Below are positions 1 through 64,000 of a stretch of DNA of 64,000 nt, one piece after another; positions within the stretch are counted from its first letter, which is position 1; each line of letters opens with the position of its first letter. Position numbers and translations under genes: made by a program. The DNA comes from Comamonas terrigena NBRC 13299 (lineage in GTDB: Bacteria; Pseudomonadota; Gammaproteobacteria; Burkholderiales; Burkholderiaceae_C): assembly GCF_006740045.1 (NCBI RefSeq), contig NZ_AP019749.1:2189001-2253000 (forward strand), in the 5' to 3' direction. The notes under the pieces are model-generated. The model was given only the letters and a program-made list of their open reading frames with translations, had not been told where the DNA came from and did not search any database.

Positions 1-297
1 GGCGGTCAGGATGGCCGCCAGTTCCTTCATGTTTTCGCGGATCAGTTGCTGCAGCTTCAGGAAGATGCGGGCACGCGTGCCGATGGGGGTCTTCTTCCAG
101 GTCTTGAACGCTTCCTTGGCATTGCTCACCGCCAGGTTGATTTCCTCGGGTGTGGCGAAGGGCACCCGGGCCAGCACTTCCTGGGTGGCGGGGTTGACCA
201 CATTGCGCCACTGCGTGGTCTTGGATTCGACCAACTGGCCGTTGATCAGTAGCTTGACGGTGGGGGCCAGCACGGCGGACTTGTCAGGGGCGTTCAT
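1..297 (-). CDS. mmsA: CoA-acylating methylmalonate-semialdehyde dehydrogenase, N-terminal part
   Basis: The reverse strand opens at 297 with ATG after a GGAGAC ribosome binding site and runs off the left window edge, so only the first 99 residues are visible. The sequence contains KLLINGQLVES, then NVVNPATQEVLARVPFAT, then FKTWKKTPIGTRARIFLKLQ. This is the typical start of the MmsA branch of the aldehyde dehydrogenase superfamily. Known members oxidise methylmalonate or malonate semialdehyde to propionyl-CoA or acetyl-CoA in valine, inositol or beta-alanine breakdown. The catalytic Cys lies outside the window, so substrate cannot be judged. It is divergent from the LysR gene at 507, which is the obvious candidate regulator. 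Confidence 0.85.
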   Translation of the reverse strand, partial: MNAPDKSAVLAPTVKLLINGQLVESKTTQWRNVVNPATQEVLARVPFATPEEINLAVSNAKEAFKTWKKTPIGTRARIFLKLQQLIRENMKELAAILTA

Positions 298-394
298 GGG
301 TGTCTCCTGGAATGGGTGTGAAGCCGAAGCCTGCCGTCCATGTCGGACAAGCCCCGAGGTGGATCCCATGTTAGATGTGCAAAATACTGCAAAC

Positions 395-413
395 AAGTGC
401 TATTCATGCACTT
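395..413. promoter_or_regulatory. Candidate LysR-type operator
   Basis: The divergent spacer between mmsA and the LysR gene holds a perfect inverted repeat, AAGTGC-N7-GCACTT. Its core TGC-N7-GCA fits the T-N11-A pattern typical of LysR binding sites. TGCAAAATACTGCA and TTGCGTTTTTGCA lie on either side as possible secondary half-sites. The match is to a general pattern only. Confidence 0.4.
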
Positions 414-506
414 AGGGTTTGCGTTTTTGCACAGGCTTTTCGAGAGAGATATCCGCTGTATGGCGCACAGGTCATGGCAGTGTGAGTTGATGCCTTAGGA
501 GGGGAC

Positions 507-1400
507 ATGGATTGGGAGCAACTGCGCCACTTTGGCGCCTTGGCCCGGGCGGGCACGCTGGCGGGCGCGGCCCGCAGCCTGGGGGTGGAGCACACCACGG
601 TGGCGCGGCGCGTGCAGGCCCTGGAAAAAGCGCTGGGCAAAAGCCTGTTTGCCCGGGGGGCAGACGGTCACCAGCTGACCGAAGCCGGCCGGCAGCTGTT
701 GCCGGCCATCGAAGCCATGACCCAGGCGGCCCGCCAACTGGAGCATGCGGCCGAACTGGCCGTGGATGATGCGGAGGCACCCAGCGGCCTGGTGCGTGTG
801 GGCACCACCGAGGGCCTGGGCACGCAACTGCTGGCGCCAGCCCTGGCCAGGCTCACGCTGCAGTGGCCGCAGCTGTCGGTGGATTTGCTGGCGCTGCCAC
901 GCCTGCTGCACCTGTCGCGGCGCGAGGCAGACATCGTGATTTCCCTGGAGCGGCCCAAGCGCGGGACGGTGGTGGTCAGCAAGCTGGCGGACTACCGCCT
1001 GTACCTGTATGGCGAGCGTGAGTACCTGGCCCGCCGCCCGCTGGTGGCCCAGCGCGAGGATCTGCGCCACCACCGCTTCATCCATTACGTGGACGACCTG
1101 CTATTTTCCAAAGAGCTGCAGTTGCTGGACCAGCTGTACCGGCCGGAGCGCTTTGCCTTTCGCTCCACCAGCATCACCGCACAGTACGAGGCGGTACGGG
1201 CTGGCGCCGGGTTGGCGGTGCTGCCCGCGTTTCTGGCGGACCGGGACCCGACCCTGAGCCGTGTGCTGCCGCAGCAAGCCTGCTTTACCCGCACCTTCTG
1301 GATGAGCATGCCGGAAGAGCTCAAAGGCCTGCCGCGCATCCAGACGGTGTGGCGTTTCTTGAAGGAGGCGGTGCAGCAGAAGCAGACCTGGCTGGGCTGA
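507..1400 (+). CDS. LysR-family transcriptional regulator
   Basis: A 297-residue protein of normal LysR length. An N-terminal winged helix-turn-helix (about residues 1-60) includes MDWEQLRHFGALARAGTLAG and a recognition region with HTTVARRVQALEKALG, followed by a linker helix. Residues 90-290 form the effector-binding domain. The ATG follows AGGAGGGG, a strong ribosome binding site. It is divergently transcribed from the mmsA-like gene with a 209-bp spacer that carries a LysR-type inverted repeat, so autoregulation plus control of mmsA is the likely arrangement (inference). The effector cannot be predicted from sequence. Confidence 0.9.
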   Translation: MDWEQLRHFGALARAGTLAGAARSLGVEHTTVARRVQALEKALGKSLFARGADGHQLTEAGRQLLPAIEAMTQAARQLEHAAELAVDDAEAPSGLVRVGTTEGLGTQLLAPALARLTLQWPQLSVDLLALPRLLHLSRREADIVISLERPKRGTVVVSKLADYRLYLYGEREYLARRPLVAQREDLRHHRFIHYVDDLLFSKELQLLDQLYRPERFAFRSTSITAQYEAVRAGAGLAVLPAFLADRDPTLSRVLPQQACFTRTFWMSMPEELKGLPRIQTVWRFLKEAVQQKQTWLG

Positions 1401-1617
1401 GGGTGGTCCGTTGGGGTGTTTTTCACCCGGGTGACCGCCCATCCGCACAACACCTAGGTTGATTCAGGTCATTTCTGTTTCAAAGTGTTGACGTTTTAGA
1501 TAGAAAAGTCATCAATTCCGCCGTTCAACAACATAGAAAGGCACTATGCTTTTAAGTGGTCCACAGTTTTAGCCGCCTATCGTCTTATTCGTCTGTGTGA
1601 TCTTCTCCTCCCCCTTC

Positions 1618-4600
1618 ATGGCAGTTGCTCCTTCTTCGCGCACGTGGGTATCGGTCTGGCTGTTGCCAGGGGCTGTGCTATGCGGTGGTGGCTTGCTGAG
1701 CCTGGTGCTGGCGTGGATGCTGCAGCGCACGGTGCAGACCATGGCGCACGAGCGTGCGGTACACCGCATCGATACCCTGGTGCAGGGGCTGGAACACAGC
1801 GTCAACTCGTACGGCGAAATCGTCAAAGGCCTGCAGGCGCGCTTTTCGGTCAAGCCGTATCTGAGCCGTCAGGAGTTCGACGCCACCATGGTGGAGATGG
1901 ATGTGCCGCGCCGTTACCCCGGCCTGCGCGCACTGACCTTCACCCGCATCCTGGCCCCGACCGAACTGGCCCACTTTGAAGCCAGCCTGCGCGCCGATGG
2001 CCAGGTGGCGCGCCAGGATCTGCGCATCCGCTTTGCGGCCGACCGCTCGGAGTACGCCGTGGTCGACTATGTCTGGCCGCTGCGTGGCAACGCTGCGTTG
2101 GCCGGACTTGATGTGTATCTGCAGCCCGAAAGCCTCTCGAGCCTGTTGCAGTCGCGTGCCACGGGCAAGGTGTCCATGACAGCGCCGTTCACTCTGTTGC
2201 AGGACGACAAGGATCCCACCGGGGTGCTGATCCGTGCACCGGTGTTTGTCACGCCTGCAGGCCAGGGTGAGCCGGTGTTCCAGGGGGCTGTCAACATCAG
2301 TCTGCAGACGCGCGAGCTGCTGCTGCATGCGCTGGACGCGGTGCAGCTCGATGGCGTGGCGGTAACGGTGGAGGACCTGGGGCGTGCCGATCAGCAGCCT
2401 GGCGGGGAAAACCTGCGCCGCACCATTTACCGTACACCCAATTGGGAGGTCTCCAACGCCACGCTGGCCCCGGTGTTGCGTGACATTGCCCTGCACGACC
2501 GTATCTGGCGGGTGCAGTTGCTGCCGCGCAGTGCGTTGCTGTCCCAGGTGGAGAGTGCCCACCCGTGGCTGATGGGGGCCGGCGGCCTGGGCGCGAGTGC
2601 CCTGCTGGCGCTGCTGGTGGCCTTGCTGGCCCGCCAGCGCCAACAGGCCCGCCAGGAGGTGGAACACACCCAGTCGGCATTGCAGGAGAGCATGGACCGC
2701 TTTCACGATCTGTTCCACCACTGCGGCATGGGGGTGAGCAAGGTGTGCTCGGAAACCGGGCGCCTGCTGCAGGTGAACCAGCGCTACTGCGAGATTCTGG
2801 GTTTCAGCGAAAAAGAGCTGCTGCGCACCAATGTGCTGGAGCTGAGTGCGCCTGAGGATGTGGACGACACGCGCCGGCTGCTGAGCGAGCTGCGCCAGGG
2901 CCTGATCTCCAACTATCTGCAGTCCAAGCGCATGCGCCGCAGCGATGGACAGCTGATCTGGGTGGAGGTGGCGGCTTCTCCGTTGTTGGATGGCCAGCAG
3001 GAGCTGCTGGGTCAGCATATTTCGGTGGTGCAGGACGTGTCCGAGCGCCGCCAGCTGCAGGCCGCACTGGAGCAGCGCGAGGCGCGGCTCAGCGCCATGC
3101 TGCAGGCGCTGCCAGTAGGCATGCTGATGGTGGATGCGCAGCAGCGCATTCTCTCCATCAACGACCGTTTCACCGCGCTGACCGGCTATGGACAGCAGGA
3201 CTTGCAGACATTGGATGACTGGTGGAAGGTGATCCAACCCGATGCATCGCAGCGCCAGACCAGCCGGGCCTGGGTGGAGTCTGCCCGGCGCGAGGCCATG
3301 GTGCAGGGGGTGATGCCCTGCTGCGAGCTGGCCGTGCATTGCAAGGACGGCAAGATCCGGGCCCTGGAGCTGTCTGGCAGCCCGGTGCAGAGCGATTTTG
3401 TCTTTACGCTGATGGACCTGAGCCAGCGCAAGCAGGCCGAAGAGAAGATCCGCAACTTGGCGTTGTTCGACATGCTGACCCAGCTGCCCAACCGCCGCCA
3501 GTTGCTGGAGCGGGTGCATGACGCGCTCCAGCACTGTCCGCGCCAGAACTCTGCTGGGGCCTTGCTGCTGCTGGACATCGACAATTTCAAGACCCTGAAT
3601 GAAACCCAGGGCCATGACCAGGGCGATGCGCTGCTGCTGCAGGTGGCGCAGCGCCTGTCGCACTGTCTGGCCCAGGGCCCGCATACGGGTTACACCCTGG
3701 CCCGCCAGGGCGGGGACGAATTTGCCGTGGTGCTGGAGAATCTGCCGGCCGATCCGCTGCAGGCCGCCCAGCAGACCGAAAAACTGGGGCGCCGCATGAT
3801 GGAAGCGCTGCGCGAGCCTTTCATCCTGGGTACTGCGCCTTGCCACGTCACTGTCAGCATGGGGGCCACCACGTTCCATGGCACGGGCGAGACGGTGGAA
3901 GAGTTGCTCAAGCGGGCAGACCTGGCGATGTACGAGGCCAAAAGTGCCGGACGCAACGCGCTGCACTTCTTCGACCCCAGCATGCAGTCCGCGATCCGCG
4001 CCCGTGCGGAGATGGAAGCCGATCTGCGCAACGCGATCGAGCAAAGCCAGTTCGATCTGTATTACCAGCCCCAGGTGATGCACGAGCAGGTGGTGGGTGC
4101 TGAGGCACTGCTGCGCTGGCGGCACCCGGTCAAGGGTTTCATCTCGCCTGCACTGTTCATTCCGCTGGCCGAGGACAACGGCATGGTGCTGCAGCTGGGC
4201 CGCTGGGTGCTGCACACGGCCTGCCGCCAGCTGGCGCAGTGGGCGCAGCGCCCGGGCCTGGCGGAGTTGGCGCTGTCGGTCAATGTCAGCCCGCTGCAGT
4301 TCCAGCAGCCGCAGTTTGTGCAGGATGTGGAGCAGGCACTGGCCTCGCACGGCGTGCGCCCTGACCGCCTGAAGCTGGAGCTGACCGAAGGCATGCTCCT
4401 GTCCGATGTGGAGGACACCATCCGCAAGATGGAGCAACTGCGCGGCCTGGGCGTGGCCTTCTCGCTGGACGACTTTGGTACCGGCTATTCCTCGCTGTCG
4501 TATCTGAAGCGTTTGCCGCTGGAGCAGCTCAAGATCGACCAGAGCTTTGTGCGGGAAGTGCTGACCAATGCCAACGACCAGGCGATTGCCAAGACCATCG

Positions 4601-4791
4601 TCGCCCTGGCCAGTTCGCTGGGGCTGCGGGTGATTGCGGAAGGCGTGGAAACCGCAGCACAGCGCGATTTTCTGGATGCCAACGGCTGCCATGCCTGGCA
4701 GGGCTATCTGTTCAGCCCGGCCGTGCCGGTGGCGCAGTTCGAAGCCTGGGTGGCCCAGTTCAGCGAGGTGGGGCACAGCGCCATCGCCTGA
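1618..4791 (+). CDS. CHASE-PAS-PAS-GGDEF-EAL cyclic-di-GMP signalling protein
   Basis: About 1057 residues from the ATG at 1618; an in-frame GTG at 1597 is an alternative, and neither has a clear ribosome binding site. A transmembrane helix near residues 10-35 is followed by an extracytoplasmic CHASE domain (RYPGLRALTFTRI), a second helix around 318-340, two PAS domains (about 360-600), GGDEF and EAL domains. The GGDEF motif (RQGGDEF, residues 698-702) and the EAL motif (AEALLRWRHP, 829-831) are intact, as are EGVE and DDFGTGYSS, so both cyclase and phosphodiesterase sites look usable. The RxxD inhibitory site that often lies five residues before GGDEF is absent. The ligand sensed by CHASE is unknown. 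Confidence 0.92.
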   Translation: MAVAPSSRTWVSVWLLPGAVLCGGGLLSLVLAWMLQRTVQTMAHERAVHRIDTLVQGLEHSVNSYGEIVKGLQARFSVKPYLSRQEFDATMVEMDVPRRYPGLRALTFTRILAPTELAHFEASLRADGQVARQDLRIRFAADRSEYAVVDYVWPLRGNAALAGLDVYLQPESLSSLLQSRATGKVSMTAPFTLLQDDKDPTGVLIRAPVFVTPAGQGEPVFQGAVNISLQTRELLLHALDAVQLDGVAVTVEDLGRADQQPGGENLRRTIYRTPNWEVSNATLAPVLRDIALHDRIWRVQLLPRSALLSQVESAHPWLMGAGGLGASALLALLVALLARQRQQARQEVEHTQSALQESMDRFHDLFHHCGMGVSKVCSETGRLLQVNQRYCEILGFSEKELLRTNVLELSAPEDVDDTRRLLSELRQGLISNYLQSKRMRRSDGQLIWVEVAASPLLDGQQELLGQHISVVQDVSERRQLQAALEQREARLSAMLQALPVGMLMVDAQQRILSINDRFTALTGYGQQDLQTLDDWWKVIQPDASQRQTSRAWVESARREAMVQGVMPCCELAVHCKDGKIRALELSGSPVQSDFVFTLMDLSQRKQAEEKIRNLALFDMLTQLPNRRQLLERVHDALQHCPRQNSAGALLLLDIDNFKTLNETQGHDQGDALLLQVAQRLSHCLAQGPHTGYTLARQGGDEFAVVLENLPADPLQAAQQTEKLGRRMMEALREPFILGTAPCHVTVSMGATTFHGTGETVEELLKRADLAMYEAKSAGRNALHFFDPSMQSAIRARAEMEADLRNAIEQSQFDLYYQPQVMHEQVVGAEALLRWRHPVKGFISPALFIPLAEDNGMVLQLGRWVLHTACRQLAQWAQRPGLAELALSVNVSPLQFQQPQFVQDVEQALASHGVRPDRLKLELTEGMLLSDVEDTIRKMEQLRGLGVAFSLDDFGTGYSSLSYLKRLPLEQLKIDQSFVREVLTNANDQAIAKTIVALASSLGLRVIAEGVETAAQRDFLDANGCHAWQGYLFSPAVPVAQFEAWVAQFSEVGHSAIA

Positions 4792-5014
4792 GTGGCGTGT
4801 TGGCAAAGGGGACGGTGACTCGTGGTTGACGTCCTGCTACTGGCTGCGTCCGGGCCTGCGCTGCACCGCCAGGCTGCGCAGCGGTTGTGTGATCACCTGC
4901 ATGTGCTCCTAGGGAAATCAGTTCCAGCGGCTCTTTCCATCAGCACTGCATGCTATGGTTTGTGCATTCCTTTTACACCGGACGCCACCATGTCGTGGCG
5001 GTTCTGCCTTTCCC

Positions 5015-5338
5015 ATGCGCACATTTGCCCTGTACCTGCTGACGGCCCTGGCCGAAATCGTGGGCTGCTATCTGCCATGGCTGTGGCTGCGCCAGGGAGG
5101 CAGCGCCTGGCTGCTGTTGCCGGCGGCTGCCAGCCTGGGCCTGTTCGCCTGGCTGCTCACCTTGCATCCCGACGCCAGCGGGCGGGTGTACGCCGCCTAC
5201 GGCGGGGTGTATGTGACGGCAGCACTGCTGTGGCTGTGGGCCGTGGACGGTGTGCGGCCCAGCGCCTGGGATGTGGTGGGTGGTCTGGTCTGCCTGGGCG
5301 GCATGACCATCATTGCCTTTGGGCCGCGCAGCGCCTGA
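5015..5338 (+). CDS. UPF0060 (YnfA-like) small membrane protein
   Basis: A 107-residue protein starting [20 protein letters not shown], the signature opening of the UPF0060/YnfA family, with four predicted hydrophobic helices. The motif [16 protein letters not shown] in the middle and the ending [11 protein letters not shown] are also family-typical. An in-frame start at 4955 would add 20 residues unlike the family, so I chose 5015. YnfA proteins are inner-membrane proteins resembling small multidrug transporters, and their physiological substrate is uncertain. The gene is flanked by spacers of 223 and 318 bp and appears monocistronic. Confidence 0.88.
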
Positions 5339-5656
5339 TCAGCAATCCTTCTTGCACACTGCGTGCCTGTCCTTGGCGGTCGATGCATGGCCGCGTGCAG
5401 GGCGGATCCTTGCCAGGGGAGCGCGATGCGGCGCGCGGCGACCAGGCATGGACGCAGAAAAGTCCCGCCCAACGTGCAGTGGCGTTGCTTCTGAATTCAT
5501 AGCTGCTTACCTTTTATTGAAAAAGGTGAAACGCCAATTTGGCATGAAGTCTGCTGGCGTTGCCCATACCGTTGGCCTGCAGCCAAGCGCGGTATCATGC
5601 GGGCCTGTTTCCGCTTCGTACTCTCCCATACCATTTCTCTGCCGCTGATCTGACCC
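5339..5656. other. Intergenic spacer upstream of smc
   Basis: This 318-bp spacer has no convincing gene. It contains a small hairpin CCTTTT-attg-AAAAAGG near 5510-5527, which could end transcription of the UPF0060 gene. A TTGG-N7-CCAA repeat and a TATCAT hexamer at 5593-5598 may belong to the smc promoter. Neither is strong evidence. Confidence 0.4.
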
Positions 5657-8600
5657 GTGCGCCTTAATTCCATCAAGCTTGCTGGCTTCAAATCCTTTGC
5701 CGAACCTACCAACTTTCTGCTGCCTGGGCAACTGGTGGGCGTGGTGGGGCCGAACGGCTGCGGCAAGTCCAACATCATGGATGCGGTGCGCTGGGTGCTG
5801 GGGGAGTCCAAGGCCAGTGAGCTGCGTGGCGAGTCCATGCAGGATGTGATCTTCAACGGCACCACCCACCGCAAGCCGGCCAGCCGCTCCAGCGTGGAGC
5901 TGGTGTTCGACAACGCCGACCACCGTGCTGGCGGTCAGTGGGGACAGTACACCGAAATCGCCGTCAAGCGTGTGCTCACGCGTGACGGCAACAGCAGCTA
6001 TTTCATCAACAACCAGCCGGTGCGTCGCCGTGACGTGCAGGACGTGTTCCTGGGCACCGGTCTGGGCCCGCGCGCCTACGCCATCATTGGCCAGGGCACC
6101 ATCAGCCGGATCATTGAATCCCGCCCCGAAGAGCTGCGCCTGTTTCTGGAAGAAGCGGCGGGCGTGTCCAAGTACAAGGAGCGCCGTCGCGAGACCGAAA
6201 ACCGCCTGTCCGACACGCGCGAGAACCTGACCCGCGTGGAAGACATTCTGCGCGAGCTGAACGCCAACCTCGAAAAACTGGAAAAGCAGGCCGAAGTGGC
6301 CGCCCAGTACAACGCGCTGCAAGGCAGCGTGACGCTCAAGCAGCAGCAGCTGTGGTTCCTCAAGCGTGCCGACGCCGAGGCCGACATGGCCAAGATCCGT
6401 ACCGAAGGGCTGGAAGCAGTCAACGAGGTGGAATCGCGCATGGCCGAGCTGCGCAACATCGAGGCCGATCTGGAGACCATCCGCCAGGCCCACTATGCGG
6501 CCGGCGACACCGTCAACCAGGCCCAGGGTAAGCTGTACGAAGCCACGGCGGAAGTGGGGCGGCTGGAAGCCGAGATCCGCTATGTGGTGGAAGGCCGCCA
6601 GCGCGTGGAGCAGCGCCTGCAGCAGCTGGGCGAGCAGATTGCCGCCTGGGGCACGCGCCGCGAAGAGGCCGAGATCGAACTGGAAACCTTGGCCGGCCAG
6701 GGCATGGATGCCGAAGAGCAGGCCGAGATGCTGGCAGCCCAGCTCGAAGAGCAATCGATGCAGCTGCCCGATCTGGAGGATGCGCACCGCACTGCCCAGA
6801 CCAAGGCCAACGAGCAACGCCAGCTGGTCACCCAGGTACAGCAGCAAATCCAGGTGCTGGCTGCCGAGCAGCGCAGCACCAGCGAACAGTCTCGCCAGCT
6901 GGAGACCCGGCACGAACGCCTGCGTGCCGACCGCAATGCGCTGGCTGCACCGGACGAAACCCGCGTCACCAACCTTCGCCAGCAGTATGAAGAAGCGGCC
7001 GAGCTGGCCGAAATGGCCGAAGCGGCGCTGGTGGAGCTGCAGGACAGCGTGCCTCAGCTCGACGATGAGCGCCGCCAGCGCCAACAGGCGCTGAACCAGG
7101 AAGGCGCCCGCCAGGCCGATCTGGCTGCGCGCATGGAGGCCCTCAAGGCGTTGCAGGAAAAGGTCAAGACCGATGGCAAGCTCCAGCCCTGGTTGGCCAA
7201 GCACGGGCTGGACAGCCTGCAGGGGTTGTGGAGCCGCCTGCATGTGGAGCCCGGCTGGGAAAACGCCCTGGAAGCGGCTCTGCGTGAACGCATGGGCGCA
7301 CTGGAAGTGGGGCGCCTGGACATGGTGCGCGGCTTTCTGGGCGCCGGCGGGCACGATGCGCCGCCCGCCCGGCTGGCCTTCTACAACAAACCATCGGATA
7401 CCGCTGCGCAGAACGGACAAGGCGCCAACCGCCTGTCGGACCTGCTGCGCATCAGCGATGCCGGTCTGCAGGCCGTGCTGGTCGATTGGTTGACCGATTG
7501 CTACACCGCCCCCACGCTGGACGAGGCGCTGACCTGTCGCGCCAGCCTGCAGCCCGGTGAAACCATTTACGTGCCCACCGGCCACGCCGTGACGGCACAC
7601 AGTGTGAGTTTTTACGCCCAGGATTCCGAGCAATCCGGTCTGCTGGCCCGGGCGCAGGAAATTGAGCATCTGGAAAAAGAGCTCCGCGCGCAGACACTGA
7701 TCCACGAAGAATCCCGCATGGCCCTGGCCCGCGCAGAAAGCGCGTATGCCGATGCGTCGCAGCGCCTGGTGACGGCACGGCGCGAAGCCTCGGAGGCCAA
7801 GCAAAGCGCGCACGAGTTGCAGGTGGAATCGCTGCGACTGAGCCAGCTGGCCGAGCAGGCGCGCGCCCGCACAGCCCAGCTGGACGCGGACCTGGGGGAA
7901 GTGGCGGCCCAGCTCGAAGAATTGCAGGAGCGCGCCGTGGCGGCCGAGGCCCGGTTTGAAGAGCTGGACATGCAACTGGCCGACAGCCAGGAGCGCCATG
8001 CCCAGCTGGACGAACGCGTGATCGAGTGCGAACGCAAAGTGGCCGAATGCCGCGAGCAGCAGCGCACGCTGGAACGCCGTGCGCAGGAAGCCACCTTCAG
8101 CCAGCGCAGCGTGGAAGCGCGCAAGGGCGAGTTGCAGCGCACCATGGAAACGGCAATGCAGCAAAGCAAGGCCCTGGCCGAGGAGCGTGAGCGTGCCGTG
8201 GCCGAACAAGGGCGATTGAACGATGCGGCAGCCCAAGGCGGTCTGCAGGATGCATTGAATCTGAAGATGGAGCGCGAGCAGGCCCTGGCTGCCTGCCGCA
8301 GCGAATACGACGACCTGACCAACAAGCTGCGAGCCAGCGACGAGCGCCGCACCCAGCTGGAGCGCAGCATGGATCCGCTGCGCCAGCGCATCACGGAATT
8401 CCAGCTCAAGGAGCAGGCCGCGCGCCTGGGTGTGGAGCAGTTCGAAGGCCTGTTGACCGAGGCCAATGCCGATCTGGCTGCCGTGGCCCAGTCCATTGCG
8501 GAAGGCAATGTGCGCCTGCATGGCCTGCAAGGCGATATCGACCGCCTGCACCGCGAGATTGCCGCCCTGGGGGCCGTCAATCTGGCCGCACTGGAAGAGC

Positions 8601-9181
8601 TGCAGATCGCCCGGGAGCGCAAGACCTTCCTGGATGCGCAGATGGACGACCTGACCCGTGCCATGACGACGCTGGAAGACGCGATCAAGAAGATCGATGG
8701 CGAAACGCGCGAGCTGCTGTCGGGCACGTTCGACACGGTGAACCGCCACTTCGGCCGGATGTTTCCGGAGCTGTTCGGCGGTGGCAATGCCAAGCTGATC
8801 ATCACCGGCGACGAAATCCTGGATTCGGGCGTGCAGGTCATGGCCCAGCCACCAGGCAAGAAGAACCAGACCATCCACCTGTTGTCGGGCGGTGAGAAGG
8901 CGCTCACCGCGATTGCGCTGGTGTTCGCCATCTTCCAGTTGAACCCGGCGCCGTTCTGTTTGCTCGACGAGGTGGATGCCCCCCTGGACGATGCGAATAC
9001 TGAGCGCTATGCCAAACTGGTGGCCAGCATGAGCAAGGGCACCCAGTTCCTGTTCATCAGTCACAACAAGATCGCCATGGAAATGGCGCAACAGCTGATC
9101 GGCGTGACCATGCAGGAGCAAGGTGTCTCCCGCATCGTGGCCGTGGACATGGAGTCCGCGCTGTCCATGGCCGAGGCTTGA
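5657..9181 (+). CDS. smc: Chromosome segregation protein SMC
   Basis: A 1174-residue SMC ATPase that compacts and separates sister chromosomes together with ScpA and ScpB. The GTG start gives MRLNSIKLAGFKSFAEPT, the conserved SMC N-terminus. The Walker A GPNGCGKSN is at residues 31-39. Long coiled coils flank a hinge at about 510-660. The C-terminal head carries the ABC signature LLSGGEKALTAIALVFAI and Walker B FCLLDEVDAPLDD. All ATPase motifs are intact. It lies 19 bp upstream of zipA and is followed by ligA, a linkage common in Comamonadaceae. Confidence 0.97.
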   Translation: MRLNSIKLAGFKSFAEPTNFLLPGQLVGVVGPNGCGKSNIMDAVRWVLGESKASELRGESMQDVIFNGTTHRKPASRSSVELVFDNADHRAGGQWGQYTEIAVKRVLTRDGNSSYFINNQPVRRRDVQDVFLGTGLGPRAYAIIGQGTISRIIESRPEELRLFLEEAAGVSKYKERRRETENRLSDTRENLTRVEDILRELNANLEKLEKQAEVAAQYNALQGSVTLKQQQLWFLKRADAEADMAKIRTEGLEAVNEVESRMAELRNIEADLETIRQAHYAAGDTVNQAQGKLYEATAEVGRLEAEIRYVVEGRQRVEQRLQQLGEQIAAWGTRREEAEIELETLAGQGMDAEEQAEMLAAQLEEQSMQLPDLEDAHRTAQTKANEQRQLVTQVQQQIQVLAAEQRSTSEQSRQLETRHERLRADRNALAAPDETRVTNLRQQYEEAAELAEMAEAALVELQDSVPQLDDERRQRQQALNQEGARQADLAARMEALKALQEKVKTDGKLQPWLAKHGLDSLQGLWSRLHVEPGWENALEAALRERMGALEVGRLDMVRGFLGAGGHDAPPARLAFYNKPSDTAAQNGQGANRLSDLLRISDAGLQAVLVDWLTDCYTAPTLDEALTCRASLQPGETIYVPTGHAVTAHSVSFYAQDSEQSGLLARAQEIEHLEKELRAQTLIHEESRMALARAESAYADASQRLVTARREASEAKQSAHELQVESLRLSQLAEQARARTAQLDADLGEVAAQLEELQERAVAAEARFEELDMQLADSQERHAQLDERVIECERKVAECREQQRTLERRAQEATFSQRSVEARKGELQRTMETAMQQSKALAEERERAVAEQGRLNDAAAQGGLQDALNLKMEREQALAACRSEYDDLTNKLRASDERRTQLERSMDPLRQRITEFQLKEQAARLGVEQFEGLLTEANADLAAVAQSIAEGNVRLHGLQGDIDRLHREIAALGAVNLAALEELQIARERKTFLDAQMDDLTRAMTTLEDAIKKIDGETRELLSGTFDTVNRHFGRMFPELFGGGNAKLIITGDEILDSGVQVMAQPPGKKNQTIHLLSGGEKALTAIALVFAIFQLNPAPFCLLDEVDAPLDDANTERYAKLVASMSKGTQFLFISHNKIAMEMAQQLIGVTMQEQGVSRIVAVDMESALSMAEA

Positions 9182-9200
9182 AAACGAAACAGACCCATTC

Positions 9201-10433
9201 ATGAGCACCCTGCAAATCAGTCTGGCCGTCGTGGGCGTTGTCCTGCTCGGCCTGATCGTGGCCTACAACGCATGGAACACCCGCCGTCACGCCCCCAAAC
9301 GTGCGGACCGGGACGAACAAGCCCGCCAGGGCGCCGAAGATGCGGCCCGCTTCGAGCCTGCGCTGGACGGTGTGGATGTGACGGATCTGCCCCCCCATAT
9401 GCGCCCGGCCGCCACCCAGCCGCTGAGCACTCCGCTGCACGATCCGCTGCTGGATGCCATGCCGGACAAGCCGGAGTTCGAGGCCCCCATCGCTGCGCCG
9501 CAGCCGGACAAGGCCGTGGCCCCGGTGGCCCATGGTGCAGGGGTGGAGGAGCCATCTCCGACACAGACTGCAGCTGCGGCGCCGGTGCACCAGCCATTGC
9601 CGGCCGAACGCAAGCTGGCGCTTGATGGCCTGATCGATGCCATCGCGCCCATCCAGATGGAGCAAAGCGTCTCCGGCGAGGCGGCACTGCAGGTGCAGCC
9701 CACCACGCGCCGGGCGGGCAGCAAGCCTTTCCGTATCGAAGGCTTCAACGAAGCCACGCGCGACTGGGAAAGCGTGCGTGCCGGCCAGCGCTACAACGCC
9801 TTCCAGGCGGGCGTGCAACTGGCCAACCGCACCGGTGCACTCAACGAGATCGAGTTCTCCGAATTTGCCGCCAAGGCCCAGACCTTTGCCGATGCCCTGA
9901 ACGGCGCGCTGGAGCTGCCCGACATGCTGCACGAGGTGGGCCGGGCGCGCGAGCTGGATCAGTTCGCCAGCGAGCACGATGCGCAACTGAGCTTCATGCT
10001 GCGCGCACGTACCGCTGCCTGGAGCCCGGGCTATGTGCGCCAGCATGCCGGTCAGCTGGGCTTTGTGATGACCAATATGCCGGGCCGCATGATGCTGCCG
10101 TCGCCGGTGCCCGGCAATTACCCGCTGCTGGTGCTGGCGTTCGATGCCCAGGCCGCCCAGGCCGCCGATTTGGACCGCACTGCCTTCCATGAGGTGATGC
10201 TGAGTCTGGACGTCCCCCAGGTGCCGCGCACCGAGCAACCGTTTGCCAAGCTGCGCGAAGTGGCGCAGGCACTGTGCGAGGCCATGGATGGCGTGCTGTG
10301 CGACCAGAACGGCCAGCCGCTGCACCCCCAGGTGCTGGAGCCCATTGCCGGCGATCTGGAACTGTTGTACGACCAGTTGGACCAGCGCGAACTGTCGGCC
10401 GGCTCCATGCTGGCACGCCGTTTGTTTAATTAA
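9201..10433 (+). CDS. zipA: Cell division protein ZipA
   Basis: A 410-residue bitopic membrane protein that anchors FtsZ to the inner membrane. An N-terminal helix (MSTLQISLAVVGVVLLGLIV, residues 1-22) is followed by a basic stretch and an Ala/Pro-rich unstructured linker (about 35-190). A C-terminal ZipA domain of about 190 residues contains PGRMMLPSPVPGNYPLLVLAF and FHEVMLSLDVPQVPR. The longer open frame from 9123 overlaps smc and lacks family similarity, so I placed the start at 9201. The 19-bp gap from smc suggests co-transcription. Confidence 0.9.
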   Translation: MSTLQISLAVVGVVLLGLIVAYNAWNTRRHAPKRADRDEQARQGAEDAARFEPALDGVDVTDLPPHMRPAATQPLSTPLHDPLLDAMPDKPEFEAPIAAPQPDKAVAPVAHGAGVEEPSPTQTAAAAPVHQPLPAERKLALDGLIDAIAPIQMEQSVSGEAALQVQPTTRRAGSKPFRIEGFNEATRDWESVRAGQRYNAFQAGVQLANRTGALNEIEFSEFAAKAQTFADALNGALELPDMLHEVGRARELDQFASEHDAQLSFMLRARTAAWSPGYVRQHAGQLGFVMTNMPGRMMLPSPVPGNYPLLVLAFDAQAAQAADLDRTAFHEVMLSLDVPQVPRTEQPFAKLREVAQALCEAMDGVLCDQNGQPLHPQVLEPIAGDLELLYDQLDQRELSAGSMLARRLFN

Positions 10434-10659
10434 GGCACTTCCCCAGAGTCGCCCGACGCGGCCTGCTCAACGCGATTGCGCCGCGTGGCGATGTGGGACG
10501 AAACGGCCGCGCCGTTGCTGGGCGGCCCTTGCGTGCATCCCTGCCTCTGACGAGGCTGCGTTGCTTGCGCAGGTCTGGCCTGGGCTTTACGCCACCGCTC
10601 TTTCGGGCGAGGATGGGGGAGCCCGCATGCCTGACGCGCGCAGCGTATTGAACCATTGA

Positions 10660-12788
<2,129 letters not shown>

Positions 12789-12789
<1 letters not shown>

Positions 12790-13847
12790 TGGCACTGAGC
12801 CGGCGTACCCCCAAACTGGGCCTGGCGCTGGGCAGCGGCTCGGCCCGTGGCTGGTCGCACATTGGCGTGCTGCGGGCGCTTCGGGATGCGGGCATACAGC
12901 CCGATGTGGTCTGCGGCAGCTCCATCGGTGCGCTGGTGGGTGCCGCCTATGCCGGTGGCGAACTGGAGCGCTTTGCCGACTGGGTGCAGGGCCTGGGCAT
13001 GCGCGATGTGTTTGGCTTCATGGACTTCAATCTGGCCGGAGGCATGCTCAAGGGGGAGAAGCTGATCAGCTTCTGGCGCCGCAATTTCGCCGATTTCGAT
13101 ATCGAGAACTCTCCCATTCCGTTCGGGGCCGTGGCCACCGACCTGCATTCGGGTGCCGAGGTGTGGATGCGCCAGGGCTCGATCGCCGATGCGGTGCGTG
13201 CCTCGATCGCCCTGCCCGGTCTGTTCACACCAGTGCTGCGCGAAGGGCGCTTGCTGGTGGACGGTGGTCTGGTCAATCCGGTGCCGGCTTCGCTGGCGCG
13301 GGCCATGGGTGCGGACATTGTGATCGCCGTGGATCTGAATGTTGACCTGATGCAACGCCACATGCAGCCGCTGGCGGTGCAGGAGGCGCCGCCACCGATT
13401 CCATCACCACGCCACCAGCAGGCAGAGGATGGTGACGAGGAGGAGGGTGACATGTTGAACAGGACGCCGCCTTACCCTGTGCCACCAGCCGGTGGCACAG
13501 CGGTGGAGGAAGCAGGTGCTGCCGTGCCGCCCCCTGGCAAGCCCTGGTCCCGGCGGCTGACCTCCTGGATCCCTGGCGTGGGTGCGCCGCCGGCCGCCGC
13601 CAACAGCCCGCTGGTGGATGGCATGCGCATTCCGTCGGTGCTGGATGTGGTGATGACCAGCGTCAACATCATGCAGATGCGCATCACGCGCAGCCGCATG
13701 GCCGGTGACCCGCCCGAGCTGGTGATTGCCCCGCGTCTGGCGCATCTGGGTCTGCTGGACTTTCACCGCGCCAAGGAGGCGATGGATGCCGGCTATGCCG
13801 CAACGCAGGCCGCGCTGCCGGGCTTGGCCCACTGGCTGCGGCAATAA
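12789..13847 (+). CDS. Patatin-like phospholipase family esterase (RssA-like)
   Basis: A 352-residue patatin-fold serine hydrolase. The oxyanion-hole motif GSGSARGWSHIGVLRAL is followed by the nucleophile elbow GSSIGA (Ser45), and the second catalytic residue is the Asp of LLVDGGLVNPVPAS. A Pro/Glu-rich, probably disordered insertion of about 70 residues (roughly 195-265) separates the core from the last helices. The start codon overlaps the ligA stop (TGATG), so the two are probably translated together. Substrate is unknown; RssA-type proteins are cytoplasmic. Confidence 0.88.
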
Positions 13848-13910
13848 AAGGCATGAGCAGGGCGTCTAGGGCACTGTCCTGAGCCGAAGGTTGGGCCCCA
13901 GCAGGGCAGC

Positions 13911-13929
13911 GCGCACCGCGTGGGTGCGC
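13911..13929. terminator. Hairpin between convergent genes
   Basis: GCGCACC-gcgtg-GGTGCGC forms a perfect 7-bp stem in the 92-bp gap between the patatin gene and the AAA ATPase, which converge here. It has no U-tract, so a role in termination is a guess from position. Confidence 0.3.
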
Positions 13930-13939
13930 TGGCGGTGCA

Positions 13940-15490
13940 TCAGGCCAGAACCTGGCGACGGGCGCGGACTTGCTGCGTGGCCGCACCGATGGGCTGGCCC
14001 GATGCCGGAACGGCGCGCTCCCGTCCCCAGGCCCGGATGCTTTCGATCTGCTCCGGTGCGGTCTTGGACAAGGGCACCAGATTGGTGAAGCTGCGGCGGA
14101 AAAGCTCCGCCGTCACGACCTCGTCACCGCGCAGGTAGGCTTCCTTGACCACTTCGCGCACGGCCGACTCCAGATCGGAACCGGCAAAGCCGTCGGACAG
14201 TTCCACCATTTCGTCCAGCAGCGCAGCCGGAACCTCCTGCCGCAGACCGCGCTGGGTATAGATGGCGATGATTTCGCGGCGCTCTGCCGGGGTGGGCAAA
14301 TCGACAAAGAACAGCTCGTCAAACCGGCCACGGCGTAGCAGTTCCGGTGGCAGCTTGGACACGTCGTTGGCGGTGGCAACGACAAAGACGCGGGCCAGGG
14401 ATTCTTGCAGCCAGTATAGGAATTGACCGACCAGGCGGGTGGCGGTGCCGCCATCGCCGCTGCCTCCGGCGCCTGCCAGACCTTTTTCAATTTCGTCGAT
14501 CCACAGCACGCAGGGGGCCACATGGTCGGCGGTGCTCAGTGCATCCTTCAGGCGGCTTTCACTTTGTCCCAGGTACTGACCATGGATGGTAGACAGGTCC
14601 AGGCGGTACAGCGGCAGCCCCCAGTTGGCTGCAATCGCTTTGGCAGACAGTGATTTGCCACAGCCGGGAACACCCACCAGCAGCACGCCGCGGGGAGGGC
14701 GGATGCCGCGCTCACGCAGATCTGCGGTGAGCAGGGGCTGCTCCTTGTCCAGCCAGGCTTTCAGGCCTCCCAATCCCCCCACGTTCAGGCTGCTGCTGCG
14801 CACATTGACACGCTCGATGCCGGAGATGTCGGCAAAGATGCGGTCCTTGGCATGCATCACCTCGACCATGTCTGCCTTGGTGATGCGGCCATTGGCCAGC
14901 AAGGTCGCAACGATGTTCTCCGCTTCGATGCGCGACACGCCTGCGAGTGCGGCAGCGGCACGGCGCTCGTCGGCGTCATCCCACTCAATGGGGAAATGCT
15001 CGCGGTAGGCGTTGAGGTTGTCACGAATGATGCCGAGCATCTCATCTTCGGTGGGGGCGGAGAGCACCAGCGACATGCCCGCACGCTGCAACTGGCCCCA
15101 GACCGGTTTGGTGGTGATCACGATGACCGAGCCACTGTTCTCGGCCGCCAGCATCACGACATCCAGCAGGTGACGCGCCGCGGGCGTGTCGTCTTCAATG
15201 TCCGAGACCTCGGTCAGGATCACGGTGAGATTCTGGCGTTGGGCGAACTGCTGGCTGGCGAAGTCCACGGCACCCGTCACGGAACGGTCATCGTTGACGG
15301 AGCGGTTGCTGCCGAGCTCGCGCGTACCTTGCGACAGCGTGTGCACATAGACCGGTGCCTGCAGTGCGGAGCCTACGTCGCGCAGCAATTCCAGGACCCG
15401 GCTGCGCTCGGCGCTGCGAATGGAGATGAAGGGAATGCGCGCCTTGAGATAACGCGTCAGCGTGGCTTTGAATTCAGCGGTGTCACTCAT
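13940..15490 (-). CDS. Ycf46-like AAA+ ATPase
   Basis: A 516-residue protein. Residues 1-230 form a degenerate AAA-like region without a Walker A motif; residues 230-500 form a canonical AAA+ module. Visible motifs are Walker A GVPGCGKS (273-280), Walker B VLWIDEIE (328-335), sensor 1 ATAND (372-376) and the arginine region RRGRFDE (386-392). This two-part layout is that of bacterial Ycf46-type ATPases of unknown role. It is the last gene of a minus-strand unit that begins with the Cache-CheW protein and lies 11 bp after the 202-aa gene. It probably remodels one of its operon partners; that is inference. Confidence 0.85.
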
Positions 15491-15501
15491 GGAAACAGTG
15501 G

Positions 15502-16110
15502 TCAGTTCAGGATATTGCGCCTGCGGGGTGCAGCCGCTGTGGCCGGGGACAGGGTGGCTGCTGTCAGCGGCGCGTTATGAAGGGGGCCGGAGGACGCTGG
15601 CGTGCGGTCGTAGCCCGTCAACGGGTTGTTGCGCAACAGGGTGGCCAGTTGTCCGCTGCGGTCGGCCTTGGCCGTGTCTTCTAGCGATTTCTGTGCGCGC
15701 TCGGCAAATCTGAGAATTTCGCTTTGCAGGTGCTGTTGGGTGGCCGCGGGCAGTACCGGCAGCTGGCACAGCCGGTGCACAAAACACAGTTGCACGCGCC
15801 CCTGGAGCACGGCACGCACGATCAGGGTTTCCTGCGCCCCCATTCGCAGATCACGTGCCAACCGGTCGGAGCAGCGTTGCAGCCGGCGCTGGACTTCTTC
15901 GCTGATGCGTTTGCCCAGCATGGGCGCCACCCCCGCAGTCCATTCCAACTGGCCATTCTCGAGCTGCTGCAGGCAGGCTGCATCGTTGTCCTCTTTCGCC
16001 AGGGCATCCAGGCACTGGCTCCATTGGGCATAGGACTGCGGGGCATCGCCCGCAGCCGGTTCTGCCGCAGACGATGCCGTATCAGCAGGGCGGGAGAACC
16101 AGCCCCGCAT
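15502..16110 (-). CDS. Hypothetical 202-aa protein in AAA/CheW operon
   Basis: I do not recognise this soluble protein. The ATG at 16110 overlaps the stop of the upstream 64-aa gene (TGATG on the coding strand); a GTG one codon earlier is possible. The middle (about residues 25-150) is predicted mostly helical with many Gln and Arg, including RRLQRCSDRLARDLRMGAQE. Residues 160-202 are Pro/Ala/Thr-rich, ending PRRRNILN. Tight spacing on both sides indicates co-translation with the 64-aa protein and the AAA ATPase. Confidence 0.75.
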   Translation of the reverse strand: MRGWFSRPADTASSAAEPAAGDAPQSYAQWSQCLDALAKEDNDAACLQQLENGQLEWTAGVAPMLGKRISEEVQRRLQRCSDRLARDLRMGAQETLIVRAVLQGRVQLCFVHRLCQLPVLPAATQQHLQSEILRFAERAQKSLEDTAKADRSGQLATLLRNNPLTGYDRTPASSGPLHNAPLTAATLSPATAAAPRRRNILN

Positions 16111-16304
16111 CACTTGATGCGGCGCACAAAGGGCGAGCCTGGCAGGAGATCCCAGTCAGGCAGCGCTCCCGCCAGTGCGTCGCGATCGGTTTGTGGTTCG
16201 ACGGGCTGCGGTGCGGGCGCTGGGTGTGTGGAAGGGGCCGCGCGGGGAGCACTGGAGGCGTTTGGCACATCGGGTGTCACGGTGGACAAAAGGTCTCGGG
16301 GCAT
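16110..16304 (-). CDS. Hypothetical 64-aa protein
   Basis: A short frame starting at the ATG at 16304, with AGGA at a good distance upstream, 17 bp after the 570-aa gene. The first 40 residues are Pro/Ala-rich. The C-terminal DWDLLPGSPFVRRIK looks like a compact docking motif. The stop overlaps the next start by one base. Position and ribosome binding site support expression; function unknown. Confidence 0.6.
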   Translation of the reverse strand: MPRDLLSTVTPDVPNASSAPRAAPSTHPAPAPQPVEPQTDRDALAGALPDWDLLPGSPFVRRIK

Positions 16305-16321
16305 AGGGAATCCTGGTGTGA

Positions 16322-18034
16322 TTAGGCGGCCATGACGCGGCGCACGTTGTCGTGACCGGACAGCAGGTGCTGCGCGGGGCTGATGCTTTCCAGCAGGGCT
16401 GTCACATTCGCAGAAACGCCATCGCGCTGTGCCAGGTCGCGGCGCAGCTCCACAGTCTCTGCCATGCAAGCGCGCAGTGCCTGCGCCGACTGGGTTTTCA
16501 GGCGCGCGAAATCCTCACGGATCTTGATGCGCAGCTTCTGCACGGTGCGGTGGCCCAGATAAGCCCAGCCCAGTGCTGCCAACCCCAGCACCAGCGAGAC
16601 CATGCCGTAGGACACGCTCATCAGTACCAGAACGGCACCGATGGCAACGGCGCCCCAGTGCTTGAGTCCCAGCTTGGCGCCTGCCAGCGCCTCGGCTTCG
16701 CGTTGGTCCAGATGCGAGGCCAGGCTGGCCAGCAGCTCGGCCTCGTTTTCTCCGGCACTGGTCTGGCCGCTCCAGTCTTCAAGCTGCAGCTCAATGCGTT
16801 GTGGCACTCTCTGCCGCGCCTTGGCCGTGACATCGCTGTGGGCATCCAGAATCCAGTCGCGCGAGTGTGCAATCGCAAAGCGTTGCGTGGCCCGCGTGAC
16901 ATGCGAGGTTTCGGGGTGCATAGCTGCATTGGTCAGCAACTGGGTGAAGTCCACCTGCGTGTCCAGCGTTTTGCTTTGCAGGTCGTAGCGGCTCTGGGCG
17001 GCACGCTTGTCGCCGCTTTCCTCAATGATCAGCCGGCACAGCTCTTCCTGGCGGCGCAGTGGAAGCTCCTCATCGTCAAAGCGGGTGACCAGCTTGGTCA
17101 GCAGGTCGTCCACTGCCACCAGCACGCTGCTGGCAGGCTTGATCTCCCCTTGGAAGACCTGTTCGAAATGCTGCAGCACCGCCGATTGCATGGAGGCTTC
17201 GTTGAGCGACGTGCCCAGCGCACCCCAGGTAGGACTGAAGCGCGACAGATGGGGATAGTCGTCCGCATGGTCTGCATGGGGGGTCTTGGAGCGCAAGGCG
17301 TCGCTCCACTGGCTGCGCTGCGCCTCGGCAAATCCCGCCTGCTGCGACAGTTCTTCGATCCAGGCGGTGATGCGCTTGGAGCACAGCTGTGTGGTGTCGG
17401 CGTTGAAGACACCATTGGCCATGGCGTCGACCATCACCACGGTCTGGCGGTCGAGCTGGTGTGGATTCTGGAGTCCGAAGTAGCGGTCCAGCCAGGTCCG
17501 GTTGGCTTCGCTGCGGCCGGCACGGCGGGAGATCAGGGCAAAGAACAGCGAGGTCTTTTCGTCGTCACGGCGCACCGCTTCGGCCAGTGCACGCTGGGCC
17601 AGGTCGCGATTGTCTCCCAGCCAGGCGGCCAAGGCCACCAGGGCCGGTGCCAGCCAGTAGCGGGGGGTGGAGAGCATCAGCTCTTCCGTCGCACCCCGGA
17701 TGGTTTTCTGGCGCACCAACTGAATGTCGGAGGCTTGCAGGATGCCGGTGGCCTGGCGGCGCACCACGGCGTTCTGCCCGAAGGTGTTTTCGATTTCCTG
17801 GCGGATCTTCACCTGGCGGGTTTCGGCCAGCGACAGTTCCTTGGCCTTGAGGTCGGCTTCGACGAAGTCCGCGAAAGCCTGCTCCAGGCGCGACAGTTCG
17901 GCACGGGTCTGCGACAGGTCGTGGCCGACGTTGTCCACCTGGTTGGAGACGGTGCCGATATCGCTTTGCAGGGAGCGAAGCGACCCGAGAATCAAGGACA
18001 GGTCTGCAACCTGGATGATGCGTTCAGAACTCAT
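16322..18034 (-). CDS. Hypothetical 570-aa membrane protein with coiled coil
   Basis: Not recognised. Residues 10-75 form a heptad-rich coiled coil (LRSLQSDIGTVSNQVDNVGH onward). Residues 75-450 are a mainly helical soluble domain. Residues about 459-494 form a hydrophobic hairpin (two membrane segments), followed by a basic helical tail of 76 residues. Both ends are therefore predicted to be on the same, cytoplasmic side. It is 18 bp downstream of the 159-aa gene and 17 bp upstream of the 64-aa gene. It could serve as the membrane scaffold of the operon product (inference). Confidence 0.75.
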   Translation of the reverse strand: MSSERIIQVADLSLILGSLRSLQSDIGTVSNQVDNVGHDLSQTRAELSRLEQAFADFVEADLKAKELSLAETRQVKIRQEIENTFGQNAVVRRQATGILQASDIQLVRQKTIRGATEELMLSTPRYWLAPALVALAAWLGDNRDLAQRALAEAVRRDDEKTSLFFALISRRAGRSEANRTWLDRYFGLQNPHQLDRQTVVMVDAMANGVFNADTTQLCSKRITAWIEELSQQAGFAEAQRSQWSDALRSKTPHADHADDYPHLSRFSPTWGALGTSLNEASMQSAVLQHFEQVFQGEIKPASSVLVAVDDLLTKLVTRFDDEELPLRRQEELCRLIIEESGDKRAAQSRYDLQSKTLDTQVDFTQLLTNAAMHPETSHVTRATQRFAIAHSRDWILDAHSDVTAKARQRVPQRIELQLEDWSGQTSAGENEAELLASLASHLDQREAEALAGAKLGLKHWGAVAIGAVLVLMSVSYGMVSLVLGLAALGWAYLGHRTVQKLRIKIREDFARLKTQSAQALRACMAETVELRRDLAQRDGVSANVTALLESISPAQHLLSGHDNVRRVMAA

Positions 18035-18052
18035 AGGGCAAGCAGGAGGAGG

Positions 18053-18532
18053 TCAAAGGTCAATGAGCGCGGTCTGCCCGGACGAGCTGACCGCGATAAG
18101 GCGGGATCCATACACTTCAATGAAGGCGTAAGCCGGGTGCTGGGCCAGGCTGCGCGCCCGCTCCAGCGTAGCGGGCAGGCTTTCATGGGTCTTGTAGTGC
18201 TGGATGATGCTGCCGCTGCAGTCCAGGGTATGCACCTCATAAGGTGCGCCCAGATAGCAGCGGGACACGATGCCAAAGGGCAGGGCATCGATCGAGACAT
18301 CGGGCAATTCATTGCGGATGGCATCGATCAACGCCTGGGTGGCGGCTGGGCTGTGCACATGGCCGCCGGCATCGAGCTGCGTCACGGCCTGCACATAGGC
18401 CGAGGAACGCTTTTGCCGCAAGCGGGCCTGCAGCGCGGCACCGTTCAGGGGAGTCTGTAGCGGGGTGGTGGTGGACAGCTCCAGCGGGGTCTGGGAGGCT
18501 GCAGGGCGAAGTCCGAGCAGTGAACGGGCCAT
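18053..18532 (-). CDS. Hypothetical 159-aa protein
   Basis: Not recognised. I start it at the ATG at 18532 (MARSLLGLRPAASQTPLE), because the upstream in-frame extension overlaps the CheW gene and is Cys/Arg-rich, unlike the rest. The first 55 residues are low-complexity. The remainder is a small alpha/beta domain containing ELPDVSIDALPFGIVSRCYL and AYAFIEVYGSRLIAVSSSG. A perfect hairpin (18546-18567) lies directly before it, so expression relative to the upstream gene may be tuned. Confidence 0.65.
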   Translation of the reverse strand: MARSLLGLRPAASQTPLELSTTTPLQTPLNGAALQARLRQKRSSAYVQAVTQLDAGGHVHSPAATQALIDAIRNELPDVSIDALPFGIVSRCYLGAPYEVHTLDCSGSIIQHYKTHESLPATLERARSLAQHPAYAFIEVYGSRLIAVSSSGQTALIDL

Positions 18533-18545
18533 TGGGCAAACATCA

Positions 18546-18567
18546 GCCGTGCCAACAGCGGCACGGC
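18546..18567. promoter_or_regulatory. Intra-operon hairpin before 159-aa gene
   Basis: GCCGTGCC-AACAGC-GGCACGGC is a perfect 8-bp stem with a 6-nt loop, 13 bp upstream of the ATG at 18532. There is no U-tract on the minus strand. It could be an mRNA-processing or attenuation element, or a partial terminator after the CheW gene. Confidence 0.35.
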
Positions 18568-18614
18568 CTAGTTTGTAACATAACGTGCTTACCGAATCGT
18601 GTCGAAACGGGGTT

Positions 18615-21332
18615 TCAGGCGTTTTCTTCCCTGCCTGGATGGCGATGTGCGTCTGCAGCAGCCGTTGCACTCGCCTGCCCCTGCAGCGTGTGCAGCAGGG
18701 CCGCTGCACTCAGGCACTGGATCAGCAGGCTGCCGCCGTTGGCCTTGACCAGGGCATCCACCAGCCGGTGCTGGGAGGGGGCCATGGCGGGCGCAGGGAT
18801 GACCTGGCTGTCGGCAAAGCGGGCCACGCCCTGCAGGTCGCTGACCAGCAGGCCCAGGCGGCGCCCGGCATGCTCCAGCACGACGACCTGGCTTTGCGCG
18901 GTGACGCGGGTGGGTTTGCCGTGCAGCAGGGCGTTCAGGTCGAACACCCAGACATAGCCGGTCAGCGCACCGCGGCTGCGGCGGGCCATGGTGCCCACAC
19001 AGTGGGGAATGCGGCCGGCCGACACCGGGGCGATGGCGGCGGCGGGCAGGGCTTCGAGCACGCAGGCGGCGTCCAGTGCCATCAGGCTGCTGCCGACGAA
19101 GAAGGTGGCCATCTCCCGCAGCTGCTGGCCTCCTTGGGCAGGCGCCATGGAATCGATGCAGGTGCTGCGGCGGCGCACGGCGGCAATGGCATCTTCCTGT
19201 TCGGCCCCGAAAGGCTGGACGGCCACGGCCAGCACCTCTTCGCGGTAGCCGTCGCTGCGCTTGAATTCACGGTAACCGCTGCCTGCCGTGGCGGCCACGA
19301 TGCAGTACTGGCCGGCGTGCACCATGGCGCGTGCGGCGCTCTGGCCGGCAGGCAGCTGCAGCAGGTCGACTGGCAGGGGCATGCGGCTGCCCACAGGCTG
19401 GGCCGTGTCGGTGGAGGCCAGCACCTGACCCAGGCGATCCAGGTAGAGCACGCGGGTGGCGCTGTCAGCAGTCGCTGCGTTGTGCGGCGCGGCACTGTCC
19501 AGCATGGACTGCAGCTCGCGTTCGGCATTGAAGACCAGACCGATGCCGCCCAGCACCTGCCCGTCGTCGCTGCGCAAGGCCGCGTGGTAGGCGTAGGTGG
19601 GGGCCTGGCTGCTTTCGAGGGCGCTCGGCCGCCAGGGGCTGACGTGGTAGGCCTGCGGGCTAGACAGGGCCAGTACCTGGGTGAGTGTGTCGGCCTCGAT
19701 GCTCTGGCCCAGCAGTGGATGCTGCAGGACGTCGTCGGTGGTGTTCTGCCAGCCGGCAGGTGCTCCTGCGGGTGTTTCGCCCCGCAAGCTGGTGGCCACG
19801 ATGCGGCCGCTGCGGTCATACACCACCAGCTGGCTGTAGACGGTGTAGAGGCTATGGATGTGGCTGAGCTGGGCACAGACTTGCTGCACCTGGGTGTCCG
19901 TGGCCTGGTCGCGTTGCACGGCCAGCAGCAGCGCAGGCAACTGGGGCGTCAGCGCCCACCAGCGGCAATCGTTGGCGCGCTCGTACAGGTTGCGGTCCAG
20001 CAGGTCCACCAGCAGGCGGCTGAGCAGGGTGTTGTCGCGCAGAGCTGCATTCAGCACCGTGTCGTACAGCGCGCGGATGGACTGGGTGAACACCTCGTTG
20101 GTGCGTGCCCCGGTCTCGCCGATCTGCTCCAGCACGGCCTGCAGACGGGTGCCGTCGCTGCCGTTGTCGGGCGTGTCGCCGGCGGTCATCACCTGGCCAT
20201 TCCAGACCACGCGGCGGATGGTGTCCGCCGCCGTGATGATGGCATGCAGCGGCGGGCAAAAACGGTGGGCATGGGCCAGCAGACCCTGAGCCACATAAGG
20301 GTCCAGCTGTTCCAGCAGATGCTGGCTCTGGTTAGCAAAGGCCTGCTCCACTGGAATCATGATCTGGCCTTGCCAGCCGTCAGGGCCAGGGTAGCCCTGG
20401 TAGCCGGCCGATGCGGCGGTCTGCACCAGGTAGGTGCGTCCAGCATGGATGTGCAGACTTGGCGCACTGTTGTGGTACGTCGGGACAGGGCTGTCGGCAC
20501 CAATCCAGTGCGGATCGCTGCTGGCCAGCACCTGCCCGCTCCCATTGACCAGCAGGCCCACGCTGCGCACGCCATTGTTGCTGCCTTGCAGACCAGCGGC
20601 GCGTGCACCGAAGATGCCGCGCATTTCGCCATCGAAATCAAAGCTGAGGCACAGCACGCCAATGGGTTCACCCGTCTGCGGGTGCAGCATGCGCTGGGAA
20701 TAGATCAGCGCGTGGGTCTGGTGGGGACGCAGGTCGGTGGCGCGGAAGGTTTCCACATAGCTGCTGCTTTGCAGCGTGTGCGCCAGCAGCGGGTCCTGGC
20801 TGCCTTCCACGGGCGAGTCGCCATCGGTCTGGGCCAGCACCGTACCGTCCAGGCCTACGAGCAAGATCTCGTTATAGACCGTGTACTTGCTGCGGTAAGC
20901 GCGCAGGCGCTCCTGCACGCCCACACCGTCGGCCAGCCCGGCCACGTAGCGGCAGAGCATGCTGTCGGTGGCCAGAAAGCCCACGTCGGCCGTGCGTTCG
21001 TACAGGTTGCGCACCAGGGTATCGATCACGTTCTGGGCCTGTGTGGCCAGGGCGGCCATCACCCCGGTGACGGACTGGTGCACCATGGAGTGCACCAGAT
21101 CCTGTTCCAGCTGCTCAAAGCCGGCACGCGTGGCGGCCATCATCGGAAGGATCGCATGGGCTTCCTGCGGGCAGTTCATCTTGGCAGATGACTCGATCAG
21201 CCGCCACATCAGGTTCAGCTCGCGCAGCGAAGCCTCGCAGCGCGTGACATTCCGCATATATGGGATGAAGGCATCGGTGTGCAGCTGGGGGACTGCAGAA
21301 GATGCGGCGGCATTGTGGCTGGAGGTCGTCAT
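18615..21332 (-). CDS. Cytoplasmic double-Cache protein with C-terminal CheW domain
   Basis: A 905-residue protein with no signal peptide or membrane helix. Two related modules are visible, each with NLYER..(A/N)D followed by a YTVY...LV..DG segment and a Cache-like sensor region, at about residues 105-300 and 440-640. A C-terminal CheW-like domain (about 740-870) includes FFVGSSLMALDAACVLEALP and QSQVVVLEHAGRRLGLLVSD. CheW domains couple receptors to CheA, so a link to chemosensory arrays is plausible. The start is supported by AAGGA upstream of ATG. It heads the minus-strand unit ending with the AAA ATPase and is divergent from the SRAP gene. Confidence 0.82.
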   Translation of the reverse strand: MTTSSHNAAASSAVPQLHTDAFIPYMRNVTRCEASLRELNLMWRLIESSAKMNCPQEAHAILPMMAATRAGFEQLEQDLVHSMVHQSVTGVMAALATQAQNVIDTLVRNLYERTADVGFLATDSMLCRYVAGLADGVGVQERLRAYRSKYTVYNEILLVGLDGTVLAQTDGDSPVEGSQDPLLAHTLQSSSYVETFRATDLRPHQTHALIYSQRMLHPQTGEPIGVLCLSFDFDGEMRGIFGARAAGLQGSNNGVRSVGLLVNGSGQVLASSDPHWIGADSPVPTYHNSAPSLHIHAGRTYLVQTAASAGYQGYPGPDGWQGQIMIPVEQAFANQSQHLLEQLDPYVAQGLLAHAHRFCPPLHAIITAADTIRRVVWNGQVMTAGDTPDNGSDGTRLQAVLEQIGETGARTNEVFTQSIRALYDTVLNAALRDNTLLSRLLVDLLDRNLYERANDCRWWALTPQLPALLLAVQRDQATDTQVQQVCAQLSHIHSLYTVYSQLVVYDRSGRIVATSLRGETPAGAPAGWQNTTDDVLQHPLLGQSIEADTLTQVLALSSPQAYHVSPWRPSALESSQAPTYAYHAALRSDDGQVLGGIGLVFNAERELQSMLDSAAPHNAATADSATRVLYLDRLGQVLASTDTAQPVGSRMPLPVDLLQLPAGQSAARAMVHAGQYCIVAATAGSGYREFKRSDGYREEVLAVAVQPFGAEQEDAIAAVRRRSTCIDSMAPAQGGQQLREMATFFVGSSLMALDAACVLEALPAAAIAPVSAGRIPHCVGTMARRSRGALTGYVWVFDLNALLHGKPTRVTAQSQVVVLEHAGRRLGLLVSDLQGVARFADSQVIPAPAMAPSQHRLVDALVKANGGSLLIQCLSAAALLHTLQGQASATAAADAHRHPGREENA

Positions 21333-21516
21333 ACGGGTCCTTGTCTCTTGTTGGTGTGTGCCTCGGTACGCGTGATCTGCATCAGCAAAAGCCGGGCCCG
21401 GGGTAAACCCATGTCAAGAAACTGCCAGCAATGTCAGCAGCAGGTGGTGGGCGATATCGCGGGTTTTGTGGCCGTGCCGTGTTCGGGTGCCGCCAAGCCC
21501 CTTACCATCGGCGCCT

Positions 21517-22329
21517 ATGAGTTCCCAGTACGAAAACCTGCCCCAGCCGGGCGATTACGCCGCCTTCTTCAAAGTGAGTCCTGCGGAGGTGCCTGCGGAG
21601 CGCCTGGTCCGTGCCAACCGTCTCAGCGGCATGGTCCGTGCCGTGGCACAGCCCGTGTCGTCGGACGCCACGGTGGCCGATGTAGTGTCGGTGGCAGGTG
21701 GTGCAGCCGAGGCCGCGCCCCTTCCGAAGTCGACCGTGGCTGTTGCCTCCGATGCGGTGCCTGCGGCCAAGCCCAAGGCCCCTCCCGTGCAGCGCGAATG
21801 GGTGCCGGCACAGTTCGGTTTTGTGGCGCACTGGGTCAAATCCGCATCAGATGCCCGACTGCGCGCGCCCAAGCAACTGGTGGCGCGCAACGACACGGTA
21901 TCCACTGTGCAGGCCTACCGTGACGCATGGTTGGCCGGGCAGCGCTGCATCATTCCGATGCAGGCGTTCTTCGAGGACGATCTGCGCAGCGGAAAACCGG
22001 TGTCCACCCGCATCTCGCGCGTGGATGGCGAGCCCATGGGCGTGGCCGGAGTGTGGTCCCGTTGGCAGGATCCGGACAGCGGCGCGGAACTGATCAGCTA
22101 CGCCATACTGACCGTGAACGCCAATAGCCATGCACTGATGCACCGCTACCAGCACCCGGGAAGCGAAAAGCGCATGCCGGCGATTCTGAACGAAGGCTCG
22201 TACGATGCCTGGCTGACTGCCCGCCAGGACAAGGCGCGCGAGTTTTTGCGTGCCTATCCTTCCAACTGGTTGACGGCCAACCCGGTGGAGCGCAAGCAGG
22301 ACAAAAAGCCCAAGGGCTGGTTGGGCTGA
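21517..22329 (+). CDS. SRAP-domain protein with Cys2 replaced by Ser
   Basis: A 270-residue member of the SOS-response-associated peptidase family (HMCES/YedK). Family members normally begin Met-Cys, and that Cys2 forms a thiazolidine crosslink with abasic DNA. Here the protein begins MSSQYENLPQPGDYAAFF, so position 2 is Ser. Other family features remain: RCIIPMQAFFEDD, SYAILTVNANSHALMHRYQ, then HPGSEKRMPAIL with the conserved His. An Ala/Val-rich insert occupies about residues 50-90. A start at 21466 would add 17 unrelated residues and would not restore Met-Cys. Loss of Cys2 suggests altered or lost DNA-protein crosslinking. Confidence 0.8.
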   Translation: MSSQYENLPQPGDYAAFFKVSPAEVPAERLVRANRLSGMVRAVAQPVSSDATVADVVSVAGGAAEAAPLPKSTVAVASDAVPAAKPKAPPVQREWVPAQFGFVAHWVKSASDARLRAPKQLVARNDTVSTVQAYRDAWLAGQRCIIPMQAFFEDDLRSGKPVSTRISRVDGEPMGVAGVWSRWQDPDSGAELISYAILTVNANSHALMHRYQHPGSEKRMPAILNEGSYDAWLTARQDKAREFLRAYPSNWLTANPVERKQDKKPKGWLG

Positions 22330-22453
22330 AGAGGCCGTTCAACGCGGTACGGGGCCCGCACATGGACCCTGTACTGCGGCCGTTCCCGCCAGATTGCGAA
22401 GTTCCTACGACGGTGTACCCAGGGCAATGCCCGCCGTTGGGTGGCCGGACATG

Positions 22454-22480
22454 AAAAAGCCCGCTGCATTCCAGCGGGCT
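22454..22480 (-). terminator. Rho-independent terminator of the NUDIX gene
   Basis: AGCCCGCTG-N5-CAGCGGGCT is a 9-bp perfect stem. On the minus strand it is followed by TTTTT, 30 bp past the NUDIX stop codon. The plus-strand SRAP gene ends 124 bp to the left and could use the same stem. Confidence 0.75.
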
Positions 22481-22509
22481 TGCACAGGCAGCAGTGAGGG
22501 GGAGGGCGG

Positions 22510-23064
22510 TCAGACCAGATCGATGGCGTGTACCTGGTCGCTCATGCCGTTGTCGCGGTCGGCAAACCAGCGCTGCAGCGTGGTGCTCACGGTGCGAAAA
22601 GCAATTTCGTCCCAGGGAATATCTTCTTCGCGGAAGAACCGTGCCTCAATGGTTTCCGGCCCTGGGTTGAGTGCTTCGCTCAGCACTTCGGCGGTGTAAA
22701 ACAGGTGCACCTGGCCTACGCGCGGCACATTGATGACCGAGAACAGCCGCCCCATGCGGATCTGGGCGCCGGCTTCCTCATCCGTCTCGCGTGCTGCGCC
22801 CTGGCTGGTGGTTTCATCCAGTTCCATGAAGCCGGCCGGCAGCGTCCATTTGCCCCAGCGTGGCTCGATGTTGCGCTTGCACAGCAGCACGCGGCCATCG
22901 GCCAGCACGGGAATGGTGCCTACCACGTTCAGCGGGTTCTCGTAGTGGATGGTGGCGCATTGCGGGCACACGGCGCGGGCACGCGTGTCGCCGTCGTCGG
23001 GCACGCGGTAGGTCACGGCATGGCCGCATTCACGGCAGAACTTGATGGGGCTGCGCAAGGTCAT
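22510..23064 (-). CDS. NUDIX hydrolase with N-terminal zinc ribbon
   Basis: A 184-residue protein. Residues 8-40 carry a four-Cys zinc ribbon (FCRECGHAV ... VCPQCATIHYENP), as in NudC/YfcD-like enzymes. The NUDIX box GFMELDETTSQGAARETDEE is complete, with the REx2EE metal-binding core near residues 91-95. Such enzymes cleave nucleoside diphosphate linkages; the zinc-ribbon type often prefers NADH or ADP-ribose, but substrate cannot be fixed here. It ends before a strong terminator and is apparently monocistronic. Confidence 0.9.
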   Translation of the reverse strand: MTLRSPIKFCRECGHAVTYRVPDDGDTRARAVCPQCATIHYENPLNVVGTIPVLADGRVLLCKRNIEPRWGKWTLPAGFMELDETTSQGAARETDEEAGAQIRMGRLFSVINVPRVGQVHLFYTAEVLSEALNPGPETIEARFFREEDIPWDEIAFRTVSTTLQRWFADRDNGMSDQVHAIDLV

Positions 23065-23281
23065 GTCTGGAATATAGGGGAAGTGTGGCTGTGATGCTTG
23101 CTGCGTGAACGTTGGTAGCTATGAAAACATGAGTTCTCGGCTGCGCTGACGTGCCCAAATGGACCGCAGGGCCCGGCAGATCGCCGGGATCGCCGGTGCA
23201 CCATGAAGACGCCGCGCGAAGCCGCAGACGTACGGGACGGTACGCTCAGCTTCGCAACCACGTCTTCAGTGTGTGCCGCTT

Positions 23282-23983
23282 TTACGCCACGCGCACGCGG
23301 ATGGACTCCAGGCCGTCCACGCCGCCGGCCATCACATCGCCACGCACCACGGCGCCCACGCCTTCGGGCGTGCCGGTCATGATCAGGTCGCCGGGTTGCA
23401 GCTCCCAGGCTTGCGACAGGATGGCCACGGTCTCGGCAATGTTCCAGATCAACTGGTCCACATTGCTGCGCTGGCGGTCGACGTCGTTCACCTGCAGCCA
23501 GATGCCGGCCGTGGCCACGTCACCCGCCTGGGCGACAGGCGTGATGGGGCCGATGGGGGCGCTGTAGTCGAAGCCCTTGCCGATGCACCAGGGACGGCCC
23601 TGCTTCTTCATCTCGCCTTGCAGGTCGCGGCGCGTCATGTCCAGGCCCACGGCGTAGCCGTAGATATGCTCCAGGGCCTGGGCCACGGGAATGTCCTTGC
23701 CACCCTTGCCAATGGCCACCACCAGTTCGATCTCGTGGTGCAGGTTGTCGGTCAGCGTGGGGTAGGGCATGTCCACCGTTTGGCCGGCGGGCACGGGCAG
23801 CACGGCGTCGGCCGGCTTCATGAAGAAGAACGGCGCCTCGCGGCCGGTAAAGCCCATTTCCTTGGCGTGTTCGGCGTAGTTGCGGCCCACGCAGTAGACG
23901 CGGTGCACGGGAAAGAGCGCGTCGCTGCCGGTTACGGGCAGGCTGGCAACAGGAGCAGGGGGGAGAACGTACTGTTGGGACAT
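23282..23983 (-). CDS. FAH-family hydrolase (fumarylpyruvate or fumarylacetoacetate type)
   Basis: A 233-residue fumarylacetoacetate-hydrolase fold enzyme. Seen are YCVGRNYAEHAKEMG, FFFMKPADAV, the metal ligands in DNLHHEIELVV, GYAVGLDMTRRDLQ and LIMTGTPEGVGAV. It is divergent, 138 bp away, from a zeta-class GST. That pairing (NagK with NagL, or FAH with maleylacetoacetate isomerase) is typical of gentisate or homogentisate degradation. The short length favours the fumarylpyruvate hydrolase (NagK) type, though no gentisate dioxygenase is in view. Confidence 0.85.
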   Translation of the reverse strand: MSQQYVLPPAPVASLPVTGSDALFPVHRVYCVGRNYAEHAKEMGFTGREAPFFFMKPADAVLPVPAGQTVDMPYPTLTDNLHHEIELVVAIGKGGKDIPVAQALEHIYGYAVGLDMTRRDLQGEMKKQGRPWCIGKGFDYSAPIGPITPVAQAGDVATAGIWLQVNDVDRQRSNVDQLIWNIAETVAILSQAWELQPGDLIMTGTPEGVGAVVRGDVMAGGVDGLESIRVRVA

Positions 23984-24121
23984 GGTTGTTGGTCAATCTA
24001 ACGTGTTGTCTCGGGGCACGGGCAAAGTGGCGCTGCGGCCTTTCTACCCTGCTTGCAGTGTGCCACGGCGCCAGCATGGTGCAGCCCAAAAGGCGACACG
24101 GCCTGCGCTATGCTGCGGCCC

Positions 24122-24793
24122 ATGCAGCTCTACAACTACTTCCGCTCCTCGGCCTCGTTCCGTGTGCGCATTGCTCTGGCACACAAGGGGCTGCCGTATG
24201 ACTACCACGCCGTGCACCTGGTGCACGGCGCACAGCGGGCGCCGGATTACCTGGCGCACATGGGGGACAGTCTGGTGCCGGCCCTGGACATCGGCGGCGG
24301 TGCCGTCTGGTTGAACCAGTCCATGGCCATCATCGAGTACCTGGACGAGACCCATCCCCAGCCCAGCCTGCTGCCAGGCGATGCGCTGGCCCGTGCCCGC
24401 ATCCGCGGCCTGGCGCAGATGGTGGCTTGCGATATCCATCCTTTGAACAATCTGCGGGTGCTGCGGTGGCTGGTGCACGAAGGCGGTTTGAGCGACGACA
24501 CCAAGAACCTGTGGTACCACCACTGGGTGCGTCAGGGCCTGGACGCTTTCGAGCGCGAGCTGGCGCTGCTGGCGGGCGAGCGTGCGCGCCTGGGTATGGC
24601 GCCGTCCACGCTGTGCTGGGGCGACCGCCTGACCTTGGCAGATTGCTGTCTGGTGCCGCAGATCTTCAATGCCCAGCGCTTTGGCGTCCCCCTGGACGGC
24701 CTGCCTGCCACCCTGGCCGCCTATGAAGCCGCGCTGGCGCAGTCCGCCGTGCAAGCGGCGCAGCCCTCGGCCTGCCCGGATGCGCAGCCTTGA
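24122..24793 (+). CDS. Zeta-class GST (maleylpyruvate/maleylacetoacetate isomerase)
   Basis: A 223-residue glutathione transferase starting MQLYNYFRSSASFRVRIALA; SSxxxRVRIAL is the zeta-class glutathione-binding signature. LVPALDIG and LNQSMAIIEYLDE follow, then a helical C-terminal domain ending FGVPLDGLPATLAAYEAAL. These enzymes isomerise maleylpyruvate or maleylacetoacetate to the fumaryl form, the substrate of the divergent FAH hydrolase. I use the ATG at 24122; the upstream frame lacks similarity. Confidence 0.9.
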   Translation: MQLYNYFRSSASFRVRIALAHKGLPYDYHAVHLVHGAQRAPDYLAHMGDSLVPALDIGGGAVWLNQSMAIIEYLDETHPQPSLLPGDALARARIRGLAQMVACDIHPLNNLRVLRWLVHEGGLSDDTKNLWYHHWVRQGLDAFERELALLAGERARLGMAPSTLCWGDRLTLADCCLVPQIFNAQRFGVPLDGLPATLAAYEAALAQSAVQAAQPSACPDAQP

Positions 24794-24852
24794 ACGGCGG
24801 TGTTGCGCCGAATGTGGAGCTTGAATGTGGTGTGTGAACGAGAAGATTGACG

Positions 24853-25770
24853 ATGCGTGAGAGTGCAATGATGCCTGTGTCCCACCCCTGGCTGGTGCCC
24901 GAATGGCCGCAGATCGCGGGTGTACAAGCCCTGTTCACCACCCGTGCAGGCGGGGTGAGCCAAGCACCGTTTGGCAGCCTGAACCTGGGTGACCATGTGC
25001 GCGACGACCCTGCCGCTGTGGCTGCCAACCGCCGCATCCTGACCGAAGCCATCCAGCGCAGCAGCCCTGGAGCACGCCCGGTGTTCTTGCAGCAGGTGCA
25101 TGGCTGCGATGTGGAGGCATTGCATGCCCATACCACCGACGGAGTAGCAGCAGACGCCTGCGTGAGCGATCAATCGGGCGCGGTGTGCACCATCATGGTG
25201 GCCGATTGCCTGCCGGTGCTGCTGGCCCACCGCCATGTGCCGGTGGTGGCCGCAGCCCATGCGGGCTGGCGCGGACTGGTGGGGCAAGACGGTGTGGGCG
25301 TATTGGAGACGGTGTTTGCCCGTTTTGCAAGGCAGGTACAGGCACGCCAGGTGCATTCGGCGCCTGCAGCTCTGCCACATGCTGCTGAAGTCATGTCGGT
25401 GCAGACGGTGGCTGACATCGCAGCCGATACCCAGGTCTGGCTGGGGCCGTGCATCGGCCCCACGGCGTTCGAGGTGGGCAGCGAAGTCCGCCAGGCGTTC
25501 GTCACTGCATCCGCGCAAGCGGCCAGTTGCTTCACCCCTGGCGCGGTGTCGGGCAAATGGTGGGCCAACCTGCCAGGACTGGCCCGCCAGCGCCTGCAGG
25601 CGCTGGGTCTGACGGGCATCTACGGAAATGACGGCAGCACGCCCTGGTGCACGGTCACCGACAGCGCCCGCTTTTTCTCTCACCGCCGTGATGCTGCGGT
25701 GCTGGGCAGTACGGGAAGGATGGCAGCATGCATCTGGCTGGAAGGGCAAGCGCCTGCAGCGCGAAGCTGA
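24853..25770 (+). CDS. pgeF: PgeF/YfiH-type polyphenol oxidase-like purine nucleoside phosphorylase
   Basis: About 305 residues. Conserved family pieces are FTTRAGGVSQAPFGSLNLGDHV, QQVHGCDVEAL, ADCLPVLLA, AAHAGWRGLV and GPCIGPTAFEVG, which include the Cys and His zinc-site residues. YfiH/LACC1-type proteins are reported as purine-nucleoside-cleaving enzymes and as peptidoglycan-editing factors. ATG options lie at 24853, 24868 and 24871; none has a decisive ribosome binding site. Its 3' end may overlap a convergent membrane-protein frame by about 90 bp. Confidence 0.88.
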   Translation: MRESAMMPVSHPWLVPEWPQIAGVQALFTTRAGGVSQAPFGSLNLGDHVRDDPAAVAANRRILTEAIQRSSPGARPVFLQQVHGCDVEALHAHTTDGVAADACVSDQSGAVCTIMVADCLPVLLAHRHVPVVAAAHAGWRGLVGQDGVGVLETVFARFARQVQARQVHSAPAALPHAAEVMSVQTVADIAADTQVWLGPCIGPTAFEVGSEVRQAFVTASAQAASCFTPGAVSGKWWANLPGLARQRLQALGLTGIYGNDGSTPWCTVTDSARFFSHRRDAAVLGSTGRMAACIWLEGQAPAARS

Positions 25771-26324
25771 CGGCCATCATGCCCAGCCGGCTGGGCTACC
25801 CCGGACACCGTGGCGCCCCTTTGGGGCGTGATCGCAGCGATTGATCGACGGCCCTGCGCCGGTGGGTACGCACAGTTTTCAATTGCTTGCAACTTGCCTG
25901 GATGGCCCGGGCGCACTGTGGCGTGCGCGCTGCAAGTGGCATGCCGTTGGTCGGCATCCGTCTTGCAGGGACGCTGTTCTGCCGGGGCGGTGGCGTTCGC
26001 TGGTCGCACCTCGGCAGGGACAACGGGAGCGGAGTCAATGCCCGTCGTGGCTGGCTCCTCGATCGTTCCGGTCGGTGTGGGCTTGGTGGTGGTTGCAGGT
26101 GGCTCCTGGGCAGCATCCCAGGCTTGCTGCTCGGCTTCGCGCCGGGCTTTCAAGCGGCGTTTTCGCTCGGGCGTGGCCATGATGTAGCCCACGATGGCCA
26201 TCGGTAGCAGGCCATACAGCACAAACGTCACGATGCCGCCCAGGACCGAACCCACGGGGTTGGTGGCTTCGGCAATGGCCATCATCAAGGTGACATAAAA
26301 CCAGGCAATCAGGATCAGGTACAT
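25680..26324 (-). CDS. Small membrane protein with long low-complexity tail
   Basis: From the ATG at 26324 the frame begins MYLILIAWFYVTLMMAIAEA and has two hydrophobic segments in the first 55 residues. A basic stretch (TPERKRRLKARREAEQQAWD) and a Thr/Pro/Ala-rich tail follow. The N-terminal 80 residues look like a real small membrane protein. The rest up to the stop at 25680 overlaps pgeF and may simply be open sequence, so the true end is uncertain. It lies divergently upstream of phaC. Confidence 0.5.
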   Translation of the reverse strand: MYLILIAWFYVTLMMAIAEATNPVGSVLGGIVTFVLYGLLPMAIVGYIMATPERKRRLKARREAEQQAWDAAQEPPATTTKPTPTGTIEEPATTGIDSAPVVPAEVRPANATAPAEQRPCKTDADQRHATCSAHATVRPGHPGKLQAIENCAYPPAQGRRSIAAITPQRGATVSGVAQPAGHDGRQLRAAGACPSSQMHAAILPVLPSTAASRR

Positions 26325-26535
26325 GGCGCCAAGCATAGGGCAGAGGGCGGTATGCACACCGGAAAACGCCGTGAATCGGGCTTGATGTCTGTCAACGTCT
26401 CTCCAAGCAAGGCACAGTGCGGCGCTGGGTTGCGTTGTCAGCGCCTGCCGCCTCGGCAACAATGGATGCAAGCCCGTTGGTGACACATGGCATGCGGGCT
26501 GACAGCGACAGCAACACCAAGGGGACAAGGCAGGC

Positions 26536-28230
26536 ATGAATTCTGAACCTATCTGGGGCCAAAGTGCCCAGGCTTTCCAGCAGTTCTTTGGCGAGCATTG
26601 GGCCAAGACCCTGCAGTCATTCCAGCAGATCGATCCCAAGGCGCCCGGCACCGTACCGCCGGTGCAGTTCGAGCCGGGCAAGCTGCAGGCGCTGCAGCAG
26701 GAATACGTGCGGGAAGCCACGGCCTTGTGGGCTGCCGGCATGAAGGCTCCCGTGCCCAAGGACAAGCGCTTCAGCGCCGCCCCCTGGGAACACAATCCGC
26801 TGGCGGCATTCTCGGCTGCCAGCTATGCGCTCAACGCCAAGGTGCTGACCGGCATGGCCGATGCGGTGCAGGCGGACGAAAAGACCCGCCAGCGCATCCG
26901 CTTTGCCGTGGAGCAATGGGTGGCGGCCATGGCGCCCAGCAACTTTCTGGCGCTGAACCCCGATGCCCAGCAAAAAGCCATCGAAACGCGTGGAGAGAGC
27001 ATCGCCAAGGGCGTGCAGAATCTGTTGCACGACATCCAGCAGGGCCATGTGTCCATGACGGACGAAAGCGTGTTCGAGGTGGGCAAGAACGTGGCCACCA
27101 CCGAAGGCGCGGTGGTGTATGAGAACGAGTACTTTCAGCTGATCGAGTACAAGCCGCTGACGGCGAAGGTGCATGAACGGCCCTTCCTGATGGTGCCTCC
27201 CTGCATCAACAAGTACTACATCCTGGACTTGCAGCCCGACAATTCGCTGATCCGCTATGCCGTCAGCGAGGGGCACCGCACCTTCGTGGTCAGCTGGCGC
27301 AACCCCGATGCGACCATGGGCGACCGCACCTGGGACAACTACATCGAAGACGCCATCCTGCGCGCCATTGCCGTAGTGCAGGAGATTGCCGGTGCGCCCA
27401 AGATCAACGCGCTGGGTTTCTGTGTGGGAGGCACCATGCTGGCTACCGGCCTGGCGGTGCTGGCCGCGCGCGGAGAGCACCCGGTGGCCAGCGCCACCTT
27501 CCTGACCACGCTGATCGACTTCCAGGATACCGGCATCCTGGATCTGTTCATCGACGAGAACTTCGTCAAATACCGCGAGATGCAGATGGGGCAGGGCGGG
27601 CTGATGGCCGGTCAGGACCTGGCATCCACCTTCAGTTTCCTGCGCCCCAACGACCTGGTCTGGAATTACGTGGTGGGTAACTACCTGAAGGGTGAAACCC
27701 CCCCCGCGTTCGATCTGCTGTACTGGAACAGCGATTGCACCAATCTGCCGGGTCCCTGGTACGCCTGGTATCTGCGCAACTTCTATCTGGAGAACAACAT
27801 GGTGCAGCCGGGCAGGGTGACCGTGTGCGGCGAGCAGATCGATCTGCGCAAGCTCAAGCTGCCAGTGTATGTCTACGGTTCACGCGAAGACCATATCGTG
27901 CCCATCACCGCGTCCTATGCGTCCACCCAGGTCCTGCCCGGCCCCAAGCGCTTTGTGATGGGAGCCTCCGGTCACATTGCGGGGGTGATCAACCCTCCTG
28001 CCAAGAAGAAGCGCAGTCACTGGATTCGGGAGGACGGTGCACTGCCGCCCACCCATGCTCAGTGGCTGGAAGGGGCGCAAGAGCAGCCCGGCAGCTGGTG
28101 GGAAGACTGGGCCGGCTGGCTCAAAGGGCAGGCTGGCAAGCAAATTGCTGCGCCCAAGCGCTACGGTCAAGGCACCAAATACAAGGAACGCATGCCAGCA
28201 CCCGGCAGCTACGTGCTGCAAAAAGCCTGA
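26536..28230 (+). CDS. phaC: Class I poly(3-hydroxyalkanoate) synthase PhaC
   Basis: A 564-residue enzyme that polymerises (R)-3-hydroxyacyl-CoA at the granule surface. The lipase-like box is GFCVGG with the nucleophile Cys296; the other catalytic residues are Asp452 (SREDHIVP) and His480 (SGHIAGVINPP). Spacing between Asp and His (28) equals that in the Cupriavidus enzyme. The N-terminal domain (1-180) contains PLAAFSAASYALNAKVL. It is followed by phaA after 137 bp and by phaB, together forming the full acetyl-CoA to PHB route. Confidence 0.97.
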   Translation: MNSEPIWGQSAQAFQQFFGEHWAKTLQSFQQIDPKAPGTVPPVQFEPGKLQALQQEYVREATALWAAGMKAPVPKDKRFSAAPWEHNPLAAFSAASYALNAKVLTGMADAVQADEKTRQRIRFAVEQWVAAMAPSNFLALNPDAQQKAIETRGESIAKGVQNLLHDIQQGHVSMTDESVFEVGKNVATTEGAVVYENEYFQLIEYKPLTAKVHERPFLMVPPCINKYYILDLQPDNSLIRYAVSEGHRTFVVSWRNPDATMGDRTWDNYIEDAILRAIAVVQEIAGAPKINALGFCVGGTMLATGLAVLAARGEHPVASATFLTTLIDFQDTGILDLFIDENFVKYREMQMGQGGLMAGQDLASTFSFLRPNDLVWNYVVGNYLKGETPPAFDLLYWNSDCTNLPGPWYAWYLRNFYLENNMVQPGRVTVCGEQIDLRKLKLPVYVYGSREDHIVPITASYASTQVLPGPKRFVMGASGHIAGVINPPAKKKRSHWIREDGALPPTHAQWLEGAQEQPGSWWEDWAGWLKGQAGKQIAAPKRYGQGTKYKERMPAPGSYVLQKA

Positions 28231-28273
28231 GGTTTCGCTGCCGCAGCCCTGGAGGACAGGGCAAAATGCTGCG

Positions 28274-28285
28274 GTGCAATATCTG
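28274..28285. promoter_or_regulatory. TGC-rich motif in phaC-phaA spacer
   Basis: GTGCAATATC lies 85 bp upstream of phaA. A related TGC-rich palindrome with TGCAATAT occurs just upstream of phaZ (44649-44662). PhaR-type regulators bind TGC-rich sites near PHA genes in other bacteria, so this could be an operator. The match is short and the orientation differs between the two sites. Confidence 0.25.
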
Positions 28286-28367
28286 AAGCAGCCGCTGCAC
28301 GGCCCTCGGGCTGTCGTCGGCTGCGGAGCTCAACCACCCCGATACGGAAAAACACAAGAGGAAGACC

Positions 28368-29546
28368 ATGGAAGACATCGTTATCGTTTCTGCTGTCCGC
28401 ACCCCCGTTGCCAAGTTTGGTGGCGCCCTGGCCAAGGTGCCCGCCACCGAGTTGGGCGCTATCGTCATCAAGGAGGCTCTGGCCCGTGCCCAGGTGGGCG
28501 CTGACCAGGTGGGCGAAGTGATCATGGGTCAGGTGCTGACCGCAGGCGTGGGCCAGAATCCCGCTCGCCAGGCCATGATGAAGGCCGGTGTGGCGAAGGA
28601 AACCCCGGCGCTGACCATCAACGCCGTCTGTGGATCCGGTCTCAAGGCCGTGATGCTGGCCGCCCAGGCCGTAGCCACGGGTGACAGCGAGATCGTGGTG
28701 GCCGGTGGCCAGGAAAGCATGAGCCTGTCGCCCCACGTGCTCAATGGTTCGCGCGACGGCCAGCGCATGGGTGACTGGAAGATGAGCGACACCATGATCG
28801 TGGATGGCCTGTGGGATGTGTACAACCAGTACCACATGGGCATTACGGCCGAGAACGTGGCCAAGGAAAACAGCATCAGCCGCGAGCAGCAGGACGCGCT
28901 GGCGCTGGCCAGCCAGCAAAAGGCGGCCGCAGCACAGGACGCCGGCAAGTTCAAGGACGAAATCGTTCCCGTGGTGATCCCGCAGCGCAAGGGCGACCCC
29001 GTGGTGTTTGCGGCCGATGAGTACATCAACCGCAAGACCAATGCCGAAGCCCTGGGCGGCCTCAAGCCTGCTTTCGACAAGGCCGGTACGGTGACCGCGG
29101 GCAACGCCTCGGGCCTGAACGACGGCGCTGCCGCCGTGGTGGTGATGAGTGCCAGCAAGGCCAAGGCCCTGGGCCTGAAGCCACTGGCCACCATCAAATC
29201 CTACGCCACCAGCGGCCTGGATCCCGCCACCATGGGCATGGGCCCGGTGTTTGCCACCCGCAAGGCGCTGGACCGCGCCGGCTGGTCTGTGGGGGACGTG
29301 GATGTGTTCGAGCTGAACGAAGCCTTCGCAGCCCAGGCCTGTGCCGTCAACCAGGTGCTGGGCATTGATGCCGCCAAGGTCAACGTCAACGGTGGCGCCA
29401 TCGCCATCGGGCACCCCATTGGTGCGTCCGGCTGCCGCGTGCTGGTGACCTTGCTGCACGAAATGCAGCGCAGCGGCGCCAAGAAGGGCGTGGCTGCGCT
29501 GTGTATCGGCGGCGGCATGGGTGTGGCCATGGCGCTGGAGCGTTAA
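28368..29546 (+). CDS. phaA: Acetyl-CoA acetyltransferase (beta-ketothiolase) PhaA
   Basis: A 392-residue thiolase, the usual length, that condenses two acetyl-CoA to acetoacetyl-CoA. The acyl-accepting Cys88 sits in [11 protein letters not shown]; the active-site His lies in [15 protein letters not shown] and the second Cys in [15 protein letters not shown]. The N-terminus [20 protein letters not shown] is typical. The start follows AAGAGGAAGACC. It lies between phaC and phaB in the PHB operon. Confidence 0.96.
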
Positions 29547-29786
29547 AAGCCCGGCGGCACACGCGGCGATGCGCTGTCGCTGCGGCCTGGCAGCAGCCAG
29601 GCCGTGGTCCCGTACCACAGGGTATGCCCCGGTGGGCAAACGGGTGGGCTTCGGCTTGCCGTTTGCTCCGGTGTTGATAGCGCGAAATCCAATCTAATTG
29701 CCGCGATTGGTACTTACCTCAGGGTTTCCCTGCGCCAAAGCAGGTAGAGTGTTAGTGGAAAACTATCGATTAACAGGAGAATATGT

Positions 29787-30524
29787 ATGAGCCAGAAAGT
29801 AGCGTATGTGACCGGGGGGATGGGTGGCATTGGTACGGCCATCTGCCAGCGCCTGCATCGTGAAGGTTTCAAGGTCATTGCCGGCTGCGGCCCGACACGC
29901 GACTTTCAAAAGTGGTTGGATGAGCAAAAGGCACTGGGCTACAACTTCCACGCGTCGGTTGGCAATGTGGGCAACTGGGAGTCGACGGTCGAGGCCTTTG
30001 GCAACGCCAAGGCCGAGCACGGCAGCATCGATGTTCTGGTGAACAACGCCGGTATCACCCGCGACCGCATGTTCCTGAAGATGACACCCGATGACTGGCA
30101 GGCGGTGATCGAAACCAATCTGAACTCCATGTTCAACGTGACCAAGCAGGTCGTGGGTGACATGGTGGAAAAGGGCTGGGGTCGCATCATCAACATCAGC
30201 TCGGTCAACGGTGCGAAGGGCCAGGCCGGCCAGACCAATTATTCGGCCGCCAAGGCCGGCATGCATGGTTTCACCATGGCCCTGGCGCAAGAGCTGGCCA
30301 ACAAAGGCGTGACGGTGAATACCGTGAGCCCGGGTTACATCGGCACCGACATGGTCAAGGCCATCCGCCCTGACGTGCTGGAGAAGATCGTGGGCACCAT
30401 CCCCGTGAAGCGCCTGGGTGAACCCGGCGAAATTGCCTCCATCATCGCCTGGCTGGCATCGGACGAGGGCGGTTATTCCACCGGTGCCGACTTCTCGGTC
30501 AACGGCGGTCTGCACATGCACTGA
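29787..30524 (+). CDS. phaB: Acetoacetyl-CoA reductase PhaB
   Basis: A 245-residue short-chain dehydrogenase that reduces acetoacetyl-CoA to (R)-3-hydroxybutyryl-CoA with NADPH. Seen are the nucleotide-binding VTGGMGGIGTAIC, NNAG (in VLVNNAGITRDRMFLKM), the catalytic Ser-Tyr-Lys (ISSVNG ... TNYSAAKAG) and the PhaB-typical end YSTGADFSVNGGLHMH. AACAGGAG precedes the start. The 240-bp spacer from phaA leaves room for a separate promoter, and two terminators follow. Confidence 0.96.
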   Translation: MSQKVAYVTGGMGGIGTAICQRLHREGFKVIAGCGPTRDFQKWLDEQKALGYNFHASVGNVGNWESTVEAFGNAKAEHGSIDVLVNNAGITRDRMFLKMTPDDWQAVIETNLNSMFNVTKQVVGDMVEKGWGRIINISSVNGAKGQAGQTNYSAAKAGMHGFTMALAQELANKGVTVNTVSPGYIGTDMVKAIRPDVLEKIVGTIPVKRLGEPGEIASIIAWLASDEGGYSTGADFSVNGGLHMH

Positions 30525-30561
30525 GCAACTGGCGGTCTTTCCGGGCCGCTTGTATGCGTGG

Positions 30562-30592
30562 GGGAGTTGGACATGTCCAGCTCCTTTTTTTA
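30562..30592 (+). terminator. Rho-independent terminator after phaB
   Basis: GGAGTTGGAC pairs with GTCCAGCTCC across a short AT loop and is followed by T7 on the plus strand, 38 bp past the phaB stop. One G-U pair interrupts the stem. Confidence 0.8.
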
Positions 30593-30673
30593 TTTCTGTG
30601 TGGATGGTCCTGGCTTGCAACATGACATCCTGCGCGGTGTGCAGCAGATGACCTGGCCAGCAGGACACACATG

Positions 30674-30701
30674 AAAAAAGCCCACGCAAGTGGGCTTTTT
30701 T
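30674..30701. terminator. Bidirectional terminator
   Basis: AAAAAA-GCCCAC-gcaa-GTGGGC-TTTTTT is symmetric, so it can stop transcription from both sides. On the minus strand it is the first terminator after the 24-codon gene at 30894-30820, and on the plus strand it backs up the phaB terminator. Confidence 0.85.
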
Positions 30702-30819
30702 ACAGGTGGAACAACGTTGAAGACGGCGCAACACTCAAAGAACAGATCCAGGGCATCCGATGGGCGAATTGGGCTCCCAAGATCGGGCCAGCGTCATGGC
30801 CGCTCAGCCTGCAATCGGA

Positions 30820-30894
30820 TTACAGGCGTGCGGGTGCGCGCTTGCGGTCACGTTCGTCTTCAGGCCATGCGGACAGGATGTCGGTCAGGTTCAT
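30820..30894 (-). CDS. 24-aa mini-protein, copy 1 of 3
   Basis: A 24-codon frame on the minus strand starting at the ATG at 30894 with AAGGAG 9 nt upstream. It reads MNLTD then ILSAWPEDERDRKRAPAR and ends in Leu. The same core recurs in two more frames at 31313 and 31727. Synonymous codon differences between the copies, an identical leader segment GCACAAGGAGT and in-frame stops at the same place argue that the peptide itself is selected. The protein is hydrophilic with a hydrophobic N-terminal third and an Arg/Lys-rich end. No function known to me. A bidirectional terminator lies about 120 nt downstream. Confidence 0.75.
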   Translation of the reverse strand: MNLTDILSAWPEDERDRKRAPARL

Positions 30895-31032
30895 ACGGTT
30901 TTCACTCCTTGTGCATCTTCAACGCGTGGCCCGCAGCACGGGTTGACGGTCAGGATGCAAGCAGGTGCATGCAAAAGTGAACGAGTGTGTAAACGCCCCA
31001 GGTTGGAGGATGCCGTGCACCACGATGGTGCC

Positions 31033-31068
31033 ATTGGCATTGGCATCGGCATCGGCATCGGCATTGCC
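31033..31068. repeat. Hexanucleotide tandem repeat
   Basis: Six consecutive hexamers: ATTGGC twice, ATCGGC three times, then ATTGCC. They lie in the upstream region of mini-gene copy 1, about 140 bp before its start. Such tracts can change length by slippage. Confidence 0.75.
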
Positions 31069-31132
31069 GCGCGACGGTGATGACGTTGAAGTTTTGTGGT
31101 CAGCGGTGTGTACTACGCTTGGTAGCGACAAC

Positions 31133-31156
31133 AAAAAACCCGCCAGAGGCGGGTTT
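31133..31156 (-). terminator. Terminator of mini-gene copy 2
   Basis: AACCCGCC-aga-GGCGGGTT with an A6 run on the plus strand, hence T6 after the stem on the minus strand, about 85 nt beyond the stop of copy 2. Confidence 0.85.
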
Positions 31157-31238
31157 CAGAGTGGGTAATGTCGTATCTCAGCGCACAAACTGTGCAGCGG
31201 CAGCGGCAGCGGTCGGCAAGTGCCGGCACGGCATTTGC

Positions 31239-31313
31239 TTACAGACGTGCAGGTGCGCGCTTGCGATCACGTTCGTCGTCAGGCCAGGCAGACAGAATGG
31301 CGGGGGTTTGCAT
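31239..31313 (-). CDS. 24-aa mini-protein, copy 2 of 3
   Basis: A 24-codon frame from the ATG at 31313: MQTPA followed by ILSAWPDDERDRKRAPAR and a final Leu. The ribosome binding site AAGGAG is within a leader (GCACAAGGAGTGA) matching copy 1. A GTCAACCCGG element sits about 55 nt upstream of the start, as in the other copies. Its own intrinsic terminator follows, so it is a separate short transcript rather than part of an operon. Confidence 0.8.
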   Translation of the reverse strand: MQTPAILSAWPDDERDRKRAPARL

Positions 31314-31652
31314 ACGAATTCACTCCTTGTGCTGCTTTAACGTCCGTTATGCAGGCCGGGTTGACACACTGCGCGCAAAAGAGCGTCGAAAATGACAGGG
31401 GAAAGGTGAGTAGATCTGGCTTTCAGGGCCGGCATCGCCCGCATCTTGCTCTGGCGCCGGTGGATGGCGTTGTGTGTTGCACCAGCTCGGCACACTGGCA
31501 GGCTCCATGAAGCACAAAGCCCGCCGAAAGCAGGTTCAGGCGGGCTGGGTTGTGTAGCAAGGTGCGCGTAGAAAGTGGTGTGCCGGGCAGGGAACGCGCT
31601 CCCTGGTAAGCAGCCAGCATGCACGTGCTGGCGCGGTGCCTGTGGCAGGCTG
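31314..31652. other. Spacer between mini-gene copies 2 and 3
   Basis: It contains the leader of copy 2 and the hairpin that ends copy 3 (31514-31545). I see no other supported gene in these 339 bp. Confidence 0.5.
31514..31545 (-). terminator. Hairpin after mini-gene copy 3
   Basis: AGCCCGCC-N13-GGCGGGCT followed on the minus strand by TTTGTG. The 8-bp stem is close in sequence to the copy 2 terminator. The U-tract is weak. Confidence 0.6.
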
Positions 31653-31727
31653 TCAGAAGCGGGCTGGTGCGCGCTTGCGATCGCGTTCGTCGTCAGGCCA
31701 GGCGGACAGGATGGCGGTGGTATGCAT
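31653..31727 (-). CDS. 24-aa mini-protein, copy 3 of 3
   Basis: A 24-codon frame from the ATG at 31727: MHTTA, then ILSAWPDDERDRKRAPAR and a final Phe, stop TGA. AAGGAG with a GCACAAGGAGTAA leader precedes it. A longer in-frame start at 31907 exists, but the conserved ribosome binding site in all three copies places the real start here. Upstream, on the coding strand, lie GTGTCAACC and then the LexA-type palindrome at 31824-31839, which might control this copy. Confidence 0.78.
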   Translation of the reverse strand: MHTTAILSAWPDDERDRKRAPARF

Positions 31728-31823
31728 CTGGGTATTACTCCTTGTGCACCTCACAACGCGGCCCCGATCACCCCGGTTGACACATTTTGGAAATATTTCG
31801 TTGCCGATATAAAAATTTTTAAA

Positions 31824-31839
31824 CTGTATACAAATACAG
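31824..31839. promoter_or_regulatory. LexA-type SOS box candidate
   Basis: CTGTATACAAATACAG fits CTGT-N8-ACAG, the LexA operator used in beta- and gamma-proteobacteria. It lies in an A+T-rich promoter region between mini-gene copy 3 (minus strand, 97 bp to its start) and the LysE exporter (plus strand, 172 bp to its start). Either could be SOS-controlled. On the plus strand TTGCCG at 31801 stands 17 bp from CTGTAT, a promoter-like spacing. Confidence 0.5.
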
Positions 31840-32010
31840 TTCGCTGCAAAGCATTGGAACAGGCCGCCGCCTACAATCCACGGCTGTAGCTGGATAGGCA
31901 TTTCCATGCGCTGCTGTCAGCGTGTTGCTTGATGCGCCTATCCGTCCCCTGTGTTCTGCCAGGCGGGTGCCGCCTTGCATGGCGCGCTGCGCTGGCGGTT
32001 GGAAGTTTCC

Positions 32011-32688
32011 ATGTCTTTGCATACCTGGTTGTTGTTTGTTTCTCTGGCAGGCGCCGTGATTGCGGCGCCCGGCCCGTCGGCGTTGCTGTGCGTGACGCAT
32101 GCGGCACGCCATGGGGTGCGTCCGGCACTGGCCACCATCGTGGGCGGGATGACGGCGTCGATGACGCTGATGGGCCTGTCCGCGCTGGGTCTGGGGGCGG
32201 TGATTGCCGCATCGGACACGCTGTTTCACATCATCAAATGGGCAGGGGCCGCCTATCTGCTGTATCTGGGAATTGCCACTTGGCGCAGCCATGGTAGCGG
32301 CGCAGCGGATGATGCCGCTGTGCAGACGGCCGCCAACGCCAGTCCTGGCGCTCAAGATCACCAGCAGGCCGACCGGTCCATGTGGCGCACCTGGCGACCC
32401 CTGTACCGCAAAGGCCTGATCGTGGGCATTGGCAATCCGAAGGACCTGCTGTTCTTCAGTGCGCTGTTTCCGCAGTTCATGGACGCCAGTCTTCCCATTG
32501 CAGGGCAATTGGGCGTGCTGGCGTTGACCTGGCTGGTGCTGGACGGCGCCATCATGCTGGGCTATGTGCTGTGTGGTGCCACGTTGCTGGCGCGCCTGCA
32601 GCAGGGCAGCGCGGGCCGCTGGTTCCAGCGTGTGACCGGCGGCGCTTTCATTGCAGCCGGTGGGGTGCTGGCTGCGTCCCACCGCTGA
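32011..32688 (+). CDS. LysE/RhtB-family amino-acid exporter
   Basis: A 225-residue inner-membrane protein. It opens MSLHTWLLFVSLAGAVIAAP with the family hallmark APGPSALLCVTHAARHGVRPAL, has about six hydrophobic helices, and contains KWAGAAYLLYLGIATWRS and GLIVGIGNPKDLLFFSALFPQF, both LysE-typical. Substrates of the family are amino acids or homoserine lactones; the actual one is unknown. I chose the ATG at 32011 because the upstream extension lacks similarity. Confidence 0.88.
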   Translation: MSLHTWLLFVSLAGAVIAAPGPSALLCVTHAARHGVRPALATIVGGMTASMTLMGLSALGLGAVIAASDTLFHIIKWAGAAYLLYLGIATWRSHGSGAADDAAVQTAANASPGAQDHQQADRSMWRTWRPLYRKGLIVGIGNPKDLLFFSALFPQFMDASLPIAGQLGVLALTWLVLDGAIMLGYVLCGATLLARLQQGSAGRWFQRVTGGAFIAAGGVLAASHR

Positions 32689-32813
32689 AGGCGTTGGAGA
32701 GGTGGCGCTGAGCGAACTGGCAGCGCCTGTCAGGGGATTGCCACCGGGCGATGGCAACAGGCCAGCAGCCCGGAACTGGACATCTAACCAGTCCCGGCTG
32801 CAGGCCTCGTGCC

Positions 32814-34859
32814 TCAGGCCAGACCCGCGGCCTGGGTCAGCCCTTCGATTTCTTCGGTCAACTCCAGCCAGCGCTCTTCCAGCGCGTCCAGCTCGCTGTT
32901 GATGCTGCTGAGCTGCTTGCCTGCTTCCACAATGTCGGCACCGGACCGCCCGGGCATGGCCAACTCGGCTTCCAGCGCGTCGCGCTGGGCCGTCAGCTGG
33001 GGCATTTTCTTATCGATCTGCTCCAGCTCTTTCTTGAAAGGCTTGGTCTTTTCCGACAGCTGCTGGCGTGCGGCGGCAGCCAGCTTGCGCTGCTCCCGCT
33101 GGTCGCCTTGCGGGGCAGGCGCCGCAGATGGTGCCGCGGCGATTTCCACAGGTGCTGCCACCGGAGCCACCACGGCAGCGGCTGGAGCCGGTGCCGCAGC
33201 TGCCTGCTGCGCCTGGGCTTCTGCATGCTTGGCTTCTTCGCGCAGGCGCTTGGATTCTTCCAGCAGGTAGCGCTGGTAATCGTCCAGATCGCCGTCGAAG
33301 GGGCCGACCACGCCGCGGCCCACCATCCAGAAGTCTTCGCAGACGGCACGCAGCAGGTGACGGTCGTGGGACACCAGCATCACCGTGCCGTCGAAGTCGT
33401 TCAACGCCATGGCTAGGGCTTCGCGGGTTGCCAGATCCAGGTGGTTGGTAGGTTCGTCCAGCAGCAGCAGGTTGGGGCGCTGCCAGACGATCATGGCCAG
33501 CACCAGGCGGGCTTTTTCACCGCCGCTCATGGTCCCCACGGTCTGCTTGACCATGTCGCCGCTGAAGTTGAATGTGCCCAGGAAGTTGCGCAGATCCTGC
33601 TCGCGGCTGGGTTGCTTGGCATCCGGACCCAGATCGCGTGCCAGGCGGATCATGTGCTCCAGCGGGTTATCGCTGGGGCGCAGCACGTCCAGCTCCTGCT
33701 GGGCAAAGTAACCGATGTTCAGGCCCTTGCCTTCCGTCACTGAGCCGGCCAGCGGCTTCATGGTGCGGGCAATGGTCTTGACCAGGGTGGATTTACCCTG
33801 ACCATTGGCCCCCAGAATACCGATGCGCTGACCTGCCAGCACCGAGCGGTTCACGCCGGTCAGGATGGTGGTGGTCTGGCCCTCGTCGTCGGTATAGCCA
33901 AAGGCCGCATCGCTGATGGCCAGCATGGGGTTGGGCAGGTTGGCGGGCTCCTTGAATTCGAAGGTGAATTCGGCCTCGGCCAGCACCGGGGCAATCTTTT
34001 CCATGCGTTCGAGCTGCTTGACCCTGCTTTGTGCCTGCTTGGCCTTGCTGGCCTTGGCCTTGAAGCGGTCGATGAAATGCTGCAGGTGGGCCATCTTTTC
34101 CTGCTGCTTGGCAAAGCTGGCAGCCTGCAGTTCCAGCTGCTGCGCGCGCAGTTCTTCGAACTTGCTGTAGTTGCCGCCGTAGCGCGTGAGCTGGCCCTGC
34201 TGGATCTGCAGCGTGACGTTGGTGATCGCGTCCAGGAACTCGCGGTCGTGGCTGATCACGATCATGGTGCCCGGGTAGCGCTTGAGCCAGGCTTCCAGCC
34301 AGACCAGGGCGTCCAGGTCCAAGTGGTTGGTGGGTTCGTCCAGCAGCAGCAGATCCGACGGGCACATCAGGGCGCGCGCCAGCTGCAGGCGCATGCGCCA
34401 GCCGCCGGAAAAGCTGTCCACAGGCTGGTCCAGCTCGCTGGTCCTGAAGCCCAGACCCAGGATCAAGGCCTGGGCCCGTGCCTCCGCGTCGTGGGCGCCG
34501 GCATCATGCAGGTCGGAATAGGCCTGGGCAATGGCCATGCCGTCGTCGCTGGCCTCGGCTTCTGCCAGCTGGCGCTGCACTTCGGTCAGGCGGGTGTCGC
34601 CCTCCAGCACAAAGGCGGTGGCGCTCTGGTCGGTTTCTGGCATGTGCTGGGCGACTTCGGCCATGCGCCAGCTCGACGGAATGTGGAAGTCACCGCTGTC
34701 CTCGTGCAGCTTGCCGCTGAGCAGCGCAAACAGGGACGATTTGCCGGCCCCATTGCGGCCAACCAGACCCACGCTTTCGCCGGGGTTGATGGTGGCCGAG
34801 ATGTTGTCCAGCACCACTTTGGTGCCGCGGCGCAGGGTGACGTTGCGAAGGGTAATCAT
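32814..34859 (-). CDS. ABC-F family ATPase (YheS/Uup-like)
   Basis: A 681-residue soluble protein with two ABC ATPase domains. Walker A motifs are GRNGAGKSS (residues 34-42) and GANGQGKST (near 350); signatures are SGGWRMRLQLARAL and SGGEKARLVLA; both Walker B regions read LLLLDEPTNHLDL. The inter-domain linker (about 235-300) is rich in Lys and Gln helices. A C-terminal Ala/Pro linker and coiled coil (about 560-681) follow. ABC-F proteins act on the ribosome rather than in membranes. It is the last gene of the minus-strand run starting with dapC. Confidence 0.92.
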   Translation of the reverse strand: MITLRNVTLRRGTKVVLDNISATINPGESVGLVGRNGAGKSSLFALLSGKLHEDSGDFHIPSSWRMAEVAQHMPETDQSATAFVLEGDTRLTEVQRQLAEAEASDDGMAIAQAYSDLHDAGAHDAEARAQALILGLGFRTSELDQPVDSFSGGWRMRLQLARALMCPSDLLLLDEPTNHLDLDALVWLEAWLKRYPGTMIVISHDREFLDAITNVTLQIQQGQLTRYGGNYSKFEELRAQQLELQAASFAKQQEKMAHLQHFIDRFKAKASKAKQAQSRVKQLERMEKIAPVLAEAEFTFEFKEPANLPNPMLAISDAAFGYTDDEGQTTTILTGVNRSVLAGQRIGILGANGQGKSTLVKTIARTMKPLAGSVTEGKGLNIGYFAQQELDVLRPSDNPLEHMIRLARDLGPDAKQPSREQDLRNFLGTFNFSGDMVKQTVGTMSGGEKARLVLAMIVWQRPNLLLLDEPTNHLDLATREALAMALNDFDGTVMLVSHDRHLLRAVCEDFWMVGRGVVGPFDGDLDDYQRYLLEESKRLREEAKHAEAQAQQAAAAPAPAAAVVAPVAAPVEIAAAPSAAPAPQGDQREQRKLAAAARQQLSEKTKPFKKELEQIDKKMPQLTAQRDALEAELAMPGRSGADIVEAGKQLSSINSELDALEERWLELTEEIEGLTQAAGLA

Positions 34860-35015
34860 CAGCGAGTACGAAAAAACGCACCCGCCGGCGAGCTGTGCTC
34901 ACGGCGGGTGGAGGGGTTGTGCGATGGGGCGCAGGCCTGGCAGTGGCTGCGCCGGGCTTTCCGGCAGGCCAGCCGATCGGGGATCCAGCGGGGCTGCGCG
35001 GTAGAGCGATAGCCT

Positions 35016-35945
35016 CTATTGTGCCAAGAGCTTGGCCTGGGCGAGCAACGCGGCGCGGGTAACCAGCAGAACCTGGTCCTCGCCAGCGCTGGTGTCCAGC
35101 CAGAACACCGGCAGCAGCGGGAAAGCCGCTTCAAAAAATGCGCGTTCGTTGCCGATTTCCAGCACCAGCACCGCGTCTTCCGTCATGGCGGCGGGCGCCG
35201 CGGCAAACAGGTCCCGGATGAAATCCATGCCGTCGGTGCCTCCGGCCAGGGCCAGTTCGGGCTCGGCACGGTACTCGGCGGGCAGCTTGGACATGCTGTC
35301 CGCATTCACATAGGGCGGGTTGCACAGGATCAGATCCCAGGGGCCGGGGACTCGGGACAGGCCGTCGGTTTCCACCAGCGTCACGCGCTCCTGCAGTCCG
35401 TGTTTGTCGACATTGATGCGGGCCACGGCCAGTGCATCGGTGGACAGGTCGGCGCCAGTCACTTCGACTTCGGGGTAAGCCATGGCCGCCAGACAGGCCA
35501 GTGAGCCGTTGCCGGTGCACAGGTCCAGGACCTTGCGCGTCTTGTCAGAGAGGAAGTGGTCGATGCTGCCGTCGGCCAGCAGCTCGGCAATAAAGCTGCG
35601 CGGAACGATGGAACGCTCGTCGATGTAGAAAGGCACACCCACCAGCCAGGCTTCTTGCGTCAGGTACGCGGCGGGCTTGCGGCTGGTGATGCGCTTGTCA
35701 AACAGCTCGGCAACCTGTGCGCTCTGCTCGGCTGTAACAGCTTGGTTGTCGATGGCGTCCTGCTCGTCTTCCAAAGGACTGTCGATGGGCAGGCCCAGCT
35801 GCCACAGCACCAGCCACGTCGCTTCGTCGTGTGCATTGGCTGTGCCGTGGCCAAAGCCTACGCCGGCCTGGGTCAGACAGCTGGTGCCGCTGGCAATCAA
35901 TTCACCCACGGTGGTGCCGTGGGGCAGGGTATAGGAAGTCGTCAT
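35016..35945 (-). CDS. prmB: Ribosomal protein L3 N5-glutamine methyltransferase PrmB
   Basis: A 309-residue class I SAM methyltransferase. Seen are PFYIDERSIVPRSFIAELL, the SAM-binding VLDLCTGNGSLACLAAM, and the glutamine-recognising ILCNPPYV. The segment EPELALAGGTDGMDFIRDLF is shared by HemK/PrmB. An N-terminal helical domain with RKPAAYLTQEAWLVG favours PrmB over PrmC. The gene starts 24 bp after dapE ends, in the same orientation, so co-transcription is likely. Confidence 0.88.
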   Translation of the reverse strand: MTTSYTLPHGTTVGELIASGTSCLTQAGVGFGHGTANAHDEATWLVLWQLGLPIDSPLEDEQDAIDNQAVTAEQSAQVAELFDKRITSRKPAAYLTQEAWLVGVPFYIDERSIVPRSFIAELLADGSIDHFLSDKTRKVLDLCTGNGSLACLAAMAYPEVEVTGADLSTDALAVARINVDKHGLQERVTLVETDGLSRVPGPWDLILCNPPYVNADSMSKLPAEYRAEPELALAGGTDGMDFIRDLFAAAPAAMTEDAVLVLEIGNERAFFEAAFPLLPVFWLDTSAGEDQVLLVTRAALLAQAKLLAQ

Positions 35946-35969
35946 GTCAGAAAGTAAGGTGCGCGCAGC

Positions 35970-38409
<2,440 letters not shown>

Positions 38410-38576
38410 GGGGTGAACCTCGGAATCCGGTGGTCTGCACCGTGCATCGCTGTCGTGGCGTGCACGCTCCCTTGCATGTGAAGCCCCGGTACGGTCGCAG
38501 CGTCAGCGCACGACCGGGAGAGTCAGGCATGCCCTCCTATGGTGCCTGAACACCATGGAAGGCAGCAGCGCGGCGA

Positions 38577-39410
38577 TCAGTCGCGCAGCAGATCGTTCAG
38601 GCTGGTCGTGGAACGGGTCTTGGCGTCCACCGTCTTGACGATGATGGCGGCGTACATGGAATAGTCCTTGCCGTCCTTGGTCTTCTTGGGCAGGTTGCCC
38701 GACACCACCACGGAGCCCGCAGGCACGCGGCCGAAGGTGGTTTCGCCGGTTTCGCGGTTGAAGATGGGGGTGGACTGGCCGATGTACACGCCCATGGAGA
38801 TCACGGAGTTCTCTTCTACGATCACGCCCTCCACCACTTCGGAGCGGGCGCCGATGAAGCAGTTGTCTTCAATGATGGTGGGGTTGGCTTGCAGGGGTTC
38901 CAGCACACCACCCAGGCCCACGCCACCCGACAAGTGGACGTTCTTGCCCACTTGGGCGCAGGAGCCGACGGTGGCCCAGGTGTCAACCATGGTGCCTTCG
39001 TCCACGTAGGCGCCGATGTTCACGTAGGAAGGCATCAGGATCGCGCCCTTGGCGATGAAGGAGCCGCGGCGGGCGACGGCAGGGGGCACCACACGCACGC
39101 CGGTGGCGGCGATTTCGGCTTCCGACAGACCTTGGTACTTGGTGGGAACCTTGTCGAAGAAGTTCAGCGCGCCCGACTGGATCAGGGCGTTGTCCTTCAG
39201 ACGGAACGACAGCAGCACGGCTTTCTTGAGCCACTGGTGCACGGTCCACTGGCCCACGCCTTCACGGGTGGCTACGCGCATGCGGCCTGCATCCAGTTCG
39301 GCGATCACATGTTCGACCGCGTCCACCACTTCCTTGGGGGCAGAGGCGGCCGAGATGGAAGCACGGTTTTCCCAGGCGGAATCAATGATTTGTTGGAGTT
39401 GTTGCGTCAT
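38577..39410 (-). CDS. dapD: Tetrahydrodipicolinate N-succinyltransferase DapD
   Basis: A 277-residue left-handed beta-helix acyltransferase that uses succinyl-CoA in the succinylase branch of lysine synthesis. Hexapeptide repeats span about residues 110-240 ([37 protein letters not shown]). The N-terminus [18 protein letters not shown] and [20 protein letters not shown] are family-typical. It starts 9 bp after dapC ends. Confidence 0.95.
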
Positions 39411-39419
39411 AGCTTGTGC

Positions 39420-40625
39420 TTAGTTGGAATGGGAGTGGATGAATTGGACGATGCGGCGTGCAGCGTCCACGCATTCGGCGGTTTCGGCCACCAGGGCCAT
39501 GCGTACGCGGCCGGCGCCGGGATTGTGTCCCTGGGCGTCGCGGGCCAGGTAGCTGCCGGGCAGCACGGTCACATGCTGCTCGGCAAACAGGGCACGGGCG
39601 AATTCGGTGTCGCTCATGCCCAGCTGGGCAGGCACGCCGGCCCACAGGTAGAAGCTGGCGTCAGGCAGACGCACGTCCATCACATCGGCCAGCAGCGGGG
39701 TCACGGCCGCGAACTTCTCGCGGTACATGCGGCGATTGTCTTCGACATGGGCCTCGTCACCCCAGGCGGCAATGCTCGCCATTTGCACGGTGGGGCTCAT
39801 GGCCCCGCCGTGGTAGGTGCGATACAGCAGGAAGGACTTGAGCAGTTGCGCATCACCGGCCACAAAGCCGCTGCGCAGGCCCGGCACATTGCTGCGCTTG
39901 GAGAGGCTGGTGAAAGCCACCAGGTTGCGGAAGTCGCTGCGGCCCAGCTGCTTGGCCGCTTCCAGGCCACCCAGGGGTGCGTCATCGCGGAAATAGATCT
40001 CGCTGTAGCACTCGTCCGAAGCAATCACAAAACCATAGCGGTCGGACAGCTCGAACAGCTTTTTCCATTCGTCCAGCGGCATCACCGCGCCGGTGGGGTT
40101 GCCGGGGGAGCAGACAAAGATCAGCTGCGTTTGGGCCCAGACCCCGTCCGGCACCGCATCCCAGTTGACCGCGAAGTTGCGGCCGGCCTCGCTGGCGGCG
40201 TAGTAGGGCGTGGCCCCGGCCAGCAGGGTGGCGCCTTCGTAGATTTGGTAGAAAGGGTTGGGGCAGATCACGGTGGCGCCGGCACGCGTAGGGTCGATCA
40301 CGGTCTGCGCAAACGAGAACAGTGCCTCGCGCGAGCCGTTGACTGGCAGCACCTGGGTGGCTGCATCCAGCTGCACGCCATAGCGGCGGCCCATCCAGTC
40401 CGCACAAGCCTGGCGCAGGCGGATATCGCCCGCCGTGGCCGGATAGTTGGCCAGACCACCCAGGTTGGCCGTCATGGCTTCCTGGATGAAAGCCGGTGTG
40501 GGGTGGCGGGGCTCGCCCATGCCCAGGCTGATGTGGGGGAGGGAGGCGGGCGGGGTCACGCCCGCGAACAGTTGGCGCAGCCGCTCGAATGGGTAGGGCT
40601 GCAGTGTGGAGAGCAGGGGGTTCAT
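39420..40625 (-). CDS. dapC: N-succinyldiaminopimelate aminotransferase DapC
   Basis: A 401-residue fold-type I PLP enzyme. The start at 40625 gives MNPLLSTLQPYPFERLRQLF, the usual DapC opening. HISLGMGEPRHPTPAFI, VCSPGNPTGAVMP and the PLP-lysine region FTSLSKRSNVPGLRSGFVAG are visible. Together with dapD and dapE in the same run it supplies three consecutive steps of the succinylase pathway. It is divergent from the chemoreceptor gene. Confidence 0.93.
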   Translation of the reverse strand: MNPLLSTLQPYPFERLRQLFAGVTPPASLPHISLGMGEPRHPTPAFIQEAMTANLGGLANYPATAGDIRLRQACADWMGRRYGVQLDAATQVLPVNGSREALFSFAQTVIDPTRAGATVICPNPFYQIYEGATLLAGATPYYAASEAGRNFAVNWDAVPDGVWAQTQLIFVCSPGNPTGAVMPLDEWKKLFELSDRYGFVIASDECYSEIYFRDDAPLGGLEAAKQLGRSDFRNLVAFTSLSKRSNVPGLRSGFVAGDAQLLKSFLLYRTYHGGAMSPTVQMASIAAWGDEAHVEDNRRMYREKFAAVTPLLADVMDVRLPDASFYLWAGVPAQLGMSDTEFARALFAEQHVTVLPGSYLARDAQGHNPGAGRVRMALVAETAECVDAARRIVQFIHSHSN

Positions 40626-40721
40626 GATCGAAGCATTATCGGGTGCCCTCCGGCGGGGCGCGGAGACTTTTCCCGACACTAACGACGTTTTTTATCGCCA
40701 TTACGACAGTGCTATTGCGGA

Positions 40722-40743
40722 AAACCCCTGCGCCCAGGGGTTT
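40722..40743. other. Hairpin in dapC/chemoreceptor spacer
   Basis: AAACCCCTG-cgcc-CAGGGGTTT is a perfect 9-bp stem in the 194-bp divergent spacer, 76 bp before the chemoreceptor ATG. It may be a regulator site or a structured leader. Confidence 0.35.
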
Positions 40744-40819
40744 GCGCCGCTGTGCACAGTCGCGTACAAACAGGCGCACACGATACAAGAAACATAAAGA
40801 AACATCCAAGGGGGACACC

Positions 40820-42331
40820 ATGGCTCGGCTTTTCTTTGCACCCGCTTTGTGGCTGCTGCGACGCATGGGGTTGCGGGCCAAGTTTTTTGCGCTGGGGCTG
40901 TGCGGGCTGCTGGCGCTGGGCGTGGTGCTGTGGAGCGGCAACATGATAGCCGGGCCGACCGTGCAGTCGTTGCTGGCGGTGGCAGTGATGCTGGTATTCC
41001 TGTACGGTGTGGGGGCGCTGTATGTGGACCTTTCCCAGGGCTTGCGCCGACTGTTGCAGGTGACAGCACAGGCCACCGAAGGTGACTTGACCAGCCGAGC
41101 CCAGTGTGACGGCCGCGATGAACTGGCGGCCCTGGGCAGCCAACTGGACAAGATGGTGGTGTCGCTGTCGGCCATGGTGGCCGATGTGCGCAGCAACGCC
41201 GCACTGGTGGCCCAGGCCGGTCACCACCTGACGCAGGACCAGCATGCGCTGTCGGTGCGTACCGAACAGCAGGCCGCCAGTGTGGCCCAGACCGTGGTCA
41301 GCGTGGAGCAGGTCACGGCTGCCGTGCAGAACAATTCCGACGTGGCCAAGACGGCCGACCAGCATACGCTGGAGGTGCGCAAGGCCGTGGAGCAAGGTGC
41401 GCAGGCCATGGAGCGTGCGGTGCACTCGGTGGAGGCCATCGAGCAAAGTGCCGGCCGCATGAATGAAATCATTGGTGTGATTGACGGCATCGCCTTTCAG
41501 ACCAATATCCTGGCACTGAATGCGGCTGTGGAAGCCGCCCGCGCCGGTGAGCAAGGGCGTGGTTTTGCCGTGGTGGCCGCCGAGGTGCGCACCCTGGCGC
41601 AGCGCTCGTCCGAAGCGGCCAAGGAAATCAGCCGGCTGATCGGCAATTCCGTCAGCCAGGTGGGTGCCAGCACCACCATGATCCGCCAGGCCGGCAAGGA
41701 AATGGGGCACATTGCCGAAGGGGTGCGAAGTGTGGCCGGTCATGTGACTGCCATCACCGAAGCCGGCGCCCACCAGGGGACGGGGCTGGCGCAGATCAGC
41801 CAGGCCGTGCATGAGATTGACCAGGTCACCCAGGACAATGCCCAGATGGTCGGCCACGCCGTGCGCCAGGCGCAGTCGCTGGAAGACCGCGCCATGACGC
41901 TGACGCGTGCTGTTGCACGCTTTCGCCTGCAGCAGGGCACGGCCGAGGAAGCCGTCACGCTGGTGGAGCGCGCCCAGGCCTTGCGTCGCATGGGCATGCC
42001 GCTGGAGCGTTACTGGGCATCGTTGACCGACCCCAAGCAACCGTTCCACGACCGGGACATGTATGTGTTTGTGCTGGATGCCCACGGGAAGTACATGGCC
42101 TTCGGTGGCAATCCCGAGCGCGTGGGCACCCGCGTGCAGGATGCCAAGGGGGTGGATGGTCAGCAACTGCTGAACGACATCATCCACCAGGCCGAGCAAG
42201 CGCCCGGCTGGGTGGAATACGCCTATGCTCACCCGGTGAGCGGCGCGATCCTGACCAAGATGTCCTTTGTCTGCAAACAGGATGGCGTGTACCTGGGCTG
42301 CGGGATCTACAAGGCGTTTACGGGAGCGTGA
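40820..42331 (+). CDS. Methyl-accepting chemotaxis protein with C-terminal Cache domain
   Basis: A 503-residue chemoreceptor. Two membrane helices (about 22-40 and 50-70) enclose only a very short periplasmic loop. A HAMP-like region (71-123) and the signalling domain follow, with its conserved tip [20 protein letters not shown] (221-240). After it, residues about 385-500 form a single-Cache-like fold: [35 protein letters not shown] and CGIYK. Sensing is therefore expected in the cytoplasm, at the C-terminal end. AAGGGGGACACC precedes the start; the longer frame from 40643 has no similarity. Confidence 0.9.
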
Positions 42332-42440
42332 ATGGCCCCTGCCCCTTGGCGTTGCGGCTGGGGCCGGCAGACTGAAATGTGCAGACCGGGCTGAAGAGGC
42401 CTGAGACACGTCAACGGCCCGGCGGTTTGGTGCTGTTGGC

Positions 42441-43226
42441 CTATGGCTTGGATGGTTTCCCTGACACAGCTGTAGCAGCAGGTGCACGCAGTGCCCGTGC
42501 CTTGGCCAGTGCCGCGGCGATGGCGGCTTTCTTCGGATCGACCACATGGGCAGAGCTGGTCGCCGTGTCTGAACTACCTACCGCACTGCCTTCCGCATTG
42601 ACTGCGCCGCTGATGGATCCTGAACTTTCCTCCGGCGTGTCGGGTTGCGCGGTGGTTACGGGAGGCTCCGGGCGTGTGCTCACTGCCGTGGTGGCGCGTT
42701 TGGCGGCCAGCCGCGCGCGGTGCACGGCATAGCGTGAGCGGGCATGGTCGGCCTGTGCGGTGGACCAGGCTTGCCATCCCGTGGCCTCCCCGCTGACCAC
42801 ATCCAGCTCGATGCAGTCCACCGGGCACACCGGCAGGCACAACTCGCAACCGGTGCAGTGGGCACTGATGACGGTGTGCATATGCTTGTTGGTCCCCAGG
42901 ATGGCGTCGGTCGGGCAGGCCTTGATGCACAGCGTGCAGCCGATGCACCAGGCTTCGTCGATGCGGGCCACGGTCAGCGGCCCCTCCACCCCAAAGCTGC
43001 GGTTCAGGGGCTGGACGGCCTGGCCGGTGAGGGCGGCCAGGCGCTGCACCCCTTCCATGCCGCCAGGCGCGCATTGGTTGATGGGAGCGCCGTCTGTGGC
43101 GATGGCCTGCGCATAGCTGGCGCAGTCCGGGTAGCCGCAGCGGGTGCACTGCGTTTGCGGAAGCGCCTGGTCAATGAAAAAAGCCAGTCCCTGCAGGGCT
43201 GGCTGTGGAGGAGAGGGCTCGGCCAT
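42441..43226 (-). CDS. RnfB-type iron-sulfur protein
   Basis: A 261-residue protein. Residues 12-60 match the RnfB four-Cys cluster domain (QCTRCGYPDCASYAQAIA, QCAPGG). Residues 90-150 form a two-[4Fe-4S] ferredoxin (CIGCTLCIKACPTDAI and CTGCELCLPVCPVDCI). An Ala/Ser/Thr-rich tail of about 100 residues follows. The N-terminal membrane helix of full RnfB is missing, and no other rnf gene is near, so this is the solitary form seen in beta-proteobacteria. It probably passes electrons between soluble partners (inference). Confidence 0.85.
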   Translation of the reverse strand: MAEPSPPQPALQGLAFFIDQALPQTQCTRCGYPDCASYAQAIATDGAPINQCAPGGMEGVQRLAALTGQAVQPLNRSFGVEGPLTVARIDEAWCIGCTLCIKACPTDAILGTNKHMHTVISAHCTGCELCLPVCPVDCIELDVVSGEATGWQAWSTAQADHARSRYAVHRARLAAKRATTAVSTRPEPPVTTAQPDTPEESSGSISGAVNAEGSAVGSSDTATSSAHVVDPKKAAIAAALAKARALRAPAATAVSGKPSKP

Positions 43227-43235
43227 GGGCCGGTA

Positions 43236-44627
43236 TTATCGGCGGCTGCGGCGCTTGCTGTGTACAGGCGTGGCGGTGACGTTCAGCGCTGCGGGGGTTT
43301 CCGGGGATTCGGCCTTGGTGCGGGCTGGACCTGCAGCCAGCGCGATCTTGGTGGTGGGTGTGCCGGCCTGGTGCTGCAGCACGAAATCGCGCAGTGCCGG
43401 GTAGACGTTTTCGCGCCAGCGGCGGCCGCTGAAGATACCGTAGTGGCCGGCGCCAGGCACTTCCAGGTGCTTGCGCTGGTCGGCAGGAATTTGCGTGCAC
43501 AGGTCGTGTGCGGCACGGGTCTGGCCGGAGCCGGAGATGTCGTCCAGCTCGCCTTCCACCGTCAGCAGGGCGGTGCCGCGGATGTCCTGCGGGCGCACGC
43601 GCTCGGTTTCCCCGGCAGGGTTGACCACATCCCAGGTGCCATTGACCAGCTTGAAGTCCTGGAACACGGTGGCAATGGTTTCCAGGTAGTAGTCCGCATC
43701 CATGTCGAGCACGGCGTTGTACTCGTCATAGAACTTGCGGTGGTGTTCCACGCTGGCGTCGTCGCCCTTGATCAGGTCCTTGAAGTAGTCATAGTGGCTG
43801 GTGGCGTGGCGGTCGGGGTTCATCGCCACAAAACCGGCGTACTGCAGGAAGCCGGGGTAGACGCGGCGGCCTGCGCCCGGGTAGTTGTCGGGCACGCGGT
43901 AGATCACATTGTTCTCGAACCACTCGAAGCTGCGCTGCGTGGCCAGGTTGTTCACCGACGTCGGTGAGCGGCGCGCATCGATGGGTCCGCCCATCATGGT
44001 CATGGTCAGCGGCGTGGTTTCGCCGCGGCTGGCCATCAGTGACACGGCCGCCAGTACCGGCACGGTGGGCTGGCAGACGCTGACCACATGGCAGTGCCCG
44101 TACTTGCCCTGCAGGTGGCGGATGAATTCCTGCACATAGTTGACGTAGTCGTCCAGGTGGAATTCCCCTTCGGACAACGGCACCAGACGGGCATTCTTCC
44201 AGTCGGTGATGAAGACCTTGTGGTCACCCAGCATGCTGTTGACGGTGTCGCGCAGCAGGGTGGCGTAGTGGCCCGAGAGTGGGGCCACGATCAGCACGGC
44301 GGGCTGCTCCAGCAGCGTATCCAGCGTGGTGGGGTCATCGGAGAAGCGTTTGAAGCGGCGCAGCTCGCAGAACGGCTTGTCGATTTCCACGTGTTCGCGG
44401 ATGGTCACATCAACGCTGTTGACCTTGACGGAGCGGATGTCGAATTCCGGTTTCTCGTAGTCTTTGCCAAGGCGGTAGAACAGATCGAAGGCCGCCACCA
44501 TGCGCTGCGAGTACGGCAGCTTGCTGTAAGGCAGCATGGGGTTGCTGTAAAGCTTGGCCGTTGCCTGGGCGAAGTCGGCAAACGGTTCGACAAGGGCCCG
44601 CTGGGTTTCGTAGAGCTGGTAGAGCAT
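43236..44627 (-). CDS. phaZ: Intracellular polyhydroxyalkanoate depolymerase PhaZ
   Basis: A 463-residue alpha/beta hydrolase that mobilises native PHA granules. The nucleophile is the Cys185 of VVSVCQPTVPVLAA, as in Cupriavidus PhaZa1, where a Cys replaces the usual Ser. The N-terminus MLYQLYETQRALVEPFADFA, then FITDWKNARLVPLSEGEFHL and the His region PGAGHYGIFSGRRWRENVYP are family-typical. A Thr/Pro/Arg-rich extension of about 50 residues ends the protein. It stands 13 kb from phaCAB. A TGC-rich palindrome lies just before the start. Confidence 0.93.
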   Translation of the reverse strand: MLYQLYETQRALVEPFADFAQATAKLYSNPMLPYSKLPYSQRMVAAFDLFYRLGKDYEKPEFDIRSVKVNSVDVTIREHVEIDKPFCELRRFKRFSDDPTTLDTLLEQPAVLIVAPLSGHYATLLRDTVNSMLGDHKVFITDWKNARLVPLSEGEFHLDDYVNYVQEFIRHLQGKYGHCHVVSVCQPTVPVLAAVSLMASRGETTPLTMTMMGGPIDARRSPTSVNNLATQRSFEWFENNVIYRVPDNYPGAGRRVYPGFLQYAGFVAMNPDRHATSHYDYFKDLIKGDDASVEHHRKFYDEYNAVLDMDADYYLETIATVFQDFKLVNGTWDVVNPAGETERVRPQDIRGTALLTVEGELDDISGSGQTRAAHDLCTQIPADQRKHLEVPGAGHYGIFSGRRWRENVYPALRDFVLQHQAGTPTTKIALAAGPARTKAESPETPAALNVTATPVHSKRRSRR

Positions 44628-44648
44628 GGGGCAGTCGCTTTATGGATG

Positions 44649-44662
44649 TTGCACTGCAATAT
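44649..44662. promoter_or_regulatory. TGC-rich palindrome upstream of phaZ
   Basis: TTGCA-c-TGCAA is a perfect palindrome 22 bp before the phaZ ATG, extended by TAT. TGC-rich palindromes are typical PhaR operator cores, so PHA-responsive repression of phaZ is possible. The segment TGCAATAT is shared with the phaC-phaA spacer. Confidence 0.35.
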
Positions 44663-44768
44663 ATCAGTACTTTCAAACGGCGTCAGGCCGTAATTACCCC
44701 GTTTTGCCGTCGCGGTAGAGACAAAAGGATTGCCAGAAAACTGCCTGGGGTCTAGAGCAGCTTCCTTG

Positions 44769-45767
44769 TCAGGGCTTGGTGTTTGCGATAGCAAACACTT
44801 CGCGGGCGGAGAGTTGTTTGAGGCGGTGGTCGCTCCACACCTGGCGCCAACGGCGGGCGCCGGGCATGCCGTGGCGCAATCCCAACATGTGGCGGGCGAT
44901 GGAATACCACCCCGTGCCGTGCTTGGCCGCTTCCTGCTCCATATAGCGCACCATGGCCTCCTCCACTTCCACGTGGGAGAGGGTGCTGGGTGCGGCGCCA
45001 AAGTACAACTCGTCCCAGCGGCTGAGCCACCAGGGGTTGTGGTAGGCCTCGCGCCCCACCATCACGCCGTCGACATGCTGCAGCTGCTCTTGCACGACGG
45101 CATCGGTGGCAATGCCTCCGTTGATGGCAATGGTGAGCTGCGGGAAGTCGCGCTTGAGCTGGGCCACCACGTCATAGCGCAGCGGCGGGATCTCGCGGTT
45201 TTCCTTGGGCGACAGGCCTTTGAGCCAGGCATTGCGCGCGTGGACGATGAAGACATTGCAACCGCCTTCGGCCACGGTCCCGATGAAGTCGCGCACGAAG
45301 CCATAGCTCTCGTCCTTGTCGATGCCGATGCGGTGCTTGACGGTGACAGGCACATCCACGACATCCACCATGGCCTTGACGCAGTCGCGCACCAGCGTGG
45401 GCTCATGCATCAGACAGGCGCCGAAGGCCCCGCGCTGCACACGTTCGCTGGGGCAGCCACAGTTCAGGTTGATCTCGTCATAGCCCCATTGAGCACCTAG
45501 TCTGGCCGCCTGGGCCAGGTCGGCTGGTTCGCTGCCACCCAGCTGCAGGGCGAGCGGATGCTCCTGCTCATGAAAGCGCAGATGGCGCGGCACATCGCCG
45601 TGCAGCAGCGCCCCCGTGGTGACCATCTCGGTGTAGAGCAGGGCATTGCGGCTGAGCAGACGGTGCAGGTAGCGGCAATGCCGGTCTGTCCAGTCCAGCA
45701 TAGGAGCAACACTCATGCGCCATGGCGATGTAACCTGTTGATTTTTATCTGTATTGTTTGTGTTCAT
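44769..45767 (-). CDS. dusA: tRNA-dihydrouridine synthase DusA
   Basis: A 332-residue flavin enzyme reducing U20/U20a of tRNA. MSVAPMLDWTDRHCRYLHRL, LALQLGGSEP, the catalytic Cys in NCGCPSERVQRGAFGACLM, and the DusA-specific VFIVHARNAWLKGLSPKENR are all present. Start: ATG at 45767, or the ATG immediately before SVAPMLDW near 45716; neither has a good ribosome binding site, and most homologues would fit the latter equally well. Confidence 0.93.
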   Translation of the reverse strand: MNTNNTDKNQQVTSPWRMSVAPMLDWTDRHCRYLHRLLSRNALLYTEMVTTGALLHGDVPRHLRFHEQEHPLALQLGGSEPADLAQAARLGAQWGYDEINLNCGCPSERVQRGAFGACLMHEPTLVRDCVKAMVDVVDVPVTVKHRIGIDKDESYGFVRDFIGTVAEGGCNVFIVHARNAWLKGLSPKENREIPPLRYDVVAQLKRDFPQLTIAINGGIATDAVVQEQLQHVDGVMVGREAYHNPWWLSRWDELYFGAAPSTLSHVEVEEAMVRYMEQEAAKHGTGWYSIARHMLGLRHGMPGARRWRQVWSDHRLKQLSAREVFAIANTKP

Positions 45768-46199
45768 TGTGAATTTCGGATGCCGGGCAGCACCGAAGTA
45801 GCGCCCCGGAAACCACCCAAGTCCCGATGTCTGGCATGCCGTGCTGCAAAAACGATGGGCAGCACCGGGGCAGTGGGTGCCATCACCGCCTGAAAAAGGG
45901 GAACCGCGCAACTGCGTATGCAGCGCAGATCCGTCTCAAGGAGAAGGGCGTTATTGTGCACACCGGGAGGCAGATTTTCATGCGCAAGGCTTTGGGCCGG
46001 GAGTGGCCAAAGCGCAGGGGGCGGAGTTGTGGCATGCCCGTGCAATATGAATGCTGCGCCAAGATCACTGTGCGAGAAGGGGCTGCATCCGAGATATGTG
46101 GGGTCATCTCCCCAACTTTTCACAGCAAGCTCCAGGCAGGATATCGCCGCCCCCGTATTCGCTAACGTGGATAAGCAGTGCAAGCCTTTGCCATGCCCC
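45768..46199. other. Intergenic region without recognised gene
   Basis: Open frames here (for example 45827-46165, plus strand) have no recognisable domain and no ribosome binding site at a sensible start. I see nothing else beyond a stray TGCAATAT at 46043-46050, identical to the core of the phaZ motif. Confidence 0.4.
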
Positions 46200-46227
46200 A
46201 AAAAGAAACCCCGCACGGGTGGCGGGG
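46200..46227 (-). terminator. Terminator of the CxxC mini-protein gene
   Basis: CCCCGC-acgggtg-GCGGGG, followed on the minus strand by TTTCTTTTT, 24 bp past the stop of the 65-aa gene. Confidence 0.7.
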
Positions 46228-46250
46228 CTGGAGAGATAGAGGACACGGTC

Positions 46251-46448
46251 TCAGTGCGCGGACTGGCCCATGCGTGGCGGAGCAGTGGGCAGCCGGGCCA
46301 GCTTCTGAGAGCAGTCACCACACACATGGCATGCATGAAAAAGGCGGGCACCAGAAGCCGGTTTCTTTTGGCTGCATTGGATGCAGTCGATGGTGTGGGC
46401 TAGGTCTTGAAGCCGCATGGGGGGCTGGCCTTTCTTGGGACTGCGCAT
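46251..46448 (-). CDS. Hypothetical 65-aa protein with two CxxC pairs
   Basis: The ATG at 46448 follows AAGGAGATCC, a near-perfect ribosome binding site. The protein contains DCIQCSQKKPASGARLFHAC and then HVCGDCSQKLARLP: two CxxC pairs about 20 residues apart with extra His, so a small zinc ribbon is likely. A terminator follows directly, making it a compact single-gene unit. I do not recognise the family; roles for such proteins range from nucleic-acid binding to redox sensing. Confidence 0.65.
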   Translation of the reverse strand: MRSPKKGQPPMRLQDLAHTIDCIQCSQKKPASGARLFHACHVCGDCSQKLARLPTAPPRMGQSAH

Positions 46449-46580
46449 GGATCTCCTTTGGCTTGTGCGGCGGCAATGGCGCGTTGAATGCCGCAGTGGC
46501 GGGGTTGCTTGTTGCCACGGTGGCGCGGGCTTGTTACATGGCTGTGACTGGCGGGTGTGGGTTGGTATTCGCAGTGCAGC

Positions 46581-46615
46581 AAAAACAATGCCCGCGCGGC
46601 GTGGGCCGGGCGGGC
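46581..46615 (-). terminator. Possible minus-strand terminator in gene-poor region
   Basis: A 6-bp G+C stem (GCCCGC/GCGGGC) with a 14-nt loop is followed on the minus strand by ATTGTTTTT. No recognised gene feeds into it, so it may end an unannotated transcript from 46.6-47.3 kb. Confidence 0.35.
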
Positions 46616-46775
46616 TGGTGGATAAACGCAGAGGTAGTTCTGGTTCCAGCTCTAGCGCTTGTGCTTGATATATGGACTGCGATCTAGGCAACTATCTTGC
46701 GGCGGTCCTACCACCACATCACGCGCTGTCATTCAGCTTCGGGGGGCAGGCTGCCGTCTGTGGGCCGCGCTTTCG

Positions 46776-46808
46776 CGCGTCATCACAGGCATTGCCTGTG
46801 ATGACGCG
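46776..46808. repeat. 33-bp perfect inverted repeat
   Basis: CGCGTCATCACAGGCA and its exact complement flank a single central T. There is no U-tract on either side. A 16-bp perfect stem with a one-base centre is unusual for a terminator and more like a palindromic binding site or a repeat-family unit. Confidence 0.8.
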
Positions 46809-47320
46809 GTGAAGCCGGTAAGCCTTTGTGAGCCCTGCGCTTGCCAAATGCTGCAGAGGTCATCAGAACAATGCCCAGTGCCAAAAGGATAGGGCCCAGC
46901 GTCCACTGCCCGGCCCATTGCATTGCGCCCAGCCATCGGCATAGGCCGTGCGGTGTCTGGCATTGGGCTTTGCCATGCGGGGCGGCTCGGCAGGGACTCG
47001 CACCTCCCGGGCGCAGGGAAGGGGGGAACGCTTCAGTACAAGCGCGGGCCGAAGCAGAGAGGCTGACGACTTCCCCGCAGCCCAAAGCACCCATGTGCGG
47101 CGGTGGGCACACATTGACCAAGGAGCGGGAGCGCTGTTCTTCCTATGCAGGGCGAAACCGTGCCATTGCCGTCCAGCTTTTTGCGTCCGGGTCTTTGTGG
47201 AAGCCGCTGTGGCCCGGTGAAAGCCTGGCCTGTGGACGCTCGGCAGATGTTTCTGGATTGTGTCCTTTATGTATCAATTTTGATAGCTAAAAATGCAGTC
47301 TGAATAAGCTTTTCGGTTCA

Positions 47321-47326
47321 TATAAT
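47321..47326 (+). promoter_or_regulatory. -10 element of Sel1-repeat gene
   Basis: A perfect TATAAT stands 32 bp upstream of the start codon at 47358, within a locally A+T-rich stretch. No good -35 hexamer is present 17 bp upstream. Confidence 0.45.
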
Positions 47327-47357
47327 GAATTGTTTTGTGAGGGAGTGAGGAAGAGAA

Positions 47358-48695
47358 ATGCGTGTGCGATGGTTCCATGTGGGGGTGCTGTCTGCCTGTC
47401 TGGCGGCGGCCTTGGGGGCACAGGCCCAGCCCAGCGAGACGGTCAGCGCCGCAGAAGCCGGACAGCCCGTGGCCCAGTTTGAGCTGGGTTCCATCTACTT
47501 CAATGGCAAAGGCGCAGAGCGCAACCCCAAGGAGGCATTGCGCTGGTTCCGTCTGGCGGCCGAGCAAAACCATGCCCAAGCCCAGTACATGCTGGGCCTG
47601 GTGAAACTGCTGGGCGTGGGAGGGGTGGAGAAAAACCTGAAGGAGGGCATGGCCTGGATTCAGAAATCCGCTGCCAACGACAATGTGGATGCACAGAACA
47701 TGCTGGCCAGCCTGTATCTGCAGGCCAAGGATGTGCCGCGCGATCCCGCTGCTGGAGTGGCCTGGCTGGAGCGCGCAGCGCAGCAAGGATCGTTGACAGC
47801 GCAGAAAAACCTGGGTTTTGTGTACCGCAAGGGGGAACTGATCCCGCAGGACCTAAAGAAGTCTTTCCAGTGGAACATGGCCGCAGCCCAGCAATCCGAC
47901 ATGCTGGCCCAGTTTGTGGTGGGAGAGATGTACTACCTGGGCGAAGGCGTGGAACAAAACCATGCCGAAGCCGCGAAGTGGCTGACACCGCTGGCCGACA
48001 AAGGGGCGCAGAACGCCAAGCTGATTCTGGGCAAGATCTACTTTGAAGGGCAGGGCGTGCCCCCGGATTACAAGCGCGCCTTGCTGTTGCTGCACGATGT
48101 GGCCATCCGCGGATCGGGCCAGGCCTTTTTTGAACTGGGCCGCCTGTTCGAGCAAGGAGAAGGCGAGTACCGCAACGAAAAAGAAGCGGTGGCCTATTAC
48201 ACCCAGGCGGTCAAGTACAAGCACACCGCGGCCGCGAAACGGCTGGCCGAAATTTCTGCCGAATCACCCAGCTCCGGAGAGATGGTCCAGTCCATGGAAT
48301 ACGTGGAGAACCTGAACTCCGCTGTGCGGGGCAACAAGCTGGCGCAGTACAACATTGGTGTCTTCCAGTATCTGGGCAAGGGCTTTGAACAGCCCAATTA
48401 CGCCGAGGCGGTGAAATGGTTCACTTTGGCAGCCAACCAGGGATATGCCAAGGCCCAGTACAACCTGGGCACCATGCACGAAAACGGTGAAGGCGTGACC
48501 AAGAGTCTGGCCCAGGCCCTGAAGTGGTACCGCTTGGCCGCTGAGCAGGAAGATGCCCCGGCCCAATATGCCCTGGGAACCATGTACCGCGACGGCCTGG
48601 GGGTCAAGAAGAATGCCAAGCAGGCGCGGCGCTGGCTGCAGCGCGCCGCAGACCAGGGCTATGGCCCAGCCAAAAGCGCTTTGGCACGCCGTTGA
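47358..48695 (+). CDS. Exported Sel1-repeat protein
   Basis: A 445-residue protein with a clear signal peptide (MRVRWFHVGVLSACLAAALG, cleavage probably after AQA). About ten Sel1 repeats of 36-38 residues follow, each like AQYNLGTMHENGEGV...A.KWYRLAAEQ. The repeats form an alpha-solenoid used for protein binding. The middle repeat region (about 300-320) is broken by a spacer with SAESPSSGEMVQSMEYVENL. It is expected to be periplasmic. A TATAAT box precedes it. Partner proteins are unknown. Confidence 0.9.
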   Translation: MRVRWFHVGVLSACLAAALGAQAQPSETVSAAEAGQPVAQFELGSIYFNGKGAERNPKEALRWFRLAAEQNHAQAQYMLGLVKLLGVGGVEKNLKEGMAWIQKSAANDNVDAQNMLASLYLQAKDVPRDPAAGVAWLERAAQQGSLTAQKNLGFVYRKGELIPQDLKKSFQWNMAAAQQSDMLAQFVVGEMYYLGEGVEQNHAEAAKWLTPLADKGAQNAKLILGKIYFEGQGVPPDYKRALLLLHDVAIRGSGQAFFELGRLFEQGEGEYRNEKEAVAYYTQAVKYKHTAAAKRLAEISAESPSSGEMVQSMEYVENLNSAVRGNKLAQYNIGVFQYLGKGFEQPNYAEAVKWFTLAANQGYAKAQYNLGTMHENGEGVTKSLAQALKWYRLAAEQEDAPAQYALGTMYRDGLGVKKNAKQARRWLQRAADQGYGPAKSALARR

Positions 48696-49055
48696 GCACC
48701 TGGGAGCGATGCCGCACGGTCCATAGGAAGCAGGGCAGCCGAATCCAGTCGTACTGCCCACGGCATGGAAATGACCGTAGCAGTGAAGAGGGGCTCCGCG
48801 TCAGATCATTGCGAGAGATCTTGCCAACCGTGCGGCGCACGCAGGGCTTTGCATGCGCACGTGCACCAGGCCAGGCCAGGCCTGAAATGCGAAGTGGTGG
48901 GGGCTGTTGGCAACCGGGTGGAGCCGCACAGCTTGCATCTTCCATGGCTTGCGCTGAGGCTCGCATGCTGCGGGCTCTTCATCCTTGGGTTCTTTCTTTT
49001 TATATTGAATACAGCTTACATGAAATGTATCAAAGCACTCAAAACCCACCGAACC
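48696..49055. other. Intergenic region without recognised gene
   Basis: 360 bp between the Sel1 gene and the convergent recombinase-like gene. Open frames here are short and lack similarity. An A+T-rich patch near 48990-49030 is the only feature. Confidence 0.4.
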
Positions 49056-50114
49056 TCATTCCAAGTCCACAAACTGCTGCAGGTGGCCTAGAGCATGAGG
49101 GGTCTTCAAGCCGGCACGTTGCAGCACCTCCGCCTGGGGCAGGCCGGATTGCAGCCACTGCACGATGACGGTGTTGCGGATCACCTGAGGCCCCATGCGA
49201 GGCGGCCGTTCCTGAGAAGAGCAGGCGCTGGCAGCCTTCAAGGTCTTGCTGACCAGATGCAGCACGGTGTGGGTGGAGAGCGCGGGCGCCTTGCGCGTAC
49301 AAAACAGGGCGGGTTGCTGTGCCATCGGTGAATAGCCTGCCCGGTAGCCCAGCCAGACCCGCAAGGCCTCGTCCAGCTGTGATGGAACCTCGAGCGTGCG
49401 GGATTGCATGGCGCGCAGCCCGGTGATGCGCAGACCGTGAATGCGGGCGGAAGACGCCTTGGCGGCTCCTTTGTCCGCATGGTTGGCAGGCTGAGCCAAC
49501 GTAGCGCCTGCTTTGGCAGAGGCATCCCCCCACAGCACATCCTCCAGCACCAGGGCGCGCACCTCTTCGGAGGAAAGCCCCAAATGCACCAGCACCAGCA
49601 ACACCGCACGGTCACGGGCGGAAATCAAATCGGTGGCGGCAGGAATCTGGCGCAGCAAAGCATGCCATGTCCGCGGGCTCAGGATCGCACCCTGCGGGTC
49701 TTCGCTGGGAGGTTGGTCCAATTCGGACACCGCATCCAACGGATTGTGTGCGATCCAACCGTGCAGCAGCGCATGGTCGTAAATGCGCTCCAGAACACGC
49801 CAGTAGCGGCGGCGGGTGATGTCGCTGGGCAGATCCAGTTGCTTTTGGCTGCGCGTGGACTGGTTCAGAAACTGCAGTACCTGTACCGCCTGGGCCTGCT
49901 GCCAGGGTTGGAGTGCCTTGCCTTCGGCTGGCCGTGTGGCATCGGCCGATGCTGCCAGCAGTTTGAGCCACGCGCCCCAGATAAAGCGGTAGGGCGCAGC
50001 CGCCGCCTCGCTCAACGGTGCCCAGGGGTCGGCGCTGCAGGCTGACAGCCAGTGCTGAAACAGCGCATCGCCAGTCGGCGCGTCAAAGGCTGGAAGGAGC
50101 TTGCGGGGCTGCAT
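49056..50114 (-). CDS. Tyrosine-recombinase-fold protein with degenerate active site
   Basis: A 352-residue protein laid out like an integrase: an N-terminal SAM-like core-binding domain (about 30-150) with RYWRVLERIYDHALLHGWI, and a catalytic-type domain with RDRAVLLVLVHLGLSSEEVRALVLEDV. The expected HxxR box reads GPQVIRNTVIVQWLQSGLPQ (Arg kept, His lost), the GH box reads AGLKTPHAL, and no Tyr occurs in the last 20 residues (ending LQQFVDLE). It is thus probably not an active recombinase, although the fold seems preserved. There is no adjacent tRNA or att-like repeat. Confidence 0.75.
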   Translation of the reverse strand: MQPRKLLPAFDAPTGDALFQHWLSACSADPWAPLSEAAAAPYRFIWGAWLKLLAASADATRPAEGKALQPWQQAQAVQVLQFLNQSTRSQKQLDLPSDITRRRYWRVLERIYDHALLHGWIAHNPLDAVSELDQPPSEDPQGAILSPRTWHALLRQIPAATDLISARDRAVLLVLVHLGLSSEEVRALVLEDVLWGDASAKAGATLAQPANHADKGAAKASSARIHGLRITGLRAMQSRTLEVPSQLDEALRVWLGYRAGYSPMAQQPALFCTRKAPALSTHTVLHLVSKTLKAASACSSQERPPRMGPQVIRNTVIVQWLQSGLPQAEVLQRAGLKTPHALGHLQQFVDLE

Positions 50115-50257
50115 TCCTCTATTTTAGGAGCGCGTAATTCAAAGTATGCATAAGCTGGAGCCCGATTTCACGGAAATTTCTGAAAGCAAGTGCCACCTTG
50201 GGCAGCTTAGCTTACCCAGAGATAGGTATGCCATCGCCTGCACGCCCTTGCGGGCGT

Positions 50258-50710
50258 TCAGCGCCGTGTTGCCCACCAGTGTTGCAGCAGCATGCCGGCC
50301 AGCATGGCAGCCACAAAAAGCCAGACTTCAGACTGCAGCGTAGCCAGGTTCATCACGGCGGGTCCGGGGCAAAAACCTGCCAACCCCCAGCCGGTGCCAA
50401 ACAGCGCCGCGCCAGTCAGCAGGCGACGGTCCACGGCCGAGGCTGTGGGCAGCTGCATGGGCTCGCCCAGCAGGCTGGTCTTGCGGTGCTTGGCCCAGGT
50501 GAATGCAACCAGGCCCACGGCAATGGCGCCGCCCATGACCAGGGCCAGCGATGGATCCCAGGTGCCGAAAAAGTCCAGAAAGTTCTGAACCTTGGCTGGA
50601 TTGCCCATGCCTGACAGGATCAGTCCCAGGCCAAACACCAGGCCTGCGGCCAGGGCTACCAAAGAACTGGTGATGTTTCGCATGGCAGGTTGGAATTGCT
50701 GTGATGGCAT
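50258..50710 (-). CDS. YeeE/YedE-family sulfur transporter subunit (DUF6691)
   Basis: A 150-residue membrane protein with four hydrophobic segments. It carries the family signatures [19 protein letters not shown] and [13 protein letters not shown], in which the conserved Cys is expected to line the pathway for sulfur compounds (by analogy with the thiosulfate importer YeeE). It forms a pair with the upstream half-transporter at 50720-51169, only 9 bp away, and with the ArsR regulator. Confidence 0.88.
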
Positions 50711-50719
50711 AGCAGTCTT

Positions 50720-51169
50720 TTAGGCGATGTGGAGTACATGGCGCAGCACAAACACCGTCAGCGCACCGGTGACCATGAAGGTCAGCGTGGCGGCCAGTGA
50801 ACGTTGCGACAGGCGAGACAGCCCGCACACGCCGTGGCCGCTGGTGCAGCCTGACCCCAGGCGCGTGCCAAAACCCACCAACAGGCCGGCCAGCACGATC
50901 AGCAACGGGTTGCGTGGCAGTTCCATGGCGGGCAGGGGGGCAAACCACTGCCACACCAGCGGTGAGCCGATCAGACCCAGCACAAAAGCCAGGCGCCAGC
51001 CCCAGTTGCTGGTTTGCCGCCAGGTAGTCCATTGCAACAAGCCGCCCACAATGCCGCTGATACCGGCAATACGGCCCAGCAACACCACCATCAACGCGGC
51101 GGCCACACCGATAAGCACGCCTCCGGCCAGCGAGGATCCGGGCGTGAATGCGTTCCACAGAATTGTCAT
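50720..51169 (-). CDS. YeeE/YedE-family sulfur transporter subunit
   Basis: A 149-residue membrane protein starting [20 protein letters not shown]. It contains [20 protein letters not shown], the family hallmark with two Cys. Its ATG overlaps the ArsR stop codon (ATGA), so translation is coupled to the regulator. The two half-size YeeE/YedE proteins probably make one transporter (PmpA/PmpB arrangement) for persulfide-derived sulfur or thiosulfate; that is from family knowledge. Confidence 0.88.
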
Positions 51170-51534
51170 GCCTGCTCTCCAGGGGCGCAGAAAAGTTGGT
51201 GAATGGCCTGCATCAGCTGCAGAGCCCGTTTGTCGGCCAGTTGGTAGCAGATGAATTTGCCTTCGCGCCGCGTGCTGACCAGGCCTTCGCGGCGGAGCAC
51301 TCCAAGCTGCTGGGACAGCGTGGGCTGGCTGATGCCGGTCAACTGCTCCAGCTCGCCCACCGTGCGCTCCTGCTGTGACAACTGGCACAGCAGCATCAGC
51401 CGGTCTACGTTGCCCAGTACCTTGAGCATTGCCACTGCTTCATCGGCATGGGCGCGCAAAGCATCCTGATCCAGCGTGGCAGTGACAGACAGCTCAGATA
51501 CAGCAGGAGGGGGTGAGGCTTCGTTCAAGGACAT
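51166..51534 (-). CDS. ArsR-family persulfide-responsive repressor (BigR/SqrR type)
   Basis: A 122-residue winged-helix protein ([20 protein letters not shown], then the recognition helix in [19 protein letters not shown]). Cys50 and Cys116 are 66 residues apart, the same spacing as the sensing pair of BigR and SqrR, which form a tetrasulfide link with persulfides and leave DNA. A third Cys (96) lies in the wing. It starts the transporter operon and has an A+T-rich site 36 bp upstream that recurs before the MBL/DUF2892 genes. Confidence 0.88.
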
Positions 51535-51569
51535 GGTCGGCAGCAGGGCAACATGCGATGGATCAATAC

Positions 51570-51587
51570 TATATAAAAAAGTAAATT
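51570..51587. promoter_or_regulatory. Candidate BigR-type operator, site A
   Basis: TATATAAAAAAGTAAATT lies 36 bp upstream of the ArsR start. Sixteen of its 18 bases match site B at 52208-52225. The sharing of such a site by both transcription units of the module is what would be expected of the operator. Confidence 0.5.
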
Positions 51588-51915
51588 GTCATGGCCCGCC
51601 AGGCGATAGCCGCCTGGCAACGCCGCGTGTCCGAAGGCGGTGTCCATGGGAACCCGCCGTTGGATCGCATCCGCACCAGCCCCAGACAATGATTTGGACT
51701 GGCGCGCTGCGCCCTTATGGATGCATGGCCGGGATGACCCCCAACCCCCTGCATCGACCACGGACTGCCTCCGGATTGGCAGGGAACGCGGTCCATCGCT
51801 TCCATCAGTTCACAGCCTTTTGAAGCGCGCCGCAATGGAGGCAATCAGTCATACACCGTCGTGCATGACACCACTTTGTGCAAGGGCCCTGTATATGGCT
51901 ACGTTGCGCCCGCGC
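51588..51915. other. Intergenic region without recognised gene
   Basis: Apart from site A at its right edge in minus-strand terms, no feature is seen. Open frames on both strands are short and without similarity. Confidence 0.4.
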
Positions 51916-52101
51916 TCAACGCTTGCAACTGCTGATGCCTAGCAGCGGGTACGCCGGGCAGAAGCGAAAGATTCCGGTCAACAATGGCAGTATGCCCAGC
52001 CAGCCCCACCATCCCACCGTGCCAGTGGCAGCCAGGGCAATCAGTACCAGGCCGATGGCGATGCGCAGAATGCGGTCCAGGCCGCCTACATTGAACTTCA
52101 T
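51916..52101 (-). CDS. DUF2892 (YgaP-like) small membrane protein
   Basis: A 61-residue protein beginning MKFNVGGLDRILRIAIGLVL, with two hydrophobic segments and the ending FRFCPAYPLLGISSCKR; the Cys pair at this place is typical of the family. These proteins are often found fused to or beside rhodanese and sulfide-response genes. It is divergent from the MBL gene, with site B in between. Confidence 0.88.
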   Translation of the reverse strand: MKFNVGGLDRILRIAIGLVLIALAATGTVGWWGWLGILPLLTGIFRFCPAYPLLGISSCKR

Positions 52102-52207
52102 GGTCTTTTCCTTTCAAGGGTGGGCTACAAAAAGGGGTGGACGCAGGCCATGGCCTTGACAGCACGGAGGTCCCAGCGGCATCGCCAAACAATATGTTTT
52201 TGTATAT

Positions 52208-52225
52208 TATATAAAAATATAAATT
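52208..52225. promoter_or_regulatory. Candidate BigR-type operator, site B
   Basis: TATATAAAAATATAAATT lies between the divergent DUF2892 and MBL genes, within a 40-bp run of almost pure A+T. It matches site A with two mismatches. Confidence 0.5.
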
Positions 52226-52321
52226 AATCAAGCGATCGCTGATCTCGGCGCTGCCGCCCACTACCATGCTGGCATGCAGTGCGCGCAGAGCACCGCTCCC
52301 CAGCCAAACCCAGAGCTGCCC

Positions 52322-53269
52322 ATGACCACTGAACGCATGCATATCCAAGGCTTCTATGACCCTGCCACAGGGACCATCAGCTATGTACTGGCCGATCCCC
52401 AGGCCCGCCAGGCCGCGGTGATTGATGCCGTGCTGGACCTGGATCCCAAGTCTGGCCAGCTCTCCACCACTTCGGCCGATCGCATTGCCGCTTACCTGCA
52501 TGCCCAAGGTTGGCAGTTGCAGTGGATTCTGGAAACTCATGCCCATGCTGACCACCTCTCGGCTGCGCAGTACCTGCGCCACCAACTGGGAGGCCAGGTG
52601 GCCATGGGTGAACGGATACGCGATGTGCAACGGGTGTTCCGCAGCGTGTTCCACTTCGAGCCAGGCTTTGTGCCCGATGGCCGCCAGTTCGACCGCTTGT
52701 TTGCGGCCGACGAGGTCTTTCAAGTGGGGCAACTGTCTGTGACAGCGCTGTGGGTGCCCGGCCATACGCCGGCAGACATGGCTTACCAGGTACAGGATGG
52801 TCCGGGAGAGGCCGGCGCCGTATTTGTGGGGGACACATTGTTCATGCCGGACGTGGGCACTGCAAGGGCCGACTTTCCTGGCGGCGATGCGGCTCAGCTG
52901 TACCGCTCCATCCACCAGTTGCTGGCTTTACCTGGCGATACGCGCTTGTTCATGTGCCATGACTACCCGCCTGCAGGTCGGGAGCCGGCCTGGGAGTGCA
53001 CGGTGGCGGATCAGCGCCGCAGCAACATCCATGTGCACGACGGTGTGCGCGAGGCCGACTTTGTGCATATGCGCCAGGCACGGGACGCCACGCTGGCCAT
53101 GCCCACGCTGATCCTGCCTTCTGTGCAGATAAACGTGCGTGCCGGCAAGCTACCGCCCGCACAGGACGATGGGCGCATCTACATCCAGCTACCCGTCAAT
53201 GCGCTGGGTGCCGGGGCCGGTCAGCCGTTGCCTCCAGGCCTGGGGCAGGGCCCCGGAGCAGACAGTTGA
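52322..53269 (+). CDS. MBL-fold persulfide dioxygenase-like hydrolase (Blh/ETHE1 type)
   Basis: About 315 residues from the ATG at 52322; other ATGs are at 52274 and 52337. Metal-binding motifs are ETHAHADHLSAAQYL, the His of VPGHTPADMAYQV, the Asp of VFVGDTLFMPDVGTARADFP and the His of FMCHDYPPAG. This set is that of ETHE1/Blh enzymes that oxidise glutathione persulfide to sulfite. Together with the regulator, transporter and DUF2892 it forms the known bigR-type detoxification set. Confidence 0.9.
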   Translation: MTTERMHIQGFYDPATGTISYVLADPQARQAAVIDAVLDLDPKSGQLSTTSADRIAAYLHAQGWQLQWILETHAHADHLSAAQYLRHQLGGQVAMGERIRDVQRVFRSVFHFEPGFVPDGRQFDRLFAADEVFQVGQLSVTALWVPGHTPADMAYQVQDGPGEAGAVFVGDTLFMPDVGTARADFPGGDAAQLYRSIHQLLALPGDTRLFMCHDYPPAGREPAWECTVADQRRSNIHVHDGVREADFVHMRQARDATLAMPTLILPSVQINVRAGKLPPAQDDGRIYIQLPVNALGAGAGQPLPPGLGQGPGADS

Positions 53270-53275
53270 AGCAGG

Positions 53276-53520
53276 TCAGCGGCAGCGCTCCAGCGATCGG
53301 CCAGCGTGCTTTCCACTTTGGAAGGCGCCGTCAGCGCCAAACACAAAGAGTTCGTTGCTCTGGCCATTCGCGTCACGCAGTGCTGCCCGGGCTGCATGCG
53401 CTTTCACTTCAAAAGACTACGTCTCCCGCCTGAAGCTGGAGGCAATGCTGGCGGTTGGCATCTACAGAGGCGCGTCCCTGAGCGGAGACATGCCACCGAG
53501 GCCGGGAATGCCAGGGAGAG
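53276..53520 (+). pseudogene. Broken AhpD-like carboxymuconolactone decarboxylase gene
   Basis: One frame reads GAVSAKHKEFVALAIRVTQC then CPGCMRFHFKR, an AhpD-type core with CxxCxxxH. The frame then shifts, and the continuation SRLKLEAMLAVGIYRGASLS appears in another frame, matching the helix after the active site. The N-terminal part and the end are not recognisable. It is therefore a frameshifted remnant between the MBL gene and the exporter. Confidence 0.65.
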
Positions 53521-53621
53521 GATGCCCGGCCGATCACCGCCTGAACATAGCCTGGAAGCAGAAAGAGAGCAGCCCCAGCACGCCATGCGCTCTGGGGCTG
53601 TTCTTTGGCTGGTCCACGTGC

Positions 53622-54862
53622 TCAGCGCTTGGCCTTGCGCGTATCCGGCAGCAATGCAGTAGCCAGGCCCAGCAGCGGCAGGAACGACACCAGGCCATAG
53701 ACCCAGACAATGCCATGCGTGTCGGCCAGCTCGCCCAGGCCTGCGGCGCCGATGCCGCTGATACCAAACATCAGCCCGAACATCAGGCCAGAGACCATGC
53801 CCACGCGGCCGGGCACCGCTCCTGCGCATAGACCACCAGTGCGGCAAAGGCGGATGACATCACCAGGCCGATCAGAATGGCCAGCACCGCTGTCAACACC
53901 AGACCTACATGGGGCAGGGCCAGCGCAAACGGTGCCACACCCAGGAACGATATCCAGATCACTGCCTTGCGGCCGATGCGATCGCCCACCGGGCCGCCAG
54001 CAAAGGTGCCAGCAGCCACGGCCGCCAGAAAGACAAACAGATAGAGCTGGCTGTGCTGCACGCTCAGTCCAAAGCGCTCCATCAGATAGAAGGTGAAATA
54101 GTTGGTGAAGGCGGCAATGTAGACGAACTTGGCAAACATCAGCAGGCAGATCACCACCATGGCGCGCACCACGGCAGCGCGGCCCAGGCCCTGCTGGGCA
54201 CCTTGCCTGGCCAGGCCTTTGGCAGTGGCTGTACCGTGCTGCAGCACCCAGCGGGTGAGGCGGTACAGCACATAGATGGCTGCCAGTGCCACCAGCATGA
54301 ACCAGGCCACTGCACCCTGACCGTAGGGGATGACAATGGCCGCGGTCAGCAGCGGGCCTATGGCCGAGCCGGTGTTGCCCCCCACCTGGAAAGTGGACTG
54401 CGCCGTGCCAAAGCGCCCGCCAGAGGCCAGCCGCGCAATGCGCGAGGCCTCGGGGTGAAAAGTGGCCGACCCCACCCCCACCACAGCGGCGGCCGTCAGC
54501 AGCATCGCGTAGCTGCCTGCAGTGGCCAGCAGGGCAATGCCGATCAATGTCATCACCATGCCGCAGGGCAGCAAATAGGGCTGGGGGTGCTTGTCGGTAT
54601 ACAGGCCGATCCAGGGCTGCAGCAACGAGGCGGTGACCTGGTAGACCAGGGCGATTAGGCCGATCTGTCCAAAGCTCAGCGCGAAACTGGTTTTCAGCAG
54701 CGGGAAGATGGCCGGCAGCATGGCCTGAATCAGGTCGTTGAGCAAATGGGCCAGCGCGGCGCCGCCTACGATGGGCAGTAGAAAGCCCTGCGTGCGCGGG
54801 AGCGCGGCAGAGGCTGGGTTTGCCTGGGGTGATTCAGCAAGGGTGGCGGAAGGGGGAGTCAT
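53622..54862 (-). pseudogene. Fsr-type MFS exporter, frameshifted
   Basis: From the ATG at 54862 the frame encodes an MFS protein of the fosmidomycin-resistance group (PIVGGAALAHLLNDLIQAML, GSATFHPEASRIARLASGGR, GGNTGSAIGP). Near 53819 it leaves the family after VVYAQE and stops. The remaining two helices continue in the next frame (VPGRVGMVSGLMFGLMFG ... FLPLLGLATALLPDTRK). One missing base in the GAGCGGTGCCC region explains this. It is either a real inactivation or a sequencing error. It is divergent from the AraC gene. Confidence 0.85.
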
Positions 54863-55027
54863 GGCGCAAACAGCTTGGGACATGCAGGGGCCAGGATGGC
54901 TTGGCCCGCACGGCCCGGGGTTCCAAAAACCGTGTCTGCCGGCATGGCAGCCCACGGAACCGCCAGCGTAGTGCGCTGCAGCGTGGCTGTCGCACGCTTA
55001 TCTGCCAATTTCTGTAGAGTTTCTGCC

Positions 55028-55801
55028 ATGAGCGCAGATCCATCGCACCACTACCTCGCCTATGACCAGCTGCCCCAGCCGGTGGTGGCCATGGAAAGCC
55101 GCTGGCGCCACGGCATGTCCACAGGCTGGCACAGCCATCCCCGGGGGCAACTGCTGTACGCCACGGAAGGCGTGATGGTCATCCACACCGACGCCGGCTC
55201 CTGGGTCATTCCGCCCAACCGGGTGCTGTGGATGGTGACTGGCCTGCGCCACTGCGTCACCATGTCCGGTGATGTGGTCATGCGCACGGCCTACATCAAT
55301 GTGGATCAGGTATCTGCCATGCCGGCGCAAAGCTGCGCCATCAACGTGTCACCGCTGCTGCGTGAACTGCTGGTAGAAGCGGTACGCATTGCCCCCGGTG
55401 CTGCGCTGTCGGCACGCCATGCCCGTGTGCTGGAGTTGCTGATCGACGAGATACAGGTCTCGCCCACCTTGCCTCTGCATTTGCCGCTGCCCCAGGACAA
55501 ACGACTGCACCACATCTGCACGGCATTGATAGCGCACCCGGCCGATGCCGCCAGTGCCGCGCAATGGGCCGCCAGTATCCAGGTGGCAGAGCGCACGTTG
55601 CACCGTCTTTTTGCGCAGGAAACCGGCATGACCTTCGCCCAGTGGCGCGAACAGGCCCGGCTGCTGCACGCGCTGCGCCGTATCGCTTGCGGAGACAAAG
55701 TGATCGACATCGCGCTGGACTGCGGCTACGCCAGCCCCAGTGCGTTCACCGCCATGTTCCGCCGGCACTTTGGGGTGACGCCTTCCGGCTTCTACCGCTA
55801 A
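55028..55801 (+). CDS. AraC-family transcriptional regulator
   Basis: A 257-residue protein. An N-terminal cupin-like domain (WHSHPRGQLLYATEGVMVIH) is followed by the double helix-turn-helix domain: WAASIQVAERTLHRLFAQET, then DIALDCGYASPSAFTAMFRR and FGVTPSGFYR. The layout is that of NimR-like regulators, which control divergently placed MFS exporters. Here the Fsr-type exporter is exactly in that place, 165 bp away. The start at 55028 is chosen by homology. Confidence 0.9.
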   Translation: MSADPSHHYLAYDQLPQPVVAMESRWRHGMSTGWHSHPRGQLLYATEGVMVIHTDAGSWVIPPNRVLWMVTGLRHCVTMSGDVVMRTAYINVDQVSAMPAQSCAINVSPLLRELLVEAVRIAPGAALSARHARVLELLIDEIQVSPTLPLHLPLPQDKRLHHICTALIAHPADAASAAQWAASIQVAERTLHRLFAQETGMTFAQWREQARLLHALRRIACGDKVIDIALDCGYASPSAFTAMFRRHFGVTPSGFYR

Positions 55802-55815
55802 GCAGCAGTTGTGCG

Positions 55816-55845
55816 CTGAGTGCAACCAGAAAAAGTTGCACTCAG
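55816..55845. terminator. Hairpin after araC-type gene
   Basis: CTGAGTGCAAC-N8-GTTGCACTCAG is an 11-bp perfect stem 14 bp past the stop. There is no long U-tract on the plus strand. Base composition changes abruptly to A+T-rich just after it, so it marks the border of the acquired island. Confidence 0.55.
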
Positions 55846-56333
55846 GCTTTAGGGAATGAATGGCTCTGGAGAACCATTTTTTTATTTCTGAATTCTTCCA
55901 TGCAAAGTGAATAGTTTTTTCACTTCCAAGACATGGCGTTTCTGTATCTTTTACATCCACGCCAATATTCTTCCTCGGCCAATGCAGTAGCAGCTGCATG
56001 GGATGTTTTATAAAGAAAATTTATCAAAATATAAAATTTAATTGGAGGAATCATTAATTGTAAGTGATTTTGATTTAAGTCAAGATATCTTCTTGTGTTG
56101 TAAATAATCTCTTCCGCGCATCATGAAGTAAAAATTGAATTTCAGAGAAAAATGAGTCAAAATGAAAATTGTAATTAAAGTTTAGGCGTATCTGTTTCGG
56201 TTTTTTGTTTTTATTGCTTGTTCGGTACACGAACCGTTATCTGAAATACGCTACGTTGTAGTAGTCAATATTCCTCACAGCCTTATGCATATACAGTCTA
56301 TCCCATCAATCATAAAACAGCAGGAGTAAAAAA
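55846..56333. other. A+T-rich leader of the island, no gene seen
   Basis: About 490 bp of very A+T-rich DNA without a supported frame. The last bases form a ribosome binding site (CAGGAGTAAAAAA) for the next ORF. Confidence 0.45.
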
Positions 56334-56747
56334 ATGACTGTTCGTCATTGGGGTGGATATGTCTCAGTAGATTTTGACTGCGATGGAAATAACATTGAAC
56401 CGTTACTATGGTGCTTGAGGTTTTTGATTGTAGACCACTTGCCTTTAGATTATTGGTTGAGCCGAATTTTTCCTGCAATCGAGAAGCGCTATGCAGGAGG
56501 AGATCCAGGTTGGGAAATTACTAATGTCCAATTAGATACGGGGGATGCGCTATGTGATTCGATGGGTAAAATAATTTATCGTGTATGGATTGATGAAGAT
56601 ATTAGCTATCTTGAGTCAGGAGTTGGATTTTATGAAGAGGCGATCGTCAAACATCATGTACGCCGCACACTAGAAAATTTCCGTGCTGTGCATCCTGCTT
56701 ATTCAATCGAAATTGATGCACTAGTGCAAAAGTATGAAATTTATTAA
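56334..56747 (+). CDS. Hypothetical 137-aa protein, immunity-like
   Basis: Starts after a good ribosome binding site (GGAG, 9 nt). A soluble acidic protein with PLDYWLSRIFPAIEKRY and SYLESGVGFYEEAIVKHHVR. I do not recognise a named family. Size, acidity, A+T-rich codon use and neighbours (start-less toxin-like tails) fit an immunity protein of a polymorphic toxin system. Its stop is followed in the same frame by a 119-codon open stretch that lacks a start. Confidence 0.6.
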   Translation: MTVRHWGGYVSVDFDCDGNNIEPLLWCLRFLIVDHLPLDYWLSRIFPAIEKRYAGGDPGWEITNVQLDTGDALCDSMGKIIYRVWIDEDISYLESGVGFYEEAIVKHHVRRTLENFRAVHPAYSIEIDALVQKYEIY

Positions 56748-57107
56748 TCTGAGAGTCAGGCCTATATTAAAACACTTGATACACAGATATTCAAAGATAA
56801 CAGTACAGCTATTAATCTCGCAGTCTTAATAAATCAAGTTGGCGCTATAGGGACTGCGGCAACTAGAGTTGATGGTACTGCATCTCTCAGACTTCTTTTC
56901 ACTGATAGTAATTATTTTGACGAGCACCTAAATTTGGGTTCTCAAAAAGTAGCTGAAAAGTTGTTTACTGATGTTCTTGGCAACACACCTTCAATTGCTG
57001 GAAGAGCTATAGCGATGATTGATTTGGCTGGAGGGTGGGATGCATTCGTTGAACGTATAAAAATTGATCTCTTTGGAATGTCTAAAGACAGTAAAGATAA
57101 AAAATGA
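56748..57107 (+). pseudogene. Start-less C-terminal tail of a larger protein (tail A)
   Basis: A 119-codon open stretch directly after the stop of the 137-aa ORF, ending at TGA 57105-57107. It reads AINLAVLINQVGAIGTAATR, then FTDSNYFDEHLNLGSQKVAE, then GGWDAFVERIKIDLFGM. No start codon with a ribosome binding site is visible, so it looks like the cut-off end of a larger secreted effector. Its last part resembles tail C at 62 kb (WDAFV). The next ORF overlaps it (ATGA). Confidence 0.55.
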
Positions 57108-57394
57108 AGAAACAGATACATTGGGTTTTCTTATTAATAGATGGTATTATTTCCATGTACTTTTTTAATGGATGGGGAATTTTTTTTGGATACTTGGGGC
57201 TATTATTATTTTCCGTATGGAATATTTATGCATATACAAACGTAAAAAATATGATTTCATTGCCAATGATGGCTGAAAATGTCAAGATAAATGGAAAATC
57301 GAGCGTTAGATTTTTTTGTTCTTATACTCATTAATTACGCCGTTAATTCTATTTTTTGCATATATATACAAAAGTATTGATGCATAGTTAATTA
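57104..57394 (+). pseudogene. Small membrane protein, frameshifted at a T7 run (copy 1)
   Basis: The frame starts at the ATG at 57104, has two hydrophobic segments (VFLLIDGIISMYFFNGWGIF and YLGLLLFSVWN) and stops at 57334. With one more T in the run at 57311-57317 it would continue as FLYSLITPLILFFAYIYKSI and end about 57388, giving a third segment like its paralogue at 62352. It could be sequencing error, decay or phase variation. It sits just after tail A, in the place of an immunity gene. Confidence 0.5.
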
Positions 57395-57443
57395 CTCAAT
57401 ATATATCGTCGCTTAGTTATGTAAAGCATATGCGATTTTTTGA

Positions 57444-57638
57444 GATGCTGAATTTTATAAGTCTGCGCCAGACAGAACAAAGCATGGTACAAACACGACA
57501 CTCCAGCAGCAATGGGATCGCGCAATGAATGGCGTAAATCCTCAAGCAGGTGGATCTGGATCTAAATCAGATACATTAAATTTTTTTAATGACACTGACA
57601 TGAATGACGCCATCGAAAAGGCGGAAAATGTATGCTGA
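57444..57638 (+). pseudogene. Start-less effector tail (tail B)
   Basis: A 64-codon open stretch without a start: APDRTKHGTNTTLQQQWDRA, then GVNPQAGGSGSKSDTLNFFN, then DTDMNDAIEKAENVC and TGA. It looks like the end of a polymorphic toxin. The following ORF at 57715 would be its immunity protein. Confidence 0.45.
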
Positions 57639-57714
57639 TAATCCTGATTATTACCCTTAAAAATTTAAACGTTGGTTATGTCAGGCCTGATCTCTTGAAA
57701 ATTGGTGTTAACAG

Positions 57715-58245
57715 ATGATTGATATCAGTTTGAAGCACGCTGCTTCTATTGTTCGGCCTCTAGATGAAGAAGTTTCATTAAATTATGGATATTATGATGA
57801 GCTTTCATCACTAAATTTAAGCATAAAAGATGAAGCTGAGTATGCAATTAAAAAATGGCTTGTCCCCAGCTACTTAAATCCTGAAAATTACAGAGAGACG
57901 GAGCATGGTCTTTTTTTGAGAAAAGAGGCATGTCGATTTAAAATTACTTTAAACCATCCATTTGGAGCAGCGTGGCTTCCAGGAATTGACATTGCTGGAG
58001 ATGTTTATGTAAAAGATGTTTGCGCACGAAGAAAATATCAAAGTGATTTAATGAAATTTCAATTGCTTCTATGGGAGCATAGATTTCCAAATGAGTCATT
58101 CAAAACTGCAGACTTGGAAAATTATCGCAATCGCATAGACTCAGGATTTAAAGATTTTCCAGATTATCCTGAAAAATGGGGAGAGCCTGAGTATGCGGCT
58201 TGGCCGTGGAAAGATCTGGTTGCTTGGATACAAGATGACAATTGA
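57715..58245 (+). CDS. Hypothetical 176-aa protein, immunity-like
   Basis: An intact soluble frame with KHAASIVRPLDEEVSLNYGY in the N-terminal part and PEYAAWPWKDLVAWIQDDN at the end. No family recognised. It stands 77 bp after tail B. The ribosome binding site is poor (AACAG). Codon use is A+T-rich like its neighbours. Confidence 0.55.
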   Translation: MIDISLKHAASIVRPLDEEVSLNYGYYDELSSLNLSIKDEAEYAIKKWLVPSYLNPENYRETEHGLFLRKEACRFKITLNHPFGAAWLPGIDIAGDVYVKDVCARRKYQSDLMKFQLLLWEHRFPNESFKTADLENYRNRIDSGFKDFPDYPEKWGEPEYAAWPWKDLVAWIQDDN

Positions 58246-58524
58246 TGTTGTTTTTCTTTGATTAGATCGCCTCTAAGGATTCAAAGAGATATGCATGTTA
58301 ATTATGAGTTAAATTATTAAAAATTATAGATTTTGTAATTCATAATGAACGATTATGGTTTTAAAAGAGTAATCAGAATAGCGTTATGACTGTAATTAAT
58401 TTGTTTCGCTGAATCCTTCGGACGAAAATATGATAAACAGAATATTAATTATTGACAAGTATCATAACATTGGTAGATATATGGCGTATTTCTTGCATGT
58501 ACTCATATAATATTGTTATATATT

Positions 58525-58999
58525 ATGATGATTACAAAAAATATAGCACACTCTCTTCAAGATGCATTGTATGTGACGAGTTTAGATGGCTACTGCCCAG
58601 ATTTGTTTGTAGGCGGTCGTCCCGATAGAAGACCAGATAATTCCAACGATATATGGGAGTCTAGTGTCGAGTTGATTTATCGTTGCTTGAAATCTGACCT
58701 TCTGCATGTCGACTCGGGTTGGATGAAAGCAATGGAATTTGGTGACTTTAACTTTTTTTGTCAAGAAACTTGCGCAACATGATCCATTTGATTTTGCAGA
58801 TTTCAATGAAAATGGAGCGACGTACTGGTTAGACCCTCTTTTATATGCAACGGAAAGATCTAAAGTATTGCTTTCAAGATATCATATAAATGATTTAGGG
58901 AAATATTTGTGCTCCAATTTTATTGCAGAGATAGAAGATATTTTTCTAGAAAATAACGTTCCCTGGGGACGTAATTTTGTATTTAATAGCTACAGATAA
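58525..58999 (+). pseudogene. Hypothetical immunity-like protein, frameshifted at a T7 run
   Basis: The first frame (MMITKNIAHSLQDALYVTSL ...) runs to a stop at 58782. The second frame (VKKLAQHDPFDFADFNENGA ... VPWGRNFVFNSYR) runs to 58999. Removing one T from the run TTTTTTT at 58751-58757 joins them into a protein of about 157 residues. DLLHVDSGWM resembles LLRVDSVM in the ORF at 60291. It could be sequencing error or a genuine inactivation. Confidence 0.5.
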
Positions 59000-59012
59000 C
59001 TTATATAAATTC

Positions 59013-59567
59013 ATGAAGAAAATAGTATTCTCTTTTTTCCTCGCTGCACTCATAAGTGCTTGTGCCAGCAACCCTCCTGCCAGTCAAACCGACTACAACC
59101 CCAAAGAGCAGTCTCGCATTCGTCTTTATGGTCAAAATGGGAAACCAACGCTGATGCGCTATAGCCACAATGGCCAAGAAACCAAAGTCAATGTGGGCGG
59201 TGGTATGGGGGATGCTTTCAGTTCTTTTGTCGGCACCGCAAAAAATCAAAGCATTGGTATTCCATCAACGCGTATCAGCAATAATGTGGGAGATCAGAAT
59301 GGAATTCTGGCCAAAGCTTTTTACAAGGAGTTTGCCGTGCCCAGCACCAGCGCGCTGCGGATTCAAAGCAATTTGATTGGTATGGCCAACTTCAGTCCAA
59401 GCGGACAGGCCGTGTCCTACAGCCCCCGCTGCAGCAGCAAGGAGTTCTCCTTCCAGCCAGAAGCGGGTAAAGATTACGAAGTGGCTTCCATCGTGAACCA
59501 GCAAGGCTGTGCTGTGGTGGTTTTTGAAGTGCAGGCGAATGGGGAAATCAAGCCAATCACCCGGTAG
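59013..59567 (+). CDS. Hypothetical lipoprotein
   Basis: A 184-residue protein with a lipoprotein signal (KKIVFSFFLAALISAC, lipobox ISAC, Cys near residue 18). The mature part starts with a Pro/Ser/Gln linker, then a beta-rich domain with RIRLYGQNGKPTLMRYSHNG and SYSPRCSSKEFSFQPEAGKD. Base composition is less A+T-rich than the ORFs around it. It is probably attached to the inner face of the outer membrane. No named family. Confidence 0.75.
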   Translation: MKKIVFSFFLAALISACASNPPASQTDYNPKEQSRIRLYGQNGKPTLMRYSHNGQETKVNVGGGMGDAFSSFVGTAKNQSIGIPSTRISNNVGDQNGILAKAFYKEFAVPSTSALRIQSNLIGMANFSPSGQAVSYSPRCSSKEFSFQPEAGKDYEVASIVNQQGCAVVVFEVQANGEIKPITR

Positions 59568-59594
59568 GACTTAAGAGGTGCAAAGTCTCGCTTA

Positions 59595-59627
59595 AAGGGC
59601 TGTGGTGGTTGCCAATAGCCCTTCTTT
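59595..59627 (+). terminator. Terminator after the lipoprotein gene
   Basis: AAGGGCT-N15-AGCCCTT followed by CTTT, 28 bp past the stop. Moderate stem, weak U-tract. Confidence 0.45.
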
Positions 59628-59786
59628 GGCAAGTTTTCTGAAGCACAGGCGCTGCTCCCGCTGGCGGCATGGCACATGGGTGCTCGCCCAATTCAACGGA
59701 ATCCGGGACTTCAGGGAGAAGGCCTCGCCGCTATTCTGGTGGAGGAGCGCTCGAGGTGATCGCCGCCTGTGTCGCTGCAGCCATAC

Positions 59787-59988
59787 GCAATCAGCAGCAG
59801 GCTTCAATGCAACAGGTGAATCAGCCATTCACCGGCTGCGCCGGTGTGTCCAACAGCAGAGAACACCAGGTCAGCCAGCCGCCAAATTTGAAAGCCACCT
59901 GTGGCAGGTTGCCCACCAGGGCAAAGCCCAGCTTTTCATGCAGCGCACGGCGACCTGTGTTGGCGGCCTTGATGGCGCCAATCTGCGC
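59787..59988. repeat. Diverged direct repeat, left copy
   Basis: From GCAATCAGCAGCAGGCTTC the sequence aligns with 63681-63880, with scattered mismatches and small gaps. It covers the 3' end and downstream region of the GNAT gene. The two copies bracket 3.7 kb of A+T-rich ORFs and an IS element. Confidence 0.65.
59821..59988 (-). pseudogene. 3' remnant of a GNAT acetyltransferase gene
   Basis: On the minus strand it reads AANTGRRALHEKLGFALVGN then LPQVAFKFGGWL and ends VNG-stop. This is the C-terminal part of the GNAT protein at the right window edge (same pieces there, ending VDG-stop), about 80 percent alike at the DNA level by eye. The upstream part is missing, so it is a relic. Confidence 0.75.
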
Positions 59989-60290
59989 CTGTATGAGGTC
60001 AGCCCTGACCAAGCCCAGTTTGGATAACCGCATGTTCTACCGTGTACTTTGTGGGTCAATTGGGAGTATCGGCCTGTAACATGCAATGCTAAAAAGGCCA
60101 TTGCAACATCTACCAGGATGTTGGGCAAGTTCGACATCAATCTAGTTATGAAATTATTTCCGGTTTGAGATCGGTACCGTATATTATCTTTGGATTATTA
60201 ACCGAGAGTTGAGAAAATTATTCATGACCAAGTGAAAGCAAAAGACAGTATCAGATATGGCGTGACTCACAATATACCAGGAATTTATTG
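59989..60290. other. Intergenic, composition shifts back to A+T-rich
   Basis: No gene seen. The ribosome binding site AGGAA for the next ORF lies at its right end. Confidence 0.4.
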
Positions 60291-60677
60291 ATGAAATTAA
60301 CATTTACATGGGAAAAAATAGCAGGTGGCATCACTCCCTTCTGTGAGTCTTCCGATCAAAATGAAGACGGAATCAGCCTTCTTGCATGTTTGCTAATGGA
60401 TGATGGAGGGCGAAGATATATAGAAACACTATCATGGATCCATGATGGACTTTTAAGGGTTGACTCTGTCATGCGTGGGTGTTTATCAAATTCAGATTGG
60501 GATCGCGAGGCATGGGGGGCAAAAATAGATGGTAATGAAGTAAAAATTTATTCTTTGCATAATGAATATTATTGCGAATTAATTGCTGTTTCTACATTTC
60601 GCATGGCATTAGAAGCTTGGGAAAATTTCATTCAATCTGCCCCTGATATGGCGGTAAAAAAAGAAATTTCATTATAA
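60291..60677 (+). CDS. Hypothetical 128-aa protein, immunity-like
   Basis: ATG at 60291 preceded by CAGGAA; a TTG one codon earlier is in frame. It contains DGGRRYIETLSWIHDGLLRV, REAWGAKIDGNEVKIYSLHN and FRMALEAWENFIQSAPD. The last part resembles the ends of small YacL-like/immunity proteins, but I cannot name the family with confidence. It is soluble and acidic. Confidence 0.6.
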   Translation: MKLTFTWEKIAGGITPFCESSDQNEDGISLLACLLMDDGGRRYIETLSWIHDGLLRVDSVMRGCLSNSDWDREAWGAKIDGNEVKIYSLHNEYYCELIAVSTFRMALEAWENFIQSAPDMAVKKEISL

Positions 60678-61096
60678 TCATTATTTGATAATCGTATTAA
60701 TGGCCGGCATATAAATAATTTGATTGGGGTGAATAAAATCAGGCAACGCTGAAATGAATTTTAATGAAAATATACTGCCGTAGTCAGGATTTTATGTTAT
60801 GACTGAAAACTAGTAAATAGTATAAGACTGCATCCATTACCACCCATTACGGTCGTGCTATTGTTTTTAAAAGCTCAGAGAGGTGGCAATTGCTAGAGGT
60901 GTGAGGACCAAAATGAAGTGCTATGGTTGTTGTTGCAAACTTCCTCTGACCGTTTCTTTGAAGCACTGATTTTATGCTAGCCTATATAGTTGCAAGCAAC
61001 ATAGGCCGTCCGGAGAGCTGCGAGATACTTGGCTTGAGGGCAAAGTTATACGTAAATTAGGCGTTTTTTAAAAATTTCAACTAAGAGGCGGTGGAT
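60678..61096. other. A+T-rich spacer without recognised gene
   Basis: 419 bp. No supported frame. The ribosome binding site AAGAGG for the next ORF is at its end. Confidence 0.4.
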
Positions 61097-61765
61097 ATGA
61101 ATATTTTTGTTGGGGAAAGATGCATGTTTCAAATACACATGAGAGATATGAGGGCTGATGGATATGGATGTTTTACATACAGTGCATCCAATAAGGTTAT
61201 ATTGCAGAGCAATAATATTGTCAATGCATATGATGAAATATACTCTCAAATGGATGTAAATCTTATTCGATATGGTCAAGAAGATTTTTCATCTCTTGCA
61301 AATGAGATTATAAAAAATACTCCTCTTATTGTGTATTCAGGTAGTGATAGATCATTTGAAAATTTATCAGTGCAAGACAAATTATTTATGATAGATGCGA
61401 TATATGGCGCAAAACAAAACAATCCTTTATTTAATTTGGAGTTAGAAGACGCATCATATGAAATAAGGTCTTTGAATGATAAATGTTTTCCTGCTGCTAT
61501 CTTTGATTTATCGTCTTCAAAATATAATATATTAGGACCTTTTATATATAAATTAGGAGGGGTGGGAAAAATTATATGGGGTTGCTTTGGCGAGTTTTTT
61601 GAAGTGGATATTAATCTTTCCTATTTTTACGCTGTTTATTATAAGGCAGCAGAGATAATTAATTTGAAGATGAATACTTGGAAGTTTTCAAAAGATTTCT
61701 ATGAAAACTCAATAGAAAATGTGAAATGTATTCCTGTGGAGATTGATGGGGATATATTCAATTAA
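61097..61765 (+). CDS. Hypothetical 222-aa protein
   Basis: Start ATG at 61097 with AAGAGG about 9 nt upstream; an in-frame GTG two codons earlier is too close to that site. A soluble protein: DGYGCFTYSASNKVILQSNN, NTPLIVYSGSDRSFENLSVQ, then KYNILGPFIYKLGGVGKIIW. No family recognised. It is probably an immunity or accessory protein of the island. Confidence 0.55.
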   Translation: MNIFVGERCMFQIHMRDMRADGYGCFTYSASNKVILQSNNIVNAYDEIYSQMDVNLIRYGQEDFSSLANEIIKNTPLIVYSGSDRSFENLSVQDKLFMIDAIYGAKQNNPLFNLELEDASYEIRSLNDKCFPAAIFDLSSSKYNILGPFIYKLGGVGKIIWGCFGEFFEVDINLSYFYAVYYKAAEIINLKMNTWKFSKDFYENSIENVKCIPVEIDGDIFN

Positions 61766-61808
61766 GGGTTGTCGGACGGTTTGCTGCATAAAAATTGATT
61801 TTTGCTAA

Positions 61809-62060
61809 ATGAAACAAAAAACGGTCTTCGAGTTGGTTAGGTTAGGCCATCTCATTGCTATATTTTTACTTAGCACAATTTGCATTGTTTTTATTATTGA
61901 ATTGATAGTAGATCCTTTTATTAAGATCATATTTTTTAATGAGTCATATCATCTTCCATCTTTAAAAATATTTTTTAGATCAGTATTATTTATTGCATTT
62001 ACAAGTGTTTCTTTTGGATTGCTTTGTTGGATTTATGAAAAATTTTATTTAAGAAGATAA
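61809..62060 (+). CDS. Hypothetical 83-aa membrane protein
   Basis: Two long hydrophobic segments (LIAIFLLSTICIVFIIELIV and SVLFIAFTSVSFGLLCWIYE), Lys/Arg at both ends. Start 43 bp after the previous ORF, no clear ribosome binding site. It could be a membrane-type immunity protein. Confidence 0.5.
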   Translation: MKQKTVFELVRLGHLIAIFLLSTICIVFIIELIVDPFIKIIFFNESYHLPSLKIFFRSVLFIAFTSVSFGLLCWIYEKFYLRR

Positions 62061-62072
62061 AATCAGAAACAT

Positions 62073-62343
62073 TAATGCAGGTGTTAGCTACGCGACTTTG
62101 GCAATTCCGGGAGGTGTTGTAGGGGTGGATTATAGGTACTGGATTAGTAGCATCAGCTGGAAGCGCATTAACCAGTAGATCAGCCATGGATGAGATTATT
62201 AAAGTTTGTTCTCAGGAGACTGCATAAAAATTTATCGCAAATGTTTTTTGCATTCTTTTAATACTGAGATCAGAATTAATTCTCTTGTCGATCTTTCTGC
62301 TGATTGGGATGCATTTGTGAACATGGTAAATAAGACCTATTAG
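62073..62343 (+). pseudogene. Degraded effector tail (tail C)
   Basis: Fragments in shifting frames: NAGVSYATLAIPGGVVG, then GTGLVASAGSALTSRSAMDE, then EIRINSLVDLSADWDAFVNM. The last piece parallels tail A (IDLAGGWDAFVERI). Two stop codons and at least one frameshift show decay. It is followed at once by the paralogue of the small membrane protein that also follows tail A. Confidence 0.5.
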
Positions 62344-62351
62344 GTGAAAAG

Positions 62352-62656
62352 ATGAAAAAAATAAAAAATAAAAAATATTTTTTATATATAACTATCGCAA
62401 TGGGGGTGTTTTTATTATTTGTTTTTTTGCTTGCGAAGTTTAATTTCGGCGAGTATATATTGCTGATATACTGGTTTTATATTTGTGGTAAGAATATTCA
62501 CGGTTATTTTTATGATGGAAGGATGTTCGCATTTGGGGGGCTGATGTTTCAAAGGGTGAAAATAATGATGAAGCAAGAGTATTTTTTCTCTATATGACAT
62601 TGATATTGTATTTTGTTCTTTTATCGATTATACTGTTCACGTATTGGCGAATATAA
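62352..62656 (+). pseudogene. Small membrane protein, frameshifted at a G6 run (copy 2)
   Basis: ATG at 62352 after GGTGAAAAG. Two hydrophobic segments (FLYITIAMGVFLLFVFLLAK and YILLIYWFYICGKNIHGYF), stop at 62597. One more G in the run at 62536-62541 would give a C-terminus with DEARVFFLYMTLILYFVLLS and end at 62656, parallel to copy 1 at 57104. The run is thus the apparent lesion, or a switch. Confidence 0.5.
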
Positions 62657-62664
62657 TTTTCAGT

Positions 62665-63656
62665 GGCGTTGTTGCATAAATCGCCTGCTAGGGTTAGGTA
62701 GCCTCGGGCGATGAGTCAGTCCCGCAGTCCAAGCCTCGCTACCGCACCACCAACTGGAAGCAATACAACACAGCGCTCAAAGCTCGTGATTCCCTGACCA
62801 TCTGCCTGGATAAAACCATTTTCTAGTTTGCCGCTGCCAGCGGAAAATGCGGACGCAGCCCGCAGTTCTCGGATACAGCGATTCAGTTCTGTCTGACCAT
62901 CAAGCAATCTCTTTGGATTGGCCTTGCGCCAGACCACAGGCTTTGTGCAGTCACTACTAACTTTGTCTGGACTGCCGTGGCCACTTCCCGACTTCAGCAC
63001 GCTGTGTCGTCGTCAGCGCAGCCTGGATGCGCAAGTTACATACCGACCGAGCTTGGCAGGTCTGTTCCTGCTGGTCGACTCCACAGGCATCAAGTTCTAG
63101 GCGAAGGCGACTGAAAATTCAAAAAGCATGGGCCGGAGCGTCGCCGCCAGTGGCGCAAGTTGCACATCGGCATCGATGCCCAGACCTTGCAGGTGCGGGC
63201 CATCTGCGTCACCTCCAACAACGTCACTGACGCTGCAGTGCCGCCACAGTTGCTGGAGCAAATTCCGGGTGATGAGCCACTTCTGACGGCGACAGGTGAT
63301 GGCGCCTATGACACCCAGCCCGTACAAGCGACGGTCATTCAGCGCAATGCCACGCCCATCATTGTTCCGAGAAAGAATGCCAGGATGCGCAAAGGCGATT
63401 GCCGCATGCAGGTGCTTCGGTCGCGAGCGCTGGAAAAACTGGCGTTATTACCACCGACGCAGCCCGGTGGAGACCAAGATGAATTGCATCAAACGGCTGG
63501 GCAAATGTCACGCTCGATTGAGCGCCAGGTCAACGCGCTGCACATCCGCGCAGCCATCCTCAATCGGTTTATTGAACTGGGCTGCCCGCAGACGGTGGCT
63601 GTTGTAAGCCATGGTTGGGGAAAGTCTGGCCTGAGGCTGATTTATGCAACAGCGCC
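62665..63656 (+). mobile_element. IS5-family (IS903-like) insertion sequence, inactivated
   Basis: Terminal inverted repeats GGCGTTGTTGCATAAATC (left, 62665-62682) and its counterpart with one mismatch (right, 63639-63656) bound a 992-bp element. The single transposase frame is broken several times. I see no target duplication next to the ends. Confidence 0.85.
62715..63610 (+). pseudogene. IS5-family transposase, multiply frameshifted
   Basis: Pieces in different frames: SKPRYRTTNWKQYNTALKAR, then a stop after LDKTIF; RQTTGFVQSLLTLSGLPWPL and LLVDSTGIKF, stop; RRRQWRKLHIGIDAQTLQVR, TGDGAYDTQPVQATVIQRNA and PIIVPRKNARMRKGD; NALHIRAAILNRFIELGCPQ. These are in the order of an intact IS903-type DDE transposase, with the DST, GDGAYD and C-terminal motifs still recognisable. 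Confidence 0.85.
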
Positions 63657-63680
63657 CGCTGACTCCATGGCAGGCAGGTA

Positions 63681-63880
63681 GCAATCAGCAGCAGGCTTCC
63701 TGAGCACCAGGTAAATCAGCCATCCACCGGCTGCAACGGTGTTTCCAGCAGCAACTGGTAGAACACCAGATCCAGCCAGCCGCCAAATTTGAAAGCCACC
63801 TGCGGCAGACTGCCCACCAGGGCAAAGCCCAGTTTTTCATGCAGGGCACGGCTGCCGGTATTGGCGGCGTCGATAGCGCC
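63681..63880. repeat. Diverged direct repeat, right copy
   Basis: Counterpart of 59787-59988. It includes the 3' end of the GNAT gene and a few bases after its stop, and begins 24 bp beyond the right IS end. Confidence 0.65.
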
Positions 63881-64000
63881 AACCAGTGCGTGCACATTGC
63901 CGCGCTTGCGGGCCTCGGCGATCAGCGCGTGCATCAGTTGAAGGCCCAGGCCACGCCCGCGCTGGGTGTGGTGTACGTAGACCGAATGTTCCATGGTGTA
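63716..64000 (-). CDS. GNAT-family N-acetyltransferase, C-terminal part
   Basis: The frame is open to the right window edge, so the N-terminus is missing; the Met at 63994 is probably internal. HHTQRGRGLGLQLMHALIAE is the acetyl-CoA-binding motif A (R/Q-x-x-G-x-G/A). IDAANTGSRALHEKLGFALV and FGGWLDLVFYQLLLE follow, as in phosphinothricin-acetyltransferase-like enzymes. Its diverged partial copy is at 59821-59988. Confidence 0.88.
   Translation of the reverse strand, partial: YTMEHSVYVHHTQRGRGLGLQLMHALIAEARKRGNVHALVGAIDAANTGSRALHEKLGFALVGSLPQVAFKFGGWLDLVFYQLLLETPLQPVDG

Follow-up and report, generated by a model that had tools for sequence, protein, structure and literature searches.

Three tandem 24-codon peptide genes in Comamonas terrigena with predicted ECF-type promoters and a probable link to a PRK09047-type sigma factor

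Introduction

Between a phaB gene and an ABC-F ATPase gene of Comamonas terrigena NBRC 13299 lie three very short frames that resemble one another. Do these units act through their peptide or their RNA, and what drives their expression? We addressed these questions by analyzing the window that contains them (64,000 nucleotides of contig NZ_AP019749.1, assembly GCF_006740045.1, positions 2,189,001 to 2,253,000), the remainder of the genome, and related genomes. The best explanation, which taken as a whole we consider probable, is that they are three tandem peptide genes with their own predicted ECF-type promoters, read by a PRK09047-type sigma factor and encoding a peptide that would regulate a stress response.

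Results and Discussion

Three peptide frames between conserved neighbors

A sequence-only reading of the window had described three tandem paralogous frames, and this observation was confirmed. All three are on the minus strand, with ATGs at 31727, 31313, and 30894, and each consists of 24 codons and a stop. Each copy is preceded by a leader of about 20 nt, and the ribosome site in it is strong.

31653..31727, minus strand: peptide frame of copy 1, MHTTAILSAWPDDERDRKRAPARF (frame reading and family protein search)
31239..31313, minus strand: peptide frame of copy 2, MQTPAILSAWPDDERDRKRAPARL (frame reading and protein search)
30820..30894, minus strand: peptide frame of copy 3, MNLTDILSAWPEDERDRKRAPARL (frame reading and protein search)
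31735..31747, minus strand: leader word of copy 1 with the ribosome site, GCACAAGGAGTAA (leader-word search)
31320..31332, minus strand: leader word of copy 2, GCACAAGGAGTGA (leader-word search)
30902..30914, minus strand: leader word of copy 3, GCACAAGGAGTGA (leader-word search)

The leader segment reported as common to all copies was recovered when GCACAAGGAGTRA was searched with at most one mismatch: the window contains three matches, all exact, against a mean of 0.14 and a maximum of 2 in shuffled sequences (0 of 100 shuffles reached three). Elsewhere in the genome, which is one contig of 4.67 Mb, no further convincing peptide copy was found; the sole additional match had an E value of 0.8 and an internal stop. 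The earlier statement that the family has no known name agrees with searches of Pfam and NCBIfam, in which the 24-amino-acid peptides had no match over the cut-off (the best Pfam match was subthreshold, E 0.11). The suggestion that such frames are missed by annotation is right in part: databases do contain a longer relative, of 40 amino acids, under the name hypothetical protein (C. testosteroni TK102 and Delftia sp. PS-11).

The neighbors and terminators of the array are as follows.

29787..30524, plus strand: phaB (acetoacetyl-CoA reductase, named from sequence), convergent neighbor
32814..34859, minus strand: ABC-F ATPase gene (named from sequence), conserved neighbor on the other side
31520..31534, minus strand: terminator-like stem of copy 1 with a weak T tail (terminator scan)
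31135..31157, minus strand: clear terminator of copy 2 (terminator scan)
30674..30697, minus strand: clear terminator of copy 3, AAGCCCACTTGCGTGGGCTTTTTT, between copy 3 and convergent phaB (stricter search)

Among the loci of the protein search tested for neighbors (L005 to L033), phaB was present in 27 of 29 and the ABC-F gene in all 29. One or the other lay within 2.5 kb in 63 of the 80 loci listed from a DNA-pattern scan of a named collection. Of the same loci, 17 had neither gene within that distance (two of these, L083 and L108, probably matched by chance), and a reading of TTGCATTTTTTTGC as a PhaR site, prompted by the adjoining phaB, was dropped. A gene for a LysE-type exporter (named from sequence) occupies positions 31951 to 32688 of the window, where it separates the array from the ABC-F gene; among the 80 loci listed, such an exporter is close to the peptides only in L084, L095, and L125 (C. 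avium, C. denitrificans, and C. aquatica). The spacer after copy 2 contains hexamer repeats, with 5.5 copies of CATCGG at 31032 to 31064 and 3.2 copies of GCAGCG at 31194 to 31212.

The units had been described as short and separate, each with its own terminator. The first part of this description is supported; the second stands for copies 2 and 3 but not for copy 1, whose stem has just 6 pairs and a poor T tail and for which the stricter search returned nothing. The scan gave 4 terminators in the region compared with 2.1 ± 1.3 in shuffles, so that terminators alone are weak evidence. A simple search placed a terminator within 300 nt in 47 of 76 units among the matches listed.

Short frames, a strong ribosome site, nearby stem-loops, and tandem copies would also be seen if these were leader peptides involved in attenuation or type I toxin genes. 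However, the next gene is the convergent phaB, and there is thus no downstream gene to lead; the peptides also have no run of a single amino acid or of control codons. They are charged and without a hydrophobic stretch, which does not fit a toxin, and a sigma-70-like promoter for an antisense RNA was sought with no site found. We give either identity almost no probability.

A predicted ECF-type promoter ahead of each frame

The sequence-only reading had also noted a GTCAACC element about 50 nt upstream of each start. The element is present, with GTCAAC beginning 54, 52, and 53 nt upstream of the ATGs of copies 1, 2, and 3, but the best interpretation makes it the −35 box in a predicted ECF-type promoter, GTCAAC-N17-CGTT, whose CGTT had been overlooked.

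31776..31781, minus strand: predicted −35 box of copy 1, GTCAAC (family alignment)
31755..31758, minus strand: predicted −10 box of copy 1, CGTT, 17 nt after the −35 box (family alignment and the SigAb promoter as given in the available part of PMC12153292)
31360..31365, minus strand: predicted −35 box of copy 2, GTCAAC (sequence reading)
31339..31342, minus strand: predicted −10 box of copy 2, CGTT (family alignment)
30942..30947, minus strand: predicted −35 box of copy 3, GTCAAC (sequence reading)
30921..30924, minus strand: predicted −10 box of copy 3, CGTT (family alignment)

An alignment of 40 upstream regions of the family, which includes one (L056) later judged to be a terminator, gave the consensus (T)GTCAAC-N17-CGTTG with a T-rich tract ahead of it; the tract is weaker in the window copies, most in copies 2 and 3. 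Behind the promoter the alignment has a conserved CA, whose A is nine bases past CGTT and is likely the start site, and then the ribosome site. GTCAAC-N17-CGTT was found in 35 of 35 protein-search units with a spacer of exactly 17 nt, in a search that allowed 15 to 18. Among 14 further members from the protein search (a count that omits L356, and to which L073 contributed no member), 13 have the promoter and the 14th has GTCATC. The strict form GTCAAC-N15-19-CGTT occurs in 81 of 95 pattern-found matches, among the matches listed. The 14 exceptions comprise four with GTCATC, three with GTAAAC, three second cistrons behind GTAAAC, one with CATT as the −10 box, one cut by the end of its locus, and two (L083 and L108) without a start codon. 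GTCATC serves as the −35 box in L082, L131, L114, and L127, three of which are in Curvibacter-named records and distant from phaB. On these alignments, the predicted promoter is a constant part of the peptide family.

We had at first read CAACG...CGTTG as a conserved hairpin in an RNA leader rather than as a promoter, and the two boxes do form imperfect inverted repeats in most members. However, the 17-nt spacing is constant in all 35 units, and the outer base that follows GTCAAC varies across the 40 sites (25 have G, 14 have C, and 1 has A), while C-G is kept at the position ahead of GTT. Both boxes also precede unrelated genes and agree with a promoter that has been mapped in Acinetobacter baumannii. 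The hairpin reading was dropped because of the constant spacer and this promoter match, and we now regard it as very improbable.

The mapped promoter is that of SigAb. Mutagenesis, as described in the available text of PMC12153292, defined a −35 box GTCAAC, a −10 box CGTT, a 17-bp spacer (16 nt is tolerated), and an A/T-rich UP element. Both boxes and the 17-nt spacer agree exactly with the predicted promoter of the peptide family, and all three window copies have the two boxes at this spacing. In the same excerpts SigAb is termed Acinetobacter specific, its direct targets are sigAb, relA, and the small RNA SabS, and its inducer is copper stress. The regulons are alike, as far as that text goes, in having a short gene behind the same type of promoter, SabS (a main direct target) there and the peptide genes here; they differ in that SabS is described as a small RNA, whereas the Comamonas short genes encode a conserved peptide.

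Selection acts on the peptide

The comparison with SabS brings in a rival reading of the product: that the units are regulatory small RNAs like SabS, with the frame incidental or a minor second function. A small-RNA role had also been proposed in the sequence-only reading, next to selection on the peptide. The latter was borne out by comparison of codon differences. Between codons 6 and 23, the three pairs of window copies differ by 5 to 6 synonymous and 0 to 1 replacement changes (pN of 0 to 0.02 versus pS of 0.37 to 0.44), and codons 2 to 5 change freely. Across 34 unique family cores from protein-search loci, pN/pS is 0.098; pN is somewhat reduced in this set by its selection for W-P and acidic residues. 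The pattern-found set was excluded from this estimate because the pattern itself fixes core residues. These substitution patterns indicate that the peptide is under purifying selection.

Besides the SigAb precedent, in which the available text of PMC12153292 has this type of promoter directly driving a small RNA, the shortness of the units and a codon bias in the core would favor the RNA: one core Glu codon is GAA in 32 of 34 cores. The predicted copy 2 transcript, terminator included, folds better than shuffles (z of −2.1; 3 of 200 shuffles fold equally well). Together, the GAA bias and this folding make some RNA constraint possible. Against the small-RNA reading, the 3' untranslated region (UTR) is less conserved than the core. 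For 55 distinct units of the pattern set, identity averages 0.88 over the core (shuffled, 0.60; the pattern fixes some of these residues), 0.62 over the leader (shuffled, 0.52), and 0.58 over the spacer (shuffled, 0.54), and over the initial 40 nt of the 3' UTR it is 0.57, equal to the shuffled value. Since the 3' UTRs resemble one another no more than shuffled sequences do, a small-RNA role is not supported. In addition, the ribosome site is strong and at a constant distance, and Rfam gave no match in the window at the gathering score. At three loci of the C. denitrificans group, two peptide frames lie behind a single GTAAAC-N17-CGTT promoter, and no promoter could be recognized by eye for the second; retention of this second frame is explained by selection on the peptide and not by selection on an independent RNA. 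We therefore hold the small-RNA reading to be unlikely and read each unit as a short, putative stress gene that looks like a small RNA gene but, judging from its codons, is selected as a peptide.

Distribution of the family

Occurrence in related genomes was observed. In a sample of 299 genomes of the same GTDB family, the protein search found the peptide in 40, representing 16 of 141 genera. The family core is WPx[DE][DE]RDRKR, and a tail such as APAR is optional. The DNA-pattern scan of the named collection gave at least 119 stretches, and all 80 loci listed were read; among the matches listed, the record titles are mostly Comamonas, Delftia, Acidovorax, Simplicispira, Giesbergeria, Curvibacter, and Xylophilus. 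Most of the 76 listed loci with a readable frame carry one copy (63 loci), 11 carry two, and two carry three. In L107 and L134 the promoter is present, but no ATG was found from there to the core. One record named Pantoea (L148, NZ_CACSJA010000005.1) has the peptide amid phaA, phaB, ABC-F, and prmB as in Comamonadaceae and is probably misnamed.

Diverged members, WPEDERDRRR and WPSDDRDRRR, were found through the promoter in genomes G012 and G039; they are inside the same GTDB family and had been missed by the protein search. Candidates set aside were G000:C1:1427431, probably a chance match, and L039, L050, and L056, which have a spacer of 18 and resemble a terminator before an envelope gene.

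No convincing member was found outside the GTDB family by a profile search of 300 order-level genomes. Thirteen of these matched at an E value of ≤0.05, and the eight outside the family (E 0.009 to 0.04) are probably chance. A pattern that combined the promoter and the ribosome site matched 14 of 399 genomes, with eight outside the family; a backwards control pattern also gave eight hits, so these extra-family matches look like chance as well. A search of plasmids gave no match.

A PRK09047-type sigma factor as the likely reader

The genome contains 22 matches to sigma region 2. The candidate among them is an ECF sigma factor at G000:C1:1567651-1568250, which scores 268.8 bits against PRK09047 (NCBIfam NF006550; cut-off, 173), a family whose name carries no function or target. 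The next genes encode DUF3619 and then DUF3106, a layout that resembles the order sigAb-aabA-aabB (sigma factor, membrane anti-sigma factor, periplasmic protein) given in the accessible part of PMC12153292. Homologues, followed for the PRK09047 type only, are present in 70 of 274 class-wide genomes. Of the best 30 class-wide homologue loci, 14 have the strict motif in sense orientation within 400 nt upstream and none has it in antisense; the other windows taken from these loci, about 466 in number, gave 13 hits. The DNA-reading segments of the candidate and its aligned homologues are similar. These comparisons make it likely that the PRK09047-type ECF factor reads the peptide promoters.

The sigma factor is present in 40 of 41 peptide genomes, with G016 having no sigma match. 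It is also in 32 of 38 genomes without a peptide from the protein search (two of the 38, G012 and G039, later gave the diverged members), and the co-occurrence is therefore not specific. In one genome, the PRK09047 sigma gene is split over two adjoining frames (G003:C1:1491032-1491600), by decay or sequencing error.

A different sigma factor, such as RpoE/AlgU or another ECF factor of the genome, could read the same promoters, with the peptide genes otherwise as described. The number of sigma matches in the genome leaves room for this, and the PRK09047 gene is itself without such a promoter in the same family: autoregulation was sought there and the motif was found before the sigma gene in 0 of 30 loci. 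In this it differs from SigAb, which regulates itself according to the available text of its study. In contrast, the motif is upstream of nearly half of the best class-wide homologue loci, as given above, and upstream of 0 of the 21 other sigma genes in the genome. Moreover, the boxes of Escherichia coli RpoE (GGAACTT and approximately TCAAA) and of Neisseria sigma-E differ from these, as given in the parts of PMC12153292 and PMC2893595 available. We consider a different sigma factor unlikely, though less so than the small-RNA reading, and proceed with the PRK09047 type as the likely one.

Other genes behind the promoter

In a promoter profile search of 20 genomes, the peptide genes ranked first. 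Weaker sites precede genes for a small secreted Ala/Lys-rich protein, a secreted YVxPP-repeat protein, and a YncE-like propeller protein, and it is from these genes that an envelope-stress role is inferred. The Ala/Lys-rich protein occurs in several genera (L242, L243, and L255, with the frame read; L246, L248, and L256, with only the start read; L336 and L340), and the one such protein tested had no match in Pfam or NCBIfam. The YVxPP-repeat protein is behind weaker matches in L251 and L253 and the propeller protein in L245 and L254. In the genome of the window, a weak promoter site (E 0.05) is ahead of a gene whose product is predicted to be secreted and contains a Gly-rich segment.

Sixteen genomes without a protein-search hit yielded 18 promoter-pattern sites in 11 genomes. 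Four of the sites precede a protein of 53 to 59 amino acids ending in DRKR, two precede a diverged peptide, and two precede the secreted Ala/Lys-rich protein; about half of the 18 have no convincing gene. The 53- to 59-amino-acid protein, from Roseateles/Pelomonas-type genomes, has the same promoter in 4 of the 16 genomes (L338, L339, L342, and L345). It is longer than the 24-amino-acid family and does not have the WPx[DE] part, and the two are likened by the promoter and the DRKR end. A 53-amino-acid representative has 35 database relatives, some of them entered under Roseateles and Pelomonas as hypothetical proteins, and none has a Pfam domain.

A broader generalization is possible, and we offer it tentatively as one that may well prove too wide. 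The PRK09047/DUF3619/DUF3106 system may be an ECF stress system of Burkholderiales, one main output of which is very small cytosolic proteins that share a DRKR signature (WPx[DE][DE]RDRKR, about 15 to 40 amino acids, in Comamonadaceae; 53 to 59 amino acids in Roseateles-type genera). These would stand in the place of SabS, alongside a few secreted envelope proteins, and would perhaps feed back on the sigma/anti-sigma pair, transcription, or translation.

Proposed mechanism and significance

We propose that each unit consists of a GTCAAC-17 nt-CGTT promoter, a leader of about 20 nt, a 24-codon frame, and a terminator that is clear for two of the three, and that the three promoters would be read by the PRK09047-type sigma factor. 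By analogy with SigAb in Acinetobacter, envelope or metal stress may free this factor. The peptide produced would be charged and cytosolic, and it probably forms a short helix with a Trp-Pro cap. Such a capped helix agrees with the residue order of Trp-Pro, acidic, and then basic, and for the 40-amino-acid relative P0157 one helix was predicted over residues 4 to 34 (mean pLDDT 65, low confidence). As a small regulator, such a peptide may tune the stress response by way of a protein or RNA partner, and the tandem copies would raise its dose.

The promoter class is already known. In the literature searched, no description was found of DDERDRKRAPAR, DERDRKR, DUF3619, or PRK09047, or of DUF3106 with a sigma factor, nor was the peptide family or its link to the promoter found described. 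A sigma factor family for which that search found no paper is now linked, as the likely reader, to a promoter that was mapped experimentally in another genus. For an overlooked peptide family, the analysis supplies a predicted promoter, the probable stress regulator, and a regulon open to testing across a large group of environmental bacteria.
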